From an uncultured Pelagibacteraceae bacterium (GTDB taxonomy: Bacteria; Pseudomonadota; Alphaproteobacteria; Pelagibacterales; Pelagibacteraceae): a stretch of 41,459 bases of DNA. Each line of letters starts with the position of its first letter. Position 1 is the first letter of the stretch. The DNA lies in contig CACHVT010000008.1 in assembly GCA_902583345.1 (NCBI GenBank), positions 1 to 41,459 of the forward strand. The letters run 5' to 3'. Made by a program: the position numbers and the translations under genes. The notes under the pieces are model-generated. The model did no database searches. It was not told where the DNA came from and was given only the letters and a program-made list of their open reading frames with translations. Positions 1-41,459 of the stretch are shown piece after piece.

Positions 1-605
1 AAATAGGATGTATTGAACTTAATAATCAAATACCTACTTCAAAAAAATTTCATTGTTATTTAAACCCTCAAAGAAAAGTATCAGAAAAAGCATTGGAAAT
101 ACATGGTTATACTGACGAGTTTTTATCTGATAAAAGAAAGTTTGTAGACATTGCAGATGATTTTTTAAATTTTATAGAAAATAAAAAACTAATTATTCAT
201 AATGCAGAATTTGACTTAGGTCATTTAAACAACGAATTAATTTTAATTGGTAAAAATAAAATAAACAAAAATCAAGTCGTTGATACACTAGAATTAGCAA
301 GAGATAAATTCCCTGGTTCAGCAGTCAGTCTTGATGCATTATGTAAAAGGTTTAGGATAGATAATTCAAAAAGGGCACAACATACCGCATTAATAGATTG
401 TGAATTGCTTTCAAAAGTTTATATAAATTTAATAGATCAAAAAGAACCGACCTTGAATTTGCATACCTTAAATGAAAAAAAAGAGAACATATACTTAACG
501 AGTAAACATTTATATTACAAAAAAATTGTTGGACCTTCTAAAGAAGAACTGGATTTGCACCAAAAGTTCCTAAAGAAGAGTTTAAAAAAAAATTTTTTTA
601 ATTAA
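1..605 (+). CDS. dnaQ: DNA polymerase III epsilon subunit (3'-5' proofreading exonuclease), 5'-truncated
   Basis: The frame is open from base 3 at the window edge, so the start and the first exonuclease motif (DxE) lie outside. What remains shows the DEDDh exonuclease fold: ELNNQIPTSKKFHCYLNP near the start, the Exo II motif HNAEFDLGHL (around 195-225) and the Exo III motif HTALIDCELL (around 380-410) with the catalytic His and Asp. In the family this subunit proofreads for the replicative polymerase. The dnaQ/secB/fxsA arrangement is common in alphaproteobacteria. The stop overlaps the 3' end of the convergent secB by 8 bases. An internal TTG at 93 is not the real start, because homology continues upstream of it. 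Confidence 0.93.
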   Translation, partial: IGCIELNNQIPTSKKFHCYLNPQRKVSEKALEIHGYTDEFLSDKRKFVDIADDFLNFIENKKLIIHNAEFDLGHLNNELILIGKNKINKNQVVDTLELARDKFPGSAVSLDALCKRFRIDNSKRAQHTALIDCELLSKVYINLIDQKEPTLNLHTLNEKKENIYLTSKHLYYKKIVGPSKEELDLHQKFLKKSLKKNFFN

Positions 606-1020
606 ATTTACTTTTATAAAGTTCCTCGAAATCAACTTTTTTAGAAAATTGTACTTCCTTAAAGCCACAATCATGAATCAGATTCATTAGTGCTTTCTCT
701 AATCTTGGATAAATTTCTTTTTGTACATCACATAGCAATATCTTCTCTAAAATTTTTTTATCATTGGTTCCTTCGTTTACTTTAATTATAGTTGCATAAT
801 TTATTTCAAAATAAGATCTTTTTTCACTTACTTCTTTATCTTCATATTTCATAGTGGTACAAACCTCTATCATCTGATTTTTTAAAGCTTTAGACGTTAT
901 GTTTATGGTAAGGTGATATTTGGATATATTTTCTTTTACAAATAAGTAAGTTTCTACATCAGGTGTTTCGCTAGACATATCTTTTATAAACTCTGATAAT
1001 ATCTTATAATTTTCTGCCAT
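598..1020 (-). CDS. secB: Protein-export chaperone SecB
   Basis: This 140-residue protein has SecB length and layout. It opens with YKILSEFIKDMSSETPD (the family's FIKDLSFENP region), has a central beta-sheet stretch, and ends with the conserved tail IYPRLEKALMNLIHDCGF followed by VDFEELY, which matches the SecB pattern of FPFAR-x-ii-x-d...GGFPP...idFx-lY. SecB holds precursor proteins unfolded in the cytosol and hands them to SecA. The usual GGFPP appears here as CGFKE, so the C-terminal part is divergent. The gene overlaps the 3' end of fxsA by 17 bases and is probably co-transcribed with it. Identity is a family-pattern match read by eye. Confidence 0.86.
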   Translation of the reverse strand: MAENYKILSEFIKDMSSETPDVETYLFVKENISKYHLTINITSKALKNQMIEVCTTMKYEDKEVSEKRSYFEINYATIIKVNEGTNDKKILEKILLCDVQKEIYPRLEKALMNLIHDCGFKEVQFSKKVDFEELYKSKFN

Positions 1021-1429
1021 TGTCCTCCTCTATATCTTCAGACTCACCCTCTATATAATTTTTATTTTCTTTTACTTTTTTTGAATAGTTTTTACTAACT
1101 TTTTTTAAAAGAAATTTTCGTGTTGGAGGAAAAATAATTAGCAAACCTACAAAATCAGTTGCGAAACCAGGTAAAATTAAAAGTAAAGCAGCAAAAGCAA
1201 GAGCCGCACCAGAAATTATCTCATAAATCGGTAATTCATTTTTAATTAATTGAGACATGCCGGATCGGAGTGTATTGAAACCTTCATATCTTGCATAAAG
1301 CACTCCAACAAAAGCAGTTAAAAAAATAAGAGAAATAGTTGTTATGGCGCCAATTTGTGATCCAATTTTAATAAATAGGTAGATTTCAATAATTGGTATT
1401 GAAATTATTAATATTAACAGTGTGTTCAT
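1004..1429 (-). CDS. fxsA: FxsA family membrane protein
   Basis: This 141-residue protein matches FxsA. An N-terminal hydrophobic helix (LLILIISIPIIEIYLFIKIG) carries the conserved PxxEIxxFIxxG pattern. A second helix contains YARYEGFNTLRSG, and a third has LLILPGFATDFVGLLIIFPPTR with the conserved LPGxxTDxxGxxLxxPPxR signature. It is an inner-membrane protein, and E. coli FxsA relieves F-plasmid exclusion of phage T7; its role in free-living bacteria is not established. The C terminus is charged (GESEDIEEDN) and cytosolic in appearance. It heads the fxsA-secB unit and is divergent from timA. Confidence 0.87.
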   Translation of the reverse strand: MNTLLILIISIPIIEIYLFIKIGSQIGAITTISLIFLTAFVGVLYARYEGFNTLRSGMSQLIKNELPIYEIISGAALAFAALLLILPGFATDFVGLLIIFPPTRKFLLKKVSKNYSKKVKENKNYIEGESEDIEEDNGRKL

Positions 1430-1452
1430 TTGTCAGTAGTGTAAATTGCTAG

Positions 1453-1481
1453 TTGAAATAAAGCAACATAGTACATATTAT
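1453..1481 (+). promoter_or_regulatory. Candidate sigma70 promoter of timA
   Basis: TTGAAA (1453-1458), a 17-base spacer, then TATTAT (1476-1481). The -10 box ends 6 bases before the ATG at 1488, so transcription would start at or next to the start codon and give a leaderless mRNA. This also argues against the upstream TTG at 1446 as the timA start. The boxes were read by eye in AT-rich DNA, where chance matches are frequent. Confidence 0.5.
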
Positions 1482-1487
1482 CAGTTT

Positions 1488-2081
1488 ATGAATAACAGTT
1501 TTGAGTACATCGATATTATACTTTTAGCAATGATTGCTGGGTTTATTTTCTTGAGATTAAGGGGGATATTAGGAAAAAGGACAGGGTTTGAAGGCAAAAT
1601 AAGAGAAGAGTTTAAAGAAGATTTTACAAAAAATATTGCAAAAAAAGTTATCGATAATGATAAGTTCGATGAGGCGGCAAAAAATGATTTTTTGAAAGGT
1701 GCCAAAATTGCATACGAGACAATAATTACAGATTTTAGTGATAATGATAATAAGCTTACAGAAAGCAAGCCGCTTCTAAGCAAAAAAGTTCATGATCAAT
1801 TTAATTTAGCTTTGCAAGAAAGAAGTGAAAGAGGTCATTATGCTGAAATAACATTTATTGGTGTAAACTCAGCTACAATAAAAGAGCATAAAAAGATTGA
1901 TCAAATTTTAAAAGTAACTGTTGATTTTGTTAGCGAAGTTATTACTTGTATCAAAGATAAAGATAAAAATATTATTTCAGGCGACCCTAAAAAAATAAAG
2001 AAAATTCACGATACGTGGGTTTTTTCAAGAGATACTCGATCAAAAAATCCTAATTGGCAACTAGTAGATACTTTAAATTAA
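1488..2081 (+). CDS. timA: Tim44/TimA-like membrane-anchored adaptor
   Basis: From the ATG at 1488 this is a 197-residue protein. A short N-terminal hydrophobic segment (YIDIILLAMIAGFIFLRLRGILGKRTGFE) is typical of alphaproteobacterial Tim44-like proteins. A charged linker follows, then a Tim44 C-terminal-like domain from about residue 70 (AKIAYETIITDFSDND ... LNLALQERSERGHYAEITFIGV ... DTWVFSRD). The family is related to mitochondrial Tim44 and is thought to act as an adaptor at the inner membrane. A TTG 42 bases upstream would add MLVEIKQHSTYYQF; I prefer the ATG because the hydrophobic anchor then begins normally and the promoter boxes fall between the two candidate starts. It abuts the smr gene. 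Confidence 0.8.
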   Translation: MNNSFEYIDIILLAMIAGFIFLRLRGILGKRTGFEGKIREEFKEDFTKNIAKKVIDNDKFDEAAKNDFLKGAKIAYETIITDFSDNDNKLTESKPLLSKKVHDQFNLALQERSERGHYAEITFIGVNSATIKEHKKIDQILKVTVDFVSEVITCIKDKDKNIISGDPKKIKKIHDTWVFSRDTRSKNPNWQLVDTLN

Positions 2082-2504
2082 TTGAGCAAAAAATTTTCAG
2101 AAAAAGATAAAAAAGATTGGGAAAGTTTTATTAATAGCAAAGATAAAATATACGATAAAGATTTTGCAGAAAAAAAAAATCATTTTACAGGACAATCAAT
2201 AAAAACAGTTGATTTGCATGGATCTTCTCTAGAAAAAGCAAACAAAACCGTTAGCGAATATATAAAATATTGCTCGTCTCAAAATATTAAAAAACTAGTA
2301 GTTATTACTGGTAAAGGCTTGAGATCAAAAACTCAAAATGACCCTTATGTTTCAAAAGATTTAAGTATTTTAAAATACTCTGTTCCCAATTTTATTAAAT
2401 CTAAACCAGATTTAATGAAACTTGTTAAAGAAATAAAAGAAGCTAATATAAATGAAGGCGGAAGTGGAGCCTTCAACATTTATTTAAAAACTTTTAAAGA
2501 ATAA
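2082..2504 (+). CDS. Smr domain protein (MutS2 C-terminal-like)
   Basis: This 140-residue protein has the Smr signature: [12 protein letters not shown] (around residue 43), [11 protein letters not shown] (around residue 72), and the terminal [12 protein letters not shown], which corresponds to the family's GGxGAxxVxL. Smr domains are found in MutS2 and as stand-alone putative nucleases. Translation appears to start at a TTG directly after the timA stop, with no gap, so the two genes should be coupled. The 3' end overlaps the convergent hslU by 11 bases. The substrate is unknown. Confidence 0.85.
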
Positions 2505-3864
2505 ACTTAGATAGATCAGTATCTTTCACTAGTTCTCCTAGATTTTTTTTAACATAATCTGAATTAATACTAATTTTCTCTCCTGAATTATCAGTTGCAG
2601 TAAAACTTATATCATCTAGAACTCTTTCAATGATTGTATGAAGTCTTCTTGCGCCAATGTTCTCAACAGTAGAATTCACCTCGGTTGCCAAATTTGCAAT
2701 CGTGTCTATTCCATCCTCAGTAAATTCGAGCTCGACATTTTCAGTTTTTAAAAGGGCCTTATATTGTTTAATTAAGGAATTATCTGGTTCTTTAAGTATT
2801 CTTTTAAAATCTTCACTTGTTAAAGCATCAAGCTCAACCCTGATTGGTAGACGGCCTTGAAGTTCAGGCAAGAGATCAGATGGTTTTGCTAACTGAAAAG
2901 CGCCAGAAGCTATAAACAAAATATGATCTGTTTTTATTGGCCCGTATTTTGTACTAACAGTTGTTCCCTCAATTAGAGGCAATAAATCTCTTTGAACTCC
3001 CTCTCTTGAAACATCTCCACCAGCGCGGTCAGTCCGAGCAGAAATTTTATCTATTTCATCAAGAAAAACTATTCCGTTATTTTCTGTAGAATTTTTTGCT
3101 GTCTTAATAATTTTATCTTGTTCAATCAGTTTATCAGATTCTTCGTTGATTAAAATTTCATGGGACTCTTTAACGGTCATTTTTTTCTTTTTAGGTTTAC
3201 CACCCATTGATTTTCCAAGCATTTCACCCAAGTTTATCATTCCAACATTTGCCCCAGGCATACCTGGTATTTCAAATGAAGGCATTGAGTTGCTCTCATT
3301 AACTGCTATTTCAATCTCATTATCGTCTAAATCACCATTCCTTAATCTTTTCCTAAAACTTTCCCTAGTTGCGATACTTGCTTTGTTTCCAACTAGAGCA
3401 TCAAGAACTTTTTCTTCAGCATTTTTTTGAGCAATTGTCGATACTTCTTTTCTTTTTTTAACCTTTTCCATAGCAATTGCTATCTCCAATAAATCTCTTA
3501 CAATTTGCTCAACGTCCCTTCCAACATAACCAACTTCTGTAAAACGTGTAGCTTCTACTTTTACAAAAGGAGCTTCAGCAAGTTTTGATAATCTTCTAGA
3601 GATTTCAGTTTTTCCAACTCCTGTTGGTCCAATCATTAAAATGTTTTTTGGCAAAACTTCATCCTTCATCTCACCCTCAAGAGCCTGTCTTCTCCATCTA
3701 TTCCTTAGCGCTATTGCAACTGCTCTTTTTGCATTGTTTTGTCCAACAACAAATCTATCTAACTCAGAAACTATCTCCCTTGGAGATAAAGAGCTAATAT
3801 ATGATTTATCGTCATCTTTATTTTTTCCCTTTTGAACTAGAGGTGTGACATTTGAATTTTCCAT
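2494..3864 (-). CDS. hslU: ATP-dependent protease ATPase subunit HslU
   Basis: This 456-residue AAA+ unfoldase matches HslU along its length. It shows [16 protein letters not shown], the Walker A motif GPTGVGKT (79-86), the pore-loop region [10 protein letters not shown], an inserted I-domain (about 110-240), the Walker B motif IVFLDEID, the sensor region [17 protein letters not shown], and the DLSKFIL C terminus that docks into HslV. HslU unfolds substrates and feeds them to the HslV peptidase. It has about 15 extra N-terminal residues relative to the E. coli protein. Its start overlaps the hslV stop by one base. Bases 2605-2642 recur exactly in the hisA/hisF hybrid. Confidence 0.97.
2605..2642 (-). 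repeat. 38-bp exact repeat, source copy inside hslU
   Basis: The reverse complement of these 38 bases is identical to 6807-6844. Here they encode [12 protein letters not shown] of the conserved HslU sensor region (E. coli HslU has a similar segment after GARRLHT), so this is the native copy. The other copy is in an unrelated protein. The two copies form an inverted repeat about 4.2 kb apart. Confidence 0.95.
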
Positions 3865-4379
3865 TAGATTTTTTCTATAGTTACTTTATTATTTGTAAAA
3901 ACGCATATTTCAGAGGCGACTTTTATTGCTTTTTTTGCAATCTCCTCAGCACTCAAATCTGTGTCCATTAATACTTTCGCTGAGGCTAGTGCATAATTTC
4001 CACCTGATCCAATACCGATTACATCTCCTTCTGGTTCTAAAACATCTCCGGTCCCGGAAATTATAAAACTTTTTTCTTTATCACCAATTGCCATTAAAGC
4101 TTCTAATCTTCTTAAATATTTATCAGTTCTCCAATCCTTGGCTAATTCAACAGCAGCTCTTGTTAGATTCCCCGCGTGTTTTTCTAATTTAGACTCTAAT
4201 CTTTCAAATAAAGTAAGTGCATCTGCGGTTGACCCAGCAAAACCTGCAATCACATTTCTTTTCTCAATCTTTCTAACCTTGTTGGCAGTGCTTTTAATAA
4301 CAGTATTACCCATGCTTACCTGTCCATCGCTAGCAACCACAACATCTTTATTCTTTCTAACTAAGACTATTGTTGTCAT
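3864..4379 (-). CDS. hslV: ATP-dependent protease peptidase subunit HslV
   Basis: The protein begins [20 protein letters not shown] from the ATG at 4379. This places the catalytic N-terminal threonine directly after the initiator Met, as in E. coli HslV. An in-frame ATG at 4385 would add Met-Ser and hide that threonine, so the shorter start (171 residues) is preferred. Further family marks are [32 protein letters not shown] and [11 protein letters not shown]. HslV is the proteasome-like dodecameric peptidase driven by HslU. The pair is coupled by a one-base overlap, and hslV is divergent from hisB across about 90 bases. Confidence 0.96.
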
Positions 4380-4434
4380 AGACATTAAATGGATATTATT
4401 TTTGATAGTTCAAGGGCTTTATTAGTTATGTTGA

Positions 4435-4440
4435 TATAAT
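4435..4440 (+). promoter_or_regulatory. Possible -10 box upstream of hisB
   Basis: A perfect TATAAT lies in the hslV-hisB divergent spacer, with its end 29 bases before the hisB ATG. I see no good -35 hexamer at 16-18 bases upstream, so this is a weak proposal. Confidence 0.25.
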
Positions 4441-4469
4441 TAAATAATGAAGATATACCTATAAAAATT

Positions 4470-5060
4470 ATGAAGCGAAAAGCCAACATAACAAGAAAAA
4501 CAAAAGAAACATCAATTAAAGTTGACTTAAACATCGATGGTAAGGGAAAATACAAAATTGATACAGGGATCGGTTTTCTAAATCACATGTTAGAACAACT
4601 ATCAAAGCACTCATCAATGGATTTAAGTATAAAGGCCAAAGGAGATACTCATATTGATTTACATCATACAACTGAGGATACAGGTATTGCAATTGGAGAA
4701 TGCTTAAAAAAAGCATCAAAAAATTTTGTTGGAATCAAAAGATATGCACACGCCTTATTACCTATGGATGAAACGCTGACAAGGGTAGCAATTGATATGT
4801 CAAACAGACCATATTTAATTTGGAATGTAAGGTTGAAGGTAGAAAAACTTGGGGAAATGGATACTGAATTATTTAAAGAATGGTTTCAAGCCTTCTCACA
4901 GGCTGCTGGGATTACTTTACATGTTGAAAATATTTATGGTGATAATAGTCACCACATAATTGAATCTTGTTATAAAGGATTAGCTAGATCTTTAAGGGCA
5001 GCACTTGAATTAGATCCTAAGAATAAAAACACTGTCCCGTCAACAAAAGGCTCTTTGTAA
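4470..5060 (+). CDS. hisB: Imidazoleglycerol-phosphate dehydratase
   Basis: This 196-residue protein is a monofunctional HisB. It catalyses dehydration of imidazole glycerol phosphate to imidazole acetol phosphate in histidine synthesis. The metal-binding motifs are clear: [30 protein letters not shown] and, in the second half, [20 protein letters not shown]. The order hisB-hisH-...-hisE downstream of hslV is typical of alphaproteobacteria. It is the first gene of the his operon here, with hisH 13 bases downstream. Confidence 0.97.
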
Positions 5061-5073
5061 AATTGAAGAATTA

Positions 5074-5700
5074 ATGAAGGTTACTATCGTTGATTATAAT
5101 TCGGGCAATATTAGCTCCGTAATAAACTCTTTTAAGGAAGTTGCTAAAGGTAAAGTTAAAATAGAAATAACTTCAGATTTAAATAAGATTAAATCTAGTG
5201 ACAAAATAGTTTTACCAGGCCAGGGATCTTTTAAGAGTTGTGTGGATGCTATAAACAATATTAATGGTCTTGTAGATGGTTTGAATGAATTCGCAATTAA
5301 TAAAAAAAAACCTCTTCTTGGGATTTGTGTAGGTTTACAAATGTTTTCAGATATAGGCTATGAGGAAACCGAAACAAAAGGTTTAGGTTGGATTTCAGGA
5401 AAAGTGTCAAGAATCGACAATAAAAATGGAAATTATAAACTGCCCCATATAGGCTGGAATCAAATAAGTATTGTCAAGGAAAGTAAAATATTTAAGGATA
5501 TAGACAACAACTCCCATATGTATTTTGTTCATAGCTATGAATTTATTCCTAAGGATAAAACTGTAATTTCAGCCACAACAGATTATTCTTCAAATGTTGT
5601 TTGTGCTGTTGATAAAGAAAATATCTTTGGAACGCAATTTCATCCAGAAAAGAGCGATAAAATTGGACTAAAAATTATTGATAACTTTATTAATTTGTAG
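5074..5700 (+). CDS. hisH: Imidazole glycerol phosphate synthase, glutaminase subunit HisH
   Basis: This 208-residue class I glutamine amidotransferase has the nucleophile elbow LGICVGLQMFSD with the catalytic Cys, and the His/Glu pair in GTQFHPEKS near the C terminus. HisH releases ammonia from glutamine, which passes through the HisF barrel to make imidazole glycerol phosphate. It looks intact. Its partner HisF is represented in this window only by the C-terminal part of the hybrid gene at 6542, so whether a working HisH-HisF complex exists is open. Confidence 0.96.
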   Translation: MKVTIVDYNSGNISSVINSFKEVAKGKVKIEITSDLNKIKSSDKIVLPGQGSFKSCVDAINNINGLVDGLNEFAINKKKPLLGICVGLQMFSDIGYEETETKGLGWISGKVSRIDNKNGNYKLPHIGWNQISIVKESKIFKDIDNNSHMYFVHSYEFIPKDKTVISATTDYSSNVVCAVDKENIFGTQFHPEKSDKIGLKIIDNFINL

Positions 5701-5701
5701 A

Positions 5702-6541
5702 ATGAAAAAACTCGTAAGCATAATTATTATATTTTTAGTTTACTGTAATCATTCTTTTTCAAATGGGCACAAAACAAAGTTTAAAGATATTAAAGGATTT
5801 AAAAAACAATTTATTTCCATGTCTGAAAAGAAAATAAATAGAATTAAAGAGGTTAAAAAATCAGATGGTTTTCCTGTTTTTGAAGGCAAAACTAGTATCC
5901 AATTTACTGTGAATAGAGAGGATGCGGGATGTGGAAAGGGAAAAGCGCAAACAACTCAAATTCAATGTGATGGAAGGGGTAACAGAAGCAGACAAGAATT
6001 AAATCTTGGCAACATGAAATTAAAAAATAAGGAATATATATATGAATATGCAGTTTATTTTGACGAAACTTACAAACCTTTAGAAAAAGGTGCAGTGGTC
6101 ATAATAGGACAAATGCATACCGACAATAAAGCCAAAGGCTGCCATAGCTGTTGTCATTTTTGGTTTCAAGATTTTAAATACAAGGGAGAACATGTTTATA
6201 GTTGGGCAAGTAAAGCTGCTTATTCATCTGAACCAGTTGTAATTGGAAAAATTGATGATTTAAAAGGAAAATGGACACATTTAAAATTTCATGTTTTATG
6301 GAAGTTGGATGAAACAGGAAGATTTAAAATTTATAAAAACAACCAAGTAATTGCTGATCTAAAAAATATAAAGACTCTGGCTGATACATGTACAGGCGGG
6401 TATATGAAAATGGGAATATACAGGCATAGAACAATAGGATACTGGAACTCTGACTGGGAAAGTTTGCAAGATCAAACGGTTTACTTAGACAATATAGTTT
6501 TAAGAAAACCAAAAAAAAAAGAAAAATTTAAAAATAATTAA
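5702..6541 (+). CDS. Secreted polysaccharide lyase-like protein (heparin lyase I-like fold)
   Basis: From the ATG at 5702 the protein has 279 residues with a signal peptide (KKLVSIIIIFLVYCNHSFS). The body matches the jelly-roll polysaccharide lyase pattern. It has RSRQELNLGNMKL, then EYAVYFDETYKP and VVIIGQMHTD, then GKWTHLKFHVLWK, GRFKIYKNNQVIADL and GGYMKMGIYRHRTIG, and finally TVYLDNIVLRK. Several cysteines (GCGKGK, GCHSCCHFW, DTCTGG) suggest disulfides, fitting a periplasmic or outer location. The start is one base after the hisH stop and the stop abuts the hybrid his gene, so it sits inside the his operon. The substrate is unknown; assignment is to fold family only. Confidence 0.72.
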   Translation: MKKLVSIIIIFLVYCNHSFSNGHKTKFKDIKGFKKQFISMSEKKINRIKEVKKSDGFPVFEGKTSIQFTVNREDAGCGKGKAQTTQIQCDGRGNRSRQELNLGNMKLKNKEYIYEYAVYFDETYKPLEKGAVVIIGQMHTDNKAKGCHSCCHFWFQDFKYKGEHVYSWASKAAYSSEPVVIGKIDDLKGKWTHLKFHVLWKLDETGRFKIYKNNQVIADLKNIKTLADTCTGGYMKMGIYRHRTIGYWNSDWESLQDQTVYLDNIVLRKPKKKEKFKNN

Positions 6542-7330
6542 ATGAAAGTATTTCCCGCAATTGATATAATAAATGGAAAGTGTGTAAGGCTTATTAAAGG
6601 GGATTTTAATAATAAAACTGAATATGAGGCTTCACCAGTTGATCAAGCAGGCAAATATGAACGTCATGGTTTTAAGAATTTACACGTTGTTGACTTAGAT
6701 GGTGCTTTAGCTGGAGAAATAGTAAATCTAGATATAATTCAAGATATAGTAAGTAAATTTGATCTTAAAGTTGAGATAGGTGGTGGTATTAGAAATATTG
6801 ATAGTATTCATACAATCATTGAAAGAGTTCTAGATGATATAAGTAAACTACTTAACTGTGGGGCAGATAAAGTTTCAATTAATACAGCTGCTGTTAATGA
6901 TCCAAATGTTGTTGTTGAAGGTTCAAAAAAGTTTGGTTCTCAATGTATTGTGGTTGCAATAGACGCAAAACAAAGTAGAAATAAATGGGAAGTTTTTACT
7001 CATGGAGGAAGAAAAAATACTGGAATAGATGCAGTAGAATTTGCTAAAAAAATGGAGAATAGTGGAGCAGGGGAGCTTTTAGTAACCTCTATGGACAGAG
7101 ATGGGACGCAAGTTGGATTTGATATAGATTTAACATCTACGATATCTAAAAAAGTTAATATACCATTAATCGCCTCAGGAGGAGCAGGTAATTTAGATCA
7201 TTTAGTAGACGGAATTAAACTAGGAAATGCCAGTGCTGTTTTAGCAGCATCAATATTTCACTATGGTAAATATTCTCTTAAAGAAGCAAAGGAATATTTG
7301 GACACAAAAGGAATTCCTGTTAGGATTTAG
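6542..7330 (+). CDS. Hybrid HisA (N-terminal) / HisF (C-terminal) barrel with an hslU-derived insert
   Basis: Residues 1-89 are HisA: VFPAIDIINGKCVRL with catalytic-type Asp8, LHVVDLDGALAGE, and EIGGGIRNIDSI. Residues 102-262 are HisF: LLNCGADKVSINTAAV, CIVVAIDAK with Asp141 (HisF Asp130), EVFTHGGRKNTGIDAVEFAK, GAGELLVTSMDRDGT, PLIASGGAG and AVLAASIFHYG. Residues 90-101 ([12 protein letters not shown]) are encoded by bases identical to part of hslU. Both joins are in frame and fall at equivalent places in the two homologous barrels, so the product would be one full barrel about 11 residues longer than HisF. About 150 HisA and 90 HisF residues are missing. Whether this is natural or an artefact, and whether it has HisA, HisF or no activity, cannot be told from sequence. 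Confidence 0.9.
   Translation: MKVFPAIDIINGKCVRLIKGDFNNKTEYEASPVDQAGKYERHGFKNLHVVDLDGALAGEIVNLDIIQDIVSKFDLKVEIGGGIRNIDSIHTIIERVLDDISKLLNCGADKVSINTAAVNDPNVVVEGSKKFGSQCIVVAIDAKQSRNKWEVFTHGGRKNTGIDAVEFAKKMENSGAGELLVTSMDRDGTQVGFDIDLTSTISKKVNIPLIASGGAGNLDHLVDGIKLGNASAVLAASIFHYGKYSLKEAKEYLDTKGIPVRI
6807..6844 (+). repeat. 38-bp exact repeat of hslU inserted at the hisA/hisF junction
   Basis: These 38 bases equal the reverse complement of 2605-2642. They are read in the same frame as in hslU, giving [12 protein letters not shown] (residues 90-101 of the hybrid). The first two bases are shared by chance with the flanking Ile codon, so the foreign segment is effectively 36 bases, or 12 codons. HisA and HisF have nothing like it between the GGGIR strand and the LLxxGADKVSIN strand. 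Confidence 0.95.
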
Positions 7331-7331
7331 T

Positions 7332-7610
7332 ATGCTTAGTATGCTCGAAAATTTGATTAATTTAGCAAGAGAGAGAAAAAAAAATCCAGTAGAGGGATCA
7401 TACACCAACAAATTATTAATAGATAAATCGTTGAGTAAAGCTAAAGTTCTTGAAGAAATCGATGAGTTAATTAAATCAGTAGAAAAAAATACAAATAAAA
7501 TCCATGAAGCGGCAGATGTGTTTTATCATTTAATAATCTATTTAGAGGCAAACAATATTGACATTGATGAAGTAATGAATGAATTAAAAAAAAGATCACA
7601 AAAAATTTAA
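7332..7610 (+). CDS. hisE: Phosphoribosyl-ATP pyrophosphatase
   Basis: The 92-residue protein matches HisE of the MazG-like all-alpha NTP pyrophosphohydrolase fold. It has NPVEGSYTNKLL, then KVLEEIDELIKSV with metal-binding acidic residues, and HEAADVFYHLIIYLEANNI with the conserved EaaDlxyH pattern. It removes pyrophosphate from phosphoribosyl-ATP, the second step of histidine synthesis. The ATG at 7332 follows the hybrid gene's stop by one base; another Met three codons later is also possible. In related genomes hisE follows hisF, which agrees with the hybrid's HisF-like end. Confidence 0.92.
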   Translation: MLSMLENLINLARERKKNPVEGSYTNKLLIDKSLSKAKVLEEIDELIKSVEKNTNKIHEAADVFYHLIIYLEANNIDIDEVMNELKKRSQKI

Positions 7611-7614
7611 ATAG

Positions 7615-8475
7615 ATGAAATTAAATGAATTTATTTTTTCATATAAAACAATTTTAAAATTATTTATTAACGAAAAAAAATATTTTAAAGTATTTAGGAA
7701 AATTTTTGGTTATCCATATAAATATTTATTAGAGATTTTAAGAATATTTTTTTCAATTAAAAAAAATTTGGATGATAAAAAATTCGACCATTTAAAAAAT
7801 AAATCCTTAGATGATTTATTTATATTCTTTAATTCAGATAAAGGAACTAAAGTTTTTTTTGGGGATAAAGTTGTAAATGGCCATAATTACTCTCATCTTT
7901 ATGAAAAGTATTTTTTAAAATATAAATCTAAAAAGGAAATAAAAATTTTAGAAATAGGTTCATTAATAGGAGCAAGTGCAGCATCTTTTTTAAAATATTT
8001 TGATGATCCTGAAATTTTTTGCTTAGATGTAAATCCTTTTCAAATTCAATATACATCAAAAAAAATTAAAAAATTTTATTTAAATACACGATATAGAAAT
8101 ACATTAAATCAGGTTTCAAGTTATTTAGACTTTAAATTTGATATTATAATTGATGATGGAAGTCATAACAAAAGAGATCAAATATTAACGCTAAATTATT
8201 TTTTGCCTAAAGTTAAAAATAAAGGTATTTATGTAATTGAAGATACTTGCCATTATTTAAGTGTTCCCGCTTTAAATGATGACAATTTAGACTATGGAAC
8301 TAACGAGTTTGTACAATCAATCTTTGATACCGGAAATCATTATTGCAAATATCTAGATCAATCAGAAAAATTAAATATACATAAAATGATAAGTACTTTA
8401 AATATAGAAAAAGGAAATTTTATTTTTAATAATAAGAGTTTACCTGAAATAATATTTATAGAAAAAAAACAATAA
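7615..8475 (+). CDS. Class I SAM-dependent methyltransferase-like protein
   Basis: The protein has 286 residues. A Lys/Phe-rich N-terminal part (about 1-95) is followed by a Rossmann-type methyltransferase core. Motif I reads IKILEIGSLIGASAASFLKYF, an acidic end of strand 2 is in IFCLDVNPFQ, and motif IV-like DIIIDDGSHNKRDQ is followed by GIYVIEDTCHY. This IIDDGSH...YVIEDT pattern is typical of methyltransferases linked to sugar or antibiotic modification. The substrate is unknown. It starts four bases after hisE and may be carried by the his transcript, but no functional link is evident. Confidence 0.72.
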   Translation: MKLNEFIFSYKTILKLFINEKKYFKVFRKIFGYPYKYLLEILRIFFSIKKNLDDKKFDHLKNKSLDDLFIFFNSDKGTKVFFGDKVVNGHNYSHLYEKYFLKYKSKKEIKILEIGSLIGASAASFLKYFDDPEIFCLDVNPFQIQYTSKKIKKFYLNTRYRNTLNQVSSYLDFKFDIIIDDGSHNKRDQILTLNYFLPKVKNKGIYVIEDTCHYLSVPALNDDNLDYGTNEFVQSIFDTGNHYCKYLDQSEKLNIHKMISTLNIEKGNFIFNNKSLPEIIFIEKKQ

Positions 8476-8544
8476 TCAAACTATATTAATATAAAAATTA
8501 AGTATTCAATGATCGAACTTAATAAAAAATGAAAGTAAATTTTT

Positions 8545-8883
8545 ATGAGTAAAATAAAAATTATTTTTTTAATTATTTTAGTATTTATAATATACAAAGG
8601 AGTCATAGCAGTTAAAAATTTTGAGATAGGAGTTGGAGGTAGGGTCGCAATGATTGAAGAACAAGCAGGTTTTGAAAAAGAGGGAGAAGCGATTGGTCTT
8701 ATGATGTACCTAGATGGAGAACTTCAGGAACATTTATTAACTCCATCTAGATCAAAATGTTTGAAAATGAAAAAAATTGCAGAGGAAACATCTTATGCGG
8801 ATTATGAATGCGCTGTTGTGTTGGCAGTATTGCAGGGAAATAAAATATTAAGTATTATTGAAGAAATTGAGGTTATTGAATGA
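8545..8883 (+). CDS. Small membrane-anchored protein of unknown function
   Basis: The family is not recognised. The 112-residue protein has one N-terminal hydrophobic helix (IKIIFLIILVFIIYKGVIA) and a roughly 90-residue soluble part rich in Glu, with two cysteines (SKCLKM and YECAVV). It would be anchored in the inner membrane with the soluble part probably periplasmic. Its stop overlaps the start of the HIT gene in an ATGA, so the two should be translationally coupled. It is preceded by about 70 bases of AT-rich spacer in which I see no clear promoter. Coding status is supported by coupling and by a normal start. Confidence 0.7.
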   Translation: MSKIKIIFLIILVFIIYKGVIAVKNFEIGVGGRVAMIEEQAGFEKEGEAIGLMMYLDGELQEHLLTPSRSKCLKMKKIAEETSYADYECAVVLAVLQGNKILSIIEEIEVIE

Positions 8884-9245
8884 AATATGATGATGATAAT
8901 ATTTTTGCAAAAATACTAAGAGGAGAAATACCTTGTAAAAAAATATACGAGGATAATTTTGTTTTATCTTTTCATGATATAAATCCTCAAAAGAAAATTC
9001 ATGCTTTAGTAATACCAAAAGGAAAATATGTAGATTTAGATGATTTTTCTGAAAATGCATCTCCAGAGGAAATTGTTGGATTATTAAAGGGCATCAAGAT
9101 AGTTGCTCAAAAATTAAAAATATCAACAGATAAAGGCAAAGGTTACCGTGCATTGGTAAATATTGGTGAAAACGGAGGCCAAGAAGTCCCACATTTTCAT
9201 TTTCATTTATTTGGTGGCGAAAAAATTGGTAGAATGGTTCAGTGA
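8880..9245 (+). CDS. HIT family (HinT-like) nucleotide hydrolase
   Basis: The 121-residue protein shows the HinT layout: NIFAKILRGEIPCKKIYED, VLSFHDINPQKKIHALVIPKG, and the histidine triad HFHFHLFGG near the C terminus, preceded by NIGENGGQEVPH. HinT proteins hydrolyse AMP-lysine-type phosphoramidates such as aminoacyl-adenylates in the cytosol. It overlaps the preceding small gene (ATGA) and the following GNAT gene (GTGA), forming a tight three-gene unit. Confidence 0.95.
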   Translation: MKYDDDNIFAKILRGEIPCKKIYEDNFVLSFHDINPQKKIHALVIPKGKYVDLDDFSENASPEEIVGLLKGIKIVAQKLKISTDKGKGYRALVNIGENGGQEVPHFHFHLFGGEKIGRMVQ

Positions 9246-9754
9246 TTGAAATTATATCAAGAACCTATTTAGAAATCAAATCTCTTAATAAATTAAATGA
9301 GGTTGTAAAACCGACGGGCAATTATTCAATTTATTTAGTTGATCCAAATGATTTCCAATTAAACAAATTCCTATACAAACAAATTGGTAAAAAATATTTT
9401 TGGAAAGATAGATTAGAATGGTCCAATAAAAACTGGATAGATTATGTATCAGATAAAAAAATCTCAACATATGTCTTGAAAGATAATAATGATATTGTTG
9501 GTTATTTTGAATTAATTTTTCACAAAGCTAAAGAAGAGGCTGAAATTGCATATTTTGGTATTTTAGAAAATTATTTTGGAAAAAAACTAGGTGGCTATCT
9601 TTTAAGTCAAGCAATTAAAAAAGCCTTTGAATTAAATATAACTCGTTTATGGTTACATACATGTTCTTTGGATCACAAAAATGCTCTGAAAAATTATTTA
9701 TCTAGAGGAATGGATATTTTCAAATCTGAGACATTAAAAGCAAAAATTGCCTAG
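9242..9754 (+). CDS. GNAT family N-acetyltransferase
   Basis: The 170-residue protein has a GNAT fold. It shows YVLKDNNDIVGYFELIF (strands 2-4), EAEIAYFGILENYFGKKLGGYLLSQAIKKA with the acetyl-CoA pyrophosphate loop as a variant of Q/RxxGxG/A, and LWLHTCSLDHKNALKNYLSRGM with the family's C-terminal motif B. It starts with a GTG overlapping the HIT gene's stop. The acceptor substrate is unknown. The 3' end shares the palindrome CTAG with lolA, so each gene's TAG stop lies within the same four bases on opposite strands. Confidence 0.85.
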   Translation: MIEIISRTYLEIKSLNKLNEVVKPTGNYSIYLVDPNDFQLNKFLYKQIGKKYFWKDRLEWSNKNWIDYVSDKKISTYVLKDNNDIVGYFELIFHKAKEEAEIAYFGILENYFGKKLGGYLLSQAIKKAFELNITRLWLHTCSLDHKNALKNYLSRGMDIFKSETLKAKIA

Positions 9755-10314
9755 TTCTTTTTCATTTTTGGAATTTCGAAAATTTTATCATTAATTTCTT
9801 TATTAACTTTTATCTTAGAAATAAATGTGATGGTTAGGTTTTGATAAATATCTTCAGTTTGCCATCCTATTAAGTTATAGTTTTTGTTATTAAAAAAAAT
9901 ATTAATTTTATTATTTTCATTAATTATAGTAAAATTAAAATATTTGTTATCCACGTTTCTTCCATCTAGTTTCTCAATTTCATTAATCAGAAAGTTTTTA
10001 TCTAATATTAGTTCTAAAGGTGTTTTATTAAGGGGATATAGATAATAATTACTTTTTTTTTCATTTGTTATCACTAAGGTACGTCCATTAGAAACCATAA
10101 TCTTTTTTTTCTTATTGTCGTATGCACAATAAATCTTTTTAGGATATTTTATTGTACATTCTCCTTGTTCTAAAAGATTGTTAATTTTCTGTTCAAATTT
10201 AAATGTGATATTATTAGTATTTTTAAGATTTATTAAAATATTATCCTTAATTGAAGCTAGTAGTGGTTCTATAGAAAAAAGATAAATAAAAATTAAAACA
10301 AGTATCTTTTTCAT
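9751..10314 (-). CDS. lolA: LolA-like outer-membrane lipoprotein carrier
   Basis: The 187-residue protein has a signal peptide (KKILVLIFIYLFSIEPLLAS) and a LolA-type half-barrel pattern. It shows NITFKFEQKINNLLEQGECTI (the family's F.Q........G...) followed by PKKIYCAYDNKKKKIMVSNGRTLVITN and YPLNKTPLELILD. LolA ferries lipoproteins through the periplasm to the outer membrane. The ftsK-lolA pair is common in alphaproteobacteria, and here the ftsK stop overlaps the lolA start by one base. Sequence conservation is modest, so identity rests on pattern and neighbour. Confidence 0.8.
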   Translation of the reverse strand: MKKILVLIFIYLFSIEPLLASIKDNILINLKNTNNITFKFEQKINNLLEQGECTIKYPKKIYCAYDNKKKKIMVSNGRTLVITNEKKSNYYLYPLNKTPLELILDKNFLINEIEKLDGRNVDNKYFNFTIINENNKINIFFNNKNYNLIGWQTEDIYQNLTITFISKIKVNKEINDKIFEIPKMKKN

Positions 10315-12407
10315 TAAAGAACATCTCTTTTACCAACATGGTTTGCTTTACTCACTATGCCCTCATCTTCCATCATATCAATTATTCTTGCAGCACGATT
10401 ATACCCAATTTGTAATTTTCTTTGTAAAAATGATGTTGACGCTTTTCCTTCAGATTTAATTATCTCTATAGCCATGTTATAAAGTTCATCTTTTTCAGAG
10501 TTATCAGAACTATTCTCAATATTCCCCTTTTCATCTGCAAAGCTCAATATTTCATCTACATAATCAGGTTCTTCTTTAGATCTTAGATAATTATTAACTT
10601 TTTCTATTTCGTTCTCAGATACAAATGGTGAATGTATTCTAATCATTTTATTGGCGGAAGACATAAAAAGCATATCACCTTTACCAAGCAATTGTTCAGC
10701 TCCCTGTTCACCTAAAATTGTTCTAGAGTCTATTTTAGATGTAACTTGAAAAGATATCCTTGTCGGAAAATTTGCTTTTATTGTTCCGGTTATAACATCG
10801 ACACTTGGTCTTTGTGTTGCCATGATAATATGTATACCCGCTGCCCTTGCCATTTGAGATAATTTTTGTATATAATTTTCTATTTCTTTGCCAGCTACGA
10901 GCATTAAATCTGACATTTCATCTACAATAACCACAATGAAAGGCATTGGAAGTTTATGTTTGGAGTTATAACCCTCAATATTTCTTACCCCCACTTTTGT
11001 CATAAGTCGGTACCTATTTTCCATTTCTTTTGCAACCCAACCCAAAACAGACGCAGCCCTTTTTGCTTCAGTTATAACAGGGCACAATAAATGAGGAATA
11101 CCTTCGTAAGGTGATAATTCTAATTTTTTTGGATCGATTAATATAAATTTACATTTTTCAGGTGTATGTCGGTAAAGCAAAGATAAGATTATGGTATTTA
11201 TACAAACAGATTTTCCGGATCCTGTTGTTCCTGCAATTAATAAATGGGGCATAGAGGTTAGATCCCCAATTATTGGGGCCCCAGAAATATTTTTACCTAA
11301 CGCAATTGGTAATTTTATTTCTTTTTTTAAAAAATCTTTGTTAGATATAATTTCACTAAGATAGACATTTTCTCTAGATGGATTTGGAAGCTCAATACCA
11401 ATTGTATTACTTCCGGGTATTGTTGAAATTCTAGCCGATTCAGAACTTGTATTTCTTGCGATATCTTCTGCTAAACTTATTATTTTTGAAACTTTCACAC
11501 CTGCCGCTGGCTCAAATTCATTTAAAGTAACAACAGGACCACTGCTAATTTTTTTAATCTTACCCTCAACACCAAAATCTAACAAAATTTTTTCTAAAAA
11601 GGTGGGATCTAAACCTCCAGCATTAATATCCTTATTTTTTCCTTTATTGTTATTAGATTTTAATAGATCGATTGATGGTAAAATAAAATTATTTTTTTTC
11701 GAATTAGTAATATCTTTTGTTTTTGTAAAAGTAAAATTTTCTTGTTTAAGATTTTTGTTTGCTTCAGAAGACCCGTAATTATTTTCTAAATTTTCAATGT
11801 TATTATTTTGTAATCCGCTATTTTTTTTAAAAAATATTTTCTTTAAATTTATCAAAAAAGCAAAAATTTTTTTTATACTAAAATTTATACTAAATAAAAA
11901 CAAAGCAAGAATGATGACGATCAAAATATAAAAATTAGCATTTGGATAAAAATTTATAGCAGAAACTAGAAAGCTATTTTCTAAAAATTTTCCTACAAAT
12001 CCTCCATTGCCGTTAATTGATAACCAAAAAGATTCAGAATAAAAAAAGGAAAAAAATAAAGATCCACATAAACAATATAAAACAGTAAAAAATAAATTTT
12101 CTATCAATATTATTGTTTTTTTATTTCTGAGAACATTAATTCCTGTTACAAAAATTGTAATTGCTACAAGAATTGAATTAAGTCCAATTGATTGAAAAAA
12201 AATATCAGAGACTAGGCTTCCCTTCACACCAAGAATATTTTGAATTTCTTTTTCTTCAGTAAATATAAAATTCGGATCTTCTGGAGAATAACTCACCAAA
12301 GATAAAAAAAGAAAAAAACCAACTAAAGTGACGCAAAGGCCCAGTAGTTCTATTAAACGATTTACAATAAAATCAAAGCTATTTTTAGCAATATTTTTAA
12401 ATTCCAT
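10314..12407 (-). CDS. ftsK: DNA translocase FtsK
   Basis: A protein of about 697 residues from the ATG at 12407; an in-frame GTG at 12428 would add seven residues. About four N-terminal membrane helices (to residue ~180) anchor it at the septum. A short Asn/Lys-rich linker follows, much shorter than in E. coli. The motor domain has GTTGSGKS (393-400), FILIDPKKLELSPYEGIPHL, VIVDEMSDLM and ATQRPSVDVITG. The C-terminal winged-helix gamma domain (ASTSFLQRKLQIGYNRAARIIDMMEDEGIV) recognises polar DNA motifs. It moves chromosome ends across the division septum. It is followed by lolA with a one-base overlap. Confidence 0.95.
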   Translation of the reverse strand: MEFKNIAKNSFDFIVNRLIELLGLCVTLVGFFLFLSLVSYSPEDPNFIFTEEKEIQNILGVKGSLVSDIFFQSIGLNSILVAITIFVTGINVLRNKKTIILIENLFFTVLYCLCGSLFFSFFYSESFWLSINGNGGFVGKFLENSFLVSAINFYPNANFYILIVIILALFLFSINFSIKKIFAFLINLKKIFFKKNSGLQNNNIENLENNYGSSEANKNLKQENFTFTKTKDITNSKKNNFILPSIDLLKSNNNKGKNKDINAGGLDPTFLEKILLDFGVEGKIKKISSGPVVTLNEFEPAAGVKVSKIISLAEDIARNTSSESARISTIPGSNTIGIELPNPSRENVYLSEIISNKDFLKKEIKLPIALGKNISGAPIIGDLTSMPHLLIAGTTGSGKSVCINTIILSLLYRHTPEKCKFILIDPKKLELSPYEGIPHLLCPVITEAKRAASVLGWVAKEMENRYRLMTKVGVRNIEGYNSKHKLPMPFIVVIVDEMSDLMLVAGKEIENYIQKLSQMARAAGIHIIMATQRPSVDVITGTIKANFPTRISFQVTSKIDSRTILGEQGAEQLLGKGDMLFMSSANKMIRIHSPFVSENEIEKVNNYLRSKEEPDYVDEILSFADEKGNIENSSDNSEKDELYNMAIEIIKSEGKASTSFLQRKLQIGYNRAARIIDMMEDEGIVSKANHVGKRDVL

Positions 12408-12470
12408 AAAATGAATCAAATTAATCACTTTGTATCATTTAATATTTATTGTTAAAATTAAATTTTAAAT

Positions 12471-13562
12471 ATGAATGTATGTTTAATAGGCAATAGTTTA
12501 ACAGCTCTATGTTTGGCCAAAAACTTAACCAATAAGAATATTAAAGTTTTTAACTATATTTTTAATAAAAAAAAGAAAACAATAACCAGGACAGTTGGAA
12601 TTACCAAAAACAACTTAGATTTTTTTAATAAAGAAATCTTAAGTCTCAAAAAAAATATGAGCTGGGATATTAAAAAAATTGATGTTTATAGTGAAAAGTA
12701 TAAAGATAAAAAAATATTAAATTTTGAATATTCGAATAAAACTTTATTTTCTTTGCTCAAAAATGATAAAATTTTTAATCATTTAGAAAATAATTTAAAA
12801 AAAAATTACCTTTATAAAAAAATTCATATTAAAGAAGATTATTTGTTAAATAAGGTTGTTAAAAAAAATTTTGATTTAATAATTAATTGTGATTTTAACA
12901 ATATAATCTCGAAAAATATATTTTTTAGAAAAATTAGAAAAAAATATGATAGTAAAGCTTTTACTTGTATTATTAGACATAAAAGTATTTCCAATAAAAC
13001 TGCTTCACAAATTTTTACAAAAATTGGACCAATTGCCTTTTTACCACTATCAAATTCTAAAACTTCTATAGTCTTCTCTATAGATTTAAATAAAAAGGAA
13101 TTTAATAAAAAAAAAGTTTTAGAATTAATAAGATTTTATAATTTTAAGTATCAAATAAAAAACTTTTCTGAGATTGAAAAGTTTGATTTATCTTTTACTT
13201 TGCTGCGAAAGTATTTTTATAAAAATATTTTAGCATTTGGTGATGTTATTCATAGAGTTCATCCATTAGCCGGTCAGGGTTTTAATATAAATTTGAGAGA
13301 CATAAAGGTTTTATCTAAAATCATTCAAAAAAAAATAGATTTAGGTTTACCATTGGATAATACAGTCTTTCAAGAATTTGAAAATAAAACAAAACATCTC
13401 AACTATGTTTTTTCATCAACTATTGATTTAGTTTATGAGTTTTTTAAATTTGATAATAAAGTAAATAATAATATTTCTAACAGATTATTTGCAATGATTG
13501 ATAAAAATAAAAATTTAAATAAATTTTTTTTAAGATATGCAGATCAAGGTTTAGTCTTATAA
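12471..13562 (+). CDS. UbiH/UbiL-like FAD-dependent monooxygenase, divergent
   Basis: The 363-residue protein resembles ubiquinone-biosynthesis hydroxylases. The best evidence is the FAD ribityl-binding motif near residue 255, ILAFGDVIHRVHPLAGQGFNINLRDI, which matches the family's GDAAHxxHPLAGQGFNxGlxDv. The N-terminal dinucleotide motif is degenerate (LIGNSLTALCLA instead of GxGxxGxxxA), and the middle DG motif reads DLIINCDFNNII. Flavin binding or activity may be altered. A promoter-like TTGTAT (12430), 17 bases, TAAAAT (12453) would give a leader of only a few bases. The stop is one base from the convergent Lon-domain gene. Confidence 0.75.
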   Translation: MNVCLIGNSLTALCLAKNLTNKNIKVFNYIFNKKKKTITRTVGITKNNLDFFNKEILSLKKNMSWDIKKIDVYSEKYKDKKILNFEYSNKTLFSLLKNDKIFNHLENNLKKNYLYKKIHIKEDYLLNKVVKKNFDLIINCDFNNIISKNIFFRKIRKKYDSKAFTCIIRHKSISNKTASQIFTKIGPIAFLPLSNSKTSIVFSIDLNKKEFNKKKVLELIRFYNFKYQIKNFSEIEKFDLSFTLLRKYFYKNILAFGDVIHRVHPLAGQGFNINLRDIKVLSKIIQKKIDLGLPLDNTVFQEFENKTKHLNYVFSSTIDLVYEFFKFDNKVNNNISNRLFAMIDKNKNLNKFFLRYADQGLVL

Positions 13563-13563
13563 T

Positions 13564-14208
13564 TTATTGAAGGGTATTATTATCAAAGTTATCTAATACA
13601 TAAGTTTTAAGTATTTCCTCTAACTTATCTTTCCTTAAGTTTAAATTTTTTGTTTCTAAAAGTATTTGCTTTTCTTCAAGAGAAAATGGTGAAGCCATTG
13701 CAAGAGCGTTTATTGTTTGTTCTAGACTTTGTTTCTCAAGCTCATCCCAATTAATCGAAAAACCTTTTTTTTCAAAAAAAATTTTAAAATCTTTGAATAT
13801 AAGTTTTAAATCAGAAAATTTTATTTCATCTTTGCTTATATTTAGGTCATCTTTAAAGTCTTCAAAACTAATTTTACATTCACGATAAAGTTTATCGTTT
13901 TTTATTTCTTCGATTATTTTAAATCTAGATAAACCATTTAGTATAACTAAATACCTACCATCCTCTGTTTCACTAAAGCTAGTTATTTTTCCTAAACAAC
14001 CAATATCATAAAGTTGACTTCGAGCGGCATCCATACTTTTTTTCGGCTGAACCATCCCAATTAATCGTGAACTTTTCATACTGTCATTAATCATATCAAT
14101 GTATCTAGGTTCAAATATATTTAAGGGGACATTAGTACTTGGAAAAAAAATAAAATTAGATAATGGAAACACTGGAATTTTTTCAGGAAATTTTTCTTTT
14201 TTTGTCAT
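13564..14208 (-). CDS. Lon N-terminal (LAN) substrate-binding domain protein
   Basis: The 214-residue protein consists of the Lon N-domain alone: KIPVFPLSNFIFFPSTNVPLNIFEPRY at the start, IGMVQPKK, and YDIGCLGKITSFSETEDGRYLVILNGLSRFKI. There is no AAA+ or protease domain. Alphaproteobacteria commonly carry this stand-alone domain as a conserved single gene; its job is not established, and a role in substrate recognition is inferred. It is divergent from the sulfotransferase gene with 22 bases between starts. Confidence 0.9.
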   Translation of the reverse strand: MTKKEKFPEKIPVFPLSNFIFFPSTNVPLNIFEPRYIDMINDSMKSSRLIGMVQPKKSMDAARSQLYDIGCLGKITSFSETEDGRYLVILNGLSRFKIIEEIKNDKLYRECKISFEDFKDDLNISKDEIKFSDLKLIFKDFKIFFEKKGFSINWDELEKQSLEQTINALAMASPFSLEEKQILLETKNLNLRKDKLEEILKTYVLDNFDNNTLQ

Positions 14209-14230
14209 AATTATTTTTATAAATTATACT

Positions 14231-15427
14231 ATGAACAAATCTAATTTAATAGAAACATTGCTTAAATTAGGTATTTCTGCAGCCGAACAAGGGAAAATTG
14301 AAGAAGCAAAGGAAGCTTTTTTAAAAATCATAACTATAAATCCTAATATATTACTAGCTTACATTAATTTGGTTAATATAGACGAAAAAATCTTAAAAAA
14401 AAAAAATTTTGAAAAAGTAAGAGAAATAACAAATGATCCACTTGTAACAAATCATCAAAAGGCAATAGGAAATTTTATTTTATCAATTTATGAGAAAAGA
14501 AATAGAAAATTTAAAGATGAAATCAATCTTTTAGACAAAGCGTATTATTATTTAGAAAATTCAAAAACAAAAATTAATCATCAATCAAATTATTTTTTTC
14601 AAACATTACTACCAAAATTCTTCAGCAAAAAAAAATATATTATAGATTCTAGTATTGCCAAAAAAAATAATAATTTTAATCCAATATTTATTATAGGCTT
14701 ACCAAGAACAGGCTCAACGTTAGTTGAGAGTATATTATCTTCAAGTCAAAACAATATTCCTTCATGCGGGGAAAGCAATATCTTTAATTCTACGATTTTG
14801 AAAGAATTACAAAAAAATAATTCATTAAATAAAGATTTTCGAATAAATGATTTTGAATTTAAAATTGATTTTAATTTTTTTTCAAGACAAATAAAAAAAA
14901 AATATGAAAATTTATTTATATTCAATGAAAAGAAAAATTTCTTTTTTATTGATAAATCTTTGGAAAATTTTTTTTATATTGACCTTATTTTAGATATATT
15001 TCCTAAAGCAAAATTTATTCACTGTAAAAGAAACTTATTTCATACAAGTATAGCCATATATCAAAAGTTTTTAATACATTTAGGATGGGCAAATTCTTAT
15101 AATGATATTTTAAATTATATAAATAATTATTTAAAAGTTATAAAATTTTATAAAAAAATTTTTTCTAGGAATATTTATGATTTAGAATTAGAAGATTTTA
15201 CAAAAAATAGCGATAAAAAAGCCAAAGAGATATTTGATTTTTGTAATATTAAATGGGACAAAAATTCATTAAATTTTTACAAAAGAGAAGATCTTAAGTC
15301 AAAAACAGCAAGCACAATACAAATAAGAAACAATATATATAGTTATGATGAGAATAGATTTTATCCTTACAGAAAGCTTGGGTTCAAATTTTCAAATGAT
15401 TTTAATTGGCTAAAAGAATATCTCTAA
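14231..15427 (+). CDS. TPR-containing sulfotransferase family protein
   Basis: The 398-residue protein begins with a TPR-like helical region (KLGISAAEQGKIEEAKEAF ... ITINPNILLAYINL, residues 5-50). The sulfotransferase domain follows, with the 5'-phosphosulfate-binding loop FIIGLPRTGSTLVESIL (about 156-172) and the downstream 3'-phosphate region FPKAKFIHCKRNLFHTSIA. It would transfer sulfate from PAPS to an unknown acceptor. The ATG at 14231 is preferred over an upstream in-frame codon at 14099 that lies inside the divergent gene. A TATAAA ends seven bases before the ATG. A 12-A run at 14395-14406 encodes part of LKKKN. Confidence 0.84.
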   Translation: MNKSNLIETLLKLGISAAEQGKIEEAKEAFLKIITINPNILLAYINLVNIDEKILKKKNFEKVREITNDPLVTNHQKAIGNFILSIYEKRNRKFKDEINLLDKAYYYLENSKTKINHQSNYFFQTLLPKFFSKKKYIIDSSIAKKNNNFNPIFIIGLPRTGSTLVESILSSSQNNIPSCGESNIFNSTILKELQKNNSLNKDFRINDFEFKIDFNFFSRQIKKKYENLFIFNEKKNFFFIDKSLENFFYIDLILDIFPKAKFIHCKRNLFHTSIAIYQKFLIHLGWANSYNDILNYINNYLKVIKFYKKIFSRNIYDLELEDFTKNSDKKAKEIFDFCNIKWDKNSLNFYKREDLKSKTASTIQIRNNIYSYDENRFYPYRKLGFKFSNDFNWLKEYL

Positions 15428-15433
15428 TATTAC

Positions 15434-15462
15434 TTGCATTAAAAAATACCTGTATCTATAAT
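15434..15462 (+). promoter_or_regulatory. Sigma70-type promoter for tRNA-Gly
   Basis: TTGCAT (15434-15439), a 17-base spacer, then a perfect TATAAT (15457-15462). The tRNA begins 13 bases after the -10 box, giving a short 5' leader. This is the best promoter match in the window. Confidence 0.7.
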
Positions 15463-15475
15463 AACTTTTAAATAA

Positions 15476-15550
15476 GCGGGCATAGCTCAGTGGTAGAGCG
15501 TCTCGTTGCCAACGAGAAGGTCGAGGGTTCGACCCCCTTTGCCCGCTCCA
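15476..15550 (+). tRNA. tRNA-Gly (GCC)
   Basis: The 75-base sequence folds as a full cloverleaf. The acceptor arm GCGGGCA pairs with TGCCCGC, the D arm is GCTC...GAGC, and the anticodon stem TCTCG/CGAGA has loop TTGCCAA and anticodon GCC at 15508-15510. The T arm is GAGGG-TTCGACC-CCCTT. The discriminator base is T and the CCA end is encoded (15548-15550). It reads glycine GGC/GGU codons. It is the only tRNA I find in the window. The phhB start follows 12 bases after the CCA with no terminator between, so the two are probably one transcript. Confidence 0.98.
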
Positions 15551-15562
15551 ATAGGAAGGTTT

Positions 15563-15907
15563 ATGAGTGATTTATCTGAAAAAAAATGTATTCCATGTGA
15601 AGGCGGCATTCCTTCTTTTGATATAAATGAGATACATAAATATTTAAAAAAAGTAGATGGATGGGATGTTAAGCAAGACGAGGCTAAAAATTTTTATTTA
15701 ATTAAAGAATTTAAGTTTGAAAATTTTATTAATAGTCAAAAATTTATAAATAAAGTTGGAAATATTGCAGAAACTGAAGGTCATCATCCTGATATTTGGT
15801 TTGGATGGGGGTATGCAAAAATTAAAATATTTACCCATGCGATAAAAGGATTGGCAGAGAGTGATTTTATATTAGCTGCTAAAATTGATAAAATTCCTAA
15901 TGCCTAA
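15563..15907 (+). CDS. phhB: 4a-hydroxytetrahydrobiopterin dehydratase (pterin-4a-carbinolamine dehydratase)
   Basis: The 114-residue protein matches the PCD family. It shows KCIPCEGGIPSF, then GWDVKQDEAKNFYLIKEFKF, and the active-site histidines in ETEGHHPDIWFGWGYAKIK and FTHAIKGLAESDF. The reaction dehydrates 4a-hydroxy-tetrahydropterin after aromatic amino acid hydroxylation; in bacteria without such hydroxylases the role is uncertain. AGGAAGG at 15553-15559 is a good Shine-Dalgarno sequence for the ATG at 15563. Reading upstream in frame runs into the tRNA, so longer starts are rejected. The tail overlaps the convergent purH by 11 bases. Confidence 0.94.
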   Translation: MSDLSEKKCIPCEGGIPSFDINEIHKYLKKVDGWDVKQDEAKNFYLIKEFKFENFINSQKFINKVGNIAETEGHHPDIWFGWGYAKIKIFTHAIKGLAESDFILAAKIDKIPNA

Positions 15908-17438
15908 AGTGTCTAGTTTTAGAAAAAATTAATATAGTTTTAGTTTGATTTGCAAAATTAATTATATCTTTATCTCTTTTTGATCCAGATGGCTGAATTA
16001 CAGCTGAAACACCAGAATTAACTAAAGTTTCAATACTATCTACAAAAGGAAAAAAAGCATCTGATGCAGCAATTATTTTATTACTATTTTCAGATTTTTG
16101 AAATTTTTTCATTTTATTAATAGCAATTTTACAACTGTCAAGTCTACTTGGTTGTCCAGAACCAATTCCTACGGTTGATGTATCGTTAGCTAAAACGATC
16201 GCATTTGATTTAACATATCTACAAACATTGAATGCAAATAATAAACTATTAAAAGTTTTTTTGTCAGGTTTTGTTTTTGATACAATTTTAAAATTCCTTT
16301 TTGAAAAAAAAGAATCATCATTTGTTTGAATTAAAAAATTACCAAAATTTGAAATTACGCTTTGAGTATCTTTAATATTGGATCCTAAGGCATCAATTAT
16401 TCTGAGGTTTTTTCTTTTTTTTAGGATTTTGATGGCGTCTCTATCTATCTTATTTCCAATAATAACTTCAAAAAAAGTCTTATCCAATTCAGTTGCGAGT
16501 TTTTTATTTATTTTAAAGTTACAACAAACAATTCCTCCAAAAGCACTAATAGGGTCACAATTCAGAGCTTGTTTAAAACTTTTTATCTTATCTTTGTTAA
16601 TTGAAACACCACATGGATTTGCATGTTTAACGATTACAGTTCCAGTATTTTTTGGTAAAGATTTTGTAATAGCTATCGCAGAAAAAATATCATTATAATT
16701 ATTGTAACTAAGTTGTTTGCCACTTAATTGTTTAATATTTAAATTTTTCTCTTTCGAGTATAAAGCACCTGATTGATGAGGATTTTCACCATATCTTAAC
16801 TTTTCAATCAAATTTCCATATAAAATTTTTCTTGTAGGGAACTTGTTTAATGACAAAGTATTAAAGTATTCAGATATCACAGAATCGTAATAAGCTGTCT
16901 CAAAAAATGCTGCTTCCGACATTTCTTGTCTAAATTTTAAAGAAGTACCTCCTTTATTAAAATTTAGCTCATCGATTAATTTTGAGTATTGGTCGATTTT
17001 TGTAATAACTGTAACAAAGTTATAATTTTTTGCAGCAGCTCTAACCATTGTAGGTCCACCTACATCAATATTTTCAATTATTTTAGAGTGATTTTTAGAC
17101 TTTTTTAAAGCTTCTTCAAATGGATAAAAGTTTACAATTACCAAATCAATTTCTTCAAATTTATTTATTAATAATTGTTTTTTATGCTTTTTATTTTTTC
17201 TCTTACTTAAAATTCCAGCGTGTATTTTAGGGTGTAGCGTCTTAACTCTTCCATCTAGAATTTCTGAAAAATTAGTATAGTCCGAAATTTCAGTGCACTT
17301 ATATTTAAGTTTTATTATTTCCTTATAAGTTCCTCCTGAACTAATTATTTCTATTTTATATTTCTTTAAAATTTTTAAAATAGAAATCAAATTTTGCTTA
17401 TTTGACAATGAAATTATGGCTCTTTTTATTTTTCTCAT
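15897..17438 (-). CDS. purH: Bifunctional AICAR formyltransferase / IMP cyclohydrolase
   Basis: The 513-residue protein has the two PurH domains. The N-terminal MGS-like cyclohydrolase part has RAIISLSNKQNL, EIISSGGTYKEI and VKTLHPKIHAGIL. The AICAR transformylase part has LRYGENPHQSGALY, VIVKHANPCGVS, SAFGGIVCCN, GIGSGQPSRLDS and FFPFVDSIETL, ending GSKRDKDII...TRHFRH. It catalyses the last two steps of IMP synthesis. Length is normal. It is downstream of the heparinase-like gene with a one-base overlap, as in many alphaproteobacteria. Confidence 0.97.
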   Translation of the reverse strand: MRKIKRAIISLSNKQNLISILKILKKYKIEIISSGGTYKEIIKLKYKCTEISDYTNFSEILDGRVKTLHPKIHAGILSKRKNKKHKKQLLINKFEEIDLVIVNFYPFEEALKKSKNHSKIIENIDVGGPTMVRAAAKNYNFVTVITKIDQYSKLIDELNFNKGGTSLKFRQEMSEAAFFETAYYDSVISEYFNTLSLNKFPTRKILYGNLIEKLRYGENPHQSGALYSKEKNLNIKQLSGKQLSYNNYNDIFSAIAITKSLPKNTGTVIVKHANPCGVSINKDKIKSFKQALNCDPISAFGGIVCCNFKINKKLATELDKTFFEVIIGNKIDRDAIKILKKRKNLRIIDALGSNIKDTQSVISNFGNFLIQTNDDSFFSKRNFKIVSKTKPDKKTFNSLLFAFNVCRYVKSNAIVLANDTSTVGIGSGQPSRLDSCKIAINKMKKFQKSENSNKIIAASDAFFPFVDSIETLVNSGVSAVIQPSGSKRDKDIINFANQTKTILIFSKTRHFRH

Positions 17439-19069
17439 TAGATTTTATTTAGGACCCATTTTATATTCTGATTTTCATTTTGTGTCATTCCAGAAATAAA
17501 TATATTTTGATTTTCTACAAAAGTATTTTTTTTACCAAAATATAGGCCTGTTTCTAAATTTATTTCATAGTTTTCAGTTGTAAGCTTCCAACCTTCTTTA
17601 TCAACCTCTATAAAAATAGATTTTTTGTCTTGTGTTTTCATTACCTTTGAAGTCGGTAATAAATGAAAACGTATTTCAAAATTAACTTTTTTATAATTTT
17701 TTTTTTTAATAATAATATCTGTTCCAATAAATTTATTCTTTTCAGGATAAAATTCTATTTTTCGTTCATGGATAATTCCATATTTTTTTAGATAACCATT
17801 GTGTGAAGCAACTATATTCCAGTAATTTTTCTCGAAAACACTTGACTTATTTAAAATTTTTAAACTTTGTTCAACAACTGAGCTTTTACTTCCAACTTTT
17901 TGTAACTTACATGAGGAACTATTATCGATAATTAAAGTGCTATGATTTGCGGTAGTTTTAGATAATCCATTTAATTTATGTTTATGATTTTGAAAATATC
18001 CAGAATTGCATATTATTTTATTTTGATTTGATATAATTTCGAAAGATAAAGCTCCCAATTGGTAATCTTTAGAAAATTTTTTATCTGGGCTCTGCCCAAT
18101 GTCCATTACGAGTGAAATTTTTTTATTTTTTTGAATTGAATAACCGCCAATTTCCTGATTTTCATTTTTAAATTTATATCCAAATTTTAAAAGGTAGTTA
18201 TCAAAATCTTCGTTGTTAGTATCATAATTTCCATTGAATAAAGCGCTTTGTTTTAAGCCTTGAGATATTAATGAATAAGCATTTCCCAAGTTGTATATAG
18301 TCTCATCAATATATTCAGGGATATTATTTTGAGATTCTTTTAACCATTCTCGAATTAAAATAAAATACTTATAATAAAAAACTAATTGTCTTATATTCCT
18401 AGATTTTGGAAAACCCTCAGAGTCTAAAGAATATTTAGTTACTTTTTTTAAAAAATTTAAACCAAACTCCAAATATTTAGAATTATTTTGATAAGATAAA
18501 CCTACAAGTATTACTGCCGAACAACCCAAAACCTTATCATCAAGATTTTCTGATCTTTCTATTTCGTTTATTAAATGATTAGTTTGTTTTTGAATTATAT
18601 TATTAAACTTTTTCTTGTAATACTCATTACTTTCTTCATAAGTTAATTTTGAATTAGAAATCCAAGCAATTATTCTTTTTGAAAGAACATCTATCTCCCA
18701 GTTTTTTACGTTGTATTTATTGTTAGATTTAATCCAATTAAGAATTATTGATTGGGTAATATTTTTAGAGGATTTAAGATCTAAAGTGAAAAGCCAAAAA
18801 AAATTATGTAATTTTTCATAATCTTTTTTTTTGATATTTTCGTTAGCCCATATTGATTCTAAAGAAAAATCCTCAATTTTATTTTTTTTTTTATTATATT
18901 TTATAATACAATCAGTTATCCCAGGACTTGGTTTATACTCTAAACTTTTATTTTCAGTTTTCGATATCTTCTTATTATAAATTATTGAATTTAAATAAAA
19001 ATTTCTGGTTTTATTTGTAAAGAAAAAAAAAAATTGATTTATATAATTAAATGAATTTTTTAAAATCAT
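17438..19069 (-). CDS. Heparinase II/III-like protein
   Basis: The 543-residue protein belongs by context and pattern to the heparinase II/III-like family that sits beside purH and rpe in alphaproteobacteria. The N-terminal half (about 1-290) is an alpha-helical toroid-like region (YEKLHNFFWLFTLDL, DKVLGCSAVILVGLSYQ, EGFPKSRNIRQLVFYYKYF). The C-terminal half is a beta-sheet domain with ALFNGNYDTN, GALSFEIISNQNKIICNSGY and LSKTTANHSTLIIDN, a stretch typical of this family. No classical signal peptide is evident, so secretion is unclear. The substrate is unknown. It sits directly between rpe and purH. Confidence 0.78.
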   Translation of the reverse strand: MILKNSFNYINQFFFFFTNKTRNFYLNSIIYNKKISKTENKSLEYKPSPGITDCIIKYNKKKNKIEDFSLESIWANENIKKKDYEKLHNFFWLFTLDLKSSKNITQSIILNWIKSNNKYNVKNWEIDVLSKRIIAWISNSKLTYEESNEYYKKKFNNIIQKQTNHLINEIERSENLDDKVLGCSAVILVGLSYQNNSKYLEFGLNFLKKVTKYSLDSEGFPKSRNIRQLVFYYKYFILIREWLKESQNNIPEYIDETIYNLGNAYSLISQGLKQSALFNGNYDTNNEDFDNYLLKFGYKFKNENQEIGGYSIQKNKKISLVMDIGQSPDKKFSKDYQLGALSFEIISNQNKIICNSGYFQNHKHKLNGLSKTTANHSTLIIDNSSSCKLQKVGSKSSVVEQSLKILNKSSVFEKNYWNIVASHNGYLKKYGIIHERKIEFYPEKNKFIGTDIIIKKKNYKKVNFEIRFHLLPTSKVMKTQDKKSIFIEVDKEGWKLTTENYEINLETGLYFGKKNTFVENQNIFISGMTQNENQNIKWVLNKI

Positions 19070-19074
19070 TTTGT

Positions 19075-19734
19075 TTAATTAAATTTTAAAGTATCAATAT
19101 TTTTTTTTATATTACCATCATTACTTTTAAAAATCGTTGTTCCAGAGACAAGTATATTTGCTCCAGCGTCAATAACACTTTTGCTATTTTCAAAATTTAT
19201 TCCACCATCAACTTCAATATCAAAATTAAGATTTCTTTTATCTTTTATTTCTTTTAATTTTTTAATTTTACTAATGACTTCAGGTATGAATTTTTGTCCA
19301 CCAAACCCTGGGTAAACACTCATTACTAAAACTAAATCAATATCCTTTAAAATTTCTTCTATTAATTCAATTTTAGAATCTGGATTTAATGATACGCCAG
19401 CTTTTTTATTTAAACTTTTTATTAAATCTAATGATTCTTTTAAATTTTCGGTAGCTTCTGGATGTATTGTAATAAGATTAGCACCAGCATCAGCAAAATC
19501 TTTAATGTATTTATGAACAGGAGATATCATTAAGTGAACATCAAAAATAAGATTAGTATATTTTCTTAAACTTTTTATTACTGGTGGGCCAATTGTCAAA
19601 TTCGGAACAAAATGACCATCCATTACATCTACATGTATCATGTCAGCTCCCGCCTCTTCTAATCTTTCTATTTCTTTTCCCAATTGACTAAAGTCAGCTG
19701 AAAGTATTGATGGTGAAATTTTTATTTTTTTCAT
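19075..19734 (-). CDS. rpe: Ribulose-phosphate 3-epimerase
   Basis: The 219-residue TIM-barrel protein has all family marks: ISPSILSADFSQLGKEI, the metal-binding HVDVMDGHFVPNLTIGP, FDVHLMI, ITIHPEA, VLVMSVYPGFGGQKFIP, and DIEVDGGIN with the catalytic Asp, ending VSGTTIF. It interconverts ribulose 5-phosphate and xylulose 5-phosphate in the pentose phosphate pathway. It probably leads the rpe-heparinase-purH transcript, with five bases to the next gene. Confidence 0.97.
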   Translation of the reverse strand: MKKIKISPSILSADFSQLGKEIERLEEAGADMIHVDVMDGHFVPNLTIGPPVIKSLRKYTNLIFDVHLMISPVHKYIKDFADAGANLITIHPEATENLKESLDLIKSLNKKAGVSLNPDSKIELIEEILKDIDLVLVMSVYPGFGGQKFIPEVISKIKKLKEIKDKRNLNFDIEVDGGINFENSKSVIDAGANILVSGTTIFKSNDGNIKKNIDTLKFN

Positions 19735-19778
19735 TAATTGATTACTTAACTAGTATCAATTTTATTTTTTAATTTGAA

Positions 19779-20129
19779 TTATTTTTTACCAAAAATTTGG
19801 TAAATTTGTGATGCAATTTCACTTTCTAGAGGAAAAGACAGCATTCCCATGACAGAATATCCCAGTAAATAAGGAAATAAGTAAAATCTAAACATGAAAA
19901 AAAACCATGCTACATAAAGTGGGACAATGGGTCTTACTATGAAGGAAGGCGTTAATGGCTTGAATAAATTTATTAATGGATCAGTGAATTTTACAAAAAC
20001 TTTCATAAAAAAAAAGTCAGAATTCTCTCTTTGGAAGATATTCATTGCCACTCTTCCAATTAATGTCCACATAATCACACCCATTACATAGTCAATTAAA
20101 TAAACTAAAGGATGAAAATTTGCCGACAT
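19779..20129 (-). CDS. YggT-like integral membrane protein
   Basis: The 116-residue protein has two or three hydrophobic segments (LVYLIDYVMGVIMWTLIGRVAM and IVPLYVAWFFFMFRFYLFPYLL). Between them is FTDPLINLFKPLTPSFI, resembling the TDPxxxxxRxxxP segment of YggT family proteins and similar to the clear YggT at 29274. I therefore call it YggT-like with moderate confidence. Function is unknown. A strong intrinsic terminator just upstream separates it from the symporter genes, so it should have its own promoter; none is obvious in the short spacer. Confidence 0.6.
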   Translation of the reverse strand: MSANFHPLVYLIDYVMGVIMWTLIGRVAMNIFQRENSDFFFMKVFVKFTDPLINLFKPLTPSFIVRPIVPLYVAWFFFMFRFYLFPYLLGYSVMGMLSFPLESEIASQIYQIFGKK

Positions 20130-20145
20130 TTATGATTTTTTAACT

Positions 20146-20174
20146 AAAAAAAAGGGGCGAAATTATCGCCCCTT
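20146..20174 (-). terminator. Intrinsic terminator downstream of the symporter operon
   Basis: Read on the minus strand, the nine-base stem AAGGGGCGA / TCGCCCCTT with a five-base loop (20152-20174) is followed by a run of eight U (20146-20153, partly in the stem). It lies 13 bases after the symporter stop and is GC-rich in an AT-rich region. It is the only textbook rho-independent terminator I find in the window. Confidence 0.9.
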
Positions 20175-20187
20175 AAATTTTAATTAT

Positions 20188-22008
20188 TTAGTGTGATTTA
20201 CTAAGTAATGTTTTACCGCTAGGTATACGTACTTCGTCAACCATTCTTTGAGTAGCTGCATCTGGTGCCTTAGTCATTAAACTAACAACAATCATAGATA
20301 CTAAACTAACCAACGATCCAACTATTCCGAATGTAAGTTGAGTTATACCCCAGAATCCAGCTCCGCCATTTCGTACCCATATCAGATACGCGGTACCAGA
20401 AATTAGACCTAGAAGCATTCCTGCAACAGCGCCTGGTGCATTTGCTCTCTTCCACCATACTCCTAATACAAGCGGGAAGAACAAACCTGACATTGCAAAG
20501 TCAAAAGCCCATATAACCGAACCTAAGATACCTTGTATCTCAAGAGCCGCAATAGATGCTCCAGCAAAACCAATTAAGAATAATAATATCCTTGCAACAA
20601 TTAGTCTTTTTGCTGTTTCAGCTTTAGGATTGATGATTTTATAGTAAATGTCATGAGACAGTGCGTTTGAAATCGCAAGAACCAAACCGTCCGCAGTTGA
20701 CATGGCAGCAGCCATACCTCCAGCAGCTACGAGTCCTGAAATTACATATGGTAATCCGGCAATCTCTGGAGTGGCCAATACTACAGCTTTACCACCCATG
20801 AAAAACTCATTTAATTCGAGTGTTCCATTTCCGTTAAAGTCGCTTACAAACATTAAGTTTGCTTGGTTCCAGTTTTGGTACCAGTCTAATGCTTGCACAT
20901 CTGCTATTGATTTACCAATAATTCCAGTTGCTAGATTGGGATCCATCAACGATAGTTTTGATAATGTAGCTAACATCGGTGCTGAAGAATAAAGTAGGAA
21001 TATAAAGAATAACGACCAACCTACTGATCTTCTAGCAGTTTTTACACTTGGAGTGGTAAAATATCTCATCATTACGTGTGGTAATGAAGCTGTTCCAGCC
21101 ATCATACAAACCGCTAATGAAATAAATTTCCAAGGTGTAGTGTTAACTTCAGAATGTGCTTTAGTTATACCAGCTAATCCTTTCGGCACTGAAGCTAAAT
21201 CAGCCGCAGAGTTTTTAATTGTACCTAAACCAAAATTGCTTTCCAGTTCAGCAATTCTAGCCACTTCATCAGCTAGCATAAAGTGCGGAAAGAAACCGGC
21301 ACCCATTTTATTGCTTATCCAGAATACAGGTAATAAGTATGCTATGATTAGCACAATATATTGTGCAACCTGCGTCCATGTAACTGCTCTCATACCTCCA
21401 AGCATTGAGCACATCAAAATACTTGCTAAACCAACATAAACCGCAACTCCAAATGGAATATCTAATGCTACAGAAGCAATTGTTCCTGTTGCATTGATTT
21501 GTGCTGTTACGTAAGTAAATGAAGCAACTGTTAAGACTATAACTGCAGATAATCTAGCTAAGTTTCCACCGTATCTAGTACCAATAAAGTCTGGCACTGT
21601 GTAACATCCAAACTTTCTTAAGTAAGGTGCTAAAAGCGATGCAACTAGTACATATCCACCTGTCCATCCTACTAACAGAGCCATATAACCATAACCTTTA
21701 AAATAAATTCCTCCTGCCATTGCAACGAATGAAGCACCAGACATCCAGTCTGCTGCTGTTGCCATTCCGTTAAAAACAGTTGGAACTTGTCTTCCGGCTA
21801 CGTAATACGCATCTGCTTGCATAGTTCGAGATAACCAACCAATGAAAGCATAAATTAAAACAGTAAATGCAACGAAGAAAATACCTATTAATTTCGCTGA
21901 CATACCTGCTTGTTCTGCTATTGCCATTAAGATTATAAATACAAGGAATCCTCCTGTATAAATTCCATAAACTTTTGGCAGGTTATCTATAAATTTTCCT
22001 TTAATCAT
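20188..22008 (-). CDS. Sodium:solute symporter (acetate/monocarboxylate type, paired with DUF4212)
   Basis: The 606-residue SSS-family carrier has about 13 membrane helices. Family marks are YYVAGRQVPTVFNGMATAADWMSGASF, VPDFIGTRYGG, GGMRAVTWTQVAQY, ASLPHVMMRYFTTPSVK and AAAMSTADGLVLAISNALSHD. Carriers of this subfamily occur next to a DUF4212 small protein and acs and are taken to import acetate or related acids with Na+; the substrate here is inferred. The loop at residues 390-401 (DFNGNGTLELNE) fits an EF-hand calcium site. It starts two bases after the small-subunit stop, behind a GAGAGGGTGA ribosome-binding region, and ends in a strong terminator. Confidence 0.9.
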   Translation of the reverse strand: MIKGKFIDNLPKVYGIYTGGFLVFIILMAIAEQAGMSAKLIGIFFVAFTVLIYAFIGWLSRTMQADAYYVAGRQVPTVFNGMATAADWMSGASFVAMAGGIYFKGYGYMALLVGWTGGYVLVASLLAPYLRKFGCYTVPDFIGTRYGGNLARLSAVIVLTVASFTYVTAQINATGTIASVALDIPFGVAVYVGLASILMCSMLGGMRAVTWTQVAQYIVLIIAYLLPVFWISNKMGAGFFPHFMLADEVARIAELESNFGLGTIKNSAADLASVPKGLAGITKAHSEVNTTPWKFISLAVCMMAGTASLPHVMMRYFTTPSVKTARRSVGWSLFFIFLLYSSAPMLATLSKLSLMDPNLATGIIGKSIADVQALDWYQNWNQANLMFVSDFNGNGTLELNEFFMGGKAVVLATPEIAGLPYVISGLVAAGGMAAAMSTADGLVLAISNALSHDIYYKIINPKAETAKRLIVARILLFLIGFAGASIAALEIQGILGSVIWAFDFAMSGLFFPLVLGVWWKRANAPGAVAGMLLGLISGTAYLIWVRNGGAGFWGITQLTFGIVGSLVSLVSMIVVSLMTKAPDAATQRMVDEVRIPSGKTLLSKSH

Positions 22009-22010
22009 AT

Positions 22011-22274
22011 TTAGTCACCCTCTCTTTCAGTATAACCAAATTCTTCATCTATTTTTTCTTGTCTATTTGCAAACCAAAAAATTAGTATTACGAAAATTCC
22101 AAGAGACCCTTGACATGTCATATAATATGACAATGGATATCCTAACGGTCTAAAATTAGATGCTTCCATTTCGGCTCCGAAGAAAAAGATGCCAATTGAG
22201 AAAATAAACCAGATCGCCAAAGTAATGAATAGGTGATTTCTAGTTTTTTCCCAGTGTTGTGCTTGTTTTGACAT
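22011..22274 (-). CDS. DUF4212 small membrane subunit of the symporter
   Basis: The 87-residue protein has two membrane helices (LFITLAIWFIFSIGIFFFGAE and YYMTCQGSLGIFVILIFWFANR) linked by a short loop with FRPLGYPLSYYM, the DUF4212 pattern. These proteins are found directly upstream of SSS symporters and are thought to be their accessory subunit. A strong Shine-Dalgarno (GGGAGGA) precedes the ATG, unusual in this window and consistent with high expression. The spacer to the divergent gene (22275-22391) is 117 bases; I see no confident promoter there. Confidence 0.88.
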   Translation of the reverse strand: MSKQAQHWEKTRNHLFITLAIWFIFSIGIFFFGAEMEASNFRPLGYPLSYYMTCQGSLGIFVILIFWFANRQEKIDEEFGYTEREGD

Positions 22275-22391
22275 TTTTAATCCTCCCTATAGGTTAAAAG
22301 ACGTGAGCATACTTATAAAAATTAATATTGAAACCCTTAAAATCCTAGTATTAGCTAAGATTATTAAATATAAAACAACCTGAACTAGAAA

Positions 22392-23018
22392 ATGGCACTA
22401 AAGTATAGATTTAACTTAAAAGATATTAAGCTAGAGGATTTTAAGGTTTATCTGCTTGCATTATTTAAAGCATTTATACCTAAGAAAAAAATCAAAAATA
22501 TTAGTGATGTAAAGGAATTTATTCAAAAAAAATCAGCATGGGTATCCCAAGTAACTTTGTATGGTTATTTAAAAACAAGAATGGGCACAAGATATGTTTT
22601 ACATTTTGATAACGAGGTATTGTTAGAATCGATTAATAAAGCTAAGTGGAATATCTATTCAGTCGCATTACAGGATCTTACTTTTTTTGTTTTCTCATAT
22701 CTAAATGTTTTTTTTAATTATCAAGAGGTTGAAAATGCAAAAAAGATTTATGAAGCTATTCTAGATGATGAAATGTCTAATGGAATGCCTATAGATGTAA
22801 CTGAAAAAGGAAAAAAATCTTTTGATGAACGCTTACAAAAAATAGATTGGAAAACTTACTTCAAGTCCTTACCATTTAATGATAGTGCTTTGTCTTTATA
22901 TGAGTGGGCGCCCATTGCTGAAGAACTTAAAATTTTAGATAGGAAAATAGTTCTAAATTCAATGATACTTAAGTGGGATAATATTAAGGATGAATTTATA
23001 AAATTAATTAAATTTTAA
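22392..23018 (+). CDS. Conserved-looking protein of unknown function
   Basis: The family is not recognised. The 208-residue protein is soluble and mixed alpha/beta, with no signal peptide. Notable segments are [40 protein letters not shown], and near the C terminus [21 protein letters not shown]. It lies between the symporter genes and acs on the opposite strand. Normal length, codon use like its neighbours and close packing support it as a real gene. A TATAAA (22369-22374) is a possible -10 box. Its stop overlaps the acs 3' end by four bases. Confidence 0.75.
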
Positions 23019-25021
23019 GTATTTTTTCTATTTTGCACTAAACTATCAACAACACTAGGATCTGCTAATGTTGTCGTATCACCCAACTGATCATGCTCAT
23101 TTGCTGCAATTTTTCTCAAAATTCTTCTCATTATTTTTCCAGACCTAGTTTTAGGTAGTCCAGGTGAAAAATGTATTAGGTCAGGTGTTGCCAAAGGTCC
23201 AATTTGTTTTCTCACCCAAAGCTTTAATTCTCTTTCAAGATCTAAATTTTCTTTTTCATTGGCATTTAAAGTAACGTAACAATATAGGCCGTTTCCTTTA
23301 ATATCATGTGGATAACCGACAACCGCAGCCTCTGCGACCTTTGGATGAGCAACAAAAGCACTTTCAATTTCTGCTGTACCTAGATTATGTCCAGATACAA
23401 TAATTACGTCATCTACCCTACCAGTAATCCAATAGTAACCATCTTTGTCTCTTCTACATCCATCGCCTGTAAAATATTTACCATCAAATTGAGAAAAATA
23501 AGTATCAATAAATCTTTTATGATCTCCATAAACAGTTCTCATTTGACCTGGCCATGATTGAGCTATACAGAGTCTCCCTTTACACTCTCCTTTTAATATT
23601 TCTCCTTTCTCATCAACAATAACTGGTTTAATTCCGTAAAAAGGCTTAGTTGCAGATCCCGGTTTCAAGTTTATTGCACCAGTTTGTGGACTAATTAATA
23701 TTCCTCCAGTTTCAGTTTGCCACCAAGTATCAACAATTGGACATTTAGAATTTCCTACAGTTTTGAAATACCACATCCAAGCTTCAGGATTTATTGGTTC
23801 CCCAACGGTTCCTAAAAGTTTTAAAGTCTTTCTTGAAGTTTTTTTGACTGGTTCATTTCCTTCTCTCATGAGAGCTCTTATGGCTGTTGGAGCTGTATAA
23901 AATATATTAACTTTATGTTTATCAACAATTTGCCACCACCTTGAACTATCAGGATAAGTGGGTATACCCTCAAACATTATAGTTGTTGCTCCATTAGCAA
24001 GAGGTCCATATATTATATAACTGTGACCGGTTACCCATCCTATATCTGCAGTACACCAATAAATATCTTTTGGCTTATAATTAAAAATATATTGATGTGT
24101 CATAGATGCATATACCATGTATCCTCCAGTAGTGTGCAAAACCCCTTTCGGCTTTCCAGTTGACCCAGAAGTATAAAGGATGAATAATGGATCTTCTGCA
24201 TTCATTTCCTCAGGTTCACAATTTGCTGAAACATTTTTGATCATGTCATCATACCAAACATCTCTTTGATTATTCCAGTTTATATAATTTCCAGTTCTTT
24301 TAACCACGATACACTTTTTTATATCTCTACACTTTGAAAGAGCTTCATCAGTAATATCTTTAAGAGAGATAAGTTTTCCTCCTCTTACTCCTTCATCTGC
24401 GGTAATTACATAATCAGACTTGCAATCATCAATTCTTCCAGCTATAGAGTCAGCTGAAAAACCACCAAATATAATTGAATGAATAGCTCCTATTCTAGCA
24501 CATGCTAGCATTGTAAAAGCTAGTTCAGGAATCATCGTTAGATAAATCGTTACTCGGTCACCTTTCTTTACACCTAGATGTTTAAGTCCATTAGCAACTT
24601 TTGAAACTTCTTTGTGTAATTGTTTGTAAGAAATTTTCTTAGAATCTTTAGGATCATCGCCAACCCATATTATTGCAGTTTTATCTTTTTTGTCCTTTAG
24701 ATGTCTATCAATACAGTTTTCGGATGCATTTAAAGTTCCATCCTCATACCATTTTATATACACTTCCTCTTTGCTATATTTTACATTTTTAATTTTTTTG
24801 TAAGGCTTAATCCAAGTAATTCTCTTTCCTTCTTTTTTCCAAAATTCATCATTATTTTTTATCGACTTTTTATATTTAGTTTCATAAGCTGATTTATTAA
24901 CTAAGGCTCTTTTAATCCAGTCATTTTTTGTCTTGATAACTAAGTCACTACTGGTTTCTATTTTTTTATTATCTTTTAATTTTTTTTTATTTTTTTTCTT
25001 ATTTTTAGATTTTTTGGTCAT
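23015..25021 (-). CDS. acs: Acetyl-CoA synthetase (AMP-forming)
   Basis: The 668-residue adenylate-forming enzyme has [14 protein letters not shown], the P-loop-like [17 protein letters not shown], the acetate pocket region [51 protein letters not shown] and [17 protein letters not shown]. The last contains the lysine that is acetylated to switch Acs off in other bacteria. It converts acetate, CoA and ATP to acetyl-CoA. A Lys-rich N-terminal extension of about 30 residues ([12 protein letters not shown]) is unusual. With the symporter pair it forms an acetate acquisition locus. Confidence 0.97.
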
Positions 25022-25029
25022 GAATTTTT

Positions 25030-25443
25030 TTAAATATTACCCATCTTATTAATGATTTTCCAGCTTTTATAATCTATCTCCATTACTGATAATCTACTCT
25101 GTTTTATAAGGGATAGATGCTTAAGGTCTTTATTTTTTTTAATATTTTCTAGTGTGACTGGTTTTTTTAATAAACTTCTAAATTTGACTTTTACTGCAAC
25201 GAATCTTCCATTTTTATCAGATGGATCAATAAATGACTCTTTTATCACCTCTGTTATTCCCACTATCTCTTTACCAATATTAGAGTGATAGAAGAAACAA
25301 AGATCTCCTATTTTCATTTTTTTTAAATTATTTGCAGCTTGATAATTCCTTACGCCGTCCCAAGTAGTTCCTTTTATACCTTCATTTTTTTGTTGGTATA
25401 TAGACCAAACATCAGGCTCAGATTTAAGTAACCAGTACTTCAT
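25030..25443 (-). CDS. EVE domain protein
   Basis: The 137-residue protein is an EVE/PUA-like domain. It starts [15 protein letters not shown], the family's hallmark, and continues with [46 protein letters not shown] and [14 protein letters not shown]. The fold binds modified bases in DNA or RNA through an aromatic cage; the cellular ligand is unknown. It overlaps the end of tsaD by one base. This pairing with tsaD is common in alphaproteobacteria. Confidence 0.93.
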
Positions 25444-26513
25444 TATAACTTAACACCGGCACCTTTTAGAAAAACTGCATTTTTATCTAATGCCCATCTG
25501 GGGTTTGCTGGATAATCTAATTTGTTAAATTGTTTTTTTTTGAATTTTTCTAAACCAACCATTGCAATCATGGCTGCATTATCTCCACACAAATTGAGAG
25601 GAGGAAAAATTGATTTAAAATTTTCTTCATAACAAAGTTTTTCTAAAACTTTTCTTATTTTTTTATTTGCAGCAACTCCTCCAGCAACAACAAATCTATT
25701 TCCACTTTTATTCATTTTTTTAAATTCTTTGAAAGCAACTTTTGTTTTAGTATATAATATTTCTTCGATAGTTTTTTGAAAAGACGCAGCAAGATCAAAT
25801 TTTTCTTTTTTTGTTGTAATTTCTTTTGAAATTTTTAACACTGCAGTTTTAAGACCTGCAAAAGATAAATTACATCCACCCCTATTAATTATTGGTTTAG
25901 GCAAATAAAATTTATTTGGATCTCCTTTTTGTGCATACTCTTCAATTTTTGGACCTCCAGGGAAATCAATTCCAAGAAGTTTTGCAGTTTTATCAAATGC
26001 TTCACCGAGCGCATCATCAATTGTTGTTCCTAGTCTTTTATATTTTCCTAACTTTTCAACACTAAGAAACTGACTATGACCGCCAGAAATTAAAAGAAGT
26101 AAATATGGATAATCAAGTTTTGAATTTATTTTTGGACTTAAAGCGTGCCCTTCAAGATGATTAACTGCGATGAATGGTTTTTTTAAAGATGCAGAAATAG
26201 CTTTTCCAAAATTAAGACCAACTGACAAACATACTATAAGTCCTGGACCAGCTGTTGCAGCAACTGCATCAATATTTTTTAATTCTATTTTACTTTCAAT
26301 AATTGCCTTTTTTGTTATTAGGTCAATTTTTTCAGCATGGGATCTAGCCGCAAGTTCCGGTACAATTCCGCCGAATTCTTTATGAATATCAAATTGACTT
26401 GAAACCACATTAGATAAAATTTTTATACCTCCAGCATCATTTTCTTGAATTATTGAGGCTGCAGTCTCGTCACAGCTTGTTTCTATTCCTAAAATTGTGG
26501 GTTTATTTTTCAT
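25443..26513 (-). CDS. tsaD: tRNA N6-adenosine threonylcarbamoyltransferase TsaD
   Basis: The 356-residue ASKHA-fold protein has TILGIETSCDETAASI, ELAARSHAEKIDLI, the metal-binding AVNHLEGHALSP, LLISGGHSQFL, TIDDALGEAFDKTAKLLG, VAGGVAANKKIRK and PLNLCGDNAAMIAMVG. With TsaB it transfers threonylcarbamoyl to A37 of tRNAs that read ANN codons. Length is normal. It is divergent from hemC across 60 bases, an arrangement typical of alphaproteobacteria. Confidence 0.97.
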   Translation of the reverse strand: MKNKPTILGIETSCDETAASIIQENDAGGIKILSNVVSSQFDIHKEFGGIVPELAARSHAEKIDLITKKAIIESKIELKNIDAVAATAGPGLIVCLSVGLNFGKAISASLKKPFIAVNHLEGHALSPKINSKLDYPYLLLLISGGHSQFLSVEKLGKYKRLGTTIDDALGEAFDKTAKLLGIDFPGGPKIEEYAQKGDPNKFYLPKPIINRGGCNLSFAGLKTAVLKISKEITTKKEKFDLAASFQKTIEEILYTKTKVAFKEFKKMNKSGNRFVVAGGVAANKKIRKVLEKLCYEENFKSIFPPLNLCGDNAAMIAMVGLEKFKKKQFNKLDYPANPRWALDKNAVFLKGAGVKL

Positions 26514-26573
26514 TAAATATTTTTTTATAAATTAGACAATCTCAATGTAAGATACTGATTATAAACATTTTTT

Positions 26574-27488
26574 ATGAAAAGCAAAAAAATTATTATTGGT
26601 TCTCGTAGTAGCAAACTAGCATTAATTTATGCTGAAAGAGCTAAAACTGAAATAAAAAAATTTTTTAATGATATTAATATTGAAATTAAAAAAATAACTA
26701 CAAAAGGAGATTTAATACAAGATGTAAGACTTTCAGATACAGGAGGAAAAGGACTCTTTTGTAAATTAATTGAGGAAGAGCTGATAAATAAAAAAATTGA
26801 TATTGCTGTTCATGCTCTTAAAGATCTTCCTTCAAAAGAAACAGAAGGTTTAATTACTAACTCTTTTTTGAAAAGAAATGACCCACGAGAGATTTTAATT
26901 AGTAAAGATAATTTAGATTTCAAAAAAATTAAAACTGGCTCAACGGTTGGAACATCTTCATTTAGGAGAGAATTTCAATTAAAAAGACTTAGAAGTGATT
27001 TAAAATATAAACTTATAAGAGGAAATGTAGAAACAAGAATTGAAAAACTAAAAAAAAATTTATTTGATGCTATTATATTAGCTTATGCGGGGATTAAATC
27101 TTTAGATCTTAATGAGAACATATCAAATGTTTTCTCGGTTTCGGAAATTATTCCTAGCGCAGGACAAGGTGTAGTAGCCTTGCAATGTAGAAAAAATGAT
27201 ACATTCATTATTAATTTACTTGAAAAAGTAAATCATAAAGAAACACATTATTGTGTTCAAGCTGAAAGAAACGTATTAAAAGTTTTGGAAGGAGATTGTG
27301 AAACACCAATTGGAGTTTTTGCAAAAATTGAATCCAACAAAGCAGTTTTAGAAGCAGAGTTATTTTCTTTAGATGGAAAAAAAAGGTTCTATATAAAATC
27401 TTCAAAAGAACTTAGTTTAGCTGCAAAACTTGGCAAAGAAGTTGGTACAATACTTAAAAAAAAATCTAATGACTCATATAAAAAATAA
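26574..27488 (+). CDS. hemC: Hydroxymethylbilane synthase (porphobilinogen deaminase)
   Basis: The 304-residue protein has IIGSRSSKLALIYAE, ITTKGDLIQDVRLSDTGGKGLFCK, AVHALKDLPSKE, VGTSSFRREFQL, IRGNVETRIEKL, and EGDCETPIG with the dipyrromethane cofactor Cys at residue 242. It polymerises four porphobilinogens for heme synthesis. It leads the hemC-hemD-mscS-yggT-folD cluster, with two bases to hemD. In the divergent spacer, TAGACA (26533) and the GATTATAAA region upstream are a weak promoter candidate. Confidence 0.97.
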   Translation: MKSKKIIIGSRSSKLALIYAERAKTEIKKFFNDINIEIKKITTKGDLIQDVRLSDTGGKGLFCKLIEEELINKKIDIAVHALKDLPSKETEGLITNSFLKRNDPREILISKDNLDFKKIKTGSTVGTSSFRREFQLKRLRSDLKYKLIRGNVETRIEKLKKNLFDAIILAYAGIKSLDLNENISNVFSVSEIIPSAGQGVVALQCRKNDTFIINLLEKVNHKETHYCVQAERNVLKVLEGDCETPIGVFAKIESNKAVLEAELFSLDGKKRFYIKSSKELSLAAKLGKEVGTILKKKSNDSYKK

Positions 27489-27490
27489 CA

Positions 27491-28189
27491 ATGCATATTT
27501 TATTTACTAGGCCTTTAGAGGATTGTCAGGATTTAATATTAAAATTTCAAATATTAGGTCATGAGGTTTCACATATGCCACTAATTTTTGCAAAAAAAAA
27601 AAAATATGAAGAAATAAATTTTGAAGATTTTAAAGGTATAATTTTTACAAGTAGTAATGCTATAAAATATTTAAATTTAAAAAAAATTAACAAAAAAATT
27701 AATTGTTTTTGTGTTGGAAATGCCACAGAAAAAAAAGCGAGAAATTCTGGTTTCCAAAATACATTTTCTGCTGAAGGAAATGTAAATAATTTAAAAGAAC
27801 TTATTTTACAGAATTTTAACTCATCAGATGGAAAATTACTTTATGTTAGTGGAGAAATTGTTTCCAGTGAATTAGATAAAAAACTTATTTCGGAAGGTTA
27901 TGAGGTCAAAAGATTAATAACTTACAAAATCAACCATGTTGAGAAATTAAATGAAGATTTCGTAAAAAAAATAAAGTTAAAGATGCCAAATATAGTATAT
28001 GTGTATTCTCAAAATAGTGCCTTGAGTTTTTTAAATTTAATAAAGAATTATAACTTAAATCATCTTTGGATGGATACTAATTTGATGTGCATAAGTGAAA
28101 AAACCTCAGCTGTATTGAATGAAATTAAATGGAAAAAAATTTTTATTTTTAGTCCTGGTGAAGAGGAATTTTTGCTATATAAAATTTAA
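27491..28189 (+). CDS. hemD: Uroporphyrinogen-III synthase
   Basis: The 232-residue protein follows hemC by two bases. It shows the weakly conserved HemD pattern: HILFTRPLEDCQDLILKFQ at the start, FKGIIFTSSNAIKYL (the family's iifTSxnaV), NCFCVGNATEKKARNSGF, KLLYVSGEIVSSELDKKL and VKRLITYKI. It closes hydroxymethylbilane with D-ring inversion to make uroporphyrinogen III. Sequence conservation in this family is always low; gene order gives strong support. A 13-A run at 27592-27604 encodes KKKK. Confidence 0.9.
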   Translation: MHILFTRPLEDCQDLILKFQILGHEVSHMPLIFAKKKKYEEINFEDFKGIIFTSSNAIKYLNLKKINKKINCFCVGNATEKKARNSGFQNTFSAEGNVNNLKELILQNFNSSDGKLLYVSGEIVSSELDKKLISEGYEVKRLITYKINHVEKLNEDFVKKIKLKMPNIVYVYSQNSALSFLNLIKNYNLNHLWMDTNLMCISEKTSAVLNEIKWKKIFIFSPGEEEFLLYKI

Positions 28190-28191
28190 AT

Positions 28192-29277
28192 ATGGAAATT
28201 TTTAACAATTTTAAAATACTTTTCTTGTCCGTTTGGAATAAAGGAATTTTAGGAGTTGATATATTTCAAATTTTAATTGGTATTGGAATATTTCTAATAT
28301 TTCTAATTTTTAGAGGTATCATAAGTAAAATAATTATAAAAAGATTAGACATTATAGCAAAAAAAACTAGCAACAAGCTGGATGATACATTTGTTCATGC
28401 TATGGAAGGTCCAGCAAGATTTGTTCCAATAGTTTTAGGTTTTTTTATTGCAAGTTATTATATGTCTTTTTCGGAAGATACTAGAGCAGTAGTAGATACA
28501 ATAAATAGAACCTTAATAACTATTTTTATTTTTTGGATTATGCATCAAATAGTAGAACCAATATCATATATTCTAAGTGGTTTAGGAAAAGTTCTTACCA
28601 GAGAACTAATAGGCTGGATTATTAAATCTTTAAAGATTTTAATTTTTATTTTAGGTCTTGCGGCTGTGCTTGAGCTTTGGGGAATAAAAATAGGTCCAAT
28701 AATAGCAGGATTAGGTTTATTTGGTGTTGCCGTTGCGCTTGGAGCCCAGGATTTATTTAAAAACTTAATTTCTGGAATATTGGTTTTAGTAGAAAAGAGA
28801 TTCAAAATTGGTGACTGGATACTTGTAGAAGATATAATTGAGGGGATTGTTGAAAAAATTGGTTTTAGATCTACTGTTATTCGTAAATTTGATAAATCAA
28901 TTGCAATTATTCCAAATTTTCAATTCGCTGAGAATGCTGTAATTAATATTAGTCAAACTACAAATTGGCTAGTTAGTTGGGTAATAAATTTACAATATGA
29001 TACCACTGTTGATCAGCTCAAATCAATAAGAAACGAAATTGAAGCTTATATAAAAGGAAACGAAGATTATAAACCAGAGCTTGGCTATGCGGTAAGAGTA
29101 GATAAATTTGCAGATAGTTCAATAGATATGTATATACGCTGTTTCACAAAAACAGATGATTGGGAAGAATGGCTAGCTGTAAAAGAGAGACTTGCTATTT
29201 CAATTAAGCAAATAGTTGAACAAAATAAAGCTTCATTTGCTTTTCCAAGCCAGTCTATTTATGTAGAAAAAAAATGA
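28192..29277 (+). CDS. MscS family small-conductance mechanosensitive channel
   Basis: The 361-residue protein has about four N-terminal membrane helices. The MscS pore helix follows (LGLFGVAVALGAQDLFKNLISGI, about residues 177-199), then the beta domain with RFKIGDWILVEDIIEGIVEKIGFRSTVIR and the C-terminal domain. MscS channels open under membrane tension to release solutes on osmotic downshock. It sits two bases after hemD and overlaps the yggT start by four bases, so expression is probably tied to the heme genes although no functional link is known. Confidence 0.92.
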   Translation: MEIFNNFKILFLSVWNKGILGVDIFQILIGIGIFLIFLIFRGIISKIIIKRLDIIAKKTSNKLDDTFVHAMEGPARFVPIVLGFFIASYYMSFSEDTRAVVDTINRTLITIFIFWIMHQIVEPISYILSGLGKVLTRELIGWIIKSLKILIFILGLAAVLELWGIKIGPIIAGLGLFGVAVALGAQDLFKNLISGILVLVEKRFKIGDWILVEDIIEGIVEKIGFRSTVIRKFDKSIAIIPNFQFAENAVINISQTTNWLVSWVINLQYDTTVDQLKSIRNEIEAYIKGNEDYKPELGYAVRVDKFADSSIDMYIRCFTKTDDWEEWLAVKERLAISIKQIVEQNKASFAFPSQSIYVEKK

Positions 29278-29564
29278 TAGCAATTTTTTATCTAGCCTTA
29301 CAAATCTTAAAACTTTATTCTTACATTGTAATTGCCAATGTTGTAATAAGTTGGCTCGTTGCATTTAATATTTTAAACACACAAAATAGATTTGTATACT
29401 CTATTTTAGAATTAACTTATCGATTAACAGATCCAATTTTAAATAAAATAAGACGTTTTTTACCTAATCTTGGCAATCTCGATATATCACCAGTAATACT
29501 GCTTTTGTTGATTTGGTTTATAGAAATGTGTATGAAACTATACATAGCACCAATAATATTTTAG
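29274..29564 (+). CDS. YggT family membrane protein
   Basis: The 96-residue protein has two membrane segments (ILKLYSYIVIANVVISWLVA and DISPVILLLLIWFIEMCMKL) with the family signature between them: LTYRLTDPILNKIRRFLPNLGNLDISP. YggT proteins are inner-membrane proteins of uncertain function, sometimes linked to osmotic or cell-division phenotypes. It overlaps mscS by four bases (ATGA) and precedes folD by eight bases. Confidence 0.93.
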   Translation: MIAIFYLALQILKLYSYIVIANVVISWLVAFNILNTQNRFVYSILELTYRLTDPILNKIRRFLPNLGNLDISPVILLLLIWFIEMCMKLYIAPIIF

Positions 29565-29572
29565 CTTAATTT

Positions 29573-30418
29573 ATGATTTTAATTGATGGAAAAAAAGCAG
29601 CAGCTGAACTTAGAGAGGAGTTAAAGAAAGAAGTTTTACAACTTAAATCTAAATATAATAAAGTTCCAGGGTTAACTGTTATTTTAATAGGTGAATTAGC
29701 TCCAAGTAAAATTTACGTAAAAAATAAAGAAAAATCTGCTATTGAAGTAGGTTTAAAATCTGAAGTACTCAGATATCCAGAAACAGTTGATGAAAAAACA
29801 GTTTTAAATAAAATCAAGGAACTTAATAATGATCAGAGTATTTCAGGTATTTTAGTTCAACTTCCTTTACCAAAACATATTGACAAGCAAAAAGTAATTG
29901 AAACAATTTTACCAAGTAAAGATGTTGACGGATTTCATCCCATGAATGTTGGAAACTTGTCATCAGGATATGAGAGTTCAGTTCCGTGTACACCTTTAGG
30001 GTGTTATTTGCTAATTAAAAAAATCGAACCAAATTTAAATGGGAAAAAAGCTGTTGTTATTGGAAGGTCAAACCTAAATGGAAAACCAATGACACAACTT
30101 CTTCTTAAAGAAAATTGTACAGTTACAATCACACATTCTAAAACAAAAGATCTTAAAGATGAGTGTTCAAAGGGTGATATTTTAGTTGCAGCAGTTGGAA
30201 TACCTGAGCTTGTTAAAGGTGACTGGGTAAAAAAGGGTGCAATAGTTATTGATGTTGGAATTAATAAAACTGATAGAGGTATTGTAGGAGATGTTTCATT
30301 TGAAGAAGTTTCAAAAGTTGCGAAAGCTTTAACTCCTGTGCCTGGTGGCGTCGGACCTATGACTATAGCTTGCTTACTTAAAAACACCATTGAGTGTTTT
30401 AAAAGACTTCAGAAATAG
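29573..30418 (+). CDS. folD: Bifunctional methylenetetrahydrofolate dehydrogenase / cyclohydrolase
   Basis: The 281-residue protein has PGLTVILIGELAPSKIYVKNKEKSA with the catalytic Lys region, SGILVQLPLPKHID, KDVDGFHPMNVGNL, PCTPLGCYLLI, VVIGRSNLNGKPMTQLLL and ALTPVPGGVGPMTIACLL. It interconverts methylene-, methenyl- and formyl-tetrahydrofolate, supplying formyl groups used by PurH in this window. It ends the hemC cluster, one base from the convergent psiE-like gene. Confidence 0.97.
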   Translation: MILIDGKKAAAELREELKKEVLQLKSKYNKVPGLTVILIGELAPSKIYVKNKEKSAIEVGLKSEVLRYPETVDEKTVLNKIKELNNDQSISGILVQLPLPKHIDKQKVIETILPSKDVDGFHPMNVGNLSSGYESSVPCTPLGCYLLIKKIEPNLNGKKAVVIGRSNLNGKPMTQLLLKENCTVTITHSKTKDLKDECSKGDILVAAVGIPELVKGDWVKKGAIVIDVGINKTDRGIVGDVSFEEVSKVAKALTPVPGGVGPMTIACLLKNTIECFKRLQK

Positions 30419-30419
30419 T

Positions 30420-30803
30420 TTATTTTCTTTTATTTCTAGGTTTAATCCCAAGTTTATCGCTGTGCCTTAGTCTTAAAATTACAATTGCAGATGCGATTAA
30501 AGCTATTGCAACTGCTTCATAAACTAATCCAGAGGGATCCATTTCTTTTCCTTGTAAAATAATAAATCGTGACAGAGCAGTTATTGCAATTAACAATGGC
30601 AAAGTAATACTTATAGATTGTTGACTCCAAAAAACTCTAACCATTGCCAATACTTCTAAATAAAGAAACATTAAAAGAAGATCAGCCAATGTAACAGATT
30701 GATTTACATACATAGTTTTTATTTCTATCCCTACTGCGATGACAGTGCTTACTAAAATTATTGTTAAAAGACCTAGCTGTAAGTTTTTCGTAATATTTTC
30801 CAT
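30420..30803 (-). CDS. PsiE-like (phosphate-starvation-inducible family) membrane protein
   Basis: The 127-residue protein has four hydrophobic helices and the PsiE family pattern: LADLLLMFLYLEVLAMVRVFW in helix 2 and ITLPLLIAITALSRFIIL in helix 3, ending in a basic tail (RHSDKLGIKPRNKRK). E. coli PsiE is induced by phosphate starvation; its function is not known. Palindromes upstream (30811-30828, 30852-30866) lie in the spacer after argG. Assignment is by pattern only. Confidence 0.75.
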   Translation of the reverse strand: MENITKNLQLGLLTIILVSTVIAVGIEIKTMYVNQSVTLADLLLMFLYLEVLAMVRVFWSQQSISITLPLLIAITALSRFIILQGKEMDPSGLVYEAVAIALIASAIVILRLRHSDKLGIKPRNKRK

Positions 30804-30810
30804 AAAAAAT

Positions 30811-30828
30811 ATGTATATTTATATACAT
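30811..30828. repeat. 18-bp perfect inverted repeat upstream of psiE-like gene
   Basis: ATGTATA-TTTA-TATACAT, a seven-base perfect inverted repeat with a four-base spacer, ends-in 8 bases before the start codon of the psiE-like gene. It could be an operator overlapping the -10 region (TATAAA on the minus strand) or chance in AT-rich DNA. Confidence 0.45.
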
Positions 30829-30851
30829 TATTTTTTACTAAAAACTAGCAC

Positions 30852-30866
30852 TTGTTGACGCAACAA
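30852..30866. repeat. 15-bp inverted repeat between argG and psiE-like gene
   Basis: TTGTTG-ACG-CAACAA, a six-base stem with a three-base loop just after the argG stop. A run of five T follows about ten bases later on the minus strand, so it may be a weak terminator for argG or an operator for the next gene. The evidence does not distinguish these. Confidence 0.45.
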
Positions 30867-30879
30867 TTTTAAATGAAAT

Positions 30880-32061
30880 CTATAGTTTTTTTTTATGAAA
30901 ATTAATAAATCTTTCAACATTTGACTTATTAAAAGTTTTATTCTCTTCAAATGAAACCTTTTTTATTGAATAAGCTCGACTTTTTGTCTGTCTAGAAACA
31001 ATTGTTATATTTCCTTTGTATAATTTTAGTTTTATTAACCCATTTACTTTTTTTTTTTTTAAATCGATAATTTTTTGGATTTTATATCTCTCTTTTGAAT
31101 ACCAATATCCGTTGTAGATTAATTCAGCGTAACGAGACATAACTTGATCTTTTTTATGCATTGTTTTTTTATCTAGTGTAACCGACTCAATTGCTCTATG
31201 AGCTATCATTAATACTGTGCCTCCTGGTGTTTCATAAACACCTCTAGATTTTATTCCGATGAATCTATTTTCGACCAAATCAACCCTACCGATTCCATTT
31301 TTTCCAGCAATAATGTTTAATTTTTTCAAAAGATTTCCAGGTGACAAATTTTTCCCATTCACACTTATGGGATCTCCATTTTTAAAACCAATATTCACAA
31401 ATGTTTTTTTATTAGGTGATTTTTCAGGAGAAATAGACCTTACAAAAATAAACTCTGGTGCAGGTTTTTTTGGGTTTTCTAAAATTTTTCCCTCTGTGGA
31501 TGTATGAAATAAATTATCATCAACAGAAAAAGGTGGCGCTCCCTTTTTATCTTGAGGAACAGAAATATTATTTTTTTTCGCATAATTAATTAAATCAGTT
31601 CTAGAATTTAATTTCCATTCTCTCCATGGAGCTATGACTTTGATTCTTGGACCAAAATAATGATAACCTAATTCAAACCTTACTTGATCATTTCCTTTGC
31701 CTGTAGATCCATGTGATACAGCAAAAGCTTTAATTTTTTTAGCAATTAATATTTGTCTTTTAGCAATTAAAGGCCTAGCAATTGAGGTTCCAAGTAAATA
31801 AACTCCTTCATACAGTGCATGACCTCTTATCATAGGGAAAACATAATCTTTAACAAAAATATTTTTAAGATCTTCTATTATAATTTTTTTAACACCCAAT
31901 TTTTTTGCATTTTTATATATTTCTTTTTTATTAAGTTTTTGGCCAATATCTGCGGTATAAGCAATTACTTCTGCATGATAATTTTCCTGTAACCATTTTA
32001 AAATTACGGATGTATCTAAACCTCCCGAGTAAGCGAGAACAATTCTTTTTTTAAATTTCAT
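30880..32061 (-). CDS. argG: Argininosuccinate synthase
   Basis: The 393-residue protein has the ATP-binding LAYSGGLDTSVILKWL, the IARPLIAKRQI region, AVSHGSTGKGNDQVRFELG, VIAPWREWKLNSR, DDNLFHTSTEGKILENP, GIGRVDLVENRFIGIKSRG and YETPGGTVL. It joins citrulline and aspartate in arginine synthesis. Length is normal. A 13-base T run on the plus strand (31048-31060) encodes part of LKKKKV and is a slippage-prone site; the frame is intact here. It is the third gene of an aldo/keto reductase-ialB-argG transcript. Confidence 0.97.
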   Translation of the reverse strand: MKFKKRIVLAYSGGLDTSVILKWLQENYHAEVIAYTADIGQKLNKKEIYKNAKKLGVKKIIIEDLKNIFVKDYVFPMIRGHALYEGVYLLGTSIARPLIAKRQILIAKKIKAFAVSHGSTGKGNDQVRFELGYHYFGPRIKVIAPWREWKLNSRTDLINYAKKNNISVPQDKKGAPPFSVDDNLFHTSTEGKILENPKKPAPEFIFVRSISPEKSPNKKTFVNIGFKNGDPISVNGKNLSPGNLLKKLNIIAGKNGIGRVDLVENRFIGIKSRGVYETPGGTVLMIAHRAIESVTLDKKTMHKKDQVMSRYAELIYNGYWYSKERYKIQKIIDLKKKKVNGLIKLKLYKGNITIVSRQTKSRAYSIKKVSFEENKTFNKSNVERFINFHKKKL

Positions 32062-32069
32062 TTATTTTA

Positions 32070-32576
32070 TTAACTACAATTTTTTTTTGCAGAATTGTAT
32101 GCTTTTGTAAATCCTAATAGAGAATAATGATCAATTGTTTGTGAGCCTTTTTGATTATATCCAGTAACCATAATTCTTGATCCTCTTTTCATAGTTTTTA
32201 TCATTTTTTTTTCTTTTGCATTATTTGCTATCCAGGCAAAGTTATCTTGAGATATATCAAATTTATATTTATATTTTCCTGATTTTGCCATTATTGAATT
32301 TTTTTTATTATAATCATATCCAGACGTAATACTGACTTCATCGGAAATTTTTTCATTAGGTCTAAAAGTTACAAAAAGTCTAGCTTCTCTAGGATTTGTT
32401 TTAGGAGCCTGTAAGATAGGAGTAGACTGCGCAAAACAAATTTTACCTTTATCGTTTTTTACGACATAAGTTTCCCAATCTTTAATTTTCAAAATTTTTT
32501 TTATTTCCTCTGCATTTGCAAAACTAGTGATTAATAATGAAAATAATATTAATATTAAATTTTTAATTATGGGCAT
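32070..32576 (-). CDS. IalB-like (invasion-associated locus B family) secreted protein
   Basis: The 168-residue protein has a signal peptide (LILILFSLLITSFANA). The body fits the IalB family, abundant in alphaproteobacteria: IKDWETYVVKNDKGKICFAQS, ARLFVTFRPNEKISDEVSITSGYDY, MKRGSRIMVTGYNQKGSQTIDHYSL and a closing YNSAKKNCS. Two cysteines could form a disulfide. The family name comes from Bartonella; in a free-living bacterium the role is unknown and not implied to be virulence. Its start overlaps the end of the aldo/keto reductase gene by ten bases. Confidence 0.82.
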   Translation of the reverse strand: MPIIKNLILILFSLLITSFANAEEIKKILKIKDWETYVVKNDKGKICFAQSTPILQAPKTNPREARLFVTFRPNEKISDEVSITSGYDYNKKNSIMAKSGKYKYKFDISQDNFAWIANNAKEKKMIKTMKRGSRIMVTGYNQKGSQTIDHYSLLGFTKAYNSAKKNCS

Positions 32577-33604
32577 GGATTTGGATATATTTTTTGAACC
32601 TCGTTAATTTCTTTAATAATTTCATCGCTCAATTTTACATTTACACTTTCTATATCAGTTTTCAACTGCTCCATTGTGGTTGCACCAATAATCACACTAG
32701 TTACAAATGGCTGAATTTCGCAAAACTTTAAAGACATTTGAGCCATATCTATATTATTTTTTTTTGCTATATTATAATAAGCTTCGATAGCCTTTTTTGT
32801 ATTTGGTTTATCATATCTAGTCCAAAAATTATTATCATGATCTAATCTTGATTTTTTGGGAATTTGATTATTTCTATATTTTCCTGATAAATATCCAATT
32901 GCTAAAGGAGAGTACACTAACAGTCCTATTTTATCTCGAATAGAAATTTCAGCTAAACCAACTTCATATGTTCTGTTTAATAGATTATAAGGATTCTGTA
33001 CTGACATCATTCTTGGAAGATTTTTCTCTTTTGAAATTTCTAGAAATTTACTAGTTCCCCATGGTGTTTCATTTGATAAACCAATGTATCGTATTTTACC
33101 AGCATCAATAAATTTATTTAAATTTTCTAATATATCTTCAAATTTATTCCAGTTCTCATCATCTTTATGTTCATATCCAAGTCTACCAAACATATTGGTA
33201 TTTCTTTCAGGCCAGTGTAGTTGATAAAGATCAATGTAATCAGTTTGTAATCTCTTTAGACTTCCCTCTAATGCTTCTGTAATATTTTTTATTCCATACT
33301 GGTTTCCTCCACCTCTAACATACGATCTCATAGGACCACAAACTTTTGTAGCTAAAATTACTTCATTTCTTTTTTTTGTTTCTTTAAACCAATTTCCAAT
33401 AATTAATTCTGTATGACCGAAAGTTTCCGGTTTAGGAGGTATTGAGTATAGTTCGGCTGTGTCCCAAAAGTTTACTCCTTTACTTAAAGCATAATTCATT
33501 TGTTCAAAAGCCTCATCTTGAGTATTTTGCTCACCCCAAGTCATTGTGCCGAGACATATTGTACTTACATTTAAGTCAGTATTTCCTAGTTTTTTATAAT
33601 TCAT
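32567..33604 (-). CDS. Aldo/keto reductase (Tas-like)
   Basis: The 345-residue barrel has LGTMTWGEQN, FWDTAELYSIPP (catalytic Asp and Tyr), EVILATKVCGP (Lys), DLYQLHWPERN (His), YIGLSNETPWG and FVTSVIIGATTMEQL. The Asp-Tyr-Lys-His tetrad is complete. It resembles E. coli Tas, an NADPH-dependent reductase of unknown physiological substrate. It leads the ialB-argG unit and is divergent from the Bax-inhibitor-like gene. Confidence 0.93.
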   Translation of the reverse strand: MNYKKLGNTDLNVSTICLGTMTWGEQNTQDEAFEQMNYALSKGVNFWDTAELYSIPPKPETFGHTELIIGNWFKETKKRNEVILATKVCGPMRSYVRGGGNQYGIKNITEALEGSLKRLQTDYIDLYQLHWPERNTNMFGRLGYEHKDDENWNKFEDILENLNKFIDAGKIRYIGLSNETPWGTSKFLEISKEKNLPRMMSVQNPYNLLNRTYEVGLAEISIRDKIGLLVYSPLAIGYLSGKYRNNQIPKKSRLDHDNNFWTRYDKPNTKKAIEAYYNIAKKNNIDMAQMSLKFCEIQPFVTSVIIGATTMEQLKTDIESVNVKLSDEIIKEINEVQKIYPNPCP

Positions 33605-33630
33605 ATAAATTTAGTATTAATTTTGACTTC

Positions 33631-33659
33631 TTGAAAATTTATAAAAAAATTACTATATA
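33631..33659 (+). promoter_or_regulatory. Candidate sigma70 promoter of the Bax-inhibitor-like gene
   Basis: TTGAAA (33631-33636), a 17-base spacer, TATATA (33654-33659), then six bases to the ATG at 33666. The geometry equals that of the timA promoter and predicts a leaderless transcript. Confidence 0.5.
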
Positions 33660-33665
33660 TAACCT

Positions 33666-34421
33666 ATGGATTTTAACAGACAAAATATTTTTCAATCAAC
33701 AACTGCTAAGAAAGCTGTAGTGTGGGATGAGGGCCTAAGATCTTATATGCTTAAGGTATATAATTATATGGCAACTGGAGTTTTGCTAACAGGAATTATT
33801 GCACTTCTGTCTTTTAAGACTTCTGTAATAACCGACGTAAATGGAGGAATCACAGGATTCACTAGTTTTGGAAATGCTTTATTTTTCTCAGGTCTAAAAT
33901 GGATAGTAATGCTAGCACCCCTTGGTATCGTCTTTTATATGAGTTTTGGAATAAATAAGATGAGTTCTGCTAAAGCACAAACAGTTTTTTGGATTTTCGC
34001 AGCTCTAATGGGATTATCGTTGTCTTGGATTTTGCTAGTTTATACTGGAGCTAGTGTAGCTAGAGTATTTTTTATTACTTCAGCAACATTTGGTGCGATG
34101 AGTTTATACGGATACACAACAAAAAGAGACCTTACTAAGCTTGGATCTTTTTTATTTATGGGCTTAATTGGAATTATTATTGCTTCATTAGTAAATATTT
34201 TTCTTAAATCTTCGATGATGTATTTTGTAATTTCAATTTTAGGAGTATTAATTTTTGTTGGATTAACTGCTTACGATACTCAGAAAATTAAAAATATGTA
34301 TGCAGCTTCTGACAGTGGAGAAGTAATTGGTAAAAAAGCTGTTATGGGAGCTTTAACTCTATACTTAGACTTCATAAATCTTTTTATAATGCTTTTGAGA
34401 CTTTTCGGTCAAAGAAGATAA
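33666..34421 (+). CDS. Bax inhibitor-1 / YccA family membrane protein
   Basis: The 251-residue protein has a soluble start (MDFNRQNIFQSTT...VWDEGLRSYMLKVYNYMATGVLLTG) and seven hydrophobic helices. Family marks are YMATGVLLTGIIAL, GATFGAMSLYGYTTKRDLT-like sequence (SATFGAMSLYGYTTKRDLTK), and the pore aspartate region VGLTAYDTQKIKNMY, ending LYLDFINLFIMLLRLFG. Bacterial members such as YetJ are pH-sensitive calcium leak channels, and YccA modulates FtsH. It abuts the convergent DUF2794 gene with no intergenic base. Confidence 0.94.
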   Translation: MDFNRQNIFQSTTAKKAVVWDEGLRSYMLKVYNYMATGVLLTGIIALLSFKTSVITDVNGGITGFTSFGNALFFSGLKWIVMLAPLGIVFYMSFGINKMSSAKAQTVFWIFAALMGLSLSWILLVYTGASVARVFFITSATFGAMSLYGYTTKRDLTKLGSFLFMGLIGIIIASLVNIFLKSSMMYFVISILGVLIFVGLTAYDTQKIKNMYAASDSGEVIGKKAVMGALTLYLDFINLFIMLLRLFGQRR

Positions 34422-34766
34422 TTAACCAGTTAATTTTTTCCAATTAGTATTTTTCAACATATTATCTAAATTACTAGAATTTTTAATAATTTTACCTCTA
34501 GAGTCGGTCACTATATATTTTAGATTTTTACTAATTGGTTTAAAGTTTTTGCATATTTTGTACATTGCGTTTTCTGTAGCATTTTTAAAGATATTAAAAC
34601 CAATCTGTCCGCTTGATATTGTTAGCCCATAGTCTCTCCAAGATCCGCTAGATACCATTTGAGCATATAAATTTAAAATAACTTTTAGCTCATCTCTTTC
34701 AAAAAAATATTTTCTTTCTTTCTTTTTTTTTGAATTATTGACAACTAATTTTAAATTTCTATTCAT
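34422..34766 (-). CDS. DUF2794 family protein
   Basis: The 114-residue soluble protein shows the DUF2794 pattern: FERDELKVILNLYAQMVSSGSWRDYGLTISSGQIGFNIF, then ENAMYKICKNFKP and KYIVTDSRGKIIKNSSNLDNML. This family is confined mainly to alphaproteobacteria and has no known function. It overlaps the end of yciB by eight bases and probably shares its transcript. Confidence 0.88.
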   Translation of the reverse strand: MNRNLKLVVNNSKKKKERKYFFERDELKVILNLYAQMVSSGSWRDYGLTISSGQIGFNIFKNATENAMYKICKNFKPISKNLKYIVTDSRGKIIKNSSNLDNMLKNTNWKKLTG

Positions 34767-35310
34767 TAATTTTATGTTTGCTTATCAAAGGAATTTGAAA
34801 AGCTGTAAATATAAATGTTATTGGTAATAAACCCCAAACTTTGAAATTAACCCAAAATTCTTCAGATTGTGTTCTCCACACTATCTCGTTTAAAATAGCA
34901 ACGAAGAAAAAGAAATACATCCACCTTTTGTTTAATAATTCCCAGCCTTCATGATTTATTGATATAGATTTTCCCATTAGTTTTTTTAAAAGAGGTTCGT
35001 CAGTAAAAAACTTACCAAAAAGTAAAGTTAAACCAAATAGAATATTAATAATTGTAGGTTTAATATAAATAAAAACTACATTATCAAAGTAAATGGTTAA
35101 TCCACCAAATAAAGTTATTAAGATTCCACTAATTAATGGAACAATTGGTATCTTTTTTTCTACAATCCATGCAACTATTAAAGAAATTACAGTTGCTATA
35201 ATAAAAGGAGGAATTGCAATTTTTAGATTTTTTTCACTGTTATAGTAAAAAAAGAAGAATACAACTAAAGGTCCAAAATCTGTGACAAATTTAACAAAAG
35301 ATTTATTCAC
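34759..35310 (-). CDS. yciB: Inner-membrane septation-type protein YciB (IspZ)
   Basis: The 183-residue protein has five or six membrane helices and the YciB/IspZ marks: KFVTDFGPLVVFFFFYY at the start, ILITLFGGLTIYFDNVVFIYIKPTIINILFG, INHEGWELLNKRWMYFFFFVAILNEIVWR and a closing FKVWGLLPITFIFTAFQIPL. It is an inner-membrane protein linked to envelope maintenance and cell division. The start is divergent from hspQ across 77 bases. Confidence 0.94.
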   Translation of the reverse strand: MNKSFVKFVTDFGPLVVFFFFYYNSEKNLKIAIPPFIIATVISLIVAWIVEKKIPIVPLISGILITLFGGLTIYFDNVVFIYIKPTIINILFGLTLLFGKFFTDEPLLKKLMGKSISINHEGWELLNKRWMYFFFFVAILNEIVWRTQSEEFWVNFKVWGLLPITFIFTAFQIPLISKHKINE

Positions 35311-35387
35311 ATTTAGATATTAACATATTAATAAAAGTTTTATATTTTTTTATTGATTTTTTTTTTTAAATACCCATATTTATATTA

Positions 35388-35708
35388 ATGCCAATTCAAA
35401 AAGCTAAATTTTCCATTGGAGACGTAGTTAAGCATAAACATTTTGATTTTAGAGGAGTTATTTATGATGTGGATTTTGAGTTCAATAATTCTGAAGAGTG
35501 GTACCAATCTATTCCAAAAAATGTTAGACCAAGGAAAGATCAACCGTTTTATCATTTGTTAGCTGAAAACGACGAAATAACATATGAGGCATATGTTTCT
35601 GAGCAGAATTTGCTTAATGACGACTCTGAGGAACCAATAAAACATCCCCTTATTAATGAAATATTTTCAGGTAAAAAAGGTTCAACCTACTTTAAGCAGT
35701 CTAATTAA
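35388..35708 (+). CDS. hspQ: Heat shock protein HspQ (hemimethylated-DNA-binding YccV family)
   Basis: The 106-residue protein matches HspQ: KFSIGDVVKHKHFDFRGVIYDVDFEF, EEWYQSIPKNVRPRKDQPFYHLLAEN, and TYEAYVSEQNLLNDDSEEPIKHP. In E. coli it is a Lon specificity enhancer and binds hemimethylated DNA. TTGATT (35353), an 18-base gap and TATTTA (35377-35382) ending five bases before the ATG are a possible promoter with almost no leader. The 181-base spacer that follows (35709-35889) holds a strong hairpin. Confidence 0.92.
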   Translation: MPIQKAKFSIGDVVKHKHFDFRGVIYDVDFEFNNSEEWYQSIPKNVRPRKDQPFYHLLAENDEITYEAYVSEQNLLNDDSEEPIKHPLINEIFSGKKGSTYFKQSN

Positions 35709-35772
35709 ATAAAGATCACTTTTTAAACACATTTAACGCAAATATTAGACATAACGTTAATATAAATTGATT

Positions 35773-35842
35773 ATATTCTGATCAGGAATGCATCGTTTCC
35801 CTTATTATTATCTCCCTCAGCATTCTTGATCAGAATATTTTT
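35773..35842 (+). ncRNA. Candidate structured RNA: long hairpin with C-rich loop and U tract
   Basis: Arms 35773-35791 and 35820-35838 pair over 19 positions, one of them a G-U wobble if the plus strand is transcribed (it would be a C-A mismatch on the minus strand). The 28-base loop (35792-35819) carries two C-rich tracts, TTTCCCTT and TCTCCCTC, like anti-Shine-Dalgarno loops of small RNAs. UUUUU follows at 35838-35842. It could be a small RNA, the hspQ terminator with a large loop, or a leader upstream of ccmC. Confidence 0.5.
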
Positions 35843-35877
35843 AAATAACAATTTAAATTTTTTTTTTTCATAATATA

Positions 35878-35883
35878 TATAAT
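35878..35883 (+). promoter_or_regulatory. Possible -10 box of ccmC
   Basis: A perfect TATAAT ends six bases before the ccmC ATG at 35890, the same distance as in front of timA and the Bax-inhibitor-like gene. There is no convincing -35 hexamer, since the upstream spacer is a T tract. Confidence 0.4.
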
Positions 35884-35889
35884 CTCATC

Positions 35890-36597
35890 ATGTTTAAATT
35901 TTTAAAGTTAGGAAAAATATTTGAAATTTCCTCAAAGCTAACAAAATATATATTTGTTTTATTCGTACTTGTTTTAACAATTGGTCTTACAGAAGCTTTG
36001 ATTTTATCACCAGAGGATTATAAACAAAGTCACTCAGTTAGAATAATGTATGTTCACGTTCCAGCTGCTTGGATGGCTTTAGGCACATTCTCTGCTATAG
36101 CTTTTTTATCTATCAGCACATTTATTTTTAAAAACAAAAATTTTTTTTTAATATCAAAAAGCTTAGCACCGTCAGGATTTATTTTTAGTATAATTGCTTT
36201 AGTGACAGGATCAATATGGGGAAAACCAACATGGGGAACTTGGTGGGCATGGGACGCAAGAATAACCTCTATGTTGATTTTAGCTTTATTCTACTTAATG
36301 TTTTTGTTGTCATGGAAAGTCATAGAAAATAATGACAAAGCAATAAAAATAAGTTCTTTAATCGCGATTTTAGGTGCAATTAATATTCCAATAATAAAGT
36401 TTTCTGTTAATTGGTGGAATACGTTGCATCAAGGTCCGTCTGTAAAAATTTTAAATGATACAACCATTCATTCTTCTATGTTAATACCATTATTTATAAT
36501 GACTGCGGCATTTGCCCTATTCTCCTTATTGATTTTTTTGATGAAATTTAATACGGAAATGATAAGGATTAAAAATAAAGGATTAGATAGATTATGA
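35890..36597 (+). CDS. ccmC: Cytochrome c maturation protein CcmC (heme-handling)
   Basis: The 235-residue protein has six membrane helices. It carries the two external His regions typical of CcmC (MYVHVPAAWMALG and WWNTLHQGPSV) around the tryptophan-rich WWD motif WGTWWAWDARITSMLIL. CcmC presents heme to CcmE on the periplasmic side. It starts a ccmCDEFGH cluster, and its stop overlaps ccmD by four bases (ATGA). No ccmA or ccmB lies upstream. Confidence 0.97.
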   Translation: MFKFLKLGKIFEISSKLTKYIFVLFVLVLTIGLTEALILSPEDYKQSHSVRIMYVHVPAAWMALGTFSAIAFLSISTFIFKNKNFFLISKSLAPSGFIFSIIALVTGSIWGKPTWGTWWAWDARITSMLILALFYLMFLLSWKVIENNDKAIKISSLIAILGAINIPIIKFSVNWWNTLHQGPSVKILNDTTIHSSMLIPLFIMTAAFALFSLLIFLMKFNTEMIRIKNKGLDRL

Positions 36598-36827
36598 TCA
36601 ATGAAATAATTTCAATGAGCGGGTATGGTATATATGTTTGGTCTGCATTCTTTTTTACCCTCACGAGTTTGATTTCATTATATTTATTAACGAAACTTCA
36701 ACTATTGAAAGAACAAAGGAAATATATTATTAAATTTGGCTCTTTAAGTGAAGAAAAAATTGCTTTGGCTAAAGATCAAAAAATAAATAAAGAAATACTA
36801 CTAAGAACCATAATCACAAAAATTTAA
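36594..36827 (+). CDS. ccmD: Heme exporter accessory protein CcmD
   Basis: The 77-residue protein has one membrane helix (GYGIYVWSAFFFTLTSLISLYLLT), followed by a charged cytoplasmic tail. The YGxYVWxxY-like start is the CcmD hallmark. CcmD helps release holo-CcmE from CcmABC. It is longer than the usual 50-60 residues because of its Lys/Ile-rich tail. It is coupled to ccmC and followed by ccmE after 14 bases. Confidence 0.85.
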   Translation: MINEIISMSGYGIYVWSAFFFTLTSLISLYLLTKLQLLKEQRKYIIKFGSLSEEKIALAKDQKINKEILLRTIITKI

Positions 36828-36841
36828 CTTAAACTACTTCA

Positions 36842-37258
36842 ATGGTAAAAAAAGTTAAATTAAGAATATTATTTTTATTAACAATTGTTTTATCAGCAAT
36901 ATTAATTGTTTTTTTAATTTTGAAATCTTTGGAAAAAGATGTAGTTTTTTTTCTTTCCCCAACTGATGTTAAAGATTTAAAAATTATTGAAACTAAAAAA
37001 ATCAGAGTTGGTGGTATGGTAAAAGATAAATCTATAAGTATTAATTCAGAAAAAGTTAATTTTATAATTACAGATTTTAAAAATGAAATTAATGTTAGTT
37101 ATTCAGGATCGGTACCAAATTTATTTTCAGAAAATAAAGGTGTTGTAGCAGAAGGATTTTTAGAGGATAGAAATTATTTTAAAGCAGTAAAAATTTTAGC
37201 AAAACACGATGAAAATTATATGCCACCTGAGGTAAAAAAAGCACTGGGGGAGAAATAA
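36842..37258 (+). CDS. ccmE: Cytochrome c-type biogenesis heme chaperone CcmE
   Basis: The 138-residue protein has an N-terminal membrane anchor ([21 protein letters not shown]) and an OB-fold domain with [36 protein letters not shown] and [32 protein letters not shown]. The His in AKHDENYMP (about residue 122) is the heme-attachment residue. It carries heme from CcmC to CcmF. It is separated from ccmF by one base. Confidence 0.96.
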
Positions 37259-37259
37259 A

Positions 37260-39140
37260 TTGTTAGCTAATCATATAGGTTTCTATTCATTAATAATGGG
37301 CCTGCTGAGCTCAATTTTAATTTTTATATTTTCCTTAAAAAGCTATCAGGGTAAAGTTATAGATAAACGTATTATTCCATCATCATTTTTCCAACTTTTT
37401 TTTGTAATAGTTAGTTTCACTAGTTTAGTAATTTGTTTTATAATATCTGATTTTAGTAACGAAACTGTCTTTAATAATTCTCATACAAATAAACCGATTT
37501 TTTACAAAATATCCGGTACATGGGGTAATCATGAAGGAAGCTTGTTATTGTGGTTATTAGTTTTAACTTTATTTTTATTTTTATTTTTAATTAATTCCCG
37601 GAGCGAATTAAAACAATACAGAGTCTTAACTGTAATATTTCAACAAGTAATAATAATAGGCTTTTTTTTATTTGTTTTATTTACCTCAAATCCTTTTAGC
37701 TATTTATTCCCAAAGCCAATTGAAGGACTTGGTCTTAATCCAATTTTACAAGATCCAGCCTTAGCAATTCATCCTCCAATTTTATATATAGGCTATGTAG
37801 GCTCATCGTTAATATTTTCTGCAACACTTGCTGCAGTTATAGAAAATTATATCTCAAAAGACTGGGCAAAAAATATTAAATTATGGATTTTAATATCTTG
37901 GATTTTTTTAACAATTGGTATCATGTTAGGCTCCATTTGGGCATATTATGAGCTGGGATGGGGTGGTTTTTGGTTTTGGGATCCGGTTGAAAATGTTTCG
38001 TTGATGCCTTGGATTTGTTTAACAGCTCTTCTGCATTGTGTTCTTATTCTTGAAAAAAGAGAAATTTTAAAGTCTTGGACAATAATTTTATCTATAGCAA
38101 CTTTTACTCTAAGTATGTGTGGAACCTTTCTAGTAAGATCTGGAATATTAAACTCTGTTCATACATTTGCAAACGATCCATCAAGAGGTATTTTTATTTT
38201 ATCATTTTTGTTTTTATTGGTAAGTATTTCCGTAATAATTTTTTTTCTTTTCCATAAAGAAAATCAAAATGACTACAAAAAAATTTATTTTTTAAGTAAG
38301 GAAGTTTCGATTTTAGTAAATAATTGGTTTTTGATGTACTTTTTATCAGTAATATTAATAGGCACTGTATACCCTATTTTTTTGGAGGTATTAACTGATC
38401 ATAAAATATCTGTTGGGCCTCCATTTTATAACAAATTAATTATACCTTTTTTAGTATTTTTTTTGGTCTTTATGTCTATAGGGCCTAATTTAAAATGGAT
38501 TAAAGAGACAAACATAAAAAATAAAGTTCAGCTTTTTATTTTCTTTTTAATTTCTTTATTTTTATCACTTTTTCTTTTTTATAAATCTGGTCAAACAAAC
38601 TTAACCATTACTATTTTATTATCATCCTCTTTATATCTATTCATTGTTACTATAAAAGATTTTTTTACAAAAGATTTATATAACCTTTCAAAAAAAATAG
38701 CTCACTTTGGTTTTAGTCTTTTAATTTTAAGTATTTTATTAAATAGTATCTTGTCAAAAGAGGTAATAGTAAATCTTAAAGTGGGAGATAAATTTAATTT
38801 TAAAAACGAAAAAATAATTTTTAATTCTTTAGAAAATAGCAGGAAAGTAAATTATGAATCAGTCGTAGGATCATTTACAATAGAGGATGACAAACAAAAG
38901 ATTTATGAATTTAAACCCGAACTGAGAATTTATGATCAGCCAGTCATCATTACCAGTGAAGCAGATATTAAAGTAGACTTATTGAAAGATAAATTTTTAG
39001 TTATGAATATAATTAAAGGAGAAGAGTATTTTAATGTAAGATATCAAATTAAACCTTTTATGATTTGGATTTGGATATCTGTTTTGTTGTTAGCTGTGGG
39101 AGGATTTTTAAGTTTATATAAAAGATTTTATGAAAAATAA
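37260..39140 (+). CDS. ccmF: Heme lyase CcmF
   Basis: The 626-residue multi-helix protein has WGNHEGSLLLWLLVL, PILQDPALAIHPPILYIGYVG, the WWD domain WGGFWFWDPVENVSLMPWI, GTFLVRSGILNSVHTFANDP, and a late helix followed by the periplasmic domain. CcmF attaches heme to apocytochrome c together with CcmH. Translation seems to start at TTG 37260, since the N-terminal residues IGFYSLIMGLL align with the family start and no ATG lies closer. It overlaps ccmG by 11 bases. Confidence 0.95.
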   Translation: MLANHIGFYSLIMGLLSSILIFIFSLKSYQGKVIDKRIIPSSFFQLFFVIVSFTSLVICFIISDFSNETVFNNSHTNKPIFYKISGTWGNHEGSLLLWLLVLTLFLFLFLINSRSELKQYRVLTVIFQQVIIIGFFLFVLFTSNPFSYLFPKPIEGLGLNPILQDPALAIHPPILYIGYVGSSLIFSATLAAVIENYISKDWAKNIKLWILISWIFLTIGIMLGSIWAYYELGWGGFWFWDPVENVSLMPWICLTALLHCVLILEKREILKSWTIILSIATFTLSMCGTFLVRSGILNSVHTFANDPSRGIFILSFLFLLVSISVIIFFLFHKENQNDYKKIYFLSKEVSILVNNWFLMYFLSVILIGTVYPIFLEVLTDHKISVGPPFYNKLIIPFLVFFLVFMSIGPNLKWIKETNIKNKVQLFIFFLISLFLSLFLFYKSGQTNLTITILLSSSLYLFIVTIKDFFTKDLYNLSKKIAHFGFSLLILSILLNSILSKEVIVNLKVGDKFNFKNEKIIFNSLENSRKVNYESVVGSFTIEDDKQKIYEFKPELRIYDQPVIITSEADIKVDLLKDKFLVMNIIKGEEYFNVRYQIKPFMIWIWISVLLLAVGGFLSLYKRFYEK

Positions 39141-39651
39141 AATTTTATTCTTTGTACTAATATTTTTTTTAAGCTTTTGTTTTCTTGTATTATTTAAAAG
39201 CTTGGACAGTTCAAGCATTTATGTTCCAGAGAAATCAGAGGAAAGAGAGCTACCTGAGTTTGTTTCAACAGAGCTTTTTTTAAACGAGGAAATTACCTCT
39301 AATGAAATATTCTCTGGCAATGAATTCTATATTTTAAATATTTGGGCAAGTTGGTGTGCACCTTGTAGAGAAGAGCATCCACAACTAATGGAGTTAAGCA
39401 AAAATCCTTCACTTAAAATTATTGGTCTAAATTATAAAGACGACCCAAAAAGAGCAAAAAAGTTTTTAAAAGAATTAGGAAATCCTTTTTCTATAACTGT
39501 AATTGATAAAAAAGGAATAATAGCAATCGAGTTTGGTGGATATGGAATACCTGAAACCTTTGTAATTAATAAAGATAAAAAAATAATAAAAACGTATATT
39601 GGGAATTTAACAGATGACTCAATAAAACAAATAAATTCTTTATTAAAATGA
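39130..39651 (+). CDS. ccmG: Periplasmic thiol:disulfide oxidoreductase CcmG (DsbE)
   Basis: The 173-residue protein has an N-terminal anchor (ILFFVLIFFLSFCFLVLF) and a thioredoxin domain with the active site NIWASWCAPCREEHPQL. It also shows IIGLNYKDDPKRAKKFL and the cis-Pro loop GYGIPETFVI. CcmG keeps apocytochrome c cysteines reduced before heme attachment. It overlaps ccmF and, by four bases (ATGA), ccmH. Confidence 0.95.
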   Translation: MKNKILFFVLIFFLSFCFLVLFKSLDSSSIYVPEKSEERELPEFVSTELFLNEEITSNEIFSGNEFYILNIWASWCAPCREEHPQLMELSKNPSLKIIGLNYKDDPKRAKKFLKELGNPFSITVIDKKGIIAIEFGGYGIPETFVINKDKKIIKTYIGNLTDDSIKQINSLLK

Positions 39652-40019
39652 AAACTTTGAAATTTTTTTTTATAATTATTTTATTCTTAAATATTATAAC
39701 CATATCTTATGCTGATAAAGAAGATCAGTTAGTGATAAAGATCTCAAAAAATCTAAGATGTCTAATTTGTCAAGGCCAATCAATTTACGACTCCCAGTCT
39801 GATTTTGCAGTCAGCATGAAACTTCTGATAAGCAAGAAAATTAAACTAGGCTTAAATGAGAGAGAAATTTACAAGCAACTTATAGATAAATATGGAGAAT
39901 GGATTGTATACGATACAGGTTTGAACAAAAATACGGTTATTCTGTGGGGGTTACCAGTATTGTTATTTTTAGTTGGAGGTGCAATAATACTAAAAAAATT
40001 AGTTTTTAGAAAATTTTAA
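39648..40019 (+). CDS. ccmH: Cytochrome c maturation protein CcmH (thiol-reductase domain only)
   Basis: The 123-residue protein has a signal peptide (FFFIIILFLNIITISYA), the active site LRCLICQGQSIYDSQSDFA with LRCxxCQ, IYKQLIDKYGEWIVYD, and a C-terminal helix (LWGLPVLLFLVGGAIIL). It is the short CcmH form without the TPR CcmI part fused in E. coli. No ccmI follows; the next gene is a PagL-like enzyme after 41 bases. Confidence 0.95.
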   Translation: MKTLKFFFIIILFLNIITISYADKEDQLVIKISKNLRCLICQGQSIYDSQSDFAVSMKLLISKKIKLGLNEREIYKQLIDKYGEWIVYDTGLNKNTVILWGLPVLLFLVGGAIILKKLVFRKF

Positions 40020-40060
40020 TTGTATATAAAAGGTAAAATTTTTATATTAGAAAAAAAGTT

Positions 40061-40573
40061 ATGAATAAATATTTTTTCTTTGTTAGTATTTTTTTATTAA
40101 TTTCTGCACCTTTAAAAAGTGAAGATATTAAAAAAATTTTTGATCAACAGCATGAATTTAACATTTATACTGGAATGTTTGATTTCAGTGACGATGGAAA
40201 AAGATCTCACATATTAGGTTTTCAGCATCAAAACGAAAATTTATTAAGAGAAAGTTTTTTAGGCACGTTGTCCCCAGTCACGGGAGCATTAATTACTCAA
40301 GATAATGCAAGCTATTTTTATACTGGTGTGCAGGCAATGTACAAGTTGGGCAATATTAATATCACACCTAGCTTTACTCCTGGAGTATACAACCAAGGAG
40401 ATGGAAAAGATTTAGGACATCTAGTTGAGTTTAAAAGTGAAGTACAAATATCACTTGATTTACCTAGGGAAAGTCAATTTGGCATCTCATATAATCATTT
40501 GTCTAATGCTAGTTTAGGAGATAAAAATCCTGGGGCAAATAGTTATATGTTCAATTTTCTTAAAAAGTTTTAA
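40061..40573 (+). CDS. PagL-like lipid A 3-O-deacylase (acyloxyacyl hydrolase family)
   Basis: The 170-residue protein has a signal peptide (KYFFFVSIFLLISAPLKS), beta-strand-like repeats and a C-terminal Phe, as expected of a small outer-membrane barrel. The PagL motif is YNHLSNASLGDKNPGANSY with the catalytic His and Ser (HxSN). In Pseudomonas PagL the third catalytic residue is a Glu 14 positions after that His; here that position is Asn, so activity may be altered. The usual role is removal of the 3-O acyl chain from lipid A. Confidence 0.8.
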   Translation: MNKYFFFVSIFLLISAPLKSEDIKKIFDQQHEFNIYTGMFDFSDDGKRSHILGFQHQNENLLRESFLGTLSPVTGALITQDNASYFYTGVQAMYKLGNINITPSFTPGVYNQGDGKDLGHLVEFKSEVQISLDLPRESQFGISYNHLSNASLGDKNPGANSYMFNFLKKF

Positions 40574-40581
40574 AAATTTAA

Positions 40582-41459
40582 ATGAATTTAAAAGATTGTC
40601 ACAATTTTAGTGATTTTAGAAAATTAGCAAAACAGAAACTTCCATCTCCTATATTTCATTACATTGATGGAGCAGCAGATGATGAAATAACTTATGCAAG
40701 AAATACAAGTGCATTTGATGATGTTGATTTAGTTCCAAATGTTTTAAGGGGTGTTGAGGACGTTGATTTATCAACTACAATATTTGGTAAAAAATTAGAC
40801 CTACCTTTTTATCTTGCACCAACAGCTTTACAAAGGCTTTTTCACTATGACGGAGAAAGAGCAGTTGGAAGAGCTGCTCAAAAATTTAATACAATGTTTG
40901 GTGTTTCAGCTTTAGCTACTGTTAGTGTAGAAGAAATATCCTCGATGATAGATACTCCTAAAATGTTTCAGTTTTATTTTCATAAAGATAGAGGTCTAAA
41001 TGATTCTTGCTTGGAAAGAGCAAAGGCAGCTAAATTTGATGTCATGGCTTTGACAGTAGATACAATAACAGGAGGAAATCGGGAAAGAGATTTAAGGACT
41101 GGCTTCACATCTCCTCCTAAACTAACTTTATCTAGTTTATTTAGTTTTGCAATAAAACCAATGTGGGGAATAAATTATTTAACCAAGGGTAAGTTTGAGT
41201 TACCTCATCTTCAAGATTATGTAAAAGAAGGTACTGATACTAATACTTCTATCGGAAATTATTTTTCTACAATGTTAGATCAATCTATGAACTGGAAAGA
41301 TGCTGAAAAACTTTGTGCTCAGTGGGGAGGACACTTTGCACTGAAAGGTGTGATGAGTGTTGAGGACGCTAAGAGAGCGGTTGATATTGGATGCACAGGT
41401 ATAATGGTTTCAAATCATGGAGGAAGACAACTTGATGGCTCAAGATCACCATTTGACCA
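40582..41459 (+). CDS. lldD: FMN-dependent alpha-hydroxy-acid (L-lactate-type) dehydrogenase, 3'-truncated
   Basis: The frame opens at ATG 40582 and runs off the window after about 292 codons. It has FRKLAKQKLPSPIFHYIDGAADDE, the FMN-binding LDLPFYLAPTALQRLFHYDGE, FGVSALATVSVEEI, FQFYFHKDRGL, MALTVDTITGGNRERDLRTGF, and IMVSNHGGRQLDGSRSP with the catalytic His near codon 279. Family members oxidise L-lactate, glycolate or mandelate; the lactate assignment is by overall likeness. It begins nine bases after the PagL-like gene. Confidence 0.88.
   Translation, partial: MNLKDCHNFSDFRKLAKQKLPSPIFHYIDGAADDEITYARNTSAFDDVDLVPNVLRGVEDVDLSTTIFGKKLDLPFYLAPTALQRLFHYDGERAVGRAAQKFNTMFGVSALATVSVEEISSMIDTPKMFQFYFHKDRGLNDSCLERAKAAKFDVMALTVDTITGGNRERDLRTGFTSPPKLTLSSLFSFAIKPMWGINYLTKGKFELPHLQDYVKEGTDTNTSIGNYFSTMLDQSMNWKDAEKLCAQWGGHFALKGVMSVEDAKRAVDIGCTGIMVSNHGGRQLDGSRSPFD

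Follow-up and report, generated by a model that had tools for sequence, protein, structure and literature searches.

Does an open frame that begins as HisA and ends as HisF represent a gene of a living Pelagibacteraceae (SAR11) cell, or a product of the way in which its genome was obtained? The frame in question has 262 codons and occupies positions 6542-7330 of the plus strand of the window, by which we mean the whole stretch of 41,459 nucleotides that was analyzed. An earlier note on this DNA had described it as a single gene with HisA motifs in the N-terminal segment and HisF motifs in the C-terminal segment. This description is correct, both in the list of open reading frames of the window and in a Pfam search, in which the His_biosynth family matched residues 3-244 with 268.2 bits. 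HisA accounts for residues 1-89 and HisF for approximately residues 98-262. The features of the locus are collected in Table 1.

Table 1. Features of the chimeric locus and of the source of its filler (feature, position in the window, strand, basis or remark)
hisA 5' part	6542..6806	+	Residues 1-88 and first base of codon 89; nucleotide identity to relatives' hisA
hslU-derived filler	6807..6844	+	38-bp exact inverted copy; in frame, residues 90-101 and last two bases of codon 89
hisF 3' part	6833..7330	+	Residues 98-262; nucleotide homology to relatives' hisF
hslU, whole, source gene	2494..3864	-	TIGR00390, 615.3 bits vs cut-off of 362.45
Filler source inside hslU	2605..2642	-	Exact inverted match to 6807-6844
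hisB (presumed name), neighbor	4470..5060	+	ORF; aligned with 72 relatives
hisH (presumed name), neighbor	5074..5700	+	ORF; aligned with 73 relatives
hisE (presumed name), neighbor	7332..7610	+	ORF; aligned with 80 relatives; start read from the sequence

The order of genes at the locus is hisH, a polysaccharide-lyase-like gene, the chimeric frame and hisE. The names hisB, hisH and hisE are those that we take the three neighboring frames to deserve; for hisE, the ORF listing has an earlier ATG at 7263. The observation that no separate hisA or hisF exists in the window was extended by a profile search of the entire assembly (1.128 Mb, 47 contigs, 86.84% complete), which found no second hisA or hisF. 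PF00977 had three matches in the assembly, of which two were weak and below the cut-off. The polysaccharide-lyase-like gene (window 5678-6541; PF14099, 4.8e-24 for 5705-6541) separates hisH from the hisA fragment; in one relative (G003, locus L142) hisA comes directly after hisH. A methyltransferase-like gene (PF13578, window 7615-8475) adjoins hisE. In L142, a gene of the PF13578 family is found between hisA and hisF, and a similar-looking frame follows hisE (L142:6164-7033, 8082-8936). The placements of the methyltransferase-like gene suggest that the his cluster of SAR11 is a site of gain and loss of single genes.

The join between the two parts is informative. Residues 90-101 of the chimera, which the earlier note had left unassigned, belong to neither HisA nor HisF and are identical to a segment of the HslU protein. 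The corresponding 38 bases are identical, at 38 of 38 positions, to the reverse complement of a segment of hslU. This segment is located 4.2 kb from the copy (4165 bp), and the copy is inverted. No other inverted exact match in the window exceeds 19 bp, and in 30 imitations of it generated by a first-order Markov model the longest reached 24 bp. When the genome was searched with its own positions 6750-6900, the filler was encountered elsewhere in hslU only. The first four bases of the filler are common to the hisA of most relatives, and its last 12 positions fall within the hisF homology. Because the junction consists of an inverted scrap of hslU, the ends of which overlap the hisA and hisF homologies, an artefact in the source contig, already named in the earlier note as a serious alternative, is the best-supported reading. 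We put at about 0.8 the probability that the HisA-HisF frame is a chimera that arose during multiple displacement amplification (MDA) of the DNA of one SAR11 cell and entered its assembly.

We compared the locus with the hisA and hisF genes of relatives, as the earlier note had proposed. Nucleotide identity is approximately 74-82% between the hisA part and the hisA of relatives (86% for the partial row L019), and up to 84% between the hisF part and their hisF. With the uncut query, the homology to hisA extends to 6810 in 23 of 32 loci, and with a query cut at 6812 it does so in 61 of 78, which results in an overlap of four bases with the hslU copy. On the other side, 26 of 34 loci place the start of the hisF homology at 6833 and the remaining eight at 6824-6834, hence an overlap of 12 positions; for the comparison with 78 relatives, the hisF query was itself cut at 6833. 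The chimera is short of sequence that its relatives possess. Both parts could be placed in 78 of the 80 named relatives, in which a median of 723 bp (714-761) separates the positions that correspond to 6806 and 6845. In the chimera, approximately 723 bp of the relatives' sequence is replaced by the filler. We also counted the bases shared exactly at the two edges, with the relatives' genes as proxies for the original hisA and hisF of this species. At the hisA-hslU edge, the shared run is four bases in 58 of the 78 relatives, two in 9, one in 8, and six, three and zero in a single relative each. At the hslU-hisF edge, it is one base in 37, three in 23, zero in 13, nine in 4 and eleven in 1 of the 78.

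Three oddities in this comparison had trivial causes. A 445-residue hisA-hisF frame in G030 has a run of unknown residues between its parts and is joined across a gap; G003 has a methyltransferase-like gene between hisA and hisF; and the hisA of G025 runs off the end of its contig. The genomes G006, G031 and G035 were without any full match. The junction pattern had no exact match in genome_contigs and none in viral_contigs, collections that may lack the records closest to the window. A search of 399 genomes of the genus gave a match of some kind in 348; among the matches listed, that of the genome of origin alone spans the junction. The absence of the junction from relatives says little, since none of those searched is of the same species (the best hisF match has 84% nucleotide identity). 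The phage search yielded only two hisF matches, both from Acinetobacter phages.

How would such a molecule have come about? During MDA, a growing 3' end that was copying hisA would have been displaced and would have primed on the other strand, 4.2 kb off within hslU, by means of a short run of common bases (TTCA or slightly more). Approximately 38 bases of hslU would have been copied before a second displacement, followed by priming back onto hisF, where additional bases in common (within GATGATATAAGT) may have helped. Approximately 720 bp, from the 3' portion of hisA into the 5' portion of hisF, would have been skipped in the process. The chimeric molecule would then have become the sole version of the locus in the assembly, and the cell itself most probably carries normal hisA and hisF genes side by side. 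Lasken and Stockwell reported that 406 of 475 MDA chimeras were inverted, that 337 of these 406 spanned less than 10 kb, and that complementary bases were present at 93.5% of the inverted junctions below 10 kb (PMC1855051). In the present case both switches are inverted and span less than 10 kb, and the complementary bases at the hisA-hslU junction, judged with relatives' hisA as a proxy, are within the range of 2-21. That the genome itself derives from a single cell is suggested by the names of its relatives: 78 of the 80 named records are of the AG-, AH- or SAG- type and two are MetaBAT metagenome bins. We take AG- and AH- names to denote single-cell genomes, and some of the records so named are titled 'MAG:'. 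Misassemblies in the single-cell workflow of GORG-Tropics averaged 1.5 per 100 kb in benchmarks (PMC11247762), and the single-cell genomes of Prochlorococcus marinus tended toward the fewest (PMC5519541).

Some of our observations count against an artefact, and the main rival to the amplification chimera is a recent and real mutation in the sampled cell or clone. A microhomology-mediated template switch at the replication fork would in that event have deleted approximately 720 bp, left the inverted hslU filler, and destroyed both hisA and hisF, with histidine auxotrophy as the outcome. A living cell could form an identical scar; inverted filler, deletion and shared bases are equally typical of template switching in vivo, and all of these features are present here. 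The assembly is without an intact hisA or hisF elsewhere. At the hisF edge, the bases shared exactly with relatives are few, which also weighs against the artefact.

A further point in favor of a mutation, and against amplification, is that the scar is the sole one of its kind found in the assembly. In 1.10 of the 1.128 Mb, no other complex inverted exact repeat of at least 22 bp was found on one contig. The counts exclude repeats that are of low complexity, overlap themselves or lie less than 30 bp apart; this filter kept 3 of 24 raw repeats in the genome itself and none of 3 inverted ones in the 80 named his-locus stretches (0.92 Mb). The complete genome of the relative G012 retained eight inverted repeats, with the closest pair 42 kb apart. 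Two direct exact repeats, of 26 and 22 bp, connect C2:51446-51888 and C34:379-821 of the present genome (G000); their same register on two contigs points to paralogues or a duplicated region. We also scanned the assembly gene by gene against G012. Five of 1103 G012 frames match two frames of the assembly, and 28 G012 frames are matched only in part. Fourteen of these 28 are away from contig or stretch ends, and on their account other gene-level lesions in the assembly are possible. The scan is blind to the hisA-hisF lesion itself, as a whole HisF aligns to the chimera. Conversely, 7 of 1063 frames of the assembly each match two overlapping G012 frames, which looks like frameshifts or sequencing errors in G012.

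The state of the histidine pathway bears on the same rival. Very few sampled cells should carry a knock-out of a pathway that they need, and the remainder of the pathway that we looked for is kept: the locus has hisB, hisH and hisE, and other parts of the assembly have hisG, hisD (two matches) and hisI. Terminal amino-acid branches were measured on a fixed tree of 33 sequences, thinned from the 76 that hold all eight gene pieces by the dropping of near-identical ones. The ratio of the his to the non-his branch is 1.57 (rank 15 of 33), and that of the chimera parts to hisB, hisH and hisE combined is 1.42 (rank 14 of 33). The absolute branches are long, at 0.16 for the his genes (second of 33, after L141) and 0.206 for the chimera parts (third of 33). 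The ratios are ordinary and give no clear sign of long-lasting decay, which argues against an old, tolerated lesion. Both fragments seemingly were under ordinary constraint until recently, or are so still in the living cell.

A cruder count hinted otherwise. Among the genes of window 2494-9754, at columns that are at least 98% invariant, the deviations are 4/149 in hisB, 4/115 in hisH, 3/35 in hisE, 2/42 in the HisA part and 4/115 in the HisF part, summing to 17/456. This compares with 2/570 for four non-his neighbors at the same threshold (hslU 1/330, hslV 0/125, HIT 1/72, acetyltransferase 0/43). The deviation of the his genes exceeds that of nearly all relatives, and that of hslU, hslV, HIT and acetyltransferase does not. 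Real decay is conceivable from this pattern, which would favor a mutation over an artefact. We set aside relaxed selection or decay of the pathway as an explanation, as we judge the fixed-tree ratios to be better controlled. In our reading, the hint stems from the long branch and from a sample picked by HisF similarity, and these do not explain it fully. Auxotrophy as a settled trait, one of the possibilities raised in the earlier note, finds no good support in these data. A recent template-switch deletion in the cell is a different matter, and we regard it as unlikely, albeit serious enough to be kept in mind.

A pure error of the assembly graph or of scaffolding would require no chimeric molecule at all. 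Such errors do occur, as in the gap-joined frame of G030. The chimeric region, however, is without Ns, and the overlaps at its edges (approximately 4-6 bases on one side and at most 12 on the other) are below the length of 21-base words. With the word sizes that SPAdes uses, reads that span the junction must therefore have existed, and a chimeric molecule most likely existed as well. Words of 21 bases are used for read normalization in a published form of the single-cell workflow (PMC5519541). We assign this explanation next to no weight.

Could the frame be what it appears to be, a working enzyme? A living SAR11 cell would then have HisA strands 1-3 in frame with the rest of HisF by way of the hslU switch, and this chimeric (beta/alpha)8 barrel, fixed in the lineage, would fold and may keep HisA activity, HisF activity or both. 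In favor of this reading are the open frame and two aspartates, Asp8 in the HisA part and Asp141 in the HisF part, whose columns are invariant across all 35 rows of our alignment (the chimera, 17 of 68 located HisA and 17 of 79 located HisF from relatives). The structure was modeled with AlphaFold2, a step that the earlier note had also suggested. The model (mean pLDDT of 84.5, pTM of 0.86) has, by our count, the eight strands and the helices of a complete barrel, with a helix at residues 92-105 in the region of the insert and pLDDT below 50 at residues 86-90. The chimera could, according to the model, fold as a complete barrel. The input alignment was composed of HisA and HisF homologues, and because both parents share the fold, the prediction is weak evidence of anything beyond foldability. 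The proposal that the join preserves a full barrel holds in this prediction only, and the join is not seamless: 11 alignment columns of the chimera are absent from all 34 aligned HisA and HisF rows.

Family membership is less favorable to a working enzyme. The chimera scores 198.3 against TIGR00007 (HisA), below the NCBIfam equivalog cut-off of 228.95, and 242.3 against TIGR00735 (HisF), below that of 294.55, whereas the separate proteins of the relative L153 pass their own cut-offs (HisA 270.3, HisF 349.4). The idea of a dual enzyme thus receives no support. In addition, neither retained part has an unusual evolutionary ratio, the N-terminal residues of HisF are lost though its partner hisH is kept, and the junction was not found in the relatives searched. 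We consider a working barrel highly improbable. That the frame is open and the join is near the homologous position of the barrel is, by a rough reckoning, a coincidence of a few percent if the junction is an artefact, and this counts against the amplification chimera. The HisA-HisF fusion is nonetheless most likely not a real gene.

A genuine fusion would be a parallel in nature to the half-barrel experiments done in the laboratory and would bear witness to recombination among (beta/alpha)8 enzymes. As an amplification chimera it is a warning that single-cell assemblies can hold chimeras that are in frame, resemble proteins and satisfy a general family search, here with the Pfam score given above, and that could be annotated as his enzymes. 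What exposed this one was a short inverted copy of a nearby gene at the point of fusion.

The chimera can be set beside four known systems. The natural fusions hisHF and HIS7 keep both of their domains. They have in common with the chimera that two his genes share one frame (PMC1963479); unlike in those fusions, HisF is here without approximately a third and HisA without more. Among the titles and opening lines of abstracts listed for the literature on HisA/HisF chimeras and fusions, none reports a natural HisA-HisF chimera. In the laboratory, HisA-HisF half-barrel chimeras were reportedly obtained by Hocker et al. in 2004 (cited in PMC8250049), and the present frame likewise combines, in a single barrel, N-terminal strands from HisA with C-terminal ones from HisF. 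It is cut after strand 3, whereas the laboratory half-barrels are cut after strand 4, and it has an HslU-derived insert in the join, with neither design nor selection. Rearrangements by template switching in vivo, of the MMBIR type, combine a deletion with a short inverted filler, as does the chimera, and are indistinguishable from MDA chimeras by sequence alone. The chimera differs from the MDA (phi29) chimeras in its two consecutive switches with only 38 bases between them and in its presence in an assembly consensus rather than in a single read (PMC1855051). It resembles them in its inverted segments less than 10 kb apart, in the loss of the intervening sequence, and in the short run of shared bases, here at least at the hisA edge (PMC1855051).
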